A stretch of DNA of 64,000 nt, taken from the NCBI GenBank assembly GCA_029945945.1, contig JAQSDM010000005.1, forward strand, positions 248,001 to 312,000. The letters are read 5' to 3'. The translations under genes and the position numbers were made by a program. This DNA is from Algoriphagus sp. (GTDB lineage Bacteria > Bacteroidota > Bacteroidia > Cytophagales > Cyclobacteriaceae). The notes under the pieces were generated by a model. That model was not told the DNA's origin. It worked only from the letters and a program-made list of their open reading frames with translations, and made no database searches. Position 1 is the first letter of the stretch; each line of letters starts with the position of its first letter. Below are positions 1 to 64,000 of this stretch, piece by piece.

Positions 1-126
1 GAATATTTTGAATTGGGCTATATGCGACCGGACTTGATCCTGAAAGACCTGATCAAAATTCTTCATCCCAACTTGCTTCCTGACTATGAGTTGTATTTTT
101 ACAGACAACTCGATGAAAAGAAATAG
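1..126 (+). CDS. C-terminal fragment, probable substrate-binding protein of the downstream iron/cobalamin ABC transporter (partial, 5' end outside window)
   Basis: Open frame EYFELGYMRPDLILKDLIKILHPNLLPDYELYFYRQLDEKK* from base 1 to TAG at 126; overlaps the start of the FecCD permease. Confidence 0.7.
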   Translation, partial: EYFELGYMRPDLILKDLIKILHPNLLPDYELYFYRQLDEKK

Positions 127-1144
127 CACTCCCATTTTCCTTTTTGCAAGCTTGATCCTGTTGATTCTGAGCTTCCTGCTCAATATCAGTTTGGGTTCGG
201 TCTCTATTCCTCCCGGAGAAATCCTCGAAGGGATTTTCAATGGAAATTGGGAGAAAGCCTCCCGTGAACAAATCATTTTGAATTACCGACTTCCCAAAGC
301 GCTTGTAGCGATTTTCGCAGGAATTGGCTTAAGTCTGAGCGGACTTCAGATGCAGACTTTTTTCAGAAATCCGCTTGCCGGGCCTTTTGTGTTGGGGATC
401 AGTTCGGGAGCGGGATTGGGTGTAGCGATACTGATGCTGGCAGGTTCAGCTTTGGGTTTTGCAGCAGCCGGAGTGGGGATCAATCCTTGGGCGATTGTTT
501 TTGCAGGGACATTGGGAGCCGGACTTGTGTTGGTTTTGGTGAGTTTGGTAGCGTGGCGGGTGCGGGACAGCATGACGCTTTTGATCGTAGGATTGATGTT
601 CGGTTCCGCAGTTTCCGCGATCGTTTCTGTTCTCTCGTATTTCTCGGGAGCCGAGGCGTTGAAGCTTTTTACCGTCTGGTCAATGGGAAGTCTCGGCGGT
701 CTTGGCTGGACGCAAGTTGGCGTGTTGGGATTGGCGCTTTTGCTGGGAGTTATTCCGGTGATTTTCTCTGTAAAATCTTACAATGCCATGCTCATGGGAG
801 AGGCTTATGCACAAAGCATGGGGATCAATCCCAACAGACTTCGCTGGCTGATGATCCTGAGTACAGGGCTTTTGGCGGGAAGTATCACAGCATTTTGCGG
901 ACCGATTGCATTTATCGGAATTGCGGTGCCGCATCTGGCGAGGATTGTCTGGAAGACAGCGGATCATCGGGTGCTTTTCCCGGCTTCTGCGCTGATCGGG
1001 GCGATTTTGCTTTTGCTTTGCGATGCAATGGGACAGCTTCCGGGTTCGGCCCAAACTCTTCCAATCAATGCCGTAACTTCCCTGATCGGCGCGCCGATTG
1101 TGATTGGTTTGGTGCTTCGAAAAAACTTCAGCAAGGAATTCTAA
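113..1144 (+). CDS. FecCD-family iron/cobalamin ABC transporter permease
   Basis: Multi-TM ORF with FecCD-like motifs (NYRLPKALVAIFAGIGLSLSGLQMQTFFRNPLAGPFVLGISSGAGLG); start chosen at MKRNSTP rather than the upstream ATG at 86. Confidence 0.93.
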   Translation: MKRNSTPIFLFASLILLILSFLLNISLGSVSIPPGEILEGIFNGNWEKASREQIILNYRLPKALVAIFAGIGLSLSGLQMQTFFRNPLAGPFVLGISSGAGLGVAILMLAGSALGFAAAGVGINPWAIVFAGTLGAGLVLVLVSLVAWRVRDSMTLLIVGLMFGSAVSAIVSVLSYFSGAEALKLFTVWSMGSLGGLGWTQVGVLGLALLLGVIPVIFSVKSYNAMLMGEAYAQSMGINPNRLRWLMILSTGLLAGSITAFCGPIAFIGIAVPHLARIVWKTADHRVLFPASALIGAILLLLCDAMGQLPGSAQTLPINAVTSLIGAPIVIGLVLRKNFSKEF

Positions 1145-1147
1145 GTC

Positions 1148-2128
1148 ATGGCAAATCCAGCAATCATCGGAAAAAATCTCAGCCTTGGCTACGCAAAAGG
1201 GAAAGCGCGCAAAGAGATCCTGACCGGACTCGACTTTCAGCTTTTTCCCGGGCAACTCACCTGTTTGTTGGGTCCAAATGGAGTGGGGAAATCCACGCTA
1301 ATCAAAGCGATTTTGGGTCAGCTGAAGCCCTGGAAAGGTGAGTTGATTTTGGATGGGCAACCCATCGGAACTTACACCCATCTTGATCTTGCAAGGAAAC
1401 TTTCCGTCGTATTGACCGAGCCTTTTTTGCCGGGGAATATGACCGTCGGGCAACTCGTTGCTTTGGGGAGAATCCCTCATACCGGCTGGACTGGGAAACT
1501 TGGATCTTCAGATTTGGAAGCGGTGGAAAAGGCACTTTCGGTAACCAAAATTCAATATTTGAAAGAGGAGCGATTAGCTGAGATCAGCGATGGTCAGCGC
1601 CAAAAAGCGATGATCGCCCGTGCTTTGGCACAGGATGGAAAGATTATGATTTTGGACGAACCTACGGCTCATTTGGACTTGGTGAATCGGTTTGAAATCA
1701 TGCATCTGCTGCGTGAGATCGCCAAAAATCAAGGGAAAGCGATCCTCGTCGTGACACATGATCTGGAGATTGCACTGGAGACGGCTGATCAGTTTTGGTT
1801 GCTGAATTGCGGCACTCCGCTGATCTCAGGCATGCCGGAGGAATTGGTGATTTCCGGGCAGATCAATCAGCTCCTACCCGGGGATCAATTCAGGTTTAGT
1901 TTGGAAAGAGGGAGGATTGAGAAAAAGTTGGAAGTTGGAAGTTGGAAGTTGGAAGGCAATGCTGATCTCATTTTCTGGGTGAGAAAAGCGCTGGAAAAAG
2001 CGGGTATTTCAGGTTCTAATTTGACAATTCAGGTGGAGGAAAATTCATTTTCGGTTTTGGTAAATGGAGAAAATCGGTTTACTGAATTGAGGGAATTGGT
2101 TGATTTTTTGGGAGCCAAGTCGAAATAA
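1148..2128 (+). CDS. ABC transporter ATP-binding protein (FecE/BtuD-like)
   Basis: Walker A GPNGVGKSTL, Walker B MILDEPTAHLDL, signature-like ISDGQRQK; 3 nt after the permease. Confidence 0.93.
   Translation: MANPAIIGKNLSLGYAKGKARKEILTGLDFQLFPGQLTCLLGPNGVGKSTLIKAILGQLKPWKGELILDGQPIGTYTHLDLARKLSVVLTEPFLPGNMTVGQLVALGRIPHTGWTGKLGSSDLEAVEKALSVTKIQYLKEERLAEISDGQRQKAMIARALAQDGKIMILDEPTAHLDLVNRFEIMHLLREIAKNQGKAILVVTHDLEIALETADQFWLLNCGTPLISGMPEELVISGQINQLLPGDQFRFSLERGRIEKKLEVGSWKLEGNADLIFWVRKALEKAGISGSNLTIQVEENSFSVLVNGENRFTELRELVDFLGAKSK
1925..1955 (+). repeat. Heptanucleotide microsatellite (AAGTTGG)4-AAG inside the ABC ATPase CDS
   Basis: Direct reading: aagttggaagttggaagttggaagttggaag. Confidence 0.95.
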
Positions 2129-2565
2129 ACTTTCTTGTTTTAGACCACGGAGGACGCTGAGGTTAAATTAGAGGTCACGGAGTTTTTTTTAACCGCAAAG
2201 AACTCAAAGGTTCGCGAAGGAATTAAGGAGGATTAATTGGAAGGGACTGAACCATAATTACCACAGAGTTGCACAGAGGTTTCACGACTTGCCCGCCGCG
2301 GCGGGGAGTAACATTGAGCTAAGATCTGTGAGAATCTGCGAAATTGATCAGCGAGAATCTGCGGGAGATTTTAAGACTTTGTGTTTTCATATTTTCATTG
2401 GCACATACTTATAATATACTTCAGTTTGAAAAGTTTCAAATAGGACGATTTGGTAAATTTTCTCCCGCAAAGCCGCCGAGAGAAATCTGAAGTCTGAAGT
2501 GAGAAAGCAGAAGTTTGAAATCTGAAAAAATCCGAATTCATACATCCGAAATCATAAATCCAAAA

Positions 2566-3018
2566 TCAATATGCCTTCACCCCAGCATCCGCTATTATCC
2601 CATCCTGTGCAGAGGTTACTCCTGAAACACCGATGGAACCTACGATTACTCCGTCTTTGAAAATCGGGAGTCCGCCTTCGATCGCAGCTACATTAGGAAG
2701 GGATAAAACACCCGGATTTGCTACAACTGCATCCTGAAAAACTTTGGTAGATCTTTTGAACAGTGCCGCGGACTTGGCTTTTGCCTGGGCTACTTCGATA
2801 CTTCCGATTTGAGTTCCATCCACTTTTCGGAGGGAAATCAAGTTTCCACTTGCATCCATCACCACAATCACCACTGTCCAATTATCTTGTTTTGCCCGGG
2901 ATTCGGCTGCATCAGAAATTCGTTTTGCATCCTCCAAAGTCAGATAAGGCTGCATGGCAGACTGAGCAAATGAGAAAAATGGAAGTAAAACGAGAGCAAT
3001 AATTAATAGCTTTTTCAT
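2566..3018 (-). CDS. GlcG/HbpS-like heme-binding family protein (DUF336), secreted
   Basis: Signal peptide MKKLLIIALVLLPFFSFAQ; LTLEDAKRISDAAESRAK...VVDASGNLISLRKVDG...GGLPIFKDGVIVGSIGVSG. Confidence 0.85.
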   Translation of the reverse strand: MKKLLIIALVLLPFFSFAQSAMQPYLTLEDAKRISDAAESRAKQDNWTVVIVVMDASGNLISLRKVDGTQIGSIEVAQAKAKSAALFKRSTKVFQDAVVANPGVLSLPNVAAIEGGLPIFKDGVIVGSIGVSGVTSAQDGIIADAGVKAY

Positions 3019-3132
3019 GGTTGCGTTTGGGTTTGGTTAGTAAAGTAAGTTACTGATTTTTTGCAGGGCTGCCTAAAACCGTTAAATTGAAATCATAATC
3101 TACTGTAACCACCCACCTAACAACTTGATTTG

Positions 3133-4233
3133 ATGAAGAATTTTTCCAGAAGAGATACCCTGAAAACATTAGCCCTGGGTTCAGGGCTTGGTATGTTTTC
3201 ACCTCTTACCCTGCTAGCCGGCAATCCTCCAAAAAAAGATAAACTAGGCATCGCCCTGGTTGGGCTTGGGTATTACAGTTCGGATCTGCTGGCTCCGGCG
3301 CTTCAGCAAACAGCCAATTGCTACCTGGCAGGAATCGTGACCGGCGTACCAAACAAAGCTGAAATCTGGAAAGCGAAGTATAACATTCCGGCCAAAAACG
3401 TCTACAACTACAAGAATTTCGACACAATCGTTGACAATCCGGATATCGATGTTGTCTACATAGTACTTCCTCCATCGATGCATGCCGAGTACACGATCCG
3501 TGCTGCAAAAGCCGGCAAACATGTTTGGTGTGAGAAGCCCATGGCGATGACAGTGGAGGAATGCCAATCCATGATTGATGCCTGCAAAGCAAATAATGTT
3601 TCTCTTTCGATTGGATATCGATGCCAGCACGAACCGAATACAAAGGCTTATCAAAAGATTGTAAAAGAGGGTTCCCTTGGAAAAGTACTTCAGGTTGATT
3701 GCGCAGCAGGATATAGGGAAGGGAGAACTGATCACTGGAAGCAAAAGCGCGAAATGGGGGGAGGAGTGATCTACGACATGGGCGTGTATGCGATTCAGGG
3801 TTCGCGATTGGGAACTGGCATGGAGCCGATTGCGATAAAATCTGTGAAACTATGGGCCGAAAGACCTGAGATATATAAGAATGGGTTAGGTGAAATCGTG
3901 GAGGCCCAACTCGAATATCCAGGCGGTGTGATGGCAAACATCAAAACTTCCTTCTTTGAAAACACGAATTTCCTCAATATCAAATGTGAAAAAGGGACGA
4001 TCGAAATGGCACCTTTCTCAGGCTATGAAGGAAATAAAGGGAAGAGTCCTTTGGGAGCAATCAACTTTCCTTATAAAACACCTTGGCAACAAGCCAACCA
4101 AATGGACGAGGATGCTTTGGCGATCATGGGAAATAAACCGATGCCTGTTCCGGGTGAAGAAGGTCTGAAAGATATCCGAATCGTCCAGGCAATTCTGGAA
4201 TCTGCGGAGACTGGGAAGAGGGTTTTGATTTAG
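3133..4233 (+). CDS. Gfo/Idh/MocA family oxidoreductase with Tat-like signal
   Basis: SRRDTLKTLALGSGLG signal; GIALVGLGYYS Rossmann motif; CEKPMAMTVEEC. Confidence 0.9.
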   Translation: MKNFSRRDTLKTLALGSGLGMFSPLTLLAGNPPKKDKLGIALVGLGYYSSDLLAPALQQTANCYLAGIVTGVPNKAEIWKAKYNIPAKNVYNYKNFDTIVDNPDIDVVYIVLPPSMHAEYTIRAAKAGKHVWCEKPMAMTVEECQSMIDACKANNVSLSIGYRCQHEPNTKAYQKIVKEGSLGKVLQVDCAAGYREGRTDHWKQKREMGGGVIYDMGVYAIQGSRLGTGMEPIAIKSVKLWAERPEIYKNGLGEIVEAQLEYPGGVMANIKTSFFENTNFLNIKCEKGTIEMAPFSGYEGNKGKSPLGAINFPYKTPWQQANQMDEDALAIMGNKPMPVPGEEGLKDIRIVQAILESAETGKRVLI

Positions 4234-4236
4234 GGA

Positions 4237-4326
4237 TTTAGGGAAAAGGGATTGGGAGATTGGAGATAAGAGATAGAGAGATTAGGGAAAAGGGATTGGG
4301 ATATTAGAGAATAAGAGATATAGAGA
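4237..4326 (+). repeat. Degenerate ~45 bp tandem direct repeat (two units)
   Basis: ttagggaaaagggattgggagattggagataagagatagagaga followed by ttagggaaaagggattgggatattagagaataagagatatagaga. Confidence 0.75.
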
Positions 4327-4637
4327 TTAGAGATTGAGAAATTAAAGAACAAGGGAAAGAGGGAGCCGGGAGGTTTCCTCTTTTTGTTTTTGGACCGGTT
4401 ATCCTGCTTCCGGAGATGCAGGACAACCGAAACATAGAATGCTGAAGTTTTTTAAAACTGACAACCGATAACTTTTTAATAACGAACACAGAATCCTGAA
4501 TTTCGAATATTGAAGATTTTCAAACCGACACCAGACATCTGACCACAGTTTTTATTAACCTATAAACCCTATAAAAATACTTGGAAATTGTAATCTCAAA
4601 AAGAAATATTTATATATTTGTCACACTAATTATTGGT

Positions 4638-5084
4638 ATGACACAAGAGCAATTTGCACGGTACTCATTCCTCCTTGATCGCACCGCGCGGAAAGTAAAG
4701 CAATACGCTCAGCAGCAATTCAAGACTGGAGATTTTGACGTGACCGTCGACCAATGGCTCGTCTTGAAAAATCTCTCAGAAAACGATCATATGAGCCAAA
4801 CGGAGCTCGCCAACCTCGTTTTCAAAGATCACCCTACACTTACCCGTATCATCGATTTGCTTTGCAAAAAGGGCTATGTCGAGCGTGTACCGCATCCTCA
4901 GGATAGACGAAGTTTTCAGCTTCACCTGACCGGAGAAGGAGTGTCAAAAGTCACCTCGCTTCGTCCAAAGATTCTCGAGATTCGCGAAAAAGCCTGGGAA
5001 AATTTGAGTGAACATGACTTTGATGAGTTCAAGAGAATCCTCAATACAATTTATCAGAACCTTGACGGGGGAGAAGAAGAATAA
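4638..5084 (+). CDS. MarR family transcriptional regulator
   Basis: wHTH: LSENDHMSQTELANLVFKDHPTLTRIIDLLCKKGYVERVPHPQDRRSFQLHLTGEG. Confidence 0.92.
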   Translation: MTQEQFARYSFLLDRTARKVKQYAQQQFKTGDFDVTVDQWLVLKNLSENDHMSQTELANLVFKDHPTLTRIIDLLCKKGYVERVPHPQDRRSFQLHLTGEGVSKVTSLRPKILEIREKAWENLSEHDFDEFKRILNTIYQNLDGGEEE

Positions 5085-5085
5085 G

Positions 5086-5103
5086 TAATTAGCATACTAA
5101 TTA
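5086..5103. promoter_or_regulatory. Perfect inverted repeat TAATTAG-CATA-CTAATTA, candidate MarR operator
   Basis: 18 bp palindrome just after marR and ahead of the FNR gene; half-site ACTAATTA also at 4625-4632 before marR. Confidence 0.5.
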
Positions 5104-5156
5104 TATTTACACGAACAAAAGTATTTATCCAGGGTTTTCCCATAAAAAATAAAGCC

Positions 5157-6161
5157 ATGATTCACACAGACCTTTGCATCATCGGAGCCGGCCCGGTTGG
5201 CCTTTTTGCAGTTTTTGAAGCAGGTTTGCTCAAAATGCGCTGCCACCTGATCGATGCCCTCCCACAAGTGGGCGGTCAGCTTTCGGAGATCTATCCTCAG
5301 AAGCCTATCTATGATATTCCCGGTTACCCTGAGGTCAATGCCCAGGATCTTGTGAATAATCTGATGGAGCAGGCGAAGCCATTCCAGCCGACTTTCACGT
5401 TGGGAGAGCGAGTGGATCATCTGGATAAACAAGCTGACGGTTCTTTTATCGTAACCACAAGCGATAAGACGCATGTTCATGCTAAAGTGATTATCATCGC
5501 CGGCGGCCTGGGCTGCTTCGAACCAAGAAAGCCAGTTTTGGGAAATCTGGAAGAATTCGAAGGCAAAGGAATTACCTACATGGTAAAGAATCCGGAGACC
5601 TTCCGAAATAAAAAAGTTGTCCTTGCCGGCGGAGGAGACTCTGCACTCGATTGGGCGATTTTCTTGTCAAAAGTGGCAAAGCGTGTGACGCTCGTTCACA
5701 GAAATGAAACCTTCCGCGGAGCACCTGATTCTGCTTCGAAAGTATTTGATCTGGCTAATAAAGGTAAAATTGACCTTATTTTGTCCGCCAATCTGAAGGA
5801 AGTAACCGGAAACGGTACACTTGAAAAGGTTGTTTTGGAAGGTAAAAACAAAGAAGAAATCAACATTGATGCGGATTACCTGATCCCACTATTTGGATTG
5901 AGTCCAAAGCTCGGCCCGATTGCAGACTGGGGACTGAGCATCGACAAAAACGCCATCGAAGTAGATACCCGTGACTATTCCACCGGAGTGGAGCGAATCT
6001 ATGCGATCGGTGATATCAACACCTATCCGGGCAAACTGAAACTGATCCTTTGTGGATTCCACGAGGCAGCAATCATGATGCATTCAGCTTTCAAGTTTGT
6101 CTATCCGGATCAGAAACTGAGTTTCAAATACACGACTGTAAATGGAGTGAACTCATTTTAA
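5157..6161 (+). CDS. TrxR-like ferredoxin--NADP reductase (type 2), FAD/NAD(P)-binding
   Basis: CIIGAGPVGLFAVFEAG; VVLAGGGDSALDWA; YAIGDINTYPGKLKLILCGFHEAA. Confidence 0.9.
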   Translation: MIHTDLCIIGAGPVGLFAVFEAGLLKMRCHLIDALPQVGGQLSEIYPQKPIYDIPGYPEVNAQDLVNNLMEQAKPFQPTFTLGERVDHLDKQADGSFIVTTSDKTHVHAKVIIIAGGLGCFEPRKPVLGNLEEFEGKGITYMVKNPETFRNKKVVLAGGGDSALDWAIFLSKVAKRVTLVHRNETFRGAPDSASKVFDLANKGKIDLILSANLKEVTGNGTLEKVVLEGKNKEEINIDADYLIPLFGLSPKLGPIADWGLSIDKNAIEVDTRDYSTGVERIYAIGDINTYPGKLKLILCGFHEAAIMMHSAFKFVYPDQKLSFKYTTVNGVNSF

Positions 6162-6235
6162 TCCTCCAAGAAAGTCAGACTTATTATTGAACCTCCTATT
6201 GGTTTTTTCCTGGGGCTAAATCCTATTATTGCACT

Positions 6236-6559
6236 ATGATTACTTTCACTGTAGAAGATCACGACGGCAACCGTCAAGAACACGAAGCACCGGATGACAT
6301 GGGCCTGAGCCTGATGGAAATCCTCAAAGCGTATGAATATCCGGTTTTGGCTACCTGCGGAGGTATGGCGCTTTGTGCGACTTGCCATGTGGAGATACTG
6401 GAAGGAAAAGATGCGCTTGGACATGCGACCGATGTGGAGCTGGACCAGCTTGAAAACCTGCCGGAATACTATCCGACTTCCCGCCTTGCCTGCCAAATCC
6501 GAATCGGAGAAATCCTCGAAGGTGCCGTAGTGAAGCTTAGGGGAGAGGACGTCGTTTAA
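6236..6559 (+). CDS. 2Fe-2S ferredoxin
   Basis: ATCGGMALCATCHVEIL cysteine cluster; adjacent to FNR. Confidence 0.9.
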   Translation: MITFTVEDHDGNRQEHEAPDDMGLSLMEILKAYEYPVLATCGGMALCATCHVEILEGKDALGHATDVELDQLENLPEYYPTSRLACQIRIGEILEGAVVKLRGEDVV

Positions 6560-6580
6560 AGAAGCAAGACTCAAGACTGC

Positions 6581-6608
6581 AAAAACCACCTGATACGGGT
6601 GGTTTTTT
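6581..6608 (+). terminator. Rho-independent terminator after ferredoxin
   Basis: aaaaaCCACCtgatacgGGTGGtttttt. Confidence 0.8.
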
Positions 6609-6721
6609 ACTTTTTTTATAAGTGGATATTTTCTGATCAAAATCAGTCCATTAGGAGGAATTTAGTCATAATATTTTCCTCAATTTCTATCAAACTTCTA
6701 CTGAATAAATACTTAGAAGCT

Positions 6722-7762
6722 ATGAAAAAGACTTCATTCTTCCCGGTAAGATTTTTGGCAATGGCATTGATTATCTTCTTTTTCTCCTGCTCCAGCAGCA
6801 GCGACGAGGATTCCAGCCCGATTATTCCAGCCCCACCGGTTTCTCCCGAAAATTTCCCTTTTTCTGACTTGGGAGGCGGAAGATTGCTCTACGAAAGCGC
6901 AGGTGAAACTTTTGGAAGCCTTATCCTGGCCGATAACACCAGGAAGACAATTTCCAAGTTCACTCTGGAAGGATTGCATTATGGTTATAAAATCTCTCCG
7001 GATGGGGAATTAATGGCTTATTCAGCAAAAACAGATCTGATTAATCATGAATATGGAATTTTTGTTTGTTCAAACATTGGCAAAAACACCAAACGGCTTA
7101 TTGATACCAAAAAAAACGGCTTTAATCCGGGATGGACCCCTGATGGATCCAAGATTATCTTTTGGGGTTTGGAAAGCTCCGGTACCAGCAGTTATTCACT
7201 TTATTCCATCAACAAGGATGGTACGAATCTTTTAAAAATCACGAATCAAACCACCAATTTGAGTTTTAGCGCTCCTTCCATTTCGAGCTCTGGATTAATT
7301 GTATTTTCCACCAATACAGGATATGGAAATCCAATCAATGAGGCTGGGATTTATTTATTTGACCCTTCCAATCAAAAGCTAGAACGAATCATCCCCTTGG
7401 AAACCGCGAAGTTTTTTGAATCTCCCAATTTTTCTCCGGATGGGTCAAAAATTGCCTTTTTAAGATTGACTCGAATTCTGGAGGAATATAAACTTATTGA
7501 AATTATTCTTTGGGACGTCAACAGCAAGTCCATCAGTGTTTTGAGCAGCGTGAATGCCTCTGGCTCCACAGAATACAATTTTCCTGATTTCGGGAATCAA
7601 GTAACACTCGCCTGGTCACCTGACGGAAGCAAAATCATCTTTAACGTCCCTGAAGGGAATTTGACATCGCACCTCTATGTAGTCAACTCCGACGGATCAA
7701 GCCTTAAAAAAATTACAGATGGAGCTAAAACTACCGACTTTAAGGTGAGTTGGGGGAGGTGA
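6722..7762 (+). CDS. TolB-like PD40 beta-propeller lipoprotein (copy 1)
   Basis: Lipobox-like FFFSCSSSSDED; repeated SPDGSKIIF/AF motifs; ends KVSWGR*. Confidence 0.85.
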   Translation: MKKTSFFPVRFLAMALIIFFFSCSSSSDEDSSPIIPAPPVSPENFPFSDLGGGRLLYESAGETFGSLILADNTRKTISKFTLEGLHYGYKISPDGELMAYSAKTDLINHEYGIFVCSNIGKNTKRLIDTKKNGFNPGWTPDGSKIIFWGLESSGTSSYSLYSINKDGTNLLKITNQTTNLSFSAPSISSSGLIVFSTNTGYGNPINEAGIYLFDPSNQKLERIIPLETAKFFESPNFSPDGSKIAFLRLTRILEEYKLIEIILWDVNSKSISVLSSVNASGSTEYNFPDFGNQVTLAWSPDGSKIIFNVPEGNLTSHLYVVNSDGSSLKKITDGAKTTDFKVSWGR

Positions 7763-7810
7763 TTCCTCGAAGGTGCTATGATGAAGCTGAGAGGAGAGGA
7801 TGTCGTTTAA
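7763..7810 (+). pseudogene. Duplicated ferredoxin 3' end (FLEGAMMKLRGEDVV*)
   Basis: Matches the ferredoxin C-terminus ILEGAVVKLRGEDVV* (6512-6559); starts at the base after the TolB-like stop. Confidence 0.85.
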
Positions 7811-7844
7811 GAAACAAGACTCAAGAAACAAGAGACAAGACTGC

Positions 7845-7880
7845 AAAAACCACCTGGAAACGGGTGGTTTTTTTGTTTTT
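7845..7880 (+). terminator. Duplicated terminator
   Basis: aaaaaCCACCtggaaacgGGTGGttttttt, homologous to 6581-6608. Confidence 0.8.
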
Positions 7881-8107
7881 AATTTCAATCTGGGGAAACT
7901 TGCTTGAAGCATGAACGTCTGTGACTTTTTCCGGGTAGACCTTGTGGAAAAAGAATCTTTTTTTCTATTGGAAGAACTTAAAATTCTGACAAAAATCAGT
8001 ACCCTTACTCTTAAATCATCATTGGAAAATTCGGGTAAAATACTGATATTCAGTTAGTAGTTTAGATGAAAGAGGTTCATCATTTTTCAACCTTAAATAT
8101 TCAGGCT

Positions 8108-9244
8108 ATGAAAAAGATCAAGTCAAATCGCTGGATAAGGCCAATCATCTTTGTGCTCAGCTTGGTGCTTTTTGCGTGTGGTGGTGATGATGACTGGACC
8201 GTCCCGAGTAACAACACCGGCGGATCCACAAGTGGGGGTTTTTGGGATGACAACTATTCTTGGGGAGTACCCAATATTTACAATTATCCTACGCCGGAGG
8301 AATTCGATTTTTCAGAATTAGCATCAGGAATGCTTTTATTTAGATATTATGGGGAGGGTAACGGAGCCGGTGGAGAGGTTCTAGTTGATATCAAAAACAA
8401 AACTTACAAACAGGTATCATTCACTCCCTCTGCAGCAAAATTCAGAATTTCCCCAGATAGTCAGTTCATAGCTTATTATACCTCCGGGTTCTTTTATGAT
8501 AAATTTTGGGAAGGTATTTATGTGGGTTCTGTTGGTGAACAAAATTCAATCAGGGTTTCTTCTGGTAATGAAAATAGTTTTAATCCTTCTTGGAGTTCTG
8601 ATGGTTCAAAAATTTTCTTTTGGAGTTCCGTCGATGGCAATCCTTACGATTATACCCTTTGCTCTGTAAACAAAAATGGAACAGATCTTTCCAAATTAAC
8701 ACATGAAAAAATTGACCTAAAATTCAGTAACACATCAGAGTCTCCATCTGGACTATTAACATTCTCAACTAACCAAACATCTGTAAAAATACCTAATGCA
8801 GGAATTTTCCTTTTAGATCCCAAGAAGGGTTCATTGGAAAGGATAATACCAAAAGGCCAAGGTTCTTTCTTGGAATCTCCTGTTTTTTCTCCAGATGGAA
8901 GCAAAATAGCTTACCTGAGCGTTACAAGAAGTGATTCAAAATACTCATACATGGATATCATGGTTTGGAATTTAAGTTCAAAAACCAAATCCAAAATAAT
9001 CGGTTTAAAAGCTTCCGGATCTGTAAAATTTGACTATTTAAACAATGCAGACCCAACTCCTAATCTCGTTTGGTCTCCAGAAGGAGACAGGATACTGTTT
9101 TCTGTACCGGAAGGAAATCCTTTGCTTGTCCCAGAAAAGCCAGTTTGGAATTTTTATGTAGTCAATAATGATGGTACTAACCTGAAAAAAGTCACGAATC
9201 CATCTAGACAGATTGAACAATATGATCTAAGCTGGGGACGGTAA
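8108..9244 (+). CDS. TolB-like PD40 beta-propeller lipoprotein (copy 2)
   Basis: Paralog of 6722-7762: LVLFACGGDDD lipobox; SPDGSKIAYL; ends DLSWGR*. Confidence 0.85.
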   Translation: MKKIKSNRWIRPIIFVLSLVLFACGGDDDWTVPSNNTGGSTSGGFWDDNYSWGVPNIYNYPTPEEFDFSELASGMLLFRYYGEGNGAGGEVLVDIKNKTYKQVSFTPSAAKFRISPDSQFIAYYTSGFFYDKFWEGIYVGSVGEQNSIRVSSGNENSFNPSWSSDGSKIFFWSSVDGNPYDYTLCSVNKNGTDLSKLTHEKIDLKFSNTSESPSGLLTFSTNQTSVKIPNAGIFLLDPKKGSLERIIPKGQGSFLESPVFSPDGSKIAYLSVTRSDSKYSYMDIMVWNLSSKTKSKIIGLKASGSVKFDYLNNADPTPNLVWSPEGDRILFSVPEGNPLLVPEKPVWNFYVVNNDGTNLKKVTNPSRQIEQYDLSWGR

Positions 9245-9289
9245 TTCCTGGAAGGAGCGGTAGTGAAGCTGACAGCGGAAGGTCATTAA
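9245..9289 (+). pseudogene. Second duplicated ferredoxin 3' end (FLEGAVVKLTAEGH*)
   Basis: Homologous to the ferredoxin C-terminus; starts at the base after the TolB-like copy 2 stop. Confidence 0.8.
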
Positions 9290-9341
9290 ATGAGAAGCCA
9301 TTATATCGCGGTTGGCTTTTATGCATTCCATCATTTAAAAA

Positions 9342-9899
9342 CTAGTAAACCGGCCACACTTGTTTGAACAAATAGGTTATTTCAGTCTCAACAAATTCTT
9401 CAGAAGTAAAGTCATACAACTCTTGCTGAGTCACAAGCCGAATGGATTTCTCATCGGGAAAATATTCTAAACTTTTTACTTCAAATTGGTCAAGAAATTG
9501 TTTTGGGTCATTTGAAAAACTTCCTTCACCTCCGTAAAATCTCAAATCCAGACTGCCATTTTCTTTCAGATCTACAATCCTATGTGTGAATCCACATCCC
9601 CTGATAATTTCCTTCTTCTTTGTAATTTCATTCTCCCTTTCCACAAACATGAAAGTGTGGAAACCCATAACCGGAGTTAGTTTATTCAACCGCCAATCTA
9701 TAGAATAATCACTACCACCACAAGTTGAAATATTATCTATATGCTCAATGGTTTGCTGACCAGAATTCGTAAAATCTATAGGAATTAAAGTGGTCACGGA
9801 TTCTGCTAAATACACCCCATATCGAACATCAGGTCTTTCCACTTCTTTGCACCCGTTCAGAAAAAACCAAACAAGAAAAAGGAATACAATATTTTTCAT
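9342..9899 (-). CDS. Hypothetical lipoprotein
   Basis: MKNIVFLFLVWFFLNGCKEVERPD lipoprotein signal; 185 aa. Confidence 0.75.
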   Translation of the reverse strand: MKNIVFLFLVWFFLNGCKEVERPDVRYGVYLAESVTTLIPIDFTNSGQQTIEHIDNISTCGGSDYSIDWRLNKLTPVMGFHTFMFVERENEITKKKEIIRGCGFTHRIVDLKENGSLDLRFYGGEGSFSNDPKQFLDQFEVKSLEYFPDEKSIRLVTQQELYDFTSEEFVETEITYLFKQVWPVY

Positions 9900-10036
9900 A
9901 GTCTTGGAATTTTAAAACTGTAAATCTTTTTTATTCAGGAGGACTCTTTAATTCTAAAGGTTAAAAGAAAATAACTTGGAAAAAGGCGATTTCCTAACTT
10001 ATTCTTAATTTCAGAATATATCAACTCAAAAAATCG

Positions 10037-10483
10037 ATGAAAAACCTAATCTGGATTTTACTGATTTTCCCAAGTATCACTTTCTCCCAAATCAAACCCG
10101 GACAAAAAGAAGACGCTGTCAGAATCCATCAGTTGATTGATCAATATTCCGAAGCAAGAGAGAAGCAGGACACGGTTTTGCTCAAGAGCATTTTGACGGA
10201 AGACGTGGATCAGCTCGTTTCTTCTGGAGAATGGAGATCAGGAATCCGTGAGGCCGTGGATGGAATGCTGAGGAGCTCCAATACAAATCCGGGAATTCGC
10301 AAACTTCAAGTTGAAAAGATCAAATTTCTCAGCGATGAAGCCGCATTGGTTGACTGTCGCTATATCATCACCAACACCGCCGGAAACGAACAAAATATGT
10401 GGAGCAGCTTTGTGGTTGTATTTCACAAAAGGAATTGGAAAATCTCCGCTATCCGGAATATGAGGCCGACCGGAGGGAATTGA
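10037..10483 (+). CDS. SnoaL/DUF4440-like (NTF2 fold) secreted protein
   Basis: IHQLIDQYSEAREKQDTVLLKSILTEDVDQLVSSGEW...SSFVVVFHKRNWKISAIRNM. Confidence 0.8.
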   Translation: MKNLIWILLIFPSITFSQIKPGQKEDAVRIHQLIDQYSEAREKQDTVLLKSILTEDVDQLVSSGEWRSGIREAVDGMLRSSNTNPGIRKLQVEKIKFLSDEAALVDCRYIITNTAGNEQNMWSSFVVVFHKRNWKISAIRNMRPTGGN

Positions 10484-10498
10484 ATTTTATTAGTGTAA

Positions 10499-10523
10499 TA
10501 ATAGCCTCAAAATGAGGTTATTA
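10499..10523. terminator. Strong hairpin downstream of the DUF4440-like gene
   Basis: TAATAGCCTCA-AAA-TGAGGTTATTA, 11 bp stem with one G-T pair. Confidence 0.55.
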
Positions 10524-10768
10524 CGCCTCTTTCTGGCTCATCTCCGGAATAATCACTTGAATGAATTTTTTGATTGGTGGTTGATAAAATCACTACGAGA
10601 AGACCAGTGGCTTATTCATCAGATTTTGAAGGCTTAAGGCCATTTTTTGGCTCTGATCTTGAACTGCAATTTTTGATTTTTTGTTGAGTATGAGGCCACC
10701 TGAATAGGTTTTTGTTCTCATTTCTTATCTCATTTTTAACTTGAAAAATAACTTAAACAATAGAAAAA

Positions 10769-11197
10769 ATGAAAAACGCACTATTCTTATTCCTCTTTTT
10801 TGCAACCATGTTATCGTTCACTCAATGCGCTGAAAAATCAGCTGAATCGGTGTTGGAAGACGAAACAAAACGCAAGGAAGTTATTGCTTCAATTGTTAGC
10901 CACGAGCAGTATAGAGCTGAATTGATGGACGAAATGATGTCGAACGATAGTTGTAAGCATATGATGCATGAACGTATGAAAGGCGATCCTGCTATGATGC
11001 AAATGATGAAAAAGGACTCAACCATGATGCACAAAATGATGAGCGAGGATAAAAACATGCAATTAAAAATGATGCAGCATATGGTTGATATGGCAGAGAA
11101 GGATTCCGTATTGTTTAATGCAATGACGATGAGGATAAACTCTAAACCTGAAATGATGAACAGAATGATGAAAATGCCAAGCTCCAAAATAAAATAA
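10769..11197 (+). CDS. Methionine-rich lipoprotein, possible periplasmic metal-binding protein
   Basis: LSFTQCAEKS lipobox; roughly 28 Met in 142 aa, many as MM pairs next to H/K/D. Confidence 0.7.
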   Translation: MKNALFLFLFFATMLSFTQCAEKSAESVLEDETKRKEVIASIVSHEQYRAELMDEMMSNDSCKHMMHERMKGDPAMMQMMKKDSTMMHKMMSEDKNMQLKMMQHMVDMAEKDSVLFNAMTMRINSKPEMMNRMMKMPSSKIK

Positions 11198-11201
11198 GGT
11201 G

Positions 11202-11309
11202 ATGTATGATAATTCCTGGGGATGGGGAATGGGCTGGGGGATGTGGATTATTCCTCTTGCGATAGTTCTTCTGGTTGTGTATGTACTTAGGTACCGAGGG
11301 AGAAAATGA
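11202..11309 (+). CDS. Small (35 aa) Trp/Gly/Met-rich single-TM protein, absent from the supplied ORF track
   Basis: MYDNSWGWGMGWGMWIIPLAIVLLVVYVLRYRGRK*, starts 4 nt after the Met-rich lipoprotein stop. Confidence 0.6.
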   Translation: MYDNSWGWGMGWGMWIIPLAIVLLVVYVLRYRGRK

Positions 11310-11649
11310 TATAAAATCTTTAGTAAATAGGGTGGTTTGAGTTTTTCTTAATTACCGGGGGTGGTTTTTACTTCCCCCGTTTTTTTTTTACAGACCTCAA
11401 CTTGGACTAAAAATCTTGAGCTGAAAAATAATTGCACTTGAACGAAAGGGTTGAGCGTCCCAGTTTTTTTTGAAAAAATCCCGGAAAATCCTGTCAATCC
11501 GAAAAAGGAAGCCGACCGGGGGAAATTGAATGGACTTTTTAACTGGTTTCTCCTGAAGTCTGATAAGTCACCGGATTTGCCACACACGGAGAAAAGGAGA
11601 GTTAAACCATGTTTTCGCCTTTTTCTTTAAAACTTCTACCTTTAAACCC

Positions 11650-13341
11650 ATGCGAAACCTCCTCCTCTTTTTCGTCCTGGCTCTTTTGTGTTTTAACTGC
11701 AAGGAAGCCACAACACCACCAACGCTTATCCTTTCCAACGGAAAAATCTGGACCGGAACTGAGGCTGATAGTTTCGTGGACGCGATCGCCATCACCGGAA
11801 ATACCATCACCCAAATCGGCGATACTGAGACAATTCTTGCGTTGGCAGGGGAGAAAACACAAGTCATTGATTTGAAGGGCAAATTAGTCACGGCAGGTTT
11901 CAATGACGCACATATTCATTTCCTGGGAGGCTCGATGGGTTTGACTCAGGTGGAACTTTCGTCCACGACTGTCCTCGATCAGGTTCTCACGCAAACTTTG
12001 CAGTTTGCGGAGCAAAATCCTGAGAAGGAATGGATCACAGGAAGAGGCTGGCAGTACACATTTTTTGAATCGGGTTTGCCGGATCATCAGACCATGAAAG
12101 CGCTTGATCTGGATAGGCCGGTTTTCATCAGGGCTTATGATGGACACAGCGCCTATGCAAACAAAAAAGCGCTTCAGCTCGCAGGGATTGATGCTACGAC
12201 AAAGTTTGTGGGTTTTGGAGAATTGGTGAAAGATAAAAATGGTGTTCCTACCGGAGCGCTGAAGGAAGACGCGATGGGTTTGGTGGGTAAGCTGGTGCCG
12301 GAACCTACCTATGAAGACCAACTCAATGCCCTGCGGAAAGGCTTGAAATATGCGGCTTCGCTGGGAATCACAACCGCTCAAAATGCCAGCGGTTCGGAAG
12401 TTGACATCCGGTTATTTAAAGATTTATTTGAAAAAGGAGAGTTGACAATGCGCTATGCAGCGGCTTTTTCGGTAGATGAAAACACAAGTCCGGAGTTGCT
12501 GGAACGGTATAATTTTCTGAAAGACAGCCTGGGTACCGGCAATCCTTTTTTGAGGGCCGATGCAGTCAAATTCATGATCGATGGCGTAATCGAATCCCAT
12601 TCGGCAGCGATGCTGGAGCCGTATGCGGATCTTTCGGCAGATGCATCTGATGCGCTTGGGCAAGTGACCATGCCGATCGGGAAGTATCAGGAATTGGTCA
12701 AACTGGTGGATGAGAAAGGCTTTCGAATCTACACCCATGCCATCGGAGATAGGGGAGTACGGGAAGTGCTGAATGCGTATGAAATGGCAATTGCGGCAAA
12801 TCCGGCAAGAGACCGAAGACATCGGGTGGAGCATATCGAGACGATTTCGCCAGATGATTTTGCGCGATTTAAGAAATCAGGGATCATCCCGAGTATGGAA
12901 CCGATTCATGCTGATCCTGCCACGATTGCGGTTTGGGAGAAAGCCATTGGGCCAGTTCGGTTGCCATTTTCTTTTGCCTGGAATTCGATGCTGAATCAGG
13001 GAGCAGAATTGGTTTTCAGCAGTGACTGGCCTGCCGCAATCTCTATCAATCCTATCCGCGGAATCCACGTAGCAGTTAATCGTCGGGACCCGAAGGGCTT
13101 TCCGGAAGAAGGTTGGGTACCTGCGGAAAAGATCACCATCTCTCAGGCGCTCAAAGCTTATACGTATGGAGGTGCCTATTCATCTTTCGAAGAGGATAAA
13201 AAAGGACTGATTCAGCCGGGCTTCTTGGCGGATGTGATTGTGTATTCGGAGGATTTGTTTGAGATCGAACCGATGAGAACGCACGAAGTCAAGGTGGTGA
13301 TGACGATCGTGGATGGGAGAATCGTCTATAAATTGGACTGA
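11650..13341 (+). CDS. Amidohydrolase (YtcJ-like), lipoprotein
   Basis: FNDAHIHFLGGS; HAIGDRGVREVLNAYE; HRVEHIETISPDD; SSDWPA. Confidence 0.9.
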   Translation: MRNLLLFFVLALLCFNCKEATTPPTLILSNGKIWTGTEADSFVDAIAITGNTITQIGDTETILALAGEKTQVIDLKGKLVTAGFNDAHIHFLGGSMGLTQVELSSTTVLDQVLTQTLQFAEQNPEKEWITGRGWQYTFFESGLPDHQTMKALDLDRPVFIRAYDGHSAYANKKALQLAGIDATTKFVGFGELVKDKNGVPTGALKEDAMGLVGKLVPEPTYEDQLNALRKGLKYAASLGITTAQNASGSEVDIRLFKDLFEKGELTMRYAAAFSVDENTSPELLERYNFLKDSLGTGNPFLRADAVKFMIDGVIESHSAAMLEPYADLSADASDALGQVTMPIGKYQELVKLVDEKGFRIYTHAIGDRGVREVLNAYEMAIAANPARDRRHRVEHIETISPDDFARFKKSGIIPSMEPIHADPATIAVWEKAIGPVRLPFSFAWNSMLNQGAELVFSSDWPAAISINPIRGIHVAVNRRDPKGFPEEGWVPAEKITISQALKAYTYGGAYSSFEEDKKGLIQPGFLADVIVYSEDLFEIEPMRTHEVKVVMTIVDGRIVYKLD

Positions 13342-13404
13342 GCCAAATGCCCAAAAGACTTCATATTGACCCATTGATAATTTTTATTGATTCAAAGATT
13401 TATT

Positions 13405-13425
13405 ACCCTATAAAAACTATAGGGT
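13405..13425. promoter_or_regulatory. Inverted repeat ACCCTATA-AAAAC-TATAGGGT just upstream of a TATATTTG promoter-like motif
   Basis: Perfect 8 bp arms; TATATTTGC at 13432-13440 resembles the Bacteroidota -7 element (TAnnTTTG). Confidence 0.5.
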
Positions 13426-13453
13426 TTATTATATATTTGCCGACGAAATTTTT

Positions 13454-13552
13454 CAGATGAAATCGAGCATGACGAAAACGTCACACACTGGGATGATTAT
13501 GAGTAAGGCGAGATTCTATGTGGCCTTTAAAAATCAAATTATAATCACATGA
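13454..13552 (+). repeat. Leader element copy 1, containing a 31-aa ORF (13457-13552)
   Basis: MKSSMTKTSHTGMIMSKARFYVAFKNQIIIT*; stop overlaps the downstream ATG as ATGA; hairpin TGACG-AAAA-CGTCA at 13470-13483. Confidence 0.9.
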
Positions 13553-14277
13553 AAGTAGTCGGCTTCTTAATCCTTTTAAACCTGTTTCTTCCTTTGGTTG
13601 CAGAGGCACAGCGTGAAGTGACCCAACAAGAATCACTTTGGTGGGGATATTTTTTCACGGCTCCGCTTAACGAAAATTGGTATAATGTCACAGAGGTACA
13701 AGAAAGACATTTTGTTTCTCCTGTTTCCCAAAATCAGTTTTTGATTCGTACCAGATTTCACAGACATATTGGTGAAAAATGGGATGGTTCATTCGGCATT
13801 GTTCTTTTTCTGCACAACAGGCCTGGAAAAGATGATCAGGAGGATTTTACCCAACCGGAAATCAGACCTCATGCCGAGGTGGAGTATAAAACAGTCGTCG
13901 GAAAAATGGGGTTTGAACACCGATTTCGATCCGAGGTTCGATTTTTCAAAGAATTGAATGATTCAAAAACAGACTTGGGTGAAGCTTTTGAGTTGACCAG
14001 TTTTCGGTTTCGGTACCGAATTCAATTTTCTGTTCTTTTGAAAAAGCTGGACGAAAATCGCTCCCTCAAATTGAAGTTTGGGGATGAGCTCATGGTCATG
14101 GCCGGAGGCAAGCTTGGCCCTTTGGTTTTTGATCAAAACCGGATTTACGCTGATCTGAGTTTAGATTTGAATCCTAATCTCGCTCTGGAATTGGGATATG
14201 TAAACTGGTTTCAATCAAATCAATCCGGGGGGTATTTGGAGAGGCATATTATCCGAACCACCTTGCGTCACCAATAA
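13549..14277 (+). CDS. DUF2490 family outer-membrane-like protein
   Basis: Signal peptide; WWGYFFTAPLNENWYNVTEVQERHF...FLIRTRFHR; beta-rich C-terminus. Confidence 0.8.
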   Translation: MKVVGFLILLNLFLPLVAEAQREVTQQESLWWGYFFTAPLNENWYNVTEVQERHFVSPVSQNQFLIRTRFHRHIGEKWDGSFGIVLFLHNRPGKDDQEDFTQPEIRPHAEVEYKTVVGKMGFEHRFRSEVRFFKELNDSKTDLGEAFELTSFRFRYRIQFSVLLKKLDENRSLKLKFGDELMVMAGGKLGPLVFDQNRIYADLSLDLNPNLALELGYVNWFQSNQSGGYLERHIIRTTLRHQ

Positions 14278-14481
14278 GATTTTCGCAGAAAAAAAGCTCC
14301 TTCAAAATAGGAGAAAAAGTAGTTCATCGTTAATCTGGAGAATTAGCCGATGCCGGATTTACATTCCAAAAATCCATTTTTTCATTCCTTCAAAAATCAA
14401 CTAGTCAGGCTAATATTCAGGTTTATGCCTTTCTGATTTCCTGTTGTATCTTGATTGAAAGTATGGAGACACTCCAATTAT

Positions 14482-15078
14482 ATGAGAACAGCAACCCTGG
14501 TTGATATGCCCCTTGTGACAGACTTGGTAGTGAAGATGTTTGACCAAAATCCGGGAGTGAATTGGCTGATAAAGCCTGGGGCATCAAAAACTGCCGGTAT
14601 TCGGAAACTGGCAGAATTCGCCTTCATTAAGTGCTTGAACAGGAATGGAGTCTTTGTTTCTTCCAACGAAAAGGGAGCAGCATTTTGCTATCGCTTCAAT
14701 TCAGGGAAATTCTCCTTTACAGAGTTGGGTTATGAATTAAGATTTGCCCTGCCCTTCATCGGTATTTCCAGACTTCCCAAGATCCTGAGGAGAGAATCTT
14801 ACCGAAAAAGCTTCCGCCCGGTTTCCGGGGACTATTTTTATTTTTGGTTTTTTGCTGTTTTACCGGATGGGAAAGAAGCAGCTTTTGAGTTGAAAAATGC
14901 GATTTTCGAAGAAGCCAGGTTGGCAAATCTTCCAATCTACCTGGAAACCGCAGTTGAAAGGAATCAAAAAGTTTACGAACGATTTGGGTTTCAGACCTAT
15001 CATATATGGGAGGAACCTGCCGAAAACATCAAGTTCTGGTTTATGAAATGGGAACCGGAATCCCTGGGTTCTGTTTGA
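14482..15078 (+). CDS. GNAT-family N-acetyltransferase
   Basis: MRTATLVDMPLVTDLVVKMFDQNP...LPIYLETAVERNQKVYERFGFQTYHIWE. Confidence 0.8.
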   Translation: MRTATLVDMPLVTDLVVKMFDQNPGVNWLIKPGASKTAGIRKLAEFAFIKCLNRNGVFVSSNEKGAAFCYRFNSGKFSFTELGYELRFALPFIGISRLPKILRRESYRKSFRPVSGDYFYFWFFAVLPDGKEAAFELKNAIFEEARLANLPIYLETAVERNQKVYERFGFQTYHIWEEPAENIKFWFMKWEPESLGSV

Positions 15079-15191
15079 CGAGCTCGCTTTACTTTTAAAA
15101 GGATTTGACTATCTTTTATTGATGACGGAGTAGTTCCGGAAGCACTTCAGCAATTGGTAAATCATTTCTTACGATCTAAAACGAAAAAGGT

Positions 15192-15890
15192 ATGTGTTTC
15201 TCAGCAGGTGCAAGTTTCGGGGCAGGAGTTGTTTTAACTGTGATTGGAGTTGCTTCCATCAAAAAAGCCAAATCTCCCTCCCAAATCCCGTTTGCGAGTA
15301 TTCCTTTGATTTTTGGAGTGCAGCAAATTACCGAGGGATTTCTTTGGTTAGCGTTTTTAAATCCCGAGTACGCTTCTCTTCAGCAGGTTGCGATGTACAA
15401 TTTCCTCTTCTTCGCCCAAGTCGTTTGGCCGGTGTGGGTTCCATTTGCCATTCTCAAGCTGGAGCCGAAAGAAAATAGAAGGTTAATCAGTAAAATATTG
15501 GCAGGAATCGGTGCAGCAGTATCCGTCTATCTTGGGTTTTGCATGATCAATTACCCGGTGGAGGCAAGCGTTATTGGCAACCATATTTCCTACCATGAGA
15601 TATTTCCGCCTTCTCTGAGAGTTTATGTGGGAATTCTCTACTCGATTTCCACCATTTCCCCAACATTCTTTTCACGGATCAGACGGATGTGGATGCTGGG
15701 AACGACGGTGATCGTCTCTTATGTTATCACCGCAATTTTTTATACAGATTACATCATTTCAGTTTGGTGCTTCTTCGCTTCTATTATCAGTATTGCAATT
15801 TATGTGATTATGGAAAGTCTCGAAAAACAGGAAGACGAGAATCCGGTATTAATAAAGGCCAATGATCCGAAACCTTGGCCTTCAGTGTAA
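15192..15890 (+). CDS. DUF6629-like multi-TM protein
   Basis: MCFSAGASFGAGVVLTVIGVASI...PLIFGVQQITEGFLWLAF. Confidence 0.8.
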   Translation: MCFSAGASFGAGVVLTVIGVASIKKAKSPSQIPFASIPLIFGVQQITEGFLWLAFLNPEYASLQQVAMYNFLFFAQVVWPVWVPFAILKLEPKENRRLISKILAGIGAAVSVYLGFCMINYPVEASVIGNHISYHEIFPPSLRVYVGILYSISTISPTFFSRIRRMWMLGTTVIVSYVITAIFYTDYIISVWCFFASIISIAIYVIMESLEKQEDENPVLIKANDPKPWPSV

Positions 15891-15919
15891 CCCGAAAAAA
15901 ACATTAGATCATTAAACAA

Positions 15920-15946
15920 AAAATCCTGCCGGGATGGCAGGATTTT
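15920..15946. terminator. Bidirectional terminator between convergent genes
   Basis: AAAATCCTGCC-GGGAT-GGCAGGATTTT, perfect 11 bp stem. Confidence 0.85.
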
Positions 15947-15976
15947 CCTGTTTTGGATGGTTCGATTAGCCGAACT

Positions 15977-16435
15977 TTATCCGACTTTAATCTCCTTTGC
16001 GGGTTTAGTGATGGTCATTTTCTCTTTTGGAATGGAGACATGCAAAATCCCGTTTTCATATTTGGCGTTTATTTTATCTGAAATACTATTGTCAGGCAAG
16101 GCAAAAGAGCGGCAGAAGCTGTTGTAAGAATATTCTCTTCGCAGGTAATTCTTTTTCTCTTCTTTTTTCTCTTCCTCTTTTTCTGAGCTGATAGTCAGGT
16201 ATCCGTTGTCCACTTCCAGTTTGAAATCTTTCTTTTCAAGGCCAGGAGCGGCCATCTCAATTATGAATTCCTTTTCATTCTCGTCCACATTCACCGAAGG
16301 TACCCGGCTTGCTAAATCGAGTGAAGGAAAATCCCCGTTAAAATCCGGAAAACCAGAACCGAAAAATTTAGCGGGGTTGAAAATGTCGCTTGTCCAGGAA
16401 GGGAGAAAGCTTTCTTTTTTTGCTAAAGTTGCCAT
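15977..16435 (-). CDS. Hsp20/alpha-crystallin small heat shock protein
   Basis: VPSVNVDENEKEFIIEMAAPGLEKKDFKLEVDNGYLTISSEKEEE...YENGILHVSIPK. Confidence 0.92.
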   Translation of the reverse strand: MATLAKKESFLPSWTSDIFNPAKFFGSGFPDFNGDFPSLDLASRVPSVNVDENEKEFIIEMAAPGLEKKDFKLEVDNGYLTISSEKEEEKKEEKKNYLRREYSYNSFCRSFALPDNSISDKINAKYENGILHVSIPKEKMTITKPAKEIKVG

Positions 16436-16945
16436 TGTATTAGTATTTAAGTTTAAAATTAAATTACCCAATTAAAGTACGATAATAATGATAAAAAATC
16501 AAGGTTAAGTGCCATAGAAATATGTGATTTTCATCAGATTATGGGCTGGAATCAGGCGAAATTATTTTTTTTAAAATTGATTCTTAAGATAATGACTTTG
16601 AGAAAAGTAAGATTTGGAAAGGAGGGAATGGGAGGTAATTGGCAACCTGAAAGCCTTTTTTGGGGGGTGTAGTTTTAGGAAAGGAACAGGAGCCTGATTT
16701 TTAAAATGAGCTAAAAGGAATCCCAATTTCCGGAAATTTTGAAAAATATATTTCAAAGGAGATTTAACCAGAGTATATTTTTCTAAGTAGAAATATTAAA
16801 TTGTTAAATCATTGACTTTGAGTAATTAAAGAAAAAAGAATGGGAAAAATTTCCTGTCTCATAGGTGGAGTCCAGAGACCACATTAAAAAAAACGGGGCG
16901 AAGCCGAAAAGCCAGATGAGTAGGCAGTATTTATTTTTACCCATT

Positions 16946-17218
16946 ATGCCAAAATATATTATTGAACGAGAAATACCCAACGCGGGTAGTCTCACCCCTG
17001 AACAACTCAAAGGGATATCACAGACTTCCTGCGGAGTACTGAAGTCTATGGGACCGGAAATCGTATGGGTGCAGAGTTATGTCACCGATGATAAAATCTA
17101 TTGTGTGTACATCGCTCCAAATGAAGAAATGGTCAGAGAGCACGCCATGAAAGGTGGTTTTCCTGCCAATTCCATCCAGAAAGTGGCAACCATCATAGAT
17201 GCAGCAACTGCTGAATAA
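16946..17218 (+). CDS. DUF4242 / SCO4226-type nickel-binding-like protein
   Basis: MPKYIIEREIPNAGSLTPEQL...VQSYVTDDKIYCVYIAPNEEMVREHAMKGGFP. Confidence 0.8.
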   Translation: MPKYIIEREIPNAGSLTPEQLKGISQTSCGVLKSMGPEIVWVQSYVTDDKIYCVYIAPNEEMVREHAMKGGFPANSIQKVATIIDAATAE

Positions 17219-17525
17219 TCGGGACTTTTGAAAAATCGTCTTTGCCTTAATATTACAGGTGTGGCTTTCAGTCACACTTTTTTTTGTTCAACCCTCATGG
17301 CGATGGATGTTGATTTTAAGCATTTTCGGGTTGGTGCTTTTTTCGAAATCAGGTTGGACTAGATCTCAAAACTCTGGATTAAGCTATTTCCGAAATTCAC
17401 CTCGAAAAAGATTGAATGCATAGAGTTCTATATTTTGAGTGGAGATCGGAATTCAATTTTCCTTAAGCCCTATCCTTAAAATGGAATTATCTCTTAAATT
17501 GGATTCACCAAATCCTTCACTTTTC

Positions 17526-18179
17526 ATGAAAACACTACTGGTCTCGTTGTTCGCTTTTTGCCTTTACCCATTATTAGGTCAATCTCAGGTTACTGACATT
17601 GCCGGAAAAACCTATAAAACGGTCACCATTGGGAATCAAACCTGGATGGCAGAAAATCTCAATGTGGTTTTGTTCAGAAATGGGGATTCGATCCTGGTAA
17701 CCAAAACTCAAAGAGAGTGGTACGATGCGAATAACGCCGGAATTCCTGCCTGCATCAATTTCCGATATTCCGAGGATTTTGGGGAAATCTATGGTAAGAT
17801 GTACAATTGGTATGCGGTGACAGACGAAAGAGGATTGGCCCCTGAGGGTTGGAGCATTCCAACAGATGCCGATTGGGACACACTGACAATGGCCATAGGT
17901 GGACCGGAAGGGGCCATGAAAAAGATCAAAAGTACCGAAGGTTGGACTAGTACAAATAACGAGGCGAATGATGAAACTGGCTTTGGGGGAATTGCTACAG
18001 GGATGGTTGAGCCTGATGGAAGATTTATTGATGTTGGATTTTTTGGTTACTGGTGGACCAGAGATGAGCGCGATGGGGATGGCCTCAAGCGAATGATCTC
18101 ATTTGAAAACCAAAACTTTGTTGGCAATTCAACTCTTGGCAAGGGGAATGGACTTACTGTTAGATGTTTGAAGGATTGA
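17526..18179 (+). CDS. FISUMP-domain secreted protein (paralog 1)
   Basis: GKTYKTVTIGNQTWMAENLNV...GKMYNWYAVTDERGLAPEGWSIPTDADWDTL. Confidence 0.85.
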   Translation: MKTLLVSLFAFCLYPLLGQSQVTDIAGKTYKTVTIGNQTWMAENLNVVLFRNGDSILVTKTQREWYDANNAGIPACINFRYSEDFGEIYGKMYNWYAVTDERGLAPEGWSIPTDADWDTLTMAIGGPEGAMKKIKSTEGWTSTNNEANDETGFGGIATGMVEPDGRFIDVGFFGYWWTRDERDGDGLKRMISFENQNFVGNSTLGKGNGLTVRCLKD

Positions 18180-18358
18180 TTCTTACTCCATTTTCAGTTA
18201 GAATTCTCGTCCAAAAATAGAAAACTCTTCCACAGATGCCGGGTAGCTTTTTTCTGATCTTCCAATTTGAAGGGTAAAGTGTAAATCTCTATTGTTTCTT
18301 TTTGAACCAATAAAATATATTCCGTTCTTGACAGGACCTTAACCCTAAATTCCTGTCA

Positions 18359-19897
18359 ATGAAAACGATCCTTTCCATTTTTTTACTGGCTCTGGCACTT
18401 TCCTGTTCCTCGCCCGAAGTTGAAAATAAACTTGATGTCAATTCGGTTATCACGGATGCAGGAATGGTTTCAGGGAAATTGGTCGGATCAGATTCTGTTA
18501 AAACTTTCATGGGAATTCCCTTTGCTGCTCCACCTGTAGGTGAATTCCGCTGGAAAGCTCCTCAGCCCGTTCAGTCATGGGAGGGAATTAGAGAATGTGT
18601 GGAAAATCCGGCTTCGGCCATGCAAAATCCGCCGGTTCCTTTTTTCGCCTGGTCGGAAGAATTTCTGATTCCTAAAGAACCTATTTCTGAAGATTGCCTT
18701 TACCTGAATGTATGGACGGCAGCCGAAAATCCTGATGAAAAACGCCCGGTGATGGTTTGGATTCACGGAGGAGGATTTAGTGGAGGATCGGGAACGGTAC
18801 CGCTTTATGACGGAGAAGAATTGGCAAAAAAGGGAATCGTGGTGGTTACGATCAATTACCGACTCGGGATTTTCGGATTTCTGGCGCATCCCGAACTCAC
18901 TGCCGAAAACCCCGATCAAACTTCCGGAAACTATGGGATTCTGGATCAGATCGCAGCGCTGGAATGGGTCAAAAAGAACATTACTGCATTTGGAGGAGAT
19001 CCTGATAATGTTACCGTTGCAGGCCAATCCGCCGGGGCATTCGCGGTCAATGCCCTCGTGGCTTCTACAAAAGCAAAAGGACTTTTTCATAAAGCGATTG
19101 CCCAAAGTGGTGCTATGTTTAATCGGGGAACAGGTTTAGTTTCGGGTATAAAGGGAGCTGAGGAAAGAGGTCAGGAACTTACAAAAGGAATGGGCATAGA
19201 ATCCATTGCAGCTTTGAGGGGCATCGCTGCCGACAGTCTGCTGAAAATTCCCGGTCGATTTGGTCCTGTGGTAGACGGAAAAGTGATCCCCAACGTGAAA
19301 GAGACTTTTGAGAATTCTGCTCATTCAGATGTCCCTTTGTTGACTGGTTGGAATGCTGACGACAATGTGTCTTTTGGCCCGGAAGTTACCCCTGCCCAAT
19401 TCAAGGAAAATGCAAAGAAACAGTATGGAGGCAGGGCTGGAGAATATCTTCAACTTTTCCCTGCTGAAAATGAAGTTGAATTGAAAGAAACTCAGGGAAT
19501 CATCTCTGAATTAAACTTCGGTTTCCAAAACTATACCTGGGCAAAAATGCAGACAGAAAAGGGTCAGAATGATGTCTATGTCTATTATTTCACCAGAGTT
19601 CCACCTGGTGAACCCAATTATGGAGCGTTTCACTCAGCTGAGTTCAGTTATGCTTTCCATACGCTTAATAAGTGGAACCGGCCTTTTGAAAAGGTAGACT
19701 ATGAATTGGAAGAAAACATGTCTGAGTATTGGGTGAATTTCATTAAAACCGGAAATCCAAACGGAAAAGGGAGGCCGGTACAATGGCCGGTTTTTGATCC
19801 TCAAAATCCTATGGTTTTGGAGCTGGGTACTAACATTAATGTAAGAAACATCCCGTATTGGGAGCAGTTGAAGTTTTTGGAAGAATTTAACAAATAG
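18359..19897 (+). CDS. Carboxylesterase family protein (type B), lipoprotein
   Basis: FMGIPFAAPPVGEFRWKAPQP; VWIHGGGFSGGSG; GDPDNVTVAGQSAGAFAV. Confidence 0.93.
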   Translation: MKTILSIFLLALALSCSSPEVENKLDVNSVITDAGMVSGKLVGSDSVKTFMGIPFAAPPVGEFRWKAPQPVQSWEGIRECVENPASAMQNPPVPFFAWSEEFLIPKEPISEDCLYLNVWTAAENPDEKRPVMVWIHGGGFSGGSGTVPLYDGEELAKKGIVVVTINYRLGIFGFLAHPELTAENPDQTSGNYGILDQIAALEWVKKNITAFGGDPDNVTVAGQSAGAFAVNALVASTKAKGLFHKAIAQSGAMFNRGTGLVSGIKGAEERGQELTKGMGIESIAALRGIAADSLLKIPGRFGPVVDGKVIPNVKETFENSAHSDVPLLTGWNADDNVSFGPEVTPAQFKENAKKQYGGRAGEYLQLFPAENEVELKETQGIISELNFGFQNYTWAKMQTEKGQNDVYVYYFTRVPPGEPNYGAFHSAEFSYAFHTLNKWNRPFEKVDYELEENMSEYWVNFIKTGNPNGKGRPVQWPVFDPQNPMVLELGTNINVRNIPYWEQLKFLEEFNK

Positions 19898-19900
19898 CCA

Positions 19901-21187
19901 ATGCTCGCATCTTTAGGATTGATTACAATTCTGCTTTTGCTTTTTTTGGTCATCACCAAAAAAGCTTCCCCTGTCATCGCACTTACCCTGGTTCCGATAG
20001 TGACAGGCATCGCAGCCGGCAAAATGATGGAACTTCCCGGAATGATCGGAGAAGGGCTACAGGCTATCGCTCCCACCGGGGTAATGTTTGTCTTTGCCAT
20101 TCTGTTTTTTGGTATCCTACTGGATGCCGGGACTTTTCGGCCGATTATCGATAAGCTATTGAAAATAGCCGGAAATGATCCGGTAAAAATTTCTCTGGCA
20201 ACTGCGGTTTTGGCGATGATGATCCACTTGGACGGTTCTGGAGCAGTTACTTTTTTGGTTGTGATTCCTGCGATGGTTCCCATTTATGATCAGCTGGGAA
20301 TGCAGAGGATTACGTTGGCGTGTATAGTAGCGCTTGCGGCCGGCACGATGAATATTCTGCCTTGGGGCGGTCCTACGATTCGGGCTGCAACTGCATTGAA
20401 CATTCCTGTTACGGAGCTCTTCAATCCGATTTTGATTCCCTTTCTGGCAGGACTGGTTACGGTATTGGTTATTGCTTTTTTTCTTGGGAAAAAAGAGAAA
20501 AAGCGAATCGTCCCTTTTGAAGGAAAGGCTGTGGTCATCAAAGGTGCAATCACGGATGATCTGGCTAGACCAAAGCTTTTTTGGGTGAATATTTTCCTGA
20601 TTCTAGCTGCAATAAGTATGATCATTCTTGCCTGGGCGCCTCCGTATGTGGTATTCATGGTAGTTTTCGCTTTAGCCCTTCTGATTAATTACCCAAAAGT
20701 CGAAGAGCAAAAAATGCGCATTGATGCTCATGCAAAAGAGGCTATGCTGATGGCAAGTATTCTCTTTGCGGCAGGCTGCTTCACAGGAATTCTCAAAGGG
20801 AGTGGCATGATGGAAGCGATGGCAGGGAATGTTCAATCATTCCTTCCGGAACAATTAGGTCGCCAACTGCCAATTCTGACAGGAATATTGTCCATGCCGG
20901 CAAGTCTTCTTTTCGATCCGGATTCCTTCTATTTTGGAATTTTGCCTTTGCTGGCTTCCACTGCAGAGCATTTTAATGTAAGCGCGATCGAAGTCGGACA
21001 GGCTGCGATCATGGGTCAGATGACGACCGGATTTCCGATTAGTCCACTCACAGGATCCACGTTTTTGCTTGTCGGGTTGGCAGGAGTTGACTTGGGGGAC
21101 CATCAGTTGAAAACCATCCCACTGGCATTTCTGGTGACACTTGTTATCCTGACAGTTTCGGTTTTAATGGGGATTATCACAGTTTAG
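19901..21187 (+). CDS. CitMHS-family citrate:proton/metal symporter-like transporter
   Basis: ITKKASPVIALTLVPIVTGIAAG...LFFGILLDAGTFRPIIDKLL...HLDGSGAVTFLVVIPAMVPIYDQLGM. Confidence 0.88.
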   Translation: MLASLGLITILLLLFLVITKKASPVIALTLVPIVTGIAAGKMMELPGMIGEGLQAIAPTGVMFVFAILFFGILLDAGTFRPIIDKLLKIAGNDPVKISLATAVLAMMIHLDGSGAVTFLVVIPAMVPIYDQLGMQRITLACIVALAAGTMNILPWGGPTIRAATALNIPVTELFNPILIPFLAGLVTVLVIAFFLGKKEKKRIVPFEGKAVVIKGAITDDLARPKLFWVNIFLILAAISMIILAWAPPYVVFMVVFALALLINYPKVEEQKMRIDAHAKEAMLMASILFAAGCFTGILKGSGMMEAMAGNVQSFLPEQLGRQLPILTGILSMPASLLFDPDSFYFGILPLLASTAEHFNVSAIEVGQAAIMGQMTTGFPISPLTGSTFLLVGLAGVDLGDHQLKTIPLAFLVTLVILTVSVLMGIITV

Positions 21188-21189
21188 CC

Positions 21190-21280
21190 ATGAAATCGAA
21201 CATGACGGGTTCGTCACACACTGGAATGATTATAAACCATGCGAGATTCCATCTGACCATAAAAAAACAATTATATACAG
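21190..21280 (+). repeat. Leader element copy 2 (tandem with copy 3)
   Basis: ATGAAATCGAACATGACGGGTTCGTCACACACTGGAATGATTATAAACCATGCGAGATTCCATCTG...; hairpin TGACG-GGTT-CGTCA at 21203-21216. Confidence 0.9.
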
Positions 21281-21371
21281 ATGAAATCGAGAATGACGCA
21301 GACGTCACACAGAGGAATGATTATTAGCCATGCGAGATTCCATCTGGCCTTTTTTATCAAATTATAATCAG
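21281..21371 (+). repeat. Leader element copy 3, with 28-aa ORF 21281-21367
   Basis: MKSRMTQTSHRGMIISHARFHLAFFIKL*; hairpin TGACG-CAGA-CGTCA at 21294-21307; ends at the AtuA ATGAAA. Confidence 0.9.
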
Positions 21372-22694
21372 ATGAAAGAAAAAATCAGAATAGGTTGTGG
21401 CGCAGGTTTTTCGGGTGACCGAATCGAGCCGGCTTTGATCCTGACGGAAAAAGGAAATCTGGACTACCTGGTGCTGGAATGCCTCGCTGAGCGGACCATT
21501 GCTTTGGCACAAAAGCGAAAGCAACAAGATCCGAATACCGGATTTGATGTCTTATTGGAACGAAGGATGGAAGGTCTGCTGCCTTTATTGCTCCACCATA
21601 ATACCCGACTGATTACGAATATGGGTGCGGCAAACCCGCTTGCAGGTGCCCAAAAAATCCTGGAACTGGCAGCCAGAAAAGGCCTGAAAGTCAAAGTGGC
21701 GGTAGTTCTGGGAGATGATGTTTTTGATTCGATTTCCGGAAATGAACTTTCGATGGAAGGAAATAAGCCGCTGCATTCCTATGGGCAACTTGTTTCGGCC
21801 AATGCTTACCTGGGAATAGATGCGATTTTGCCGGCATTGAAAACTGATGCTCACATCATTCTGACAGGAAGAGTGGCGGATCCATCTTTGTTTTTGGCAC
21901 CTATGATCCATGAATTCAAGTGGGACGAGGATGATTTTAAACTGATGGGAAAAGGTACCGTCATCGGTCATTTGCTGGAATGCGCAGGACAAATAACCGG
22001 TGGGTATTTTGCTGATCCCGTGAGTAAACCAATCCCCAACATGCATGAATTGGGTCATCCGTTTGTGGATGTTTTTTGGGACGGTACCGGTATCATTTCT
22101 AAAGTGGATGGAACAGGTGGCGCTATTTCCATTCAAAATTCCAAGGAGCAACTTCTCTATGAAGTCATCGATCCGGGGAATTATTTCACTCCTGACGTGA
22201 TCGCAGATTTTCAAAAGGTCCATTTTGAAGAAATCGGAACAGATCAGATAAAAGTCAGTGGAGGTACCGGTAAAACCCGGCCGGAAACTTTGAAAGTTAG
22301 TGTAGGATTTCAAGCAGGCTTCATAGGGGAAGGAGAAATTTCCTACGCCGGAGCCAATGCTTCAGAGCGGGCAAGACTGGCCGGAGAAATTATTCAGAAG
22401 CGAATCGGACACCTTTATCAGGAGTTTCGGATAGATTACATTGGCATGAGTTCGCTGCACGGAGAGAAACTTTCTTCTCATTCAAATCCCTATGAAATCA
22501 GACTGCGAATCTCCGGAAAAAGTCCGGACAAAACGGTTGCCGGATTGGTAGGAGAGGAAGTGGAGGCGCTTTATACCAATGGGCCGGCAGGAGGCGGAGG
22601 CGCCAGAAAATATGTGCATGAAGTGTTGGGGGTTGTCTCGATTCTGAAGAACAGGTATGAAATCAAATCCGAAATTAGACTCTTCGAATCATGA
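21372..22694 (+). CDS. AtuA-like / DUF1446 family protein, main domain
   Basis: MKEKIRIGCGAGFSGDRIEPALILTEKGNLDYLVLECLAERTIALAQKRK...GRVADPSLFLAPMIHEF; start set after the leader element. Confidence 0.88.
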   Translation: MKEKIRIGCGAGFSGDRIEPALILTEKGNLDYLVLECLAERTIALAQKRKQQDPNTGFDVLLERRMEGLLPLLLHHNTRLITNMGAANPLAGAQKILELAARKGLKVKVAVVLGDDVFDSISGNELSMEGNKPLHSYGQLVSANAYLGIDAILPALKTDAHIILTGRVADPSLFLAPMIHEFKWDEDDFKLMGKGTVIGHLLECAGQITGGYFADPVSKPIPNMHELGHPFVDVFWDGTGIISKVDGTGGAISIQNSKEQLLYEVIDPGNYFTPDVIADFQKVHFEEIGTDQIKVSGGTGKTRPETLKVSVGFQAGFIGEGEISYAGANASERARLAGEIIQKRIGHLYQEFRIDYIGMSSLHGEKLSSHSNPYEIRLRISGKSPDKTVAGLVGEEVEALYTNGPAGGGGARKYVHEVLGVVSILKNRYEIKSEIRLFES

Positions 22695-23020
22695 AAAAAA
22701 AGCTTGCTGAAATCGCCCATAGCCGCGCGGGAGACAAAGGAAATACGCTGATACTTTCTTTGATTCCATTTCAAGAGGAAGATTTTGATTTCTTGGTAAA
22801 AGAAGTAACCGCTGCGAAAGTGAAAACACACCTTTCTCATCAAGTCAAAGGGGAAATCACCCGATACGTTTTGCCCGAGCTAAAAGCAATTCAGTTTACC
22901 TGTCTCGATGCATTGGCAGGTGGAGTGACTACCTCACTCGCGATGGATGCCCATGGGAAAAGCCTGAGTTATGCTTTGCTGGAAATGGAGGTTGAGTTGG
23001 ATTCGGGACCCTCTCAATAA
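22691..23020 (+). CDS. AtuA-like C-terminal ferredoxin-fold domain protein
   Basis: KLAEIAHSRAGDKGNTLILSLIPF; ATGA overlap with 21372-22694. Confidence 0.85.
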   Translation: MKKKLAEIAHSRAGDKGNTLILSLIPFQEEDFDFLVKEVTAAKVKTHLSHQVKGEITRYVLPELKAIQFTCLDALAGGVTTSLAMDAHGKSLSYALLEMEVELDSGPSQ

Positions 23021-23163
23021 AGTTTCCTGAAGTGCTGTTATGAAAATTTTAACCAGTTTAGCCTTCTTTTTTTGAAGAATACGGGTTTTTCAGTAGGTAG
23101 GGACTCTTGGATGGAATTGGCTCAATTTAGTACTTTTAGGGAAGCTAAATACCAGCATTTTCT

Positions 23164-23811
23164 ATGAAAAAACACTATCTCTTTACACTGATTTTCTTCC
23201 TGATTTGCTTATTATCATTCGCCCAGCAAGTAGTAATCGATGGACAAACCTACAAAACCGTAAAAATCGGAAGCCAAACCTGGATGGCTGAAAATCTCAA
23301 CGTCACCAAATTCAGAAACGGTGAAGATATCCCGCTTGCTTTGGTTGAAGAAGAATGGTGGATGGGGGGAGAAGATGGCATTCCTGCCTACGTAGATGTA
23401 GAATTCGATTCAGAAAATGGCCAATTTTTTGGGAAGCTGTATAACTATTTCGCTGTATCTGACCCAAGGGGAATCGCACCGGAAGGATGGAGAGTGCCCA
23501 CTGATGCAGATTGGGCAGCGCTTGCTGCTTCCCTTGGAGGACCAGAAGTTGCCACAGCCAAGCTAAAAAGTTCAGAAGGTTGGTTGGAAGAAAACGGAAC
23601 AAACGAAAGCGGATTTACAGCATTTCCGGTCGGCAGCATCGATGCAGATGGCTACTTCCTTGATCAGGGATTTTTCGGATTTTTCTGGAGTAGTACAGAA
23701 AACGATGGCTTCGTTCTAAACAGAAGCTTGTCTGAAAACAAATATCCCTTCGAAGCCGCTGAAAGCTTCAAGAGCAATGGGTTTTCACTTCGGTTGATCA
23801 AGGTTGAGTAA
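23164..23811 (+). CDS. FISUMP-domain secreted protein (paralog 2)
   Basis: GQTYKTVKIGSQTWMAENLNVTKFRNGEDIP...GIAPEGWRVPTDADWAAL. Confidence 0.85.
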   Translation: MKKHYLFTLIFFLICLLSFAQQVVIDGQTYKTVKIGSQTWMAENLNVTKFRNGEDIPLALVEEEWWMGGEDGIPAYVDVEFDSENGQFFGKLYNYFAVSDPRGIAPEGWRVPTDADWAALAASLGGPEVATAKLKSSEGWLEENGTNESGFTAFPVGSIDADGYFLDQGFFGFFWSSTENDGFVLNRSLSENKYPFEAAESFKSNGFSLRLIKVE

Positions 23812-24007
23812 GTTTTTCCGAAAATCTTAATTGGGAATTAATTTCACCTAAATCCACCTCAGGATACGAGCTGTCGTGCACTTCCATCCGGAGATGCAGT
23901 TAAAATTTATTTGCTGATTCCGCTCACTAATTGGATCCTTTTAATTTCAATTCAACCATTTTAATGTCAACCTCGTGTAAAGAATACTGCTTTCAAAAAT
24001 AACTGTC

Positions 24008-24388
24008 ATGAAATACTTGGGTGTATTCTTTTTAATGGTTTTGGCCTTCGGATGTGAGTCTGTAGACTCCGAAAATCCGGTTGTCTATCCATCCGATATG
24101 CAGGAAGTATACAAGGAAATGGTATCACTTTCTGAATCCGAAACCTGCTCTGATTCCACGCAATGGCTTTTTACGGCGTATGGCTCAAAAGCCTGTGGCG
24201 GGCCGATTGGCTACATTGCTTATTCCAAAAAAATAGATCAGGATTATTTCCTGGGCCTGGTAGACAGATTCACTGAACTTCAGGCAGAATACAACCAAAA
24301 AACCGGAGCGGTCTCAGACTGCGCATTGGCAATCAGACCCACTGGTGTTTCCTGCGAAAATGGAAAACCGAAGTTTATATACAGCTAG
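24008..24388 (+). CDS. Hypothetical lipoprotein
   Basis: MKYLGVFFLMVLAFGCESVDSENP. Confidence 0.75.
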   Translation: MKYLGVFFLMVLAFGCESVDSENPVVYPSDMQEVYKEMVSLSESETCSDSTQWLFTAYGSKACGGPIGYIAYSKKIDQDYFLGLVDRFTELQAEYNQKTGAVSDCALAIRPTGVSCENGKPKFIYS

Positions 24389-24423
24389 AGATTTTGGAGG
24401 GATAAATTGATGGATGGTAAGAT

Positions 24424-26544
24424 TTATCCCTCCATCAATTTATCCAGAATCTTGATGGCAGCCTCAGAAAGCACCGTTCCAGGTCCAAAGATCGCTGCCA
24501 CTCCCGCATCATAGAGGAATTCATAATCCTTCGGAGGAATCACTCCGCCTGCCACCACCATAATATCTGGTCGTCCCAACTCTTTCAAAGCCTGGATTAA
24601 TTGAGGCACCAGTGTTTTATGTCCGGCGGCCAAAGAGGAAGCCCCTACGATATGAACATCGTTTTCAATTGCCTGCTCGGCAACTTCCTGGGGAGTCTGA
24701 AAAAGTGGCCCGATATCCACGTCAAAACCCAAATCGGCAAAGCCGGTAGCGATCACTTTCGCTCCGCGATCATGTCCATCCTGGCCCATTTTGGCCACAA
24801 GAATTCGCGGACGACGACCTTCCAGTTCGGCAAAGCGATCTGAGAGGGCTATAGCTTTTTGAAAGGATTCCTGATTTTTCACTTCTGCTGCATATACTCC
24901 TGAGATGGATCTTGTCTGAGCCTTATGTCTGCCAAAAGACGATTCCATCGCATCGGAGATTTCTCCTAAAGTAGCCCTTTTTCTTGCTGCATCTATCGCA
25001 AGAGCCAGCAAATTGCCTTTTCCAGTTTTTGCGGCTTCTGTGATTGCTCTCAGACTTTGTTCTGCTTCAGGTTGATTTCGTTTTGCTTTGACTTGATTGA
25101 GTCGTTGGATTTGAGACTCACGGACGGATTGATTGTCCACTTCCCGGAATTCAATTTCAGATTTTTCGTCGACCTGAAATCGATTTACTCCCACGATCAC
25201 ATCGCGGCCACTATCTATTCTGGCTTGCTTTTTCGCAGCAGCTTCTTCAATTCGAAGTTTGGGTAAACCTGTTTCAATGGCTTTTGCCATGCCGCCCAGC
25301 TTTTCAACTTCCTCGATCAATGTCCAGGCTCTGTTTACAAGTTGATCTGTGAGATATTCCACATAATAGGAGCCGCCCCAGGGATCCACCACATTGCAAA
25401 TCCCGGTTTCTTCCTGAAGTACTAGTTGGGTGTTTCGGGCAATCCTAGCTGAGAAATCTGTCGGTAATGCTACTGCCTCATCAAGCGAGTTAGTATGTAA
25501 TGACTGGGTATGTCCCATCACTGCGCCGAGTGCTTCGACAGCGGTTCGGGTTACGTTATTGAAAGGATCCTGCTCTGTAAGCGACCAGCCGGAAGTCTGA
25601 CAATGGGTTCTAAGTGCAAGAGATTTTGGATCTTTGGGATTGAATTGCCGGACGATTTTTGCCCAAAGCAGACGGCCTGCCCGCATTTTGGCAATCTCCA
25701 TGAAGTAGTTCATTCCAATTCCCCAAAAGAAAGAAAGTCTTGGCGCGAAGTCATCGATATCTAAGCCAGCTTTCATGCCAGTCCTCAGATATTCCAGACC
25801 ATCCGCCAGTGTATAGGCCAATTCTATATCCGCCGTAGCTCCGGCTTCCTGCATATGATAGCCGGAGATGGAGATTGAGTTGAACTTTGGCATCTTCTGA
25901 GAAGTGAACTCAAAAATATCCGCAATGATCCGCATGGATGATTGGGGAGGGTAGATGTAGGTGTTTCTCACCATAAACTCCTTCAGGATATCATTTTGAA
26001 TCGTGCCTCTCAATTGCTCCGGCGTCACACCTTGCTCTTCTCCTGCGACGATGTAAAAAGCTAAAACCGGAATCACGGCACCGTTCATTGTCATAGAAAC
26101 AGACATTTCTTCCAGCGGAATCTGATCGAAAAGGATTTTCATATCTTCTACTGTGTCGATCGCGACGCCGGCTTTGCCCACATCTCCGACTACCCGGGGA
26201 TGATCTGAATCATAGCCTCTGTGAGTTGCGAGGTCAAAAGCTACTGAAAGTCCCTTTTGCCCGCCTGCAAGATTTTTTCGGTAAAAAGCATTGGATTCTT
26301 CAGCCGTCGAGAATCCTGCATATTGTCGGATTGTCCAAGGACGAATCTGATACATCGTGCTGTAAGGACCGCGGAGGAAGGGCGCTATTCCCGCCCCAAA
26401 TCCAATATGGGGAAGTTTATCTATTTCAGATTCGTTGAAAATTGAAGGAATAGTGATTTGCTCGGGAGCTTCCCATATTTCGGGTTCGACAGATTTTTTA
26501 AGACCTGATTTTGCAGGCTTCCATTTGTTAAGATTTGGTCTCAT
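24424..26544 (-). CDS. scpA: Methylmalonyl-CoA mutase large subunit
   Basis: [39 protein letters not shown]12-binding [34 protein letters not shown]. Confidence 0.95.
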
Positions 26545-27947
26545 AGCGATTTCAGGGTTTGCAGTTCAACCAAATAGCTGGCTCGAGAAGGCTTCAGTTC
26601 AAGCCCTTGTTCAACAATTTCTTCGAAAAACGGACTGTCATCCGGGTTTCCATCTGTTGTATATCTGTTAGCCCCGACTTTGGAAACAGTATTTTCTAAA
26701 ACTGCTTTTTGGACGATTAATCTGTTTTCACGGATTTCCTTTTGGATTTTTCCTTCGGAAAAAGAGTTTAGCCAGCCACCTTGAGCTTCCAATTGACTCA
26801 CTTTTTCTTTGACAAGATCGGATATTTCCTTTTGCAAGGAATCCAAGTAGAACGAACCCGCTGCCGGGTCAATGACTTTGTCCAGATAAGACTCTTCCCG
26901 AAGGATTGTCGAGATATTCCGGGCGATTCTCTTTTCCCTGACAGAGGCGGATTTGCCTTCCAATGTCTTTACCCAAAGCGAATTGCAACCGCCAAGAATT
27001 CCTGCCAAGGCCTGATAAGTTTGCCTGATCAGATTGGTGTTTTTATCCAAAAGTGAATAAGACCAAGTGCTGGTGGCAGCTATTAAATTGATCGAATCCG
27101 GTGAGAGGGGCACGTCGTAATTCGTTGCCAAATCTACAACAAGGGATCGAAGCGCTTTGAGTTTGGCAATCTCCGGGAAATTCAAATCTCCCGCAGCGCT
27201 TTGGAAAGCGATATTTTCAAAGATGTTTTCTGCCGAAAGTCCTCTTTGCGTAAGTTGGTCCAGAAGTTCAATCAACTCGCCAAGTCCGTAAGTCAGCTCC
27301 TGAATCCCCGTCCCTCCTGATTCGGAATACCTGCCAAAATCTACACACAAGGGGAAGAAATTTGGAAAGGCTTTCCAGTTTTGAATAAGTTCAGCAGCTG
27401 TAGAAAATTGAGATTCAGAATCCATTTCTCCTGACAATAAAGCATCAAACGGAGACCAAATGATCGCACCATTCAGCTTGTCATGTTGGATTTGATAAGA
27501 TGAAACCCAATCAGAAATACCTTTGAAAACCAAAGATTTTTCCCCGGAAGGGAAAAAGTAAAGTTGAATGTATTGAGGAAGGACATCTTTCAGAATCTCT
27601 CCAAGATCTTCGGTTCCTTTCAGGAATAGAACCAAGCCTTCGGCTCCGTTCTGGAGGGCAAGATGAATTTCTTGATTTGCAGTTTTTTCATTTTCCACAT
27701 ACACGGAAACAATATTACTCCAGATTCTGGCTGGCATCCCGGGGGTTTCAGAAGCAGGATGAAAGGAACTTTGAATTGAACCAGATGGTCTGTCCTCAGC
27801 AGTATAAAAAGGTTGAATTTTTAATTCGTTCCAGAGATCCGAAACCAGGGTACTTTCAAAGTCTTTTCCCTTCAGATCTTTTTTGACCTGAGCGATCCAG
27901 TCAGCTTTAGATACTTTGGGAAAATTATAAAATTCTTCTTCAATCAT
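26541..27947 (-). CDS. mutA: Methylmalonyl-CoA mutase small subunit
   Basis: MutA-like ORF with an end overlapping the large-subunit start; [31 protein letters not shown]. Confidence 0.9.
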
Positions 27948-28305
27948 ATTTGGGTTATTTGAAGCAGATTTGAGTTTGCTTTAATTCAAAATTAGGGAAA
28001 TAGGGGGTAATGCAAGAGGCAAAAATGAAGGAATTAAGAAGAGTTTTTTAAGAAATTGATTCTTTGTTGTAGTTAAACCATCATTAAATGCAGGAAGCAT
28101 TGAATTTGAAATTTCATTGAAAAATATAGAAGTGGTTTCTAAATTTTGGAATGATTTTGGTTCAAGGAAATACTTTGGAAAAGATTAGCCCATTGACCAA
28201 AAAATCATTTTTTCAAGCCTGAATCGATTTTTTATTTAAGTTAATTTTCTTCAAATTTGACCCCCTCAGAAACCTCCGAGGTCTTATTTTCAGAAACCTT
28301 CTCTA

Positions 28306-29730
28306 ATGAGTTCAGAAGCTAATGCAGTTTGGAATGAATGTTTGCGTGTGATAGAAACACACGTCAACGAGCAGAGCTTTTCTACTTGGTTCAAACCGAT
28401 TAATCCGGTAAAGCTGGAAGGTACTATCCTCACGATTCAAGTTCCCAGTCAATTTTTTTACGAATGGCTTGAAGATAATTATGTCCAGATTTTGAAACTG
28501 GCTATCAAAACAACCTTGGGGCAAGGCGGAAGATTGGAATATGCCGTGGTCGTGGACCGCGGAAATTCTTCGAATCAACCCTATGTAGTTTCGTATCCTC
28601 AGGGAAATAATTCTTCCAAAAATTCTCCCAACGGAAGTATTACGGTTGACCAAAGAACGCCTTTTGAGATGCAGTCTCTTAATGCTGAGACGTTGACTCA
28701 GAGCAATCTGAATCCGAATTATTCCTTCAACTCATACATCGAGGGCGACTGTAATCGCCTGGCAAGATCTGCAGGTTTTGCAGTGGCTACCAAACCAGGA
28801 ATTACTTCTTTCAACCCATTGATGGTCTATGGAGGAGTAGGTTTGGGTAAAACCCACTTGGTGCAGGCAATCGGAAACGAGATAAAAAACGGACCGGATA
28901 ATAAGTTTGTCCTGTACGTTTCTTCCGAAAAATTTGTGAATCAATTCATGGATTCCATCAAGGATGGCAACGTGAAAAGCTTCACCAATTTCTACATGCA
29001 GGTGGACGTTTTGATCATTGATGATATTCAGTTCCTGGCCGGAAAAGACCGTACTCAGGAAATGTTTTTCCATATTTTCAATCACCTGCATCAAAATAAG
29101 AAGCAGATCATCATGACCTCCGATTGTCCTCCGAGAGATCTGAAAGGTCTTGAAGAGCGACTTCTTTCCCGATTTAAATGGGGTTTGACAGCTGATCTGC
29201 AAATGCCGGATTTTGAAACGAGAGTTGCGATTATCCGTCGTAAGATGGAATCCGAGGGCATTATTATTCCCGATGATGTGGTCGAATATTTGGCCTATAC
29301 GGTAGATACCAACGTCCGTGAACTGGAAGGTATCCTGATTTCATTGATTGCACATGCCTCTTTGAACAGGGTGGAAATCAGTCTGGAATTGGCGAAAATG
29401 GTGATGAAAAACATCATCAAAGACATCGAAACTGAAGTTGGGATTGATTTTATCCAGAAGGCTGTATCCGAATATTACGGAATTGCTTTGGATGATCTGA
29501 AGGCCAAAACACGTAAAAAAGAGATTGTAGTCGCCCGACAGGTTGCGATGTATTTTTCTAAAGAGTTTACCAATCACTCCCTCAAATCGATTGGATATCA
29601 TTTTGGCGGACGCGATCACAGTACTGTTATTCATGCGGTGCAAACCGTTAACGACATAATGGAAACGGATACCTCATTCCGCAATGCAGTGAATGAGTTG
29701 AAAAAGAAGTTTAAGATGCGTTCCTACTGA
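28306..29730 (+). CDS. dnaA: Chromosomal replication initiator DnaA
   Basis: NPLMVYGGVGLGKTHLVQAIGNE; VLIIDDIQFLAGKDRTQEMFFHIFN; GGRDHSTVIHAV. Confidence 0.97.
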   Translation: MSSEANAVWNECLRVIETHVNEQSFSTWFKPINPVKLEGTILTIQVPSQFFYEWLEDNYVQILKLAIKTTLGQGGRLEYAVVVDRGNSSNQPYVVSYPQGNNSSKNSPNGSITVDQRTPFEMQSLNAETLTQSNLNPNYSFNSYIEGDCNRLARSAGFAVATKPGITSFNPLMVYGGVGLGKTHLVQAIGNEIKNGPDNKFVLYVSSEKFVNQFMDSIKDGNVKSFTNFYMQVDVLIIDDIQFLAGKDRTQEMFFHIFNHLHQNKKQIIMTSDCPPRDLKGLEERLLSRFKWGLTADLQMPDFETRVAIIRRKMESEGIIIPDDVVEYLAYTVDTNVRELEGILISLIAHASLNRVEISLELAKMVMKNIIKDIETEVGIDFIQKAVSEYYGIALDDLKAKTRKKEIVVARQVAMYFSKEFTNHSLKSIGYHFGGRDHSTVIHAVQTVNDIMETDTSFRNAVNELKKKFKMRSY

Positions 29731-29845
29731 GACCAAAGACGAAATTCAGAAGTCTGAAATCTGAGAGTTGAAATATAAATCCTGAGAATAAATCTCAAAT
29801 TGGGTTTTCAGCCTTCAGTCTTCAACTTTCAAAAATTTTCATTCT

Positions 29846-30271
29846 TCAGCCTTCAATTTCCTCCAACTTTTCAGTCATCGTCTCTTCGAATTTGTCCAGT
29901 GAGTCGATGTAACTGTGCTGTATATTATTGAGGAATTTGGCTTGAGTGTCCATGGAATAGACGGGATTGTATTGGATTCTATCGATAATCATATCCAGCC
30001 AAACTTTACCATCGTCAATCAATTCGGCATGAAAAGCCTCGACAGTAGCATCTCTGGAACCTGAAAACGGGCCTTTGCCCTGTTTGTGAAAGTACTTATT
30101 GATTAATTTCAACGCCAACTCATGTGCAACCTCAAAGTTGATAATCAGTTCCCGAGCCTGAGATTCAGTGAGACCGTTTTTTCGGGCTCGCTGTACAAAC
30201 ACATTTAAGTCTTCAAGAGCGAGGCTGTAATCTTTCAGGCATTGTTCGCAGGTTTGAGGTAAGGTTTTCAT
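29846..30271 (-). CDS. Nucleotidyltransferase substrate-binding (HI0074/HEPN-like) protein, apparently orphan
   Basis: LIINFEVAHELALKLINKYFHKQG...SRDATVEAFHAELIDDGKVWLDMIIDR. Confidence 0.75.
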   Translation of the reverse strand: MKTLPQTCEQCLKDYSLALEDLNVFVQRARKNGLTESQARELIINFEVAHELALKLINKYFHKQGKGPFSGSRDATVEAFHAELIDDGKVWLDMIIDRIQYNPVYSMDTQAKFLNNIQHSYIDSLDKFEETMTEKLEEIEG

Positions 30272-30365
30272 GGGTTTTACTTTTTATTAAGTTACAGAAC
30301 TTTTTGCAAATGGATTGAATCAGGACTTCATTTCCTTGTGTAGAAAAGCCATGATTCATACTTAT

Positions 30366-31811
30366 TTACTTCACATTATAGCTTTGCATAAAAGGCTGCC
30401 CGTTGGGGGATACTCCTTCAAGCAACAATCTTCCGCTGAATTCCTCCAGAAATTTTCCGACGAGTTTAGGATCTTTTGCAGGTTCGTTATTGATCTGGGT
30501 GATCACAAATCCGTCTCGTAATCCTAAATCCCGCAAATAGCCCCGCGTCAGACCGGTGATTTTTACTCCATATTGAATGCCAAGTCGATCCTTTTCGATG
30601 GTATTGACCGCTTCCAGTCTTGCTCCCAGAATACCTGAACTGAAATACTCCCGCTTCAGGACTCCTTTTCCGCCTTCGAGATTTTGAAGGGTTAGTTGAG
30701 ATGTTTTCGTTTCGCCATTTCGGACATAAGTTATAGGCAATTGGTCTCCCGGGTAATAATAAGAAAGTGCCTCGTCAAAACTTCCCATTCCGGTAATCTC
30801 TTGGTTTCCAACTTTCAATATCACGTCATTTCGCTGCATTCCGGCTTGCTCCGCTGCGCCTTCCCTAACGACATGTGTCACAATTACGCCGTCCAGGGAT
30901 TTAATTTTCATTTCCTCGGCAAGTTCAGGGGTGATTTCTACAGCATCTATTCCCGGAACCGCTTTTTGCACCTCCCCATATTGGATCAGATCATTGGAAA
31001 CCTTGGTCACAATATCTACAGGAACTGCAAACCCATACCCGGTATAAGAACCCGTACGGGAAAGGATCGCGGTGTTTATTCCGACCAATTGCCCTTTTAT
31101 ATTGACCAAAGCCCCGCCTGAATTCCCCGGATTGATAGGAGCATCGGTTTGGATAAAGCTTTCCAACGGAAAATCTCCACCCAAAATATTGATCTGACGC
31201 TCTTTGGCTGACACGATCCCGGCTGTGACGGTGGAGGTCAGATTGAATGGATTACCAACAGCCAGCACCCATTCACCGATTTTCAGATCCTTGCTGCTTC
31301 CTCGTGTGATAGCAGGCAGATTTACAGCGTCTATTTTCAGCACGGCTATGTCTGTGTTTTTATCGGTGCCAATAAGTTTTGCCTGATAAGTCCTTTTTTT
31401 ATGGATGACCTCGATGGTTTCGGCGCCGTCGATCACGTGGTTATTGGTGATGATATACCCATCATTGGAAAAAATCACACCCGATCCTGTGCTTACTTGT
31501 TGGACAGGTCCGGTTCCGAAAAAGTATTCAAACATGCTGTAGCGACGGGGATCAGTTCCAGAGAAATTTTTGATAAAAACGACAGAGCCGGTACTGGCTT
31601 GAGAAGCTTCCACAAAAGAAACAGGTAAATCCGCGCTTAATCCGGAAAAAGTCGGTTGGAAATCTGAAGTAAAAGTTGTCTTATGGTCGAGCTGGTTCTC
31701 CGAAAACTGATTTGAAGTATTGGGGGAATCCAAAATCAGATTGGTCCAAACTGCGGCTCCGGCCAAACCTGCCACGAAGGCAGTTCCGGTTGTTTTCAAA
31801 AGAGTTTTCAT
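30366..31811 (-). CDS. HtrA/DegP-like trypsin-family serine protease with PDZ domains (copy 1)
   Basis: SGVIFSNDGYIITNNHVIDGA; TDIAVLKID; TDAPINPGNSGGALVN. Confidence 0.93.
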   Translation of the reverse strand: MKTLLKTTGTAFVAGLAGAAVWTNLILDSPNTSNQFSENQLDHKTTFTSDFQPTFSGLSADLPVSFVEASQASTGSVVFIKNFSGTDPRRYSMFEYFFGTGPVQQVSTGSGVIFSNDGYIITNNHVIDGAETIEVIHKKRTYQAKLIGTDKNTDIAVLKIDAVNLPAITRGSSKDLKIGEWVLAVGNPFNLTSTVTAGIVSAKERQINILGGDFPLESFIQTDAPINPGNSGGALVNIKGQLVGINTAILSRTGSYTGYGFAVPVDIVTKVSNDLIQYGEVQKAVPGIDAVEITPELAEEMKIKSLDGVIVTHVVREGAAEQAGMQRNDVILKVGNQEITGMGSFDEALSYYYPGDQLPITYVRNGETKTSQLTLQNLEGGKGVLKREYFSSGILGARLEAVNTIEKDRLGIQYGVKITGLTRGYLRDLGLRDGFVITQINNEPAKDPKLVGKFLEEFSGRLLLEGVSPNGQPFMQSYNVK

Positions 31812-31903
31812 CTGTTTATAATTTGTTTTTTTATGGTCAGATGGAATCTCGCATGGTTGATAATCATTCCAGTTTGTGACGAACCTGTCATGGTCGATTT
31901 CAT
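31808..31903 (-). repeat. Leader element copy 4, 31-aa ORF
   Basis: MKSTMTGSSQTGMIINHARFHLTIKKQIINR*; stop overlaps the HtrA ATG as ATGA. Confidence 0.9.
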
Positions 31904-32126
31904 ACGTTTGATTTTTAAAAATGACGAACGAATTTCAATTCAGTTTTCCTCTTGACAACTTTTAACTAAGGGTATTCAATTTCGCTAAAATCGGGCAAAA
32001 TTCACTTTCGAAGTAAAAACTGACGAGTTGTACATGGAAAAGTCTGCGCATCTTGTAATTTTGTCAGCTTGTGAAGAAAACCTTTTTTAATTTCAGCAGG
32101 TTTTCCTTTCCTCAATTTAATACTGC

Positions 32127-33293
32127 ATGACAGAACCAAAGCGCGTAGCCATCCTGGGCAGCACCGGAAGTATTGGTACACAGACCCTCGATGTGATTCG
32201 TCAGCATCCCAATTATTTTATAGTGGAAGTACTCACAGCCCAGAATAACTGTGATTTATTGATCGCTCAGGCGTTGGAGTTCAAGCCAAATGCTGTCGTG
32301 ATCGGGAATGAGGCTGCTTATTCGAAGGTGAAAGAAGCATTGCAGCCACACGATATCAAAGTTTTTGCCGGTCAAAAAGCGCTTTCCCAGATCGTGGAAA
32401 TGGAGACGATTGACGTGGTACTCACCGCTTTGGTCGGATACTCCGGACTTATTCCCACGGTTAATGCGGTCAAGGCAGGAAAGCAAATTGCATTGGCAAA
32501 CAAAGAAACGCTGGTTGTAGCGGGTGAAATCATCACTGCGCTTGCCAAGGAAAACAGGGTAAATATTTATCCGGTTGATTCGGAACACTCAGCGATTTTC
32601 CAGTGTCTGGTGGGAGAATTTCATAATCCCATTGAAAAAATCATCCTGACAGCTTCCGGAGGACCATTCCGCGGGAAAGACAGAAAGTTTTTGGAAACTG
32701 TCACACGGGAGCAAGCGCTCAAACATCCCAATTGGGATATGGGAGCCAAAATCACAATCGATTCGGCCTCTTTGATGAATAAGGGCCTGGAAGTGATCGA
32801 AGCTAAATGGCTTTTTGGGTTGAAAACCGAGCAAATCGAAGTGGTCGTCCACCCGCAAAGTATCGTTCACTCGTTGGTGCAGTTTGAGGACGGTTCGCTC
32901 AAAGCGCAACTCGGACTTCCCGATATGCGTATCCCAATCCAGTTTGCCCTCAGTTTTCCCGATCGATTGAAAAGCGATTTCGAGCGATTTGACTTCACTA
33001 AATATCCACAGCTTACCTTCGAGCAACCAGATATAAAAACTTTCAGGAACCTTCAGCTGGCTTTTGATGCTTTAGCAAAGGGAGGGAACTCTCCTTGTGT
33101 GTTGAATGCCGCGAACGAAATAGCGGTAGCCGCGTTTTTGAGCAAAGCAGTAGGATTCCTTGAGATGTCTGATTTGATTGAAGAAACCCTGGCGAAAGCT
33201 GAGTTTGTTTCACATCCAAGTCTGGAAGATTACATAGAGACCGATAAGCGGGCAAGAGAAATTACAGAACAACTAATAAAGCGTAAAGGATAA
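32127..33293 (+). CDS. dxr: 1-deoxy-D-xylulose-5-phosphate reductoisomerase
   Basis: RVAILGSTGSIGTQTLDVIRQHP; ALANKETLVVAG; PVDSEHSAIFQCL. Confidence 0.96.
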   Translation: MTEPKRVAILGSTGSIGTQTLDVIRQHPNYFIVEVLTAQNNCDLLIAQALEFKPNAVVIGNEAAYSKVKEALQPHDIKVFAGQKALSQIVEMETIDVVLTALVGYSGLIPTVNAVKAGKQIALANKETLVVAGEIITALAKENRVNIYPVDSEHSAIFQCLVGEFHNPIEKIILTASGGPFRGKDRKFLETVTREQALKHPNWDMGAKITIDSASLMNKGLEVIEAKWLFGLKTEQIEVVVHPQSIVHSLVQFEDGSLKAQLGLPDMRIPIQFALSFPDRLKSDFERFDFTKYPQLTFEQPDIKTFRNLQLAFDALAKGGNSPCVLNAANEIAVAAFLSKAVGFLEMSDLIEETLAKAEFVSHPSLEDYIETDKRAREITEQLIKRKG

Positions 33294-34612
33294 TGGATAC
33301 ATTAATAATGGTCGGTCAGCTAATCCTGGGATTGTCAATCCTTGTGGGTTTGCATGAGTTGGGCCACTTACTTACAGCCAAGATGTTTGGCATGCGAGTA
33401 GAAAAATTTTCGATCGGTTTCCCTCCCAAAATCGCTGGTTTTCAGTGGGGAGATACTGAATATTCGATAGGAGCGATTCCACTCGGAGGATTTGTGAAAA
33501 TCTCCGGAATGGTGGATGAATCCATGGATGCTGCACAAATGGCGTCCGAACCTCAGCCTTGGGAGTTCCGATCAAAACCAGCCTGGCAGCGCCTGATCGT
33601 AATGTTGGGTGGAATCATTGTAAACGTCATCACGGGTATAATCATCTTCGTGGTCTTGGTATACAACAATGGCGAAACCTTCTTCTCAAGAGATCAGGTT
33701 CTGGAAAACGGAATCGTAGCCTATGAAATCGGAGAATCTATCGGCTTCAAAACAGGTGACAAAATCCTTGATATCAATGGTCAAACCTACCAAGGTCTGA
33801 ATGATTTGAGCAGCGGAGCCGCTTTGCTAAGTGAAAACGGTTATTACACTGTCGATAGAAATGGTGAAACGATTAAAATCGAAATTCCCCGCGGATTCAT
33901 TAACTCCTTCAACAATGAGGAGGCACTGAGCAAATTCGTTAGCATTCGTTTCCCTTTTGATATTTTGGATGTATCTGCGGATGGCGCTGCAAAGGCCGCA
34001 GGAATTGAGTCCGGTGATCGAATCGTCTCTGTCAATGGTGCGGAAATCACCTTCTTCGATGAGATGCAGGCTGCTTTAGCCAACTCAAAAAACAAAGAAG
34101 CGGAAATCACTCTTCTTTCAGACGGGGAAACCAAAACTGTAAGAGTTCCGGTAAGCGAAGAAGGTACGATTGGCATTGCTGCCAATCCGCTGATCGAGCC
34201 GGTAAAAAGAGAATATGGTTTTGGTGAAGCGGTGAGCAAAGGAACTACCCGGGCATTCAGCGTGGTAATTGTGAATGCGAAAGCATTAGGCAAAATGTTT
34301 ACAGGAGAGGTTTCTGCCAAGAATGTGAGCGGTCCGATCGGTATGGCGAAAATCTACGGAGATACTTGGGATTGGGTTAAATTCTGGAGTATCACGGGTT
34401 TGATTTCCATGATCCTTGCCTTTATGAACTTGCTTCCGATTCCTGCTTTGGATGGAGGACACGTAATGTTCTTGCTTTATGAGATGATATCCGGCCGTAC
34501 TCCTTCCGACAGATTCCTTGAGAATGCTCAGAAAGTAGGAATGGTAATTCTGCTCGCGTTGATGGTATTTGCCATCGGAAATGATATTTTGAAATTGTTC
34601 ACAGGGGGTTGA
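33293..34612 (+). CDS. rseP: RIP metalloprotease RseP
   Basis: GLHELGHLLTAKMFGMRVEKFSIGF; PDZ; LPIPALDGGHVMF. Confidence 0.95.
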   Translation: MDTLIMVGQLILGLSILVGLHELGHLLTAKMFGMRVEKFSIGFPPKIAGFQWGDTEYSIGAIPLGGFVKISGMVDESMDAAQMASEPQPWEFRSKPAWQRLIVMLGGIIVNVITGIIIFVVLVYNNGETFFSRDQVLENGIVAYEIGESIGFKTGDKILDINGQTYQGLNDLSSGAALLSENGYYTVDRNGETIKIEIPRGFINSFNNEEALSKFVSIRFPFDILDVSADGAAKAAGIESGDRIVSVNGAEITFFDEMQAALANSKNKEAEITLLSDGETKTVRVPVSEEGTIGIAANPLIEPVKREYGFGEAVSKGTTRAFSVVIVNAKALGKMFTGEVSAKNVSGPIGMAKIYGDTWDWVKFWSITGLISMILAFMNLLPIPALDGGHVMFLLYEMISGRTPSDRFLENAQKVGMVILLALMVFAIGNDILKLFTGG

Positions 34613-34630
34613 TTTTAGCCCCTTTAGAAG

Positions 34631-34663
34631 ACTAAAAAACCGGGTTTATCCCGGTTTTTTAGT
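34631..34663. terminator. Intrinsic terminator
   Basis: ACTAAAAAACCGGG-TTTAT-CCCGGTTTTTTAGT, perfect 14 bp stem. Confidence 0.9.
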
Positions 34664-34792
34664 TTAAGTCTGCCATTCTGACCCGATACTCGTTTGGCAC
34701 TTACCTTGACCTTTATTGGAGAACCTTCGGTTTATGAAGGTTCTTCTTCTATTTTAGCATAAATCAGACAGCCCGGCTGTCATTCTGTCTAT

Positions 34793-37270
34793 ATGAGCCA
34801 ATTCCCAAATTTGATGTTTGAAAATCTGATCGAAGGAGATTATACCGGCGAAGGTGACCTCATCCAGTTAATAACTGACGAAGAAGAGGAAGGGCCCGGA
34901 AAAGAATCCTTTGAGGAAGAGATTCCCATTCTTTCTGTTCGAAATACTGTACTTTTTCCAGGAGTTGTAATCCCTATCACTGTGGGAAGACAGCGTTCCA
35001 TTCGCTTGGTGAAGAAAGCCCAAAAAGGCAATAAACTGATCGGAGTTTGCGCTCAGATCAATCATAACAATGACGATCCTGCCTGGGATGATATCTATCA
35101 AGTAGGAACTCTGGCAAAAATCATCAAGATGATTGTGCTTCCTGACGGAAATACCACGATCATTATCCAGGGAAAAAAGCGTTTCAAAATCAGAGAGCAG
35201 GTTACAGACGACCCGTATTTCATCGCTAAAGTGGATTATCTCGATGAGAATTTTCCGAAAAGCTCCCGAAAAATCAAAGCACTTGAAGAGTCGCTGAAAG
35301 AAGCTGCTACAAGAATTCTTTATCTGAATCCTGAGATTCCCCGCGAGGCTCAGGTGGCTCTGGACAATATCGACAATACCGCTTTCCTGACTCATTTTCT
35401 ATCATCCAACATCAATGCACCTGTCGAGTCCAAGCAGCGATTGCTTGAAATCAACGACGGAGTTGATCGTGCAACGCTTTTGCTCGAGTTTATGATGAAG
35501 GATATCCAGATGCTGGAACTGAAAAGTGAAATCCAAAAGAAGGTTCACACGGACATCGATCAGCAGCAGCGGGATTATTTCCTGCGCCAGCAGATGAAAG
35601 TTCTCCAGACTGAACTGGGTGAAGAGGGACCTGAAAAAGAAGTAGATGATCTGCGAACTCGCGGAGATTTGAAACTTTGGAGCAAGGAAGTTGCCAAGCA
35701 TTTTGATAAAGAGCTGGATAAAATCCTCCGGATCAATCCTTCTGCAGCTGAGTATCCCATCGCGCTCAACTATGCCGAAACGTTGGTTGATTTACCTTGG
35801 AATGAGTATACGCAGGATAACTTTGATCTGAAGCACGCCAAAAAGGTTTTGGATGGTGATCACTTTGGACTTGATAAAGTCAAAGATCGAATCATCGAAT
35901 ATCTCGCTGTTTTGAAATTGAAAAACGATCTGAAAGGTCCGATCCTTTGTCTTTATGGTCCTCCGGGTGTTGGGAAAACTTCCCTCGGAAAGTCAGTAGC
36001 AAAAGCATTGGGCAGAAAATACATCCGAATGTCTTTGGGAGGATTGCATGATGAAGCGGAAATCCGCGGTCATCGCAAGACTTATGTGGGTGCTATGCCC
36101 GGCAAGATCATTCAGAATATGAAAAAGGTTAAAATCTCTAACCCGGTTTTTGTACTGGATGAGATCGACAAGCTTTCTTCAGATTTCAGAGGAGATCCAT
36201 CGTCTGCATTTTTGGAAGTTTTGGATCCAGAGCAAAACAGCACCTTCATGGACAACTATCTCGAGGTGGAATATGACCTGAGCAAAGTTCTTTTCATCGC
36301 CACAGCCAACTCCCTCGATACCATCCAGCCTGCCCTGAGAGACAGAATGGAAATCATCGAAGTGACCGGCTATACCCAAGAGGAAAAAGTAGAAATCGCC
36401 AAGCGCCATTTGGTGCCAAAGCAGCGGAAAGAGCATGGACTAAAAGCGAATCAAATAACTTTTGAGAAAGCCGCTTTGGTCAAAATTATAGAAGATTATA
36501 CCCGCGAATCCGGTGTCCGAAGCTTGGAAAGAGTCATCGGGAAAGTAGTCCGAAACATCGCCAAATCTATCGCGATGGAGGAAGAATATGATCCGAAAAT
36601 CACCCCGGAAACTGTAAGAAAGGTTTTGGGCTCGGAGATTTTTGACAAGGAAATCTATGAGGACAACAGCATTGCAGGTGTTGTCACAGGACTGGCCTGG
36701 ACCAGTGTTGGCGGGGAAATTCTCTTCATCGAATCAAGTCTGAGCCGTGGAAAAGGGAAGTTGACGCTTTCCGGCCAACTTGGAGATGTGATGAAAGAGT
36801 CAGCAATGACAGCTTTGTCGTATCTGAAATCCAGAGCTGAAAGTTTGGGAATCGACCATCGGGTTTTTGACCAATATGATCTTCATATCCACGTTCCTGC
36901 CGGAGCGGTCCCAAAAGACGGTCCTTCAGCTGGTATCACGATGCTCACTGCGATGGCTTCTGTTTACACCCAGCGAAAAATCAAAGCTAAAGTGGCGATG
37001 ACAGGTGAGATCAGCTTGATCGGAAAGGTAATGCCGGTCGGCGGAATCAAAGAGAAGATTCTGGCAGCCAAACGTGCCGGAATCAAGGAAATCATTCTAT
37101 GCAAAAAGAATAAGCGTGACATCGAGGAAATCGATCAGCGATATGTGAAAGGAATTGATTTCCATTTCGTTGACCGTGTAGACGAAGTGTTGGATATCGC
37201 TTTGATGAAGAATAAAGTGGATCGTCCGTTGATTTTTAACTTCGATTCTGAGAAAAAGAAGGGGGAGTAA
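34793..37270 (+). CDS. lon: ATP-dependent protease Lon
   Basis: LYGPPGVGKTSLGKSVAKALGRKYIRMSLGG; PKDGPSAGITMLTA. Confidence 0.97.
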   Translation: MSQFPNLMFENLIEGDYTGEGDLIQLITDEEEEGPGKESFEEEIPILSVRNTVLFPGVVIPITVGRQRSIRLVKKAQKGNKLIGVCAQINHNNDDPAWDDIYQVGTLAKIIKMIVLPDGNTTIIIQGKKRFKIREQVTDDPYFIAKVDYLDENFPKSSRKIKALEESLKEAATRILYLNPEIPREAQVALDNIDNTAFLTHFLSSNINAPVESKQRLLEINDGVDRATLLLEFMMKDIQMLELKSEIQKKVHTDIDQQQRDYFLRQQMKVLQTELGEEGPEKEVDDLRTRGDLKLWSKEVAKHFDKELDKILRINPSAAEYPIALNYAETLVDLPWNEYTQDNFDLKHAKKVLDGDHFGLDKVKDRIIEYLAVLKLKNDLKGPILCLYGPPGVGKTSLGKSVAKALGRKYIRMSLGGLHDEAEIRGHRKTYVGAMPGKIIQNMKKVKISNPVFVLDEIDKLSSDFRGDPSSAFLEVLDPEQNSTFMDNYLEVEYDLSKVLFIATANSLDTIQPALRDRMEIIEVTGYTQEEKVEIAKRHLVPKQRKEHGLKANQITFEKAALVKIIEDYTRESGVRSLERVIGKVVRNIAKSIAMEEEYDPKITPETVRKVLGSEIFDKEIYEDNSIAGVVTGLAWTSVGGEILFIESSLSRGKGKLTLSGQLGDVMKESAMTALSYLKSRAESLGIDHRVFDQYDLHIHVPAGAVPKDGPSAGITMLTAMASVYTQRKIKAKVAMTGEISLIGKVMPVGGIKEKILAAKRAGIKEIILCKKNKRDIEEIDQRYVKGIDFHFVDRVDEVLDIALMKNKVDRPLIFNFDSEKKKGE

Positions 37271-37425
37271 AAAGCAGCAGTCGATGATAGATTCAGTTTT
37301 TTGTTGTGGAAAAACTTTCCACTAGAAAGGCTGTTATTTTCTCGTTTTGTTGTTCCTCAACCCAACCAACTATTCCCGGCTAACCACCGGATTTAACTAA
37401 CAGAAGATCATTTAACTAACCTATA

Positions 37426-38823
37426 ATGGATCAAATTCTTGCATTGACTCCTCGCCAAATCGTCGCTGAGTTGGATAAATACATCATCGGGCAAAACGAT
37501 GCGAAGAGAAATGTGGCCATTGCCCTCAGAAACCGAATTCGCCGATTGATGGTGAAGACGGATATTCAGAAGGATATAGTGCCAAACAACATTTTAATGA
37601 TCGGTTCGACCGGAGTGGGAAAAACCGAGATTGCCCGAAGACTTGCAAAAGTAGCACAGGCGCCATTTACCAAAGTTGAAGCCTCCAAATTCACGGAAGT
37701 AGGCTACGTGGGTCGCGACGTAGAAAGCATGGTTCGTGATCTCATGGAGCAATCCGTCAGCTTGGTGCGCGAAATGAAAAATGAGACTGTCAAAGCCAAG
37801 GCAACAGAATCTGTGGAGGAAATTATCCTGGATATTTTGATTCCACCGGTTAAAAGTGCCGGGTTTACGCGGAGCATTTCTGTGAATACGGAGGCAGATT
37901 CCGAGCCGGGAAACGATTCTGAATTGAATGAAAGAACGCGGGAGCGATTCAGGGATAAACTTCGGAACGGAGAATTGGATGACCGGAAAATTGAAATCAA
38001 TGTCAAGGCATCTTCCCCGATGGGTATCGGGATGATCGGAAACGGAATGATGGATGATGCCAGCATGGCCGGACTTCAGGATATGATCTCTGGCATGATG
38101 CCGAAGAAGGTGAAAAAGAGGAAATTGAGTATCTCAGAAGCCAGAAAGGTTTTGCTGGAAGATGAGATGTCTAAGTTGATTGACTTTGATGAAGTAAAAG
38201 AAGAAGCGATCAAACTTGCTGAAAATAACGGAATCATTTTCATCGATGAGATTGATAAAATAGCTTCCAAGTCCGGGAAGGGCGGAGGCGGTCCGGATGT
38301 CAGCCGTGAGGGTGTTCAGCGGGATTTACTTCCAATCGTGGAAGGATCTGCTGTGAATACCAAGTATGGAGTGGTTAATACAGATCATATTTTGTTCATC
38401 GCTGCAGGAGCTTTTCACGTGGCAAAGCCATCTGATTTGATTCCGGAACTCCAGGGAAGATTTCCAATTAGAGTTGAACTGCAAAGTTTGACCCAGGAGG
38501 ATTTTTCAAGAATTTTGAGGGAGCCTAAAAATGCATTGACGAAACAATATCAGGCACTTTTCGAAGCAGAAGAGGTGTATTTAGATTTCACTGATGATGC
38601 GATTGAAGAGATTGCAAGGCTGGCTTTTCTGATCAATCAGGAAGTTGAAAATATCGGAGCTCGTCGTCTTCATACGGTTATGAGTCATTTATTGAACGAT
38701 TACCTATTTGAGGTTCCGGACGTGATCCAGGCAAACTCAAAAATCATGGTGACAAAACAGATGGTTGAGGACAGACTCAGCACCCTGGTGAAGAACCGGG
38801 ATTTGTCTCAATACATTTTGTGA
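37426..38823 (+). CDS. hslU: ATP-dependent protease ATPase subunit HslU
   Basis: LTPRQIVAELDKYIIGQNDAKRNVAIALRNR; IGSTGVGKTEIARRLA; GIIFIDEIDKIA. Confidence 0.97.
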   Translation: MDQILALTPRQIVAELDKYIIGQNDAKRNVAIALRNRIRRLMVKTDIQKDIVPNNILMIGSTGVGKTEIARRLAKVAQAPFTKVEASKFTEVGYVGRDVESMVRDLMEQSVSLVREMKNETVKAKATESVEEIILDILIPPVKSAGFTRSISVNTEADSEPGNDSELNERTRERFRDKLRNGELDDRKIEINVKASSPMGIGMIGNGMMDDASMAGLQDMISGMMPKKVKKRKLSISEARKVLLEDEMSKLIDFDEVKEEAIKLAENNGIIFIDEIDKIASKSGKGGGGPDVSREGVQRDLLPIVEGSAVNTKYGVVNTDHILFIAAGAFHVAKPSDLIPELQGRFPIRVELQSLTQEDFSRILREPKNALTKQYQALFEAEEVYLDFTDDAIEEIARLAFLINQEVENIGARRLHTVMSHLLNDYLFEVPDVIQANSKIMVTKQMVEDRLSTLVKNRDLSQYIL

Positions 38824-38827
38824 AAAA

Positions 38828-38860
38828 AAAAAGGGCATCATTTTGGTGCCTTTTTTTTTA
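38828..38860 (+). terminator. Terminator-like hairpin after hslU
   Basis: aaaaaGGGCATCAttttGGTGCCttttttttt. Confidence 0.7.
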
Positions 38861-39594
38861 TGCAGAAATCACTCCTGATCCTCACCGGTCACACCCAGGG
38901 AATTGGCAAAGCAATTCTTGACCATTACCTCAAAAAAGAGGGCATCCAAATACTCGCAATCTCCAGAACTGAGTTGGATATCGAATCCCAAAATCTGACC
39001 CAAATCAGCCTTGATTTAGGTGATTTAACGGTTTTAGAAAGTCAACTCGCAGGACTTTTTCCGCAGGATAGCTTCGAAAAGTTCATCCTTATCAACAATG
39101 CCGGCTGGATAGGTGAGATAAAACCAATCGGGGAGTTAGGTCCGGCGGAATTGAGAAAACAGATCAATGTTAATCTGCTGGCACCGATGTATTTGACAAA
39201 TGCGTTCATCAAAGCCTATAAAACCACCGCTGCCCAAAAAATTATTTGCAATATAAGTTCGGGAGCAGCGAGCAAGCCAATTGCAGGTTGGGGAGGATAT
39301 TGTAGCACGAAGGCTGCCTTGGCGATGTTCACTCTTGTAGCTGCAAAAGAAAATAAAAGCCAGGAATTTAAATTTTACAGCCTGGCTCCCGGAGTTGTGG
39401 ATACCCAAATGCAAGCAGAAATCAGAAATGTAACCGAAGCTGATTTTCCGGATCTTGAGAAATTCAAAAAATATCAGGAAGAAGGCCTGCTTTCTTCTCC
39501 TGAATTGGTAGCTAGGAAAACCGCTTATGTGCTGGAAAATCCTAACCTGTTTGCTGAAGTAATTCAGGATGTGAGAAACGTTGAGTTGGTTTAA
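38860..39594 (+). CDS. SDR family oxidoreductase
   Basis: LLILTGHTQGIGKAILDHYL; LINNAGWIGEI; NISSGAASKPIAGWGGYCSTKAAL. Confidence 0.92.
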   Translation: MQKSLLILTGHTQGIGKAILDHYLKKEGIQILAISRTELDIESQNLTQISLDLGDLTVLESQLAGLFPQDSFEKFILINNAGWIGEIKPIGELGPAELRKQINVNLLAPMYLTNAFIKAYKTTAAQKIICNISSGAASKPIAGWGGYCSTKAALAMFTLVAAKENKSQEFKFYSLAPGVVDTQMQAEIRNVTEADFPDLEKFKKYQEEGLLSSPELVARKTAYVLENPNLFAEVIQDVRNVELV

Positions 39595-40082
39595 TTTTCC
39601 TTCTTTGGGTAATCAATAAACCAGAATTGAACAGTTTTTCGGTTCAATTCAGACCAGCTTTTTGCATCCAGTTTAAATCCGATATGGCCGGAAGTGGGAA
39701 GATTGTCCAGGTCAATTCCCAGTTCATTGATCAGTTCATTCATCCCAGGATTATGACCGATCACGAAAAGAGTGTCATGAGAATCCTTTTGCATATGGAT
39801 GCATTTCAAAATCATGCCTGGGGATGCGTGGAAGAGATTTTCTTCAACTTCAATTTTTTCTTCAGGGAAGTTTAACTCCTGAGCCGTAATTTTTGCTGTC
39901 TCAAGTGCGCGCAGTGCGGAAGAAGAGAGGATTCTATCCGGTTGAATTCCTCGTTTCTTAAGCTTTTTAGCCATTTTTGGAGCATCACGAAGACCCCTTT
40001 CTGCAAGTGGGCGATCATGATCATTTTGCCAGGGTTTGTCCCAGGAGGATTTGGCATGACGGATAAGGATTAATTTCTTCAT
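39591..40082 (-). CDS. SixA-like histidine phosphatase
   Basis: LILIRHAKSSWDKPWQNDHDRPLAERG; VIGHNPGMNEL. Confidence 0.92.
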   Translation of the reverse strand: MKKLILIRHAKSSWDKPWQNDHDRPLAERGLRDAPKMAKKLKKRGIQPDRILSSSALRALETAKITAQELNFPEEKIEVEENLFHASPGMILKCIHMQKDSHDTLFVIGHNPGMNELINELGIDLDNLPTSGHIGFKLDAKSWSELNRKTVQFWFIDYPKKEN

Positions 40083-40169
40083 TACCCCAAATTAGGAATG
40101 ATTATTTTGTTTTTTTTGATCTAATCTTTACTTTTATCGCAGTTCAAATACATTTTCCCACAATTCATT

Positions 40170-40361
40170 ATGTTTACCGGTACAGTTAAATTTTACAATG
40201 AGGCTAAGGGTTTCGGATTTATCGTAGATGACGATACCCAAAGCGAAATTTTCGTTCACGCCACGGGGTTAATCGACAAGGTTGCCCAAAATGACAAAGT
40301 TTCTTATGACATCAAGGATGGAAAAAAGGGACCAAATGCAGTCAACGTCAAAAGAGCGTAA
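40170..40361 (+). CDS. Cold shock protein (CspA family)
   Basis: TGTVKFYNEAKGFGFIVDDDTQSEIFVHATGL. Confidence 0.95.
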   Translation: MFTGTVKFYNEAKGFGFIVDDDTQSEIFVHATGLIDKVAQNDKVSYDIKDGKKGPNAVNVKRA

Positions 40362-40387
40362 TCAGCAATTTTGAAGTTCTTGTTAAA

Positions 40388-40424
40388 AAGACCCCTGGAA
40401 TTAAGTTTCAGGGGATTTTTTGTT
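40388..40424. terminator. Terminator between convergent csp and mscS-like genes
   Basis: agaCCCCTGgaattaagttTCAGGGGatttttt. Confidence 0.75.
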
Positions 40425-42914
40425 TTCGGTCTCTACTGATTCTGTTACCGGGAAGATTTTTTCCAGACTTTCTCTGATGTCTTCCGGCAGGCCTTTTAAA
40501 TACAAATCTCTTTTTGGGAATGGAATTTCGATCCCGTTTTTCTGGAAGGCTTCATAGATTGCAGACATGATCTCAGCTCGCATATCGAGCCATATATCAA
40601 TCGTTTCGACCCAAAACAATACTCTGAATTCTACTGAGCTGTCTCCGAAATTCTCCATAAGAACTCTCGGAAGTGGAATTTTCAACACTTTTTCCCGAGC
40701 TAAAACACCATCAATAACGGATTTTACTTTTTGCATATCAGAGCCATAGCTTACGCCGACCTTGATTTCAATCCGTCGCCGATTATCCGAAAGGGTCCAG
40801 TTGACAAGTTGTTGAGACAAGAGATCACCGTTTGGTACCACGATCTCAGAACCATCATAAGCCTGGATTTTGCTGGCGCGAATTCCTACTTCTTTGACTG
40901 TCCCGCTCATGTTGCCCACTTCAATTTCGTCGCCGATTTGGATGGGTCTTTCGAATGCTAAAATGATCCCTGAAACCAGGTTGTTGATGATCGTCTGCAG
41001 ACCAAAACCAATACCTACAGAAAGTGCTCCAAGAACGATAGTAATATTATTCAAGGGAATGCTTGCAGCTGCTGCTGCAATGAAAAATCCCACTGTAATA
41101 ATTGCCAAACGGATAAGCAAAACAGAACTGCCAAGCTTCTTATTCCTGCCTTCGGCTTTTTTCTGGTCTTTGACTGAGGCGAAATAAGCGATCGTATTGG
41201 CTAACAGTAAACTTGCGTAAATCAGTAATCCGAACAGGATAATACTTCCATACGTGAAGGAATTATCACCAATAAATCTTTCTTTTTCTAAAAACAGCCT
41301 TAAGTAGTCTACTACAGCATCTTTGAGGGAAGCATTTTGAAGAAAGCTAAAAGTCCAAAGCAAAACTGCCGCAAAAAGGAATATTCCCTTGAGGCGTTTC
41401 TGAATACCTTGAAAATCAAAATAGGAGGTAAATGTGTCGGTTTCTTTTTTGCTATACTCGATTAATAGATAGATTCCTTCCATAATCACATTCACGAAAA
41501 AATATAAGCTTATCGCCTGCATGAATCCTGTCACTCCTGCTACACTGACGATTTTGGCCAAACTGAAGCGCCCAAAAATATTGGCCAGGAATCCAAAACT
41601 CAGTAATACAAACATGAACAAAGAGATCTTAGTGAGGAAAGTTTCTTCCTTTTTATCTTCTGTCTTAAACTTCCTGCTGCTAATTCCTGAAACATACAAT
41701 GGAAACAAGCTGCCTAAAAGAAGGTAAATTCTCTCCTGATAAACGATCTCTCTGAACAGATTACTAATGGAAAAAAACAGAAAAAATAGAATCATGATGA
41801 CCCACTTCAGAAAGTCATTTTTTTCATATTGTTCATAGATGAGCACAGTGGTAAAAGCTACCTGCAGAATGATCAAAAATGTAATGAACACAAGCGAAGG
41901 CCTTTCGAATAAAAATACCAGAAGCGGCAAGAGGGAAGTCATCGTTGCCGAAAGCGGGTATTTTTTATAAAACCGAACCCGCTCTAAAATCAACTTTCCA
42001 AAATCCTTTTGAGATTCTATCTTTTTGATCACAGTTTTCATCAAAAAATAAACAAAACCGATCAGGAATAAACTGAGACCTAGGCTTGCCTTGTTATCTG
42101 CGAGGTAAGTTTTCAGGAAACCAAAGTTGAGATCGATGGACTCTTTTGAGATTTCAAGAATTGTCCTTGGTGAAGGAATTGAGTTGGTTTCCCATAGGTA
42201 ATTTATTTCTTTAGTCAGTAAGGAGCGCTCCAGTTCTTTTTTATTTATTTCTATAAACTGATCAAGCGTCATGAGATTGATACTGACTTTGCTTACTTCA
42301 GATTGGAATCTTGCCGTGATCAGTTGCTGACTGTACAGTGCGCTGTCCAGCATAATTATATCCCCTTTGAGCTTCAAAATAGCCTCCGAATAAGCGGGGA
42401 TGATCGAGGAATCTTTTAAGTTGTAGGTTAATAATTTGTCGTTTTTGATCGTTTTGAGAAGACTGTCGAGGTGGGTGAGCTCAGACATTCTTTTGTCTAT
42501 CGTCTTTTCAAAATCTTGGTTTTGCCTTCCTATGTTATTTGTGACCCAGTTTAGCCCATTGATGTAGCGTAGATTAAAGTTTTTGCCGGGAGTCTGTATG
42601 CTTTGGGTGATTCGTTCGATGGTGTTATTAAATGCAATAATCTCCTGTGAATATTCGAGTGTATCGAGCGGCTTAAAAAGGTCCAGTTTGATTTGATTCG
42701 CAAGCACCGAATACAATTTGCCTTTGGTGATCAAATCCTCCAGAGTCGGTTTTTGCGGACCAGCGAGATTAGCTTCCACGAGCGAATCGAAAGTTGCATC
42801 CTCGACAAAAAGCCCTTCTACAATGCTTGATTGGGAAGGTATTGTGTCTTGTCCTTTTACTGCAATGGCCAAAAACGTGGAAAGGAAAATGAAAAATAGA
42901 CTTTTGAATTTCAT
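40401..42914 (-). CDS. MscS-family mechanosensitive channel with large N-terminal domain
   Basis: NNLVSGIILAFERPIQIGDEIEVGNMSGTVKEVGIRASKIQAYDGSEIVVPNGDLLSQQLVNWTLSD. Confidence 0.93.
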   Translation of the reverse strand: MKFKSLFFIFLSTFLAIAVKGQDTIPSQSSIVEGLFVEDATFDSLVEANLAGPQKPTLEDLITKGKLYSVLANQIKLDLFKPLDTLEYSQEIIAFNNTIERITQSIQTPGKNFNLRYINGLNWVTNNIGRQNQDFEKTIDKRMSELTHLDSLLKTIKNDKLLTYNLKDSSIIPAYSEAILKLKGDIIMLDSALYSQQLITARFQSEVSKVSINLMTLDQFIEINKKELERSLLTKEINYLWETNSIPSPRTILEISKESIDLNFGFLKTYLADNKASLGLSLFLIGFVYFLMKTVIKKIESQKDFGKLILERVRFYKKYPLSATMTSLLPLLVFLFERPSLVFITFLIILQVAFTTVLIYEQYEKNDFLKWVIMILFFLFFSISNLFREIVYQERIYLLLGSLFPLYVSGISSRKFKTEDKKEETFLTKISLFMFVLLSFGFLANIFGRFSLAKIVSVAGVTGFMQAISLYFFVNVIMEGIYLLIEYSKKETDTFTSYFDFQGIQKRLKGIFLFAAVLLWTFSFLQNASLKDAVVDYLRLFLEKERFIGDNSFTYGSIILFGLLIYASLLLANTIAYFASVKDQKKAEGRNKKLGSSVLLIRLAIITVGFFIAAAAASIPLNNITIVLGALSVGIGFGLQTIINNLVSGIILAFERPIQIGDEIEVGNMSGTVKEVGIRASKIQAYDGSEIVVPNGDLLSQQLVNWTLSDNRRRIEIKVGVSYGSDMQKVKSVIDGVLAREKVLKIPLPRVLMENFGDSSVEFRVLFWVETIDIWLDMRAEIMSAIYEAFQKNGIEIPFPKRDLYLKGLPEDIRESLEKIFPVTESVETENKKSPET

Positions 42915-43158
42915 ACTGTTTAGAAGTATTACCCGGGTAAAATTACACTATAAATTCTCATTTGCATTTCAAGCGAACGAATGGTGATATGGGCAATTTA
43001 GTCATCAATAATTCAAACATTTCCCCCTTAATTCTGTCAATTTGACTCGATCATTTATAATATTTTGGTATTAAACAGTCAAAGTGGCTTGAATATTTGG
43101 CTGGTATAGATTTTTCTCAAGTGAAAAAGTAATCGAAAAACACTAAACCACACACAAA

Positions 43159-43587
43159 ATGAGACTTGTAAAGTACAACCAACTTGATCCTCAGGTTCCG
43201 GCTTCATTCAGCGGAATGCTCGACAGATTCTTTAATGATTCATTTGGAGCTGCGTTGAAACAATTCAATCCGGCAGTAGACATCGCCGAAGATGAGAAAT
43301 CCTATGAAATCCATGTTGCGGTTCCCGGCGTGAAAAAGCAGGATTTCAAAATTGATCTCATCGATGGCAAATTGACCATCTCGGGTGAGCGAAAAATGGA
43401 AGAAAAGAAAGATGGAAAAAACTTCCATAGCATCGAAACTCAGTATGGATCTTTCAGCAGATCGTTCTTCATTCCGGAAGAAGTGAAGGTGGATAAAGTG
43501 GAGGCAACCTATGAGGATGGCTTGCTGAAACTGACCCTTCCAAAGAAGGAAAAGAAAATTTCTAAGGCCTCCATTGAAGTAAAATAA
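43159..43587 (+). CDS. Hsp20/alpha-crystallin small heat shock protein
   Basis: FNPAVDIAEDEKSYEIHVAVPGVKKQDFKIDLIDGKLTISGERK...YEDGLLKLTLPKKE. Confidence 0.93.
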   Translation: MRLVKYNQLDPQVPASFSGMLDRFFNDSFGAALKQFNPAVDIAEDEKSYEIHVAVPGVKKQDFKIDLIDGKLTISGERKMEEKKDGKNFHSIETQYGSFSRSFFIPEEVKVDKVEATYEDGLLKLTLPKKEKKISKASIEVK

Positions 43588-43751
43588 TCAGGAGTGGGGA
43601 AACCCACTCTCTTTATTTTGGTTACATATCCAATAAGTGGAAAAAGCGGTTAATTCTTGTTAATTTGGAGGAATTGGCGAGCAAAAATGCTTTTCTTTTG
43701 AAGCCTTTTTCTACAAAATTGGTTGAAGATTTAAATAACTTAAGATACGAT

Positions 43752-45248
43752 ATGAGCAAAAGACAATTCTTTTTGGGAATGCTGCTAGCCTCCATGATTG
43801 GAGGTATTGTCGCATTAGCCGGGGCTAGTTTTCTGGCACCGCGTCAGAACGCCAGTAGCTTTGATGAAAAGCAACAATCGAGTTTTGTAAACATGCTTTC
43901 AGGGAAAGATTTTACGATTCCTGACGGGATAAATTTTGTGGCATCTGCCCAAGCGGTAACCCCGGCTGTAGTTCACGTGAAAAGTCAGATTTCCTATAGT
44001 AACGGAGGGGGTCAAAGAGACCCGTTGCAAGAGTTTTTTGGCTTTCCTCCCAGAGATGGGCAAGAAGGACCTCCCCAGGGAATGAGTTCCGGATCAGGGG
44101 TTATTATTTCCTCCGACGGATACATTGTGACCAACAACCACGTAGTGGAAGGTGCCAATAAAGTGGAAATTTCCCTTGAAAATAATAAGCGATTTACTGC
44201 AACTGTTATAGGAACAGATCCATCGACTGATCTGGCTTTGTTGAAAATTGAAGCTTCTGATTTGCCTTTTGTGCGTTTCGGAGATTCTGATAACACACAA
44301 ATTGGTGAATGGGTCCTGGCCGTTGGAAATCCTTTTGATTTGAATTCTACCGTGACAGCAGGTATTATCTCTGCCAAAGCAAGAAATATCGGCATCCTGA
44401 GAGATGTAGAAAATAACATGCAGGTTGAGTCATTTCTTCAGACAGATGCCGTTGTTAATCCAGGAAACTCCGGAGGAGCTTTAGTAAATCTTGCCGGGGA
44501 ACTGATCGGAATCAATACCGCGATTGCTTCAAACACAGGGACTTTTGCAGGGTACTCTTTTGCTGTGCCAAGTACACTTGTTAAAAAAGTGATGGATGAT
44601 CTGATGAAGTTCGGAACTGTGCAGAGAGGATTGCTGGGGGTTAACATCCAAAATGTGAGTCCTGAGCTGGCCGATTATCTGAAGAAAGAATTCCCGGTTG
44701 AGCAAGGTGTTTACGTCGGCGGAGTCAATGAAAATAGCGGAGGAAAAGCGGCCGGACTCAAGGAAGGCGATATCATCATAGGGGTAGATGGAAAAGTGAC
44801 CAATAATGTATCAAACCTTCAGGAGTTGGTTGCCAGAAAACGACCTGGCGATAAAGTAGAGGTGGAATATATCCGCGACGGCAAAAAGTATAAAACAACT
44901 GCAACACTCAAGAATTTCTCAGGGGATACCAACATCGTTAAGAAAGAAGTGCCGAAAAGATTTGAGTTTGGAGGATTGGTGGTTGAGGATGTGAAGCCAA
45001 CTATAAAAGAGCAGCTCGAAATTTCAGGCGGAGCATTGATTACCAATGTTGGTGGTGCCAATTGGAGAGAAGCAGGTGCGAAAGAAGGATTTATTATTAC
45101 TTCAATTATCAGCAATGATGGAAGAATCAGGATTACGAGTGCAGAAAACCTGATTGAAGTACTTGAAGATAAAAGTGGAGAAGAAGTGGTAGTTCTCGGA
45201 ATGTTCCAGGATGGAACGGAGTACTACTTCGAAGTCAATCTGGATTAG
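43752..45248 (+). CDS. HtrA/DegP-like serine protease (Do-type, copy 2)
   Basis: SGVIISSDGYIVTNNHVVEGANKVE; TDLALLKIE; VVNPGNSGGALVN; PDZ domains; start set at MSKRQFFLG. Confidence 0.95.
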   Translation: MSKRQFFLGMLLASMIGGIVALAGASFLAPRQNASSFDEKQQSSFVNMLSGKDFTIPDGINFVASAQAVTPAVVHVKSQISYSNGGGQRDPLQEFFGFPPRDGQEGPPQGMSSGSGVIISSDGYIVTNNHVVEGANKVEISLENNKRFTATVIGTDPSTDLALLKIEASDLPFVRFGDSDNTQIGEWVLAVGNPFDLNSTVTAGIISAKARNIGILRDVENNMQVESFLQTDAVVNPGNSGGALVNLAGELIGINTAIASNTGTFAGYSFAVPSTLVKKVMDDLMKFGTVQRGLLGVNIQNVSPELADYLKKEFPVEQGVYVGGVNENSGGKAAGLKEGDIIIGVDGKVTNNVSNLQELVARKRPGDKVEVEYIRDGKKYKTTATLKNFSGDTNIVKKEVPKRFEFGGLVVEDVKPTIKEQLEISGGALITNVGGANWREAGAKEGFIITSIISNDGRIRITSAENLIEVLEDKSGEEVVVLGMFQDGTEYYFEVNLD

Positions 45249-45275
45249 ATCTAAACTTGATTAATAGAAAATGAG

Positions 45276-45299
45276 AGGCCGGGATTCCCGGCCTTTTTT
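45276..45299 (+). terminator. Intrinsic terminator
   Basis: AGGCCGGG-ATT-CCCGGCCTTTTTT. Confidence 0.9.
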
Positions 45300-45389
45300 G
45301 TTTTTGAACTTCCTCAAAACCATTCAAATGCAGCCGGATTCAAAACTTAAATCATTTTTGTACTTTGAAGTTTCAAAACCCAATGACCT

Positions 45390-46667
45390 ATGAAAAAACA
45401 AGTAATATTTCTGCTTTTAGCCTTTTCACCCCTTTTTATTCGAGCCCAAAGTTCCTCAGTTTTGACGCCGCAGGGAAAGCAACCACTCCAGGGAATTTCA
45501 ACAGACCGAATAGCAAAGCTTGACCAAATGCTGGATGAAGCTGTGAGTTCTAATCAGGTTCCGGGTTTGGTCGCCATGGTCGTGAAGGATGGAAAGATCG
45601 TCTACCACGAAGCAAAAGGAATGGCTGATGTCGCTTCCGGTCAGGCGATGGCAAAGGATCAGATTTTTAGAATTGCTTCTCAGACCAAAGCAATCACCTC
45701 AACTGCCGTCATGATGCTTTGGGAGGAAGGAAAATTCAAACTGGACGACCCGATTTCGAAATACATTCCTGAGTTTGCCAATCCGCAAGTTTTGGCCGGA
45801 TTCAGATATTCTGACACTACGTACTCGACTAAGCCATCCACCAAAGAAATCACCATTCGCCATCTGCTTACCCATACATCCGGGATCGGATATGGGGTGA
45901 TCGATGGAAATGAGCAAATGAAGATGATTTATGGAAAAGCCGGGATTGTGGATCTCTATACCACCAGGGATATCAAAATCGCCGATAATATTAAGAAGCT
46001 GGCCAAACTTCCGCTTCATCACGAGCCTGGTGCGAAATTCACCTACAGTGAAGGATTGGATGTATTGGGTTATTTGATCGAAATCGTATCGGGAATGCCA
46101 TTCGATCAGTTTTTGCAAACCCGTCTTTTTGCGCCTATGGGAATGAATAACACGGGTTTCTACCTGAATGAAACTCAGGGGAAAAAGCTGGTCACCATCC
46201 ACCGAAAAGTAAATAACCAATGGGAGTCATTTCCAACTACTTTTTATGACCCGAATTATCCAAAAACGGGGGCTAAAACCTTTTTCTCCGGAGGAGCAGG
46301 GCTTTCTTCCACAGCGGAAGACTACGCCAAATTCCTTCAAATGTACCTCAATGGTGGTTCATACAACGGCACTCAATTCCTGAGTTCTACCACTATCGAA
46401 ACCATCATGTCCAATCAGGTCGGAGACTTACTTGGCAATGGAGGAAAGGATTATGGGTTGGCTTTTGGGTTGGTTGATCCAAATGGAGTGGCGCAGGGAG
46501 GAATCGGAAGCCTCGGGACTTTTGATTGGGGTGGATATTTCAATACCCAATATTTCGCAGATCCTGTGACCAAAACTATCGGGATCCTGATGAAGCAAAC
46601 TCAAGGAAATACGGGAGATGAAACCAGCTGGAAATTCCGTCAGATGGTTTTTACTTCAGTTCAGTGA
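45390..46667 (+). CDS. Serine hydrolase, beta-lactamase class C/AmpC-like
   Basis: FRIASQTKAITSTAVMMLWEEGKFKLDDPISKYIPEF (SxxK); YSEGLDVLGYLIE. Confidence 0.92.
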   Translation: MKKQVIFLLLAFSPLFIRAQSSSVLTPQGKQPLQGISTDRIAKLDQMLDEAVSSNQVPGLVAMVVKDGKIVYHEAKGMADVASGQAMAKDQIFRIASQTKAITSTAVMMLWEEGKFKLDDPISKYIPEFANPQVLAGFRYSDTTYSTKPSTKEITIRHLLTHTSGIGYGVIDGNEQMKMIYGKAGIVDLYTTRDIKIADNIKKLAKLPLHHEPGAKFTYSEGLDVLGYLIEIVSGMPFDQFLQTRLFAPMGMNNTGFYLNETQGKKLVTIHRKVNNQWESFPTTFYDPNYPKTGAKTFFSGGAGLSSTAEDYAKFLQMYLNGGSYNGTQFLSSTTIETIMSNQVGDLLGNGGKDYGLAFGLVDPNGVAQGGIGSLGTFDWGGYFNTQYFADPVTKTIGILMKQTQGNTGDETSWKFRQMVFTSVQ

Positions 46668-46848
46668 GTATTAAGGAAAGACAAACAGATGAATTTTAAA
46701 GATTGAAAGTTTCCTGATAAATATTCCGATCTGAAAATAAATAGAGCCTTTCTTCCAAAGAAAGTTTTGAATTGGTAAATTCTATACGCTGATGCGAACT
46801 ATGGTTTCAAAAAAGTGTCAGTCTTTTCTAAACGCTAACTGAAAACCC

Positions 46849-47529
46849 ATGAAAAAGCGCGAATTTTTGAAGAAGACTCTGGCAAGTTTCGGGACGATTG
46901 TCGCCATCCCGGTGATGGGTTGCGATACCAAAGGTGCCACGGATCGAACAGATCCGGCCTGTGAAGTATCACCAAAGGAAACCCGTGGCCCCTTTCCGAT
47001 CAAATCTCCTGCAGATCTGATGCGCGCAAATATCGTGGCGGACCGACAGGGAATTGCCTTGTTGATCAATCTTAAAATCCAGGATCAAAGTGAATCCTGC
47101 TCACCGATTTCTGGTGCCCAGGTAGATATCTGGCATTGCGATGCTGAGGGACATTATTCCGAATATGGAGGCATTCGCCTTCAGGAAGCAGACTTCAGAA
47201 ATGTCTCATTTCTTAGGGGACGACAGACTACTGATGCAAATGGTCAAGTTTCCTTTATCAGTATTTTTCCGGGTTGGTATCCCGGCCGCGCTCCTCATAT
47301 CCATGTGGATGTGCTTCGGGATGGGAACATTCTACTGAGCACACAAGTAGCATTTCCCGAAGAAAGTACTTCCGAAGTCTATGCAAGTCGGGGTTACAAA
47401 GGGAAAGAGGATACTTCCAATTCAGCTGATGGGGTATTCCGAAACAGCCTTGCCGGGAATATGGCCGACTCAGTAATCGGAAACTTGAACGATGGCTATA
47501 CACTGAGCAAGGTTATTACCGTGGGATAA
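46849..47529 (+). CDS. Intradiol ring-cleavage dioxygenase-like protein with export signal
   Basis: ETRGPFPIKSPADLMRANIVADRQGIALLINLKIQD...GAQVDIWHCDAEGHYSEY...GWYPGRAPHIHVDV. Confidence 0.88.
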   Translation: MKKREFLKKTLASFGTIVAIPVMGCDTKGATDRTDPACEVSPKETRGPFPIKSPADLMRANIVADRQGIALLINLKIQDQSESCSPISGAQVDIWHCDAEGHYSEYGGIRLQEADFRNVSFLRGRQTTDANGQVSFISIFPGWYPGRAPHIHVDVLRDGNILLSTQVAFPEESTSEVYASRGYKGKEDTSNSADGVFRNSLAGNMADSVIGNLNDGYTLSKVITVG

Positions 47530-47579
47530 ATTTCCACAGGAAGTTTCCGTAGGGTTAAAATAACAAGGAGTTTTCTGTT

Positions 47580-48980
47580 TTAATCTTTTGCCCGCAGGTT
47601 TTCACCATCTCTGAAATGTAATCTTCGGAAAACTAACGCGGAAAGCATCGTCAAACTTCCAATGACCAAAAAAGTATAGCGAAAAGCCTGGTGAATTTCA
47701 CCTTGGACTAACTGAACATCTCCCTCAAAAAGTTTCAGCAGAATCAACCCAAAAGCTACTCCGAAACCAATCGCCAACTGTTGATTGACGGAAATCAGGG
47801 AATTACCGCTGCTCGTGTGATAATTTCTCAGATCCGAAATGGAAATGGAGTTCATCGAAGTAAACTGGATGGAGTTGAAAAATCCCAGGACCGCAATAAT
47901 AGGCACATGCCAATAAATAGAACTTTCGATTCCCGGGATAGCCAGCGCGCAAATCAAAATTCCAATCACAAGCGTATTGGTCATCAAAGTAGTCCGGTAG
48001 CCAAAGCGTTCGAGAATTCCGATTACCACCGATTTGCCAAACATGGCAGTCAATGCCATGGGAGCGACGATCCAACCCGAAGTCACCGCCGATTGCCCAT
48101 AAGCAATTTGGATCATCAGAGGTAAAAGCAAGGGCACGGAGCTGATTCCCAGTCGGGTTGCCAGATTTCCTAAAATTCCCACCCGGAAAGTTCGGACTTG
48201 AAAAAGATCTAAAGGGAATATTGGGTTTTCATCCTTTTTGGCATGTCTGTAGTAGTAATATAGCATCAGAAAGCCCAAAACCAACGCAACCAAAATTGGT
48301 GTGATGTGGAATGAGTTACCCAGTAATTCGAGAGAGATAGAAAGCAAAAAAGACGCTGCCGCAAAAATCAGAAATCCTTTCAGGTCAAAATCCAGGGTTT
48401 TGGATCTATAGTCTGGTAGGTATTTGAAACTCATTACAATCCCGATAAGCGCAATCGGAAGGTTGATCAGGAAAATCCAATGCCAGGTCAGATAATCTAC
48501 CAAATATCCTCCCACAAGCGGACCCAAAACCGGACCGATCAGCGCTGGGACAATGGCAAAGTTCATCGCCTGAACAAGTTCATTTTTGGGATAGGTTTTG
48601 ATCAGGGTAAGTCGGCCCACAGGAGTCATGAGACTACCTCCCACTCCTTGCAAAACCCGTGAAAGAACCAATTGGCTGAGGTTTTGGGAGAGAGAGCAAA
48701 ATAAGGAGCCTATCGAAAAAAGGGCTAAAGCGAAGATAAATACCTTTTTGGTGCCGAATTTATCCGCTAAAAAACCACTGACAGGCATCAGCAAAGCCAA
48801 CGTCAGCACATAGCTGATGATGGCATTCTGCATGTTGAGCGGGGATTCGTTCAGGTCTTTGGCAATTGCCGGCAGGGAGGTATTCAAAATCGTGGAATCC
48901 AGCATCTGCATAAAAATGGCCGTAGCCAAAATGACGGGAAGCACTTTTTTGATTTGAGGGCTGGTGATTGCCTGATCCAT
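47580..48980 (-). CDS. MFS transporter, DHA2 (EmrB/QacA-like) family
   Basis: ATAIFMQMLDSTILNTSLPAIAKDLNESPLNMQNAIISYVLTLALLMPVSGFLADKFGTKKVF. Confidence 0.92.
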   Translation of the reverse strand: MDQAITSPQIKKVLPVILATAIFMQMLDSTILNTSLPAIAKDLNESPLNMQNAIISYVLTLALLMPVSGFLADKFGTKKVFIFALALFSIGSLFCSLSQNLSQLVLSRVLQGVGGSLMTPVGRLTLIKTYPKNELVQAMNFAIVPALIGPVLGPLVGGYLVDYLTWHWIFLINLPIALIGIVMSFKYLPDYRSKTLDFDLKGFLIFAAASFLLSISLELLGNSFHITPILVALVLGFLMLYYYYRHAKKDENPIFPLDLFQVRTFRVGILGNLATRLGISSVPLLLPLMIQIAYGQSAVTSGWIVAPMALTAMFGKSVVIGILERFGYRTTLMTNTLVIGILICALAIPGIESSIYWHVPIIAVLGFFNSIQFTSMNSISISDLRNYHTSSGNSLISVNQQLAIGFGVAFGLILLKLFEGDVQLVQGEIHQAFRYTFLVIGSLTMLSALVFRRLHFRDGENLRAKD

Positions 48981-49219
48981 GAACCTATTTTCTAAAAATT
49001 TCCAGCAAGGTACCAGTTCTGGGAGTTCTGGGTATTAGACGCCTTGACCTTTCCTATCTCGGGGAACAGGGCGTAGTGTATGGAGATTCCTAAAACTGAT
49101 AAATGCTTCTGTCTTCTGATTGCAAACTTGTAACCAGAAAAGCCCGAAAAATTAGACTTTGGAGTCAATTTCCCGGGCTTTATTAGTTGAATCAGACGTG
49201 CTGATTGATTTCTGAAGGA

Positions 49220-50272
49220 TTAGACTCTGTTCAATTCTCCGATGAATTTTACCATTCTGGCGTCATAGGCAGCATTTACTTTAGCGTATTCCTCTTTCTT
49301 TGAAAGCGGTCCTTCGATCACCAGGAAGTAAATGATTTTTTCACCAATGGGAGTAATGATAAAGCTGACACCATTGCTCAGGAAAACTTTGACAGCATTC
49401 ATTTCCGGATATTCAGATGGCGTAACTCGTCCGCTGATCTTGCTTTTTGAGGTGCCTTTTGCCATGTCCGTTACACTTAAAATCGCCGAACCTCCAATCA
49501 TCTCAGGAGTCTTCTTTTTAAGTGTATCCATGATTTTTGCAAAAAATTTCTTTTGCGAAGCCGTTGACATATCTCCTGTCATCAATTTCTCTTTTCTGAA
49601 ACCGTAGGACTGATAAATCTCCATCAGTTTGTCAAAAAGGGTTTTTTTAGCCGCATGAAGTTCAATCTCAGCTGACAGAAGTCTGCCGATCAAGTAGTCA
49701 AGGCTATTTTCCTGACCGCTTAAAAGGATCTCCTGATTATCAGAAAGATAAAGGACTTCTTCTCCACCACCTGATTGCAAATTAGGATTGTCGCTTAGCG
49801 GAGAAACCAACTCAGGAAGAGTTTTTACTTGTTTTTCAGCTCTTTCGAATATTTTGTTAATGGTCTCAGTTATGAAAATGGATTTTTCACAAGATAAATT
49901 CTTGTGATCTTCCAAAAGCAAAGCAGAGAGCAGGGTGCTTAATTGATGGAACGAAAGCAAAACAAATGCATCTTTAGGCGATTTTCTCACCGCTAAGGCC
50001 ATTTTATTCTGCTTGGAATCGATTGCAAGGACGGAATCAAAACCACCTTCCTGAGCATAGTCTATAGCAGCTTTCAGGTGCTTCATAGAAAACGCATCTT
50101 GTGGGTTTTGCAAGGATTCCGAAAGAGCGAATCTTTCTGCTTCAATACCCAAACTCAAAATCTTGTTGATCGAATCTTCTTCTGCTGAAGAACAAGCAAT
50201 CAGAATTTTTATGTTTTTGATGGTCTCAATTTCTTCGGCCTCAATGGTGGTCGTTTGGTTGTCAGTATCCAT
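49220..50272 (-). CDS. Divergent protein resembling the C-terminal half of phosphoglucomutase/phosphomannomutase; probable pseudoenzyme
   Basis: NPQDAFSMKHLKAAIDYAQEGGFDSVLAIDSKQNKMALAVRKS (cf. phosphohexomutase DPDADR segment); LFDKLMEIYQSYGFRKEKLM; EMIGGSAILSVTDMAKG; LSNGVSFIITPIGEKIIYFLVI. Confidence 0.5.
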   Translation of the reverse strand: MDTDNQTTTIEAEEIETIKNIKILIACSSAEEDSINKILSLGIEAERFALSESLQNPQDAFSMKHLKAAIDYAQEGGFDSVLAIDSKQNKMALAVRKSPKDAFVLLSFHQLSTLLSALLLEDHKNLSCEKSIFITETINKIFERAEKQVKTLPELVSPLSDNPNLQSGGGEEVLYLSDNQEILLSGQENSLDYLIGRLLSAEIELHAAKKTLFDKLMEIYQSYGFRKEKLMTGDMSTASQKKFFAKIMDTLKKKTPEMIGGSAILSVTDMAKGTSKSKISGRVTPSEYPEMNAVKVFLSNGVSFIITPIGEKIIYFLVIEGPLSKKEEYAKVNAAYDARMVKFIGELNRV

Positions 50273-50763
50273 TTGGATATCAAGGTTAAGTTAGATTTGT
50301 ATATTATTCGTCTTCGATTCTTCCCTACTTTTCTCCGTGGAGGAATGCCATTTTGCAGGGAATACTATCAAAAGGGCGTACTGGGCTCTGGTGAGCTATA
50401 TTTTTGATCCTGAAGATTAATCTTCAACCAACTTTCAGGCTGATTCTTCGATCACATTTTCATCGATGAAGGTGTCAGCCTTTGAGCTGAAATTTTTCCT
50501 TGTGGGCTAAGTTGCTTAAGATGAGCCTTTTTACCCAATTTATGGTTACGTTCTGTGATTTTGTTTCAAAATCCACATTTTGACGGAGGCCAAAGAAACC
50601 GAAGTAATTCTTCATTGGTGAAATAGGTTTTTCTAATCAGATTTTCCCATTTGATGAAGCTTTGAAGTTGAAAAAATCAAACGGATAAAAGCGAGGATAC
50701 ACAAAGGTAATAAAAAAAGGCGAAAGCGGAATTTTATTTGGATTTTTCCGATGCGTTATTACG

Positions 50764-50801
50764 GAAAAAGCCCGTCTGAGCTCAATCAGACAGGCTTTTT
50801 T
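50764..50801. terminator. Terminator-like hairpin
   Basis: AAAAAGCCcgTCTGAgctcaaTCAGAcaGGCTTTTT. Confidence 0.8.
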
Positions 50802-51054
50802 AAATGTCAATTTTTCTTATTTCGTACAAATTACCCCAATTCAGGCATCTTGCACCAATTTATGGGATCCGGGATTCGCAGTTTTCAGCAAGCGATTTCC
50901 CCTAATATCCAATTCAATTTGCAATTGATTAAGGCTGAATGGCCAGCCCAAAATCAGAATAATTGAATTTAAAATTCCTTTGGATTGAAAGCCATAGTGA
51001 CTTGAGCTTATTCGCACCTATTCCAGTGGCAGTGTGGGATTGCCTAACAAGCAA

Positions 51055-51957
51055 TTACTCCCCCTTCACATACTTCCGCCAGTTATGCTGCTCTTTGAAT
51101 CCCAAGACCTCACGGATCTTGCGATTTGAAAACAAGGCTTCATGTTCCTCCAATTCACGGGTAATCGGCACACCGGGGAAAAACTGTTCTGCCAATTCTT
51201 TGCTGGGGATAATCGCACCGTTGTGATCGTTTCCGGCATTGAAAATCTGAAAACCAAGATCATCTTTTTGCAAGCATAAATCCACAATCTGGCCCAGATC
51301 ACGCGCATCAATATAACAGAACGCATTCCTGCGGCGCACTTCCGGGTTTTTGAAATAATGGGGAAACAGTTCAGTGTATTCGTGAGGCTCGATCACATTT
51401 CCGATCCGAAGAGTATAAATATCAACTCCTGACCGCCGCTGAAAACTGCGTGCCGTTTTCTCATTCACCACTTTCGATAATCCATAGCTATCCATGGGGT
51501 CCACATCATAGTCCTCTTCCAAGGGCAACGAGTTAGGATCGGTTTTGCCGTTTGAAAAACAGATTCCGTAGGTGGTCTCTGAGGAAGCAATGATAATCTT
51601 CTTGATTCCAAGCTTAACAGCTGCTTCAATCACATTGTAAGTTCCGATAGTGTTGACCCGAAAGGTTTCATTGTCAGGGTTGATCAGGATCCTGGCCACA
51701 GCAGCAAAATGTACGACTGCATCAAATCTGGGTACTCCGGTACCAGGTTCCATCTCATCAAACCCCGCGTACGAACTCATGGCGTTAAACATTTGTCCCG
51801 AGTCTGTAATGTCAGCGATCAGATTGTCCACTCCCGGGTGATTCAACGGTTTAAGGTCCACATTCATCACGCGATGGCCTTGGTCAAGGAGGTAAGGGAT
51901 GACATGCTTTCCTGCTTTTCCCGATCCTCCGGTGAAGAATATTCGTTTTTTGGTCAT
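51055..51957 (-). CDS. NAD-dependent epimerase/dehydratase (extended SDR)
   Basis: KRIFFTGGSGKAGKHVIPYLLDQGHRVMNVDL; YGLSKVVNEKTARSF. Confidence 0.9.
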   Translation of the reverse strand: MTKKRIFFTGGSGKAGKHVIPYLLDQGHRVMNVDLKPLNHPGVDNLIADITDSGQMFNAMSSYAGFDEMEPGTGVPRFDAVVHFAAVARILINPDNETFRVNTIGTYNVIEAAVKLGIKKIIIASSETTYGICFSNGKTDPNSLPLEEDYDVDPMDSYGLSKVVNEKTARSFQRRSGVDIYTLRIGNVIEPHEYTELFPHYFKNPEVRRRNAFCYIDARDLGQIVDLCLQKDDLGFQIFNAGNDHNGAIIPSKELAEQFFPGVPITRELEEHEALFSNRKIREVLGFKEQHNWRKYVKGE

Positions 51958-52120
51958 GGGTTAAGTTTGTTAATGGAGGTGTTATTTTTTGGTCTGGAGC
52001 TGGGTCTTGTTTTCCCAGCCATTCAATCTGGCCAAGGCTAAACTAATCCAATTGTATTCAATATTTCAGGTGAAATGTGAAAATTATCAAGCGTCTTGTT
52101 GAGCAAAGCAAGAAAGGGAA

Positions 52121-52215
52121 TTGCAAATTTTAATTGATAGTAAAGTGTAGCTTCTCCCGAAAGCTTTCGTGGACTTTGTCCAGACGGAAGTCAAACCACA
52201 CCTAGAAGGGAAAGT
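52121..52215 (+). repeat. Dispersed intergenic repeat, copy A (divergent)
   Basis: taattgatagtaaagtgtagcttctcccgaaagctttcgtggactttgtcc...; closest to copy C. Confidence 0.6.
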
Positions 52216-52233
52216 GTTTTTTATTTTGAATCT

Positions 52234-53673
52234 TTATTTTCCTCCTTTTCTAAATCCGATCAATTGCCTGTATTTGTTTTCGGATTCCTTCAAGTCCTCT
52301 TCTAATTTTTTGTAATTACTGATGTCTTTAATGGTAATTACAGCTGCTACAACATGATTGTCCTGGTCTATCAAGGGTCTTCCGCTAATAAGGACTCTCC
52401 GTTTTTGCAGGGTGGTTGGGTTCCAGATGACAATATCTACATCATCAGTGACTTCGCCGTTAAAAGCCCGTTCCATCGGTAAATTTTGAGAAGGAAAAGT
52501 GTTTTTACCATCGGGATAATACAGGTGAAAATGATCGGTCAAATCAGTAGAAATTTTGTCGTCTTCCTCAATCCCAAAAATCTCGTGGGCCATATCATTT
52601 GCCAACACAACCTTTTTATCGGCGTTGGTCACAATTACTCCCTCACCAATATTTTCAACAATCAGCCGCAGTTTTTCTTCATTTTCATACAATTCCTCAA
52701 TCGCTTTTTGTTGTTCGTTTTCCAGGTTGACCAAAGCAGTAATGTCTTGTGCCACGGCATACAACAATCCGGTCGAAACGTCCGGAGAGGTAAACCATTG
52801 TAGCCATTTCAGGCTACCATCTTTGCAGATGTACCGATTTTTAAATTGCATGGTTATGGCACCGGTTTTAAGCTTGACCACTTCCCTTGACGTGTGGTTT
52901 TTATCTTCGGGATAGACAAAATTCAGGAAGGGCTGACTCAATAATTCTTCTTCGGTATATCCCAATATCTTGATGGTGGCAGGATTGACTTTTATGAATT
53001 TGTCCGAAGTGGCAATCAGCATCATTTCGGTTGACATATTGAAAAATTTGTCAGACGAAGCCAATGATTCTTCCAGTTTTTTCCGTTCAGTAATGTCGGT
53101 TGAAATCCCTCCGATGGCGTAAATCCTGCCTGTTGAGTCATAAAGAGGAAATTTCACAGCCAGATAGGTATGTTTTCCGTCCTCCTGTTCTATGGTTTCT
53201 TCGGTTTTCACTTCCCGAAGTTTTTTGATGACTTCTGCTTCTGAATTTCGAAACATTTCAGCCACCTGTTGGGATAAAAAATCGGAGTCGGTTTTACCAA
53301 TGATTTCCTCATTGGGAGTTTGAAAAACCGCACCAAAATCCTTGTTCACCAAGAGGTACTCACCATTCAATTTTTTGATGAAAATCGGATTGGACGTATT
53401 GTCAATAATGGATTGCAATAATTGTTTGTTTTCAAAAAGTAATGTTTGGGCAACTTGTCTGGCACGTAACTGATACCGAATGATAAAGTATACAATGATG
53501 AGTAAAATGATGGATAGTCCGAATAATGAAAGTTCAATCCAGTTTAAACTCGCATCCATGGTTTTATCCCTCTCTTGATCCAGTCGAAAGATGAAGATCA
53601 ATCCGGATGTAATGACTACCATTACATTAATGATGAATCCAAAGAATATTTTCTTTTCTAAAGAAATTTTCAT
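52234..53673 (-). CDS. Membrane-anchored multi-PAS sensor protein lacking a histidine kinase domain, possibly truncated
   Basis: Two N-terminal TM segments; PAS segments (DNTSNPIFIKKLNGEYLLVNKDF; GGISTDITERKKLEESL; VVAAVITIKDISNYKKLEEDLKESENKYRQLI) then abrupt GFRKGGK*. Confidence 0.85.
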   Translation of the reverse strand: MKISLEKKIFFGFIINVMVVITSGLIFIFRLDQERDKTMDASLNWIELSLFGLSIILLIIVYFIIRYQLRARQVAQTLLFENKQLLQSIIDNTSNPIFIKKLNGEYLLVNKDFGAVFQTPNEEIIGKTDSDFLSQQVAEMFRNSEAEVIKKLREVKTEETIEQEDGKHTYLAVKFPLYDSTGRIYAIGGISTDITERKKLEESLASSDKFFNMSTEMMLIATSDKFIKVNPATIKILGYTEEELLSQPFLNFVYPEDKNHTSREVVKLKTGAITMQFKNRYICKDGSLKWLQWFTSPDVSTGLLYAVAQDITALVNLENEQQKAIEELYENEEKLRLIVENIGEGVIVTNADKKVVLANDMAHEIFGIEEDDKISTDLTDHFHLYYPDGKNTFPSQNLPMERAFNGEVTDDVDIVIWNPTTLQKRRVLISGRPLIDQDNHVVAAVITIKDISNYKKLEEDLKESENKYRQLIGFRKGGK

Positions 53674-53824
53674 TGAACTGCGGATTTTAAAAGGGAAATT
53701 ATAAGACCGATAAGATTAGATTTTGAAGACTTATGTATTTGGAATTTAGCGAATTATCTTGAAATTTTACAATATTTTACGTGGAAATAATCATATAATT
53801 AATCGATCATTTATCCGTAAAAAA

Positions 53825-53945
53825 GCGGGTGCCGGTTGTAGTCCTGACAGGCTCGGACTAGGTGTAATCTCGTACTGTTGTCGGGAGTAATTACACCCTC
53901 TCATCCTTTCCAATTTGTAATTGGCAAAGGCAACTAATTACCAAT
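53825..53945 (+). repeat. Dispersed intergenic repeat, copy B (GGTGTAAT...ATTACACC type)
   Basis: ggactaGGTGTAATctcgtactgttgtcgggagtaATTACACCctctcatcctttCCAATttgtaATTGG; shared with 60956-61060 and 63478-63565. Confidence 0.8.
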
Positions 53946-54050
53946 AATCTAATTCGATCAATCCCTACTATCTGAAAGGTCAAGAAATTTGGCATTTCCT
54001 GATCACTCCCGAGCTATCGGGAGGAAACGCTTCACCCATAAGATTAAGTT

Positions 54051-54150
54051 ACACCCAGGTTGGGAATTGTAAATTCTATTGAATAGTAAGGTGTAGCTGC
54101 TCCCGAAAGCTTTCTTGGACTAAGCCTAGGTGGGTTTAACTTAAGGAAGC
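54051..54150 (+). repeat. Dispersed intergenic repeat, copy C
   Basis: gtaaattctattgaatagtaaggtgtagctgctcccgaaagctttcttggac; related to A, D, E. Confidence 0.7.
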
Positions 54151-54216
54151 GAATGAGATTTGAATTCCATCATCCTGTTGTGTAAGTTCAATCAAATTTA
54201 AACTCTGCAATTTTAT

Positions 54217-54594
54217 ATGAATAGAATATTTTTAGTTTCAATAATCGCCTTTCTGTTATTTAGTGTGGCCCCTTTAACTTTGTTGGCTCAAAACAATCCT
54301 TCAGGACTTAAGTATGGAAAATATAGTTGTACCGCCAGTAAGTATAAAAATGGTGCTTACGAATATATTCCCCGTGGTGCATTTACAATAGCCGAGAATG
54401 GGACTTACTCCTACCTTGGTTTTGAAAAACCGAGCACGGGAAAATATAGTGTTGATAAAACAGGGAATCTATTATTTGCCGGCGGTTACCTTAATAATGG
54501 CAAGGCAGAGAAAATTGACAGGCCGAATAAATTTTTTCTGGTATTCCCGACGATTCCAGACAATCGGTGGACTTGTACATGTGTTGAAAATTAA
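54217..54594 (+). CDS. Hypothetical secreted protein
   Basis: Signal peptide MNRIFLVSIIAFLLFSVAPLTLLAQ; 125 aa; C-terminal CTC motif. Confidence 0.65.
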   Translation: MNRIFLVSIIAFLLFSVAPLTLLAQNNPSGLKYGKYSCTASKYKNGAYEYIPRGAFTIAENGTYSYLGFEKPSTGKYSVDKTGNLLFAGGYLNNGKAEKIDRPNKFFLVFPTIPDNRWTCTCVEN

Positions 54595-54782
54595 CCTTGG
54601 CGAAAAGATCCAGGCTTGTCCCGACTTTTCAATTGCATGAAATCCCTTCTGGGAGTTAGCAAATTTCGGTTGAGTCCGGGACCCAGAACTCCGACATTCC
54701 GGTTAGGAACTGGTAAATACAGTGATTCAATCCTCTCAGTGGGGTTTTTAGATAAATGCTATGAAAGACTTAAATGAGATTT

Positions 54783-54842
54783 GAGTTCTGATCTCGGATA
54801 TTTCTACTTCGATCTCGAATGACCGAGTTCTGATCTCGGATG
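54783..54842 (+). repeat. ~1.4 units of the 42-bp repeat found as an array at 61180-61473
   Basis: gagttctgatctcggatatttctacttcgatctcgaatgaccgagttctgatctcggatg. Confidence 0.9.
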
Positions 54843-54880
54843 ATCAGGAAAAAAGAGGGAGAATTAATCTGAAATTGAAA

Positions 54881-55015
54881 GAAGTGAGTTTCTCCCCAAC
54901 TTATAGGGTATTCAGATTGCTCTATTATCAAATTCTATCGGATAGTCGAGCGTAGTTGCTCCCGTACAACTGACAAGGCTACGCTCTGGACCACGCCATT
55001 CACACCCATTATGTG
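54881..55015 (+). repeat. Dispersed intergenic repeat, copy D
   Basis: gaagtgagtttctccccaac..agggtattcagattgct..caaattctatcggatagtcGAGCGTAG...CTACGCTC. Confidence 0.8.
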
Positions 55016-55105
55016 GCAAAAAAAACGGTAAGAACACTATCCCCTCCTGCTTATATTCAACATTTGAATTAACTTGGTATACGATAAAATCTTATCTGAA
55101 CGATT

Positions 55106-55597
55106 ATGAAAAATAAACTGATTTATGCCTCCTTATTAGTTGTGATTTCATCAATAATAGCATGTAGTACAAAAACAGAAGAGCCTGTAGTTCCTCCTGT
55201 TATTGATAAAGAACAAATCAAAAAAGAAATACAAGCCAAAGAAAATGAATATGCCGCCTTGTATAATTCAAGGGAATTGAAAAGCATTGGCTACTATGCG
55301 GATGATGCTATTACTTATTCGCAGAACAGAGAACCATTAGTTGGCAAAGAGGCCATCGTAAATTACTTAAAAGCCGGGATTGACTCCATGATGGAGGATT
55401 TGAAAATTTCATTTGAAACAAAGGAAGTTTTCGTATCAAATGATGGGAATCAGGTAGTTGAAATTGGCTATTATAGATTAGTCGACTCCTTGAATACGAA
55501 TTACAATTCAGGGAATTACATGGTCCTGTTTGAAAAGAGAGATGGAAAATACGTCAGCGTGAGGGAAATGAGTACGTCAGATATACCTCTGGAGTAG
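55106..55597 (+). CDS. DUF4440/SnoaL-like (NTF2 fold) lipoprotein
   Basis: ISSIIACSTKTEEP lipobox; IQAKENEYAALYNSRELKSIGYYADDAITYSQNREPLVGKEAIVNYLK. Confidence 0.8.
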   Translation: MKNKLIYASLLVVISSIIACSTKTEEPVVPPVIDKEQIKKEIQAKENEYAALYNSRELKSIGYYADDAITYSQNREPLVGKEAIVNYLKAGIDSMMEDLKISFETKEVFVSNDGNQVVEIGYYRLVDSLNTNYNSGNYMVLFEKRDGKYVSVREMSTSDIPLE

Positions 55598-55617
55598 AAT
55601 GGTAAAGAATATATAAG

Positions 55618-55655
55618 AAGAGGCTACCTGAAACATCAGATAGCCTCTTTATTTT
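55618..55655 (+). terminator. Intrinsic terminator
   Basis: AAGAGGCTAcCTGAaacaTCAGaTAGCCTCTTtattttt. Confidence 0.85.
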
Positions 55656-55704
55656 TCCGAAAGTCTTTAAAAGGTTCCTTAAGGTTTCTCTTCCAGCCCT
55701 TTTA

Positions 55705-56805
55705 TTAATTTCTTCCGCCGCGTCTCATTCCGCCGCCTCTCGATCCGCCACCTCCGCTGAATCCTGCGGATGATCTTGATGTTCCTGCTCCACTGTAGCG
55801 GGAAGCCCCGGCCGAACTCGGCCTGGATTGTGTCGTAGGGCGTGTAGCAGCCGATGATCCACCGGATGGGCGATTAGCAGATGCCCCGGTTGATGGGCGA
55901 GCTGCGGTTCCTGTGGAAGGACGATTTGAAGTTCCTGCTGAAGCACGAGTCGAGGCACCTGTGGAAGGTCGGGTTGAAGCACCTGTGGAGGGTCGGGCTG
56001 ATGCATTATTGGCTCCATTATATCGACCATTCGCCATGTTATTGTTCACGGTATTGGACCTGTTTCGGGAGTTGTTGTAATTATTGTAATTGTTTCGATT
56101 GTTGATGATTACAGTGTTGCCACCATACCCATATCCATGATGATGATAGTAGTTATTGTGACGGTATACTCCGATGGCCATTACTGTAAAAGCTCGAAAA
56201 TAAGGTGGGTAGTAGCCATAATAATAGGGCGGATAATAGGGTACATACGCCGGAGAATAAACATACTGAACCACCGGAGTTGTCTCGACCACTACTACTG
56301 TCGTTGTGGCCGGAGCACTTACGATTACAGTGTCCTTTCCTTTGTAAGCGGGATTGGCAGTGACTGCCGGTTTCACCGTTTCCCTTAGCTCCACGATATA
56401 ATCTTTACCATACAAATCCGGATCGCCGACTATTTCCATTGTGACTTTTTTGTCAGCATCCTTTGATAACAGGATCACTGCCACGTCCTGTTTTTCTTTT
56501 TCACTTACAGGAACCTGAAGTATAAATGTGAAGTCATCGCCATCCTGTTTTGTCTCCACCTTTATGAAGTCGACCTTTCCATCCAAATCCAAATCCAGGT
56601 TATTCACTCCGGTCGATTCCATGTTGAGTGATTTCTCGAATTCTTCTATGGTGGGTGATTTCTGAAAAAGATCCAGAACCGCATAGAGATCGAGGTTATC
56701 ACCAGGCAATCCAAGTAGTGTTGAATCGCTTTCGTTTTGAGCATGGGCAGCCACACCAAGTAAACTCATAGCTATCAAAAGGCATACTGAAATATATGTT
56801 TTCAT
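55705..56805 (-). CDS. Secreted protein with Tyr/Pro-rich and RPSTGAS-repeat low-complexity C-terminus
   Basis: Signal peptide MKTYISVCLLIAMSLLGVAAHAQ; DLDLDGKVDFIKVETKQDGDDFTF; YYPPYYYGYYPPY; (RPSTGAS)n; GGGGSRGGGMRRGGRN. Confidence 0.75.
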   Translation of the reverse strand: MKTYISVCLLIAMSLLGVAAHAQNESDSTLLGLPGDNLDLYAVLDLFQKSPTIEEFEKSLNMESTGVNNLDLDLDGKVDFIKVETKQDGDDFTFILQVPVSEKEKQDVAVILLSKDADKKVTMEIVGDPDLYGKDYIVELRETVKPAVTANPAYKGKDTVIVSAPATTTVVVVETTPVVQYVYSPAYVPYYPPYYYGYYPPYFRAFTVMAIGVYRHNNYYHHHGYGYGGNTVIINNRNNYNNYNNSRNRSNTVNNNMANGRYNGANNASARPSTGASTRPSTGASTRASAGTSNRPSTGTAARPSTGASANRPSGGSSAATRPTTQSRPSSAGASRYSGAGTSRSSAGFSGGGGSRGGGMRRGGRN

Positions 56806-57013
56806 AACAGGATCATTTATAAGAAAGGTAGCAAATAGTTGAGACTCACTCAAGTTCATGGCCTTTTAGTGCGTGTGAGTAGCATGATGCTAAAAATGGG
56901 GAAAAAGCTTGCCAATTGGTCGGATGATTTTCCGAGGGGAGCAAGAGTCACAGAGATACACCGGGAAAAAAACGGAGAGACTATGTTCAGGCCAGCTTTC
57001 CACACTCAGTGGT

Positions 57014-57115
57014 TTTCGATTGCTAGAATAACAAATTCTATTGGATAGTCGGACTTAGTTGCTCCCGTACGGCTGTCGGGACTTCGCTCAGGCTTACATT
57101 CTACGCTCAGTAAGG
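57014..57115 (+). repeat. Dispersed intergenic repeat, copy E
   Basis: gattgctagaataacaaattctattggatagtcggacttagttgctcccgtacggctgtcgggacttcgctcaggcttacattctacgctcag. Confidence 0.85.
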
Positions 57116-57185
57116 GCGCATGTCCCTTCAGGTTATCCTTGCTGGCATGATTGTGGATACCGTCGAACTGTAATATTTCTTACTT

Positions 57186-57371
57186 ATGAACATAAAAAGA
57201 ATTTTCGGAGCCATACTTACAATTTTGGGTATAGTAGGGCTTATTTATACCGCTGTCTCATTTGCCAATGATTCAGCAGACATTAAACAAATGATAGTAT
57301 TTGGATCATTGGGCCTATTATTTTTTATAGCTGGCATTGGCCTGGTCAAAACCACCAAGGATGAGGGTTGA
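57186..57371 (+). CDS. Small two-TM hypothetical protein
   Basis: MNIKRIFGAILTILGIVGLIYTAVSFANDSADIKQMIVFGSLGLLFFIAGIGLVKTTKDEG. Confidence 0.65.
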   Translation: MNIKRIFGAILTILGIVGLIYTAVSFANDSADIKQMIVFGSLGLLFFIAGIGLVKTTKDEG

Positions 57372-57388
57372 AAAGTAAGTGTTAGTAA

Positions 57389-57590
57389 ATAACAAACTAC
57401 GCTCAGGCCGAGATTCAACCCTTAGTGGGGACTACTCTCTGGCAAAAATTCTACTCATCAGTGGGGAAGTGAGTTTCTCCCCAACATAGAGGGTATTCAG
57501 ATTGCTTGAATAACAGATTCTATTGGATAATCGAGCGTAGTTACAAACTACGCTCAGGCCAATATTCTACACCCAGGAGGGGGAAGGAAC
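57389..57590 (+). repeat. Dispersed intergenic repeat, copy F (partial copy plus full copy)
   Basis: acaaactacgctcaggcc at 57389ff; full copy with perfect hairpin GAGCGTAGTT-ACA-AACTACGCTC at 57533-57555. Confidence 0.85.
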
Positions 57591-57643
57591 TAATAAATTT
57601 ATTGGCAGCAAACAAATTGCAACTGAAACTCAGGCAATAAATT

Positions 57644-58027
57644 TTAGCTAACCGCAGTGCTGATTTTCATAAGATTGGCCACTTTTGCAAGCAGTTCATA
57701 GGTGTCAAATGGCTTGGGAATAAAATCGTTGGCACCAGCCTGAAGACAGATTTTTTTTGCATCGGGATGGGCAGACATCATAATAAGTGGTATCGTCTGA
57801 TGCTGGCTGTTACTTTTAATTTTGGCACATACATCTGTACCATTTATACCGGATAAAAGCATGTCCATAAATATCAAATCAATCTTATGCTTACATAGTG
57901 TTTCTTCCACTTCATCTGCTTTTTCCAGCAGTACCACGCTGTAGCCTTTATACATTAGTATCATCTTCATCATCAGCCCAATATCGGAATCGTCGTCTAT
58001 CACTAATATTTTTCCGAAATTTTCCAT
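57644..58027 (-). CDS. Response regulator (receiver domain only)
   Basis: ILVIDDDSDIGLMMKMIL; DLIFMDMLLSGINGTDVCAKIK; IPLIMMSAHPD; GANDFIPKPFD. Confidence 0.92.
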   Translation of the reverse strand: MENFGKILVIDDDSDIGLMMKMILMYKGYSVVLLEKADEVEETLCKHKIDLIFMDMLLSGINGTDVCAKIKSNSQHQTIPLIMMSAHPDAKKICLQAGANDFIPKPFDTYELLAKVANLMKISTAVS

Positions 58028-58028
58028 T

Positions 58029-60530
58029 TTATAAATTGGTTTCAGCTGTATAAGGAAATGCAAAAGTAAATACCGAGCCCTGGCCCTTTTCGCTTTCAAC
58101 GGTAATATAGCCGTTGTGTCTTACAATAATTTCTTTAGCTATAAAAAGCCCTATACCAAAGCCGGCAAAAGTTTGTTCCATCTTTCCTTCGACCCTAAAA
58201 AACCGGTCAAATATTTTTTTGTGATCGGCTTTATCTATGCCAATGCCAAAATCCCGTACACTTACCAACACCATATTTTTTTCGCCTTTACGGATGCTCA
58301 CTTCTACCTTATTATTATTGGCTGAATACTTAATTGCATTGGTAACCAAGTTAATGACCACTTGTTCTATCCTGCCCCTGTCGCCATACATGTTGCAATC
58401 AAATTCGAAGAGCAGGTGAATGGTATGTTTTGGGTTGGTCAGGCTAATGTCATCTACTGTATCTTTTACCAAAGCATTAAGGCTGAATAATTCCTGCTGT
58501 AATTCAAGCTTACCGGCTTCTATTCTGCTAAGATCCAGCATTTCGGTTATAAGCCTGGTAAGCCTTGTTACCTGATGATCTACCCGCAGCAGCGATTTTT
58601 TTATTTGTATCGGAAACGATTCTGCATGCTCTTCGCTCAGAATCATCAGCAGCATTTGCACATAACCTTTAATGGAGGTTACCGGCGTTTTTAATTCGTG
58701 GCTTACCATTTTTATAAAATTATCTTTCCGCTGCTGTTCTTCTTTTCCTCTTTGTATTTCGGTAGAAGTGCCTATCCAGCTTTTGATAATCCCATTGGCT
58801 TCTTTAATAGGTACGGCACGGGTAAGAAACCATTTGTAGCCATCGTTTTTGCTCAGGCACTGCATTTCCATTTCAAAATCTTCGCCGGTGGTAAGGCTCT
58901 GTGTCCAGCGTTTCTGTATTTCAGCCGTTTCATCGGGGTGCATAATATGGCTCCACCCAAATCCTATTAATTCTTCAAAAGTGTAGCCTGTATAATCTAT
59001 CCAGTTCTGGTTAAAAAATGTGGCAAGGCCATCTGCATTGGTGGTGGTAATTTTATCGGGCATCAGGTCGGCCATATGGCTAAAATGCTCTTCGTAATTT
59101 CTTTGTATTTCTAGGTTGGCCAGGGTTAATTGATCAGCTCTCCTTTCTTTTTCATCACTTTCTATTACCAGTTTTTTATTGGCAATAATCAGTTCTGCGG
59201 CCCGGTCTTCCTTTTCTTTATTTTGAAATGCCAGTTCTTTATTTGCAATAATTAATTCTGCTGCTCTTTTTTCTTTCTCGTCGTTTTGAAAGGCTAGTTC
59301 TTTGTTGGCGATTCGTAAATCTTTTGCCCATTTTTGCTCTGTTACATCCCGTGCTGCTGCAAAAACCCCAAGCACATTGCCTTTATCATCTTTGTAAACA
59401 GAAGCATTGTATAACACATCGGTAAGATTACCGTTTTTGTGTTTTATCGTTAGTGGATAATCTGCCACAAAACCTTTTTCAAAAACCTGGAGATAACCTT
59501 CCTGTGCTTTTGTCGGCTCTGTAAAATAATTGGAGAAATCCGTGTCAATCAACTTTTCCCGAGGAACACCCGTAACTTTTATTGAAGCTTCATTCACATC
59601 TGTTATTTTTCCATCGGCGCTGATCGTAACAAGCGGATCTAAACTTGCTTCAATCAAACTTCGGGCGTATTGAGATGCTTGCTTTTGTGATGTAACATCT
59701 CTTGCTGCTGCAAAAACCCCAAGCACATTGCCTTTATCATCTTTATAAACCGAAGCATTGTATAACACATCGGTAAGATTACCGTTTTTATGTTTTATCG
59801 TTAGTGGATAATCTGCCACAAAACCTTTTTCAAAAACCTGGAGATAACCTTCCTGTGCTTTTGTCGGCTCTGTAAAATAATTGGAGAAATCTGTGTCAAT
59901 CAACTTTTCCCGAGGAACACCCGTAACTTTTATTGATGCTTCATTCACATCTGTTATTTTTCCATCGACACTGATCGTAACAAGCGGATCTAAACTTGCT
60001 TCAATCAAACTACGAGCATAATTAGCAATGCTTAACTCTGCTGCACGTTTTTCTTTTTCTTCATTTTGAAAAGCAAGTTCTATGTTAGCAATGCTTAACT
60101 CTGCTGCACGCTTTTCTTTCTCATCATTTTGAAAAGCAAGTTCTATGTTAGCAAGGCTTAACTCTGCTGCTCTCTTTTCTTTCTCATCATTTTGAAAAGC
60201 AAGTTCTATGTTAGCAATGCTTAACTCTGCTGCTCTCTTTTCTTTCTCATCATTTTGAAAAGCAAGTTCTATGTTAGCAATGCTTAACTCTGCTGCACGT
60301 TTTTCTTTCTCCGCGGCACGCTTTTCTTTCTCATCATTTTGAAAAGCAAGTTCTTTATCAGCAATGATTAATTCCTCTGCCCGCTTCCCTTTCTCTTCAT
60401 TCTGAAAGACAAGCTCCTTCCGAACCAAAATTAATTCAGCAGAAAGTTTTTCATTAGCTTCCTTTTGAGTGGCAATTTCTTTGCGGGCAATGGTTAATTC
60501 ATCTTCTTCCAATTCTTTTATTTTAGCCAT
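58029..60530 (-). CDS. PAS-domain sensor histidine kinase with 21-aa coiled-coil repeats and duplicated PAS domain
   Basis: MVSHELKTPVTSIKGYVQMLL (H box); LVTNAIKYSANN; GFGIGLFIAKEIIVRHNG; (IANIELAFQNDEKEKRAAELS)n. Confidence 0.93.
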   Translation of the reverse strand: MAKIKELEEDELTIARKEIATQKEANEKLSAELILVRKELVFQNEEKGKRAEELIIADKELAFQNDEKEKRAAEKEKRAAELSIANIELAFQNDEKEKRAAELSIANIELAFQNDEKEKRAAELSLANIELAFQNDEKEKRAAELSIANIELAFQNEEKEKRAAELSIANYARSLIEASLDPLVTISVDGKITDVNEASIKVTGVPREKLIDTDFSNYFTEPTKAQEGYLQVFEKGFVADYPLTIKHKNGNLTDVLYNASVYKDDKGNVLGVFAAARDVTSQKQASQYARSLIEASLDPLVTISADGKITDVNEASIKVTGVPREKLIDTDFSNYFTEPTKAQEGYLQVFEKGFVADYPLTIKHKNGNLTDVLYNASVYKDDKGNVLGVFAAARDVTEQKWAKDLRIANKELAFQNDEKEKRAAELIIANKELAFQNKEKEDRAAELIIANKKLVIESDEKERRADQLTLANLEIQRNYEEHFSHMADLMPDKITTTNADGLATFFNQNWIDYTGYTFEELIGFGWSHIMHPDETAEIQKRWTQSLTTGEDFEMEMQCLSKNDGYKWFLTRAVPIKEANGIIKSWIGTSTEIQRGKEEQQRKDNFIKMVSHELKTPVTSIKGYVQMLLMILSEEHAESFPIQIKKSLLRVDHQVTRLTRLITEMLDLSRIEAGKLELQQELFSLNALVKDTVDDISLTNPKHTIHLLFEFDCNMYGDRGRIEQVVINLVTNAIKYSANNNKVEVSIRKGEKNMVLVSVRDFGIGIDKADHKKIFDRFFRVEGKMEQTFAGFGIGLFIAKEIIVRHNGYITVESEKGQGSVFTFAFPYTAETNL

Positions 60531-60628
60531 CTTCTGTTTTTATAAATTTCTTTTTTTTAAAAAATTTTATTCAATAATCCATCAAACTATTATCCACAGT
60601 AAGGAAAGCAATCATAAATCACGTTTTG

Positions 60629-60745
60629 CAGCTACAAGAAGTTGGCGATTTCGGAGACGAAAACAGTCTGCCAGCACGAGAAAAACTTGATACGAAGCAC
60701 AAAGCTTCATTTAACCACTGAACCGCCAATTTCTTGAAGGTGCTG
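60629..60745. other. Long imperfect inverted repeat / structured intergenic element
   Basis: CAGC-ta-CAAGAAGTTGGCG (60635-60647) ... CGCCAATTTCTTG (60724-60736)-aaggt-GCTG, enclosing hairpin GAAGC-ACAAA-GCTTC. Confidence 0.6.
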
Positions 60746-60847
60746 TGTGTGCCTTGGATGTTGAATATAGGTTAAAAAGATGGCCGTTCCAATGGATGAA
60801 AGTCTCTTAAGCGTAGGGGTAATCCCGAAATATCAGGACAGGCAGTG

Positions 60848-60899
60848 CAACAGCGGTTTCATGCTTGGCTTTGCAAGCCGGACGAAAACCTAGTTGTTG
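60848..60899. other. Bulged stem-loop intergenic element
   Basis: CAACA-gc-GGTTT-catgctt-GGCTT-tgc-AAGCC-ggacga-AAACC-tagt-TGTTG. Confidence 0.55.
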
Positions 60900-60955
60900 A
60901 CTGTAGTTTTTATGTCAAGGTTAATCCTGCAAACCATTTTGCATATGTTTCCCAA

Positions 60956-61175
60956 ACGCCCCCCTTCGGGGTATGCAAATCATCGTTAGGACTGGGTGTA
61001 ATTTGTAATAACACCCTCTTATCTTTTCCAATTTGTAATTGGTAAACTACCAAAACTTTCAGATTGCTCGAATAACAAATTCTATCGGATAGTCGAGCAG
61101 GACAATGCGATTTAGCATTGGGCCGGGATTGTGGGTAGGAAAACTACGCTCAGGCTGACATTCTACACCTAGCCG
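60956..61175 (+). repeat. Dispersed intergenic repeat, copy G (composite of both repeat types)
   Basis: ccccttcgggg...actgGGTGTAATttgtaataACACC...CCAATttgtaATTGG...aataacaaattctatcggatagtcgagc...aactacgctcaggctgacattctacacc. Confidence 0.85.
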
Positions 61176-61179
61176 AGAT

Positions 61180-61473
61180 GATCTCGAATGACCGAGCTCT
61201 GATCTCGGATGTTTCTACTACGATCTCGGATTACCGAGCTCCGATCTCGGATATTTCTAATTTGATCTCGGATTACCGAGTTCTTATCTCGGATATTTCT
61301 ACTTGGATCTCGAATGACCGAGTTCCGATCTCGGATATTTCTACTTCGTTCTCGAATGACCGAGTTCTGATCTCGGATGTTTCTACTTCGATCTCGAATG
61401 ACCGAGTTCTTATCTCGGATGTTTCTACTTCGATCTTGGATTCCCGAGTTCCGATCTCGGGATTTTCTACTAA
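61180..61473 (+). repeat. Tandem array, 7 units x 42 bp
   Basis: Units GATCTCGAATGACCGAGTTCTGATCTCGGATGTTTCTACTTC at 61180, 61222, 61264, 61306, 61348, 61390, 61432; open in frame on both strands. Confidence 0.97.
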
Positions 61474-61573
61474 AAACCTTAACATGCCGCTTCAGAACTG
61501 GTATTTATAGACTTTAGGTCTGATCAGTGAAATTAGAATTTCTGATTAAGAAAAGTTTGGGTAAATTTTGGTC

Positions 61574-62524
61574 ATGGATAAAAAAATTGATGAACTCGAG
61601 TCTAAGATTTCGTTTTACTTGCCTATTGCTTGGGGATTTGTTGCTGGAGCTATAGTTCCGCTCTTTTATGCTGGATTTGTTGTTTTTGCGCAAAATAAAT
61701 ATTGGCAGGAAGCGGATCTTGGATCTTTTATAGGTGGAGTGTCTGGAACGCTTGCAGCTTTGTCAGGTGTATTCTTTGTTTATGTTGCATTTTTAGGCCA
61801 GCGTATTTCAATCCTTCAACAACAAATTGAACTTCGGGATAATAGGAAAGAACTTCGGGAAACGAGGATGGAAATTCAAGGCCAGAAAGAACAGCTTGAG
61901 CTTCAAAATTTAATATTCAAGCAAACTCAAATTAAAGATACCTTTTTTAGACTATTTGAGTCTTACCGTCAAGTACGCGAAAATGTAACCTATAATAATT
62001 TCATCGAGTGGGATAAGAGAATTTCAAATCTTCCACCAGATATGAAATGGTCAAAATCAAATGGAATTGTGATGGAAAAATGCCTTGGCGAAGAAGCGTT
62101 TAAAAATATTTATTTTAATCTTAAAGATTGGGCTAAAGAAAAATGGAAACCAAAATCTCCTGAAAAATTTGAGGAATTATCGGGATATAAATATGTGACA
62201 AAGCCAGAAGGATTTACTTTTGATTCATGTACAAAAGAAGAAATAAAATTCTTAATTAGAGCCATCATTGACGAGGAATCGATAGGATCATATTTTAGAA
62301 TGATAGATTATGTTCTGAGGTATATTATTGTAGAAGGAATGATAAAAGAATTGGAATTACTTGAAGCCCAAATGGGTAAATCGGAAAGAATTCTGACTTT
62401 CTATTGGCTTTATAGCCAACAAGAAGAAAGTCGAATGGAAATTTTTCAAGAGTACAAGTTTCTTTATTCAGTTTCAGAAAAACATCTCCTATCAAGAAAT
62501 CATAAAAATTTACTTTTACGTTAA
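61574..62524 (+). CDS. Putative phage abortive infection protein (putAbiC-like), membrane-anchored
   Basis: Two TM helices (LPIAWGFVAGAIVPLFYAGFVVF; GTLAALSGVFFVYVAFLGQR), coiled coil, then FKQTQIKDTFFRLFESYRQVRENV. Confidence 0.6.
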   Translation: MDKKIDELESKISFYLPIAWGFVAGAIVPLFYAGFVVFAQNKYWQEADLGSFIGGVSGTLAALSGVFFVYVAFLGQRISILQQQIELRDNRKELRETRMEIQGQKEQLELQNLIFKQTQIKDTFFRLFESYRQVRENVTYNNFIEWDKRISNLPPDMKWSKSNGIVMEKCLGEEAFKNIYFNLKDWAKEKWKPKSPEKFEELSGYKYVTKPEGFTFDSCTKEEIKFLIRAIIDEESIGSYFRMIDYVLRYIIVEGMIKELELLEAQMGKSERILTFYWLYSQQEESRMEIFQEYKFLYSVSEKHLLSRNHKNLLLR

Positions 62525-62565
62525 AGAATCTCTTTAAATTAGATATATTTTGAGATTCCAATTTA

Positions 62566-62630
62566 TTGAATAATCGAGCGTAGTTACAAACTACGCTCAG
62601 GCTGATATTCTACGCCCAGGAGGGGTGAAT
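62566..62630 (+). repeat. Dispersed intergenic repeat, copy H
   Basis: Perfect hairpin GAGCGTAGTT-ACA-AACTACGCTC at 62576-62598, followed by aggctgatattctacgcccaggagggg. Confidence 0.9.
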
Positions 62631-62663
62631 CAATGCTCTCAGAGGAGTGAATTAGTATTCATT

Positions 62664-63437
62664 CTATTTCCCAGGTTCACCATAATATGCCATTAGTTTA
62701 TTTTCCACGATGTTGAGGATAGCGTTTACCTCTAAGATACTTTTCTCATTGTCATTTAGTAGGAGCAAATCATCATTTAACACCTGTTGATTCTTTATGA
62801 GATCAGGCTCTAGCTTAAGTCCAATCCAAACATCATTCTCAATGATTCTTTTAATTGATTTTAGTTCTCCAAATTTATCATGGAACAATGAAATTGGAAC
62901 AAAATTCTCAAGAATAAGAAATAATCCGTAAACCTTTTTTAATTCTTCATCTGACAATTTCCCTCCATGCTCTAATGTTCTATCTGTTAATTTATCAAGG
63001 CTCGCTCGATCAATTAGATGCCTTAGATTATGACTGTACCTCATGATGTTTTCTATATTTATTAAAAGAGAAAAAATGATCCTTGGTTGAACTGAATTTT
63101 TATGTTCTGTGAAGTCTTGATTAATTCTCTTCGTAAACTCCAATAGGCTAATCTGATTTTTCGTTGGATTATTTTTGATACTCATATCGTGATAGTCGAT
63201 TTTCTCAACGATCAAGAAATTATAAATTTCGCCAAGTTGTTTCTTAATGTATAATCTAAAATTCTTTTTTGTTTTTCTTTCTTCATATTTTTTCTCAGCA
63301 AACGGAATAATTACTGCTGCAAAAAGTGACAAGGAAGCAACAATTAAGACGTATGGCTCCCAACTATAATCTTGCGATGAAGGTTGATTTGCCAGTTGAT
63401 TTACTGATTCACTTATTTGGTTAAGGCTATCGTTCAT
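62664..63437 (-). CDS. Hypothetical membrane-anchored protein
   Basis: 257 aa ORF; N-terminal TM EPYVLIVASLSLFAAVIIPFA then a soluble helical domain. Confidence 0.65.
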   Translation of the reverse strand: MNDSLNQISESVNQLANQPSSQDYSWEPYVLIVASLSLFAAVIIPFAEKKYEERKTKKNFRLYIKKQLGEIYNFLIVEKIDYHDMSIKNNPTKNQISLLEFTKRINQDFTEHKNSVQPRIIFSLLINIENIMRYSHNLRHLIDRASLDKLTDRTLEHGGKLSDEELKKVYGLFLILENFVPISLFHDKFGELKSIKRIIENDVWIGLKLEPDLIKNQQVLNDDLLLLNDNEKSILEVNAILNIVENKLMAYYGEPGK

Positions 63438-63477
63438 TTAATAGTGATTGTAATTGTTACTAACTTGTTTATTTATT

Positions 63478-63662
63478 CCCCCCTCGGGGGTAGTCAAATC
63501 ATTGTTGGGACTAGGTGTAATTTGTAATTACACCCTCTTATCTTTTCCAATCTGTAATTGGTAAACTTCCAAAACTTTCAAATTGCTAGAATAACAAATT
63601 CTATTTGATAGTCGAGCGTAGTTACAAATTAAGATCAGGCAAACATTCTACGATCAGCAGGT
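63478..63662 (+). repeat. Dispersed intergenic repeat, copy I (composite, colinear with copy G)
   Basis: ccccctcggggg...gactaGGTGTAATttgtaATTACACCctcttatcttttccaatctgtaattgg...aataacaaattctatttgatagtcgagcgtagttacaaatt. Confidence 0.9.
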
Positions 63663-63698
63663 AACTCTTTTTGGATAGTTTCATATTATCCCGAAAGC

Positions 63699-64000
63699 TT
63701 ACTCAGTCAATTGTTTCTTTGATTCTTTTAATTCGGTCTTAACATCATTAATCAGTTGGGTGATTTGCGTCATTAACTCTGGATATAATTCTTTAGCACT
63801 ATCTCGATGTTCAAAATCTTTATTAGAAATCATAGCGAAACCTGACTCTCCAATTTTAGTTGGTAGGCCTTTTTTAAATTCGGATGACCATTCATAAAGT
63901 TTATCACTAACCAAATCTAGTTGTTCGTTGATCTTCTCAGATGCTAGGATGTTTGCCCGAGCTGAGTTTAAAGATAGTTCGGTTAGTAAAGTGGAATAGT
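63699..64000 (-). CDS. Hypothetical protein, partial (5' end outside window)
   Basis: Frame of the listed 71-aa ORF stays open to the window edge: YSTLLTELSLNSARANILASEKINEQLDLVSDKLYEWSSEFKKG...; the listed start is a TTG codon and probably not the true start. Confidence 0.6.
   Translation of the reverse strand, partial: YSTLLTELSLNSARANILASEKINEQLDLVSDKLYEWSSEFKKGLPTKIGESGFAMISNKDFEHRDSAKELYPELMTQITQLINDVKTELKESKKQLTE

Follow-up and report, generated by a model that had tools for sequence, protein, structure and literature searches.

A structured DNA element of about 90 nt that carries no gene of its own occurs four times in the window, the 64,000-nucleotide stretch of an Algoriphagus sp. 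genome analysed here. Judged by comparison of relatives, this element is mobile and has inserted time and again with its end precisely on the start codon of one or another unrelated gene. Our best explanation, to which we assign a probability of about 70%, is a non-autonomous mobile element that guides itself, is specialised for start codons and is moved in trans by an enzyme encoded elsewhere. Such an element would insert at ATG|AA(A), strongly preferring real start codons over other sites.

Copies in the window and their distribution

The initial annotation described a sequence of ~96 bp, present four times in the window and lying 5′ of three unrelated genes. All four copies are real, with slightly adjusted coordinates (Table 1), and they end at the start codons of genes for a DUF2490 protein, an AtuA protein and an HtrA-type protease. 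Copy 2, the upstream member of a pair, begins 2 nt past the stop codon of a CitMHS transporter gene.

Table 1. Element copies in the window, their parts and their host genes; full units are counted through the terminal ATG.
Feature	Position	Strand	Remark
Copy 1, full unit with terminal ATG	13457-13551	+	
Copy 1, element without host ATG	13457-13548	+	DUF2490 gene ATG at 13549
Copy 1, hairpin P2 (TGACG-AAAA-CGTCA)	13470-13483	+	P2 covariation across copies
Copy 1, internal guide GCGAGATTCTATGTG	13508-13522	+	Covariation across copies
Copy 1, right end CACATG	13546-13551	+	Covaries with guide; includes DUF2490 start codon
Host gene of copy 1, DUF2490 protein	13549-14277	+	
Copy 2, full unit with terminal ATG	21190-21283	+	
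Copy 2, upstream member of head-to-tail pair	21190-21280	+	
Copy 2, guide GCGAGATTCCATCTG	21241-21255	+	Right end CAGATG 21278-21283; covariation
Copy 3, full unit with terminal ATG	21281-21374	+	
Copy 3, downstream member of head-to-tail pair	21281-21371	+	
Copy 3, guide GCGAGATTCCATCTG	21332-21346	+	Right end CAGATG 21369-21374; covariation
Host gene of copy 3, AtuA protein (Pfam PF07287)	21372-22694	+	
Copy 4, full unit with terminal ATG	31903-31809	-	
Copy 4, element without host ATG	31812-31903	-	Protease start codon 31811-31809
Copy 4, guide GCGAGATTCCATCTG	31838-31852	-	Right end CAGATG 31814-31809; covariation
Host gene of copy 4, HtrA-type trypsin/PDZ protease	30366-31811	-	

A 121-nt query returned 48 matches in the same genome (4.84 Mb, 14 contigs; best E = 7e-58), and the 16-nt left end occurs there 73 times when at most 2 mismatches are allowed, vs once for a reversed control, so the four window copies are not due to chance. 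Looking for further copies, as the initial annotation had proposed, thus yielded about 50 in this genome, as well as 86 and 102 model matches in two complete single-contig congeners. Most full-size relatives within the genus have copies, and most genomes of 2.2-2.8 Mb have none. Named genera with matches are Algoriphagus, Cyclobacterium, Anditalea, Lunatibacter and Lunatimonas; more divergent relatives of the element extend to further families of the order, to other parts of the class and to members of the phylum that do not belong to this class. Related elements are thus scattered sporadically over the Bacteroidota. Plasmid and phage collections contained no copies, and the exact motif matched 54 viral contigs, none of which held a true copy once rescored. 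The element is partly self-complementary (e.g., L036 5357-5423), and models give weak antisense matches over true copies; counts therefore have to be made strand by strand. A mixed alignment (A2) in which the reference L291 had wrong coordinates contributes to none of the counts.

The window also holds another structured leader, a DUF805 RNA (Rfam RF03081, 69.9 bits; 16860-16930, + strand), directly 5′ of a small gene whose ATG lies near 16946. The interval 54783-63661 is repeat-dense: units of 63 nt and 42 nt occur in tandem, 300 nt are duplicated (59332/59683, 96%), and palindromes of the type GAGCGTAGTTACAAACTACGCTC, REP-like in appearance, are dispersed through it.

Guide, ends and stems

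The element consensus, ATGAAATCGAGCATGACGnAAnCGTCACACAnnGGGATGATTATnAnCCATGCGAGATTCCATnTGGCCnTTAAAAACAAATTATAAACAnATG, includes an internal guide, 5′-GCnnGATT-C-CATNTG-3′, that is complementary to both ends of the element, ATG-A-AATCnnGC on the left and CAN′ATG on the right. Both guide-end pairings covary strongly. Distinct arm pairs of P1, formed by the left end with the guide, are AATCGAGC/GCGAGATT, AATGCCC/GGGCATT, AATACCC/GGGTATT, AACGAGCA/TGCGAGTT, AACGCCC/GGGCGTT, AATCTCC/GGAGATT and AACATCCC/GGGATGTT. The arms pair better with their own partners than in any of 20000 arm permutations, a test that four misparsed rows (L066, L116, L293 and L475) weaken rather than strengthen. In P3, where guide CATNTG pairs with right end CAN′ATG, the variable base pair is A-U in 27, G-C in 26 and C-G in 16 of 77 copies, and distant copies pair CATCCG with CGGATG. 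The P2 stem (TGACG/CGTCA) covaries as well, for example as TGTCG/CGACA and TGTTG/CAACA. Copy 1 illustrates the arrangement: its guide GCGAGATTCTATGTG, in which the second C is mutated to T, is complementary to its own left end and to its right end at 13546-13551.

The A after the ATG faces C, G or A, and never T, in all correctly parsed copies, and is kept unpaired. For this position we considered a G.T wobble on the opposite strand and dropped it, since distant copies show A.G and A.A. The loop ACACAnnGGnATGATTAT is conserved, and some of its bases might pair with the right end. GC-rich hairpins such as CCCGAA...TTCGGGACAGG recur inside copies (L303, L318, L323, L088 and others) at three fixed positions, close to the left stem, within the ATGATTAT loop and just 5′ of the guide CAT, as if another small repeat nested there or stems had been swapped.

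A different reading, put forward in the initial annotation, was a conserved ~31-aa leader peptide, mobile or not, that is translationally coupled to the host gene. Copies 1 and 4 do encode 31-aa ORFs with an ATGA overlap onto the downstream ATG, as described there; copies with 92 nt between the two ATGs end in ATGA, and many copies retain an ORF of 28-31 aa (28 aa in copy 3). In copy 2, however, the ORF runs to 45 aa, out of frame; in the recently expanded subfamilies of genomes G231 and G116 the ORFs are 6 and 24 aa long, and in type-2 forms and those of distant hosts a stop follows after only 4 codons. Because the ORF is broken in expanded subfamilies and other subtypes, the peptide idea fails. 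The reading frame differs between copies, the peptide has no Pfam match, and sequence changes preserve the pairings and not the frame; a leader peptide is thus highly improbable. The element is structural, not coding.

Insertion at start codons

Synteny with relatives lacking the element, a comparison suggested by the initial annotation, revealed precise empty start codons. The htrA start codon carries no element in any relative examined. The start of pth is occupied in the genome under study; G015, G043 and the pair G017/G024 carry different subtypes at this site, and elsewhere it is empty. The start of an MBL-fold gene is empty in most of 22 relatives; in G022, G020, G015, G231 and G017/G024 it holds different subtypes or arrays. 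Different subtypes are therefore found at the same ATG of both genes in different lineages. Arrays reach four units, with subtypes mixed within an array, and identical units stand at several places in G231.

Tabulation of distances to the ATG and of downstream genes places the copies at start codons rather than at random positions. Among terminal copies, defined as those without another unit directly after them, 177 of 212 (~83%) have a CDS start codon as their exact end. An ORF was taken as a CDS if it had 60 aa or more or continued past the edge of the locus, with gene starts called by a simple script rather than curated annotation. The 177 downstream genes fall into 148 unrelated similarity groups. 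When 40 stretches of 20 kb were sampled without bias from two complete congener genomes, 17 terminal copies lay at CDS starts and 3 elsewhere (manual count), vs 102 ATGAAA sites available at starts and 184 in intergenic DNA (p = 1.7e-5); looser gene calling gave 111:145 for ATGAAA and p = 3.2e-4. Insertions at start codons exceed the prediction from intergenic ATGAAA sites ~7-10-fold, indicating a preference stronger than the ATGAAA target alone gives. Faster loss of intergenic copies could be the source of part of this excess; young copies show it too, with 29:9 (manual count) and 26:5 for start codons vs other sites. The enrichment over equivalent ATGAAA sites and the precise empty sites in relatives bear out the earlier suggestion of insertion at start codons.

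The right flank that begins after the element's ATG is AAA in 210, AAT in 11, AAG in 3 and ACA in 1 of 225 copies, and the insertion target is ATGAA(A). The left end stays ATGAAA even where the host gene begins ATGAAT, which places the breakpoint after ATG or within ATGAA and identifies the left AAA as element sequence. A duplication of the ATGAAA target, as first proposed, is therefore only apparent: the ATG is shared and the left AAA is element-derived. Pairing of the guide with the target spans ATG and AA, and no further. A DDE-type MITE was rejected, since each end is complementary to the internal guide and not to the other end, and since target-site duplication is absent, the left ATGAAA failing to copy the sixth base of the target at ATGAAT genes.

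Occupied genes include pth, ilvC and ilvN, so expression must continue after insertion. At one locus (L430, in G009 around 3.6 Mb), adjacent ilvN-like and ilvC-like genes each have their own copy at the start codon. The right end of the element is A/T-rich, with adenines at -6 and -11 to -13 and C at -3; adenines at -6 and -11 to -13 are reported to be favourable for initiation in Flavobacterium (PMC6847099). This right end may give the host gene a new translation initiation region.

The same position, between native upstream sequence and CDS, would also suit a cis-regulatory RNA leader of a regulon, riboswitch- or attenuator-like, whose guide CAT would switch translation by pairing with one of two partners, the upstream ATG or the host start. 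The covarying structure is compatible with RNA, and predicted start-codon accessibility (mean unpaired probability) is lower with the element than at 46 native ATGAAA starts (0.24 vs 0.45). A regulon is nevertheless unlikely given the 148 similarity groups among the downstream genes, the sporadic occupancy among relatives, with empty orthologues and different subtypes at the same gene, and the existence of tandem arrays. Rfam cis-regulatory leaders of Bacteroidota, the DUF805 RNA for example, resemble the element in being structured and just 5′ of a CDS, and differ from it in that the element matches no Rfam family, precedes unrelated genes and has mobile copies. Rickettsia palindromic elements are small mobile repeats tolerated in genes, where they lie in frame inside ORFs and are translated; the present element, in contrast, lies between 5′ UTR and CDS, and its ORF is not conserved.

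Mobilisation and relation to known systems

For a mobile element specialised on start codons, the arrangement of ends suggests an insertion in which xxxATG-AAAyyy would become xxxATG-[AAATCGAGC...CAN']-ATG-AAAyyy, the host start codon being kept at the right end of the element. Since the guide is complementary to both ends, it is also complementary to the junction CAN′ATG-A-AATCnnGC of a circle or tandem array. Self-pairing of the guide may position both breakpoints and select ATGAAA targets, comparable to the guide sequences of IS200/IS605, with an excised circle as the putative intermediate. Cutting and joining would be the work of an enzyme encoded elsewhere.

Among the loci collected, neither a longer, autonomous copy with the same ends nor a split long copy was found, and no transposase emerged as a preferred downstream gene among the 177. 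The genome under study has two Y1 genes, both flanked by other palindromes; in genomes G015 and G070, which carry copies, no Y1 gene was detected, and Y1 genes are present in several genomes that lack copies. Replication co-direction was seen for 55 of 102 loci vs a gene background of 59% (p = 0.31; a weak bias is possible), an early hint of strand bias with dnaA as origin having disappeared with GC-skew origins. Mobilisation by the Y1 genes of this genome was rejected, as association, co-occurrence and strand bias all fail.

A Y1 (RAYT-like) transposase gene at L099 1741-2530 (C13 of the same genome) lies between palindromes around GTTCCGTAGGAACG, which form a separate REP family of this genome.

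These results also make improbable a classical IS200/IS605- or RAYT-mobilised element (REP or PATE) that moves by single-stranded DNA transposition through a Y1 transposase. Its attraction lies in the fixed target without real duplication, the fixed orientation, the hairpin and the guide-end pairing, all of which recall IS608, in which base pairing of internal guides extends to the cleavage sites and to the target (PMC5934647). The element shares with IS608 ends and PATEs small structured ends, a fixed orientation at a short target and a target common to the element end; its internal guide, which pairs with the ends, may likewise mark cleavage sites. It departs from IS200/IS605 in its lack of Y1 association and strand bias, in its location at start codons, and in its single guide, which pairs with both ends as one continuous antiparallel duplex instead of as two separate tetranucleotide guides. 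Like REPs, it is short, high-copy, hairpin-bearing and dispersed, and it has no dedicated transposase, as is the case for the CGTC-tagged REPs, for which no transposase is known (PMC3733652). It is, however, ~90 nt rather than 20-40 nt long, forms head-to-tail rather than head-to-head arrays, and is inserted at start codons with covarying guide-end pairings.

Mobility at the RNA level, with element RNA entering mRNA at AUG|AA near initiating ribosomes and returning to the chromosome via cDNA, would explain the preference for true start codons over equal DNA sites, and it suits the sense orientation and an internal guide that leaves one base unpaired where the break falls. We give it little weight: no reverse transcriptase or ribozyme motif is linked to the element, and sense orientation follows from the ATGAAA target alone. 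Known self-splicing introns are far longer than 91 nt, and with a length of ~91 nt and no match to any Rfam family, introns included, a group I or group II intron derivative appears unlikely.

The initial annotation knew of no described family for this sequence; Rfam gave no match, and a literature search made largely in papers free of subscription yielded no matching description. To our knowledge, no mobile element specialised on start codons has been described. Beyond the non-autonomous, trans-mobilised element that we favour, one may tentatively envisage a new phylum-wide self-guided class that would recognise the start codon itself, by way of mRNA or the initiating ribosome for instance, and would remake the initiation region of the host gene with every insertion.

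If the guide model holds, the target would be set by a short internal sequence, making the insertion rule directly testable. In each genome of these bacteria, dozens of genes, pth, ilvC and ilvN among them, would then owe their translation initiation region to transposition. This would amount to a natural experiment on how translation starts where Shine-Dalgarno sequences are lacking, and the element bears on the annotation of start codons in Bacteroidota.
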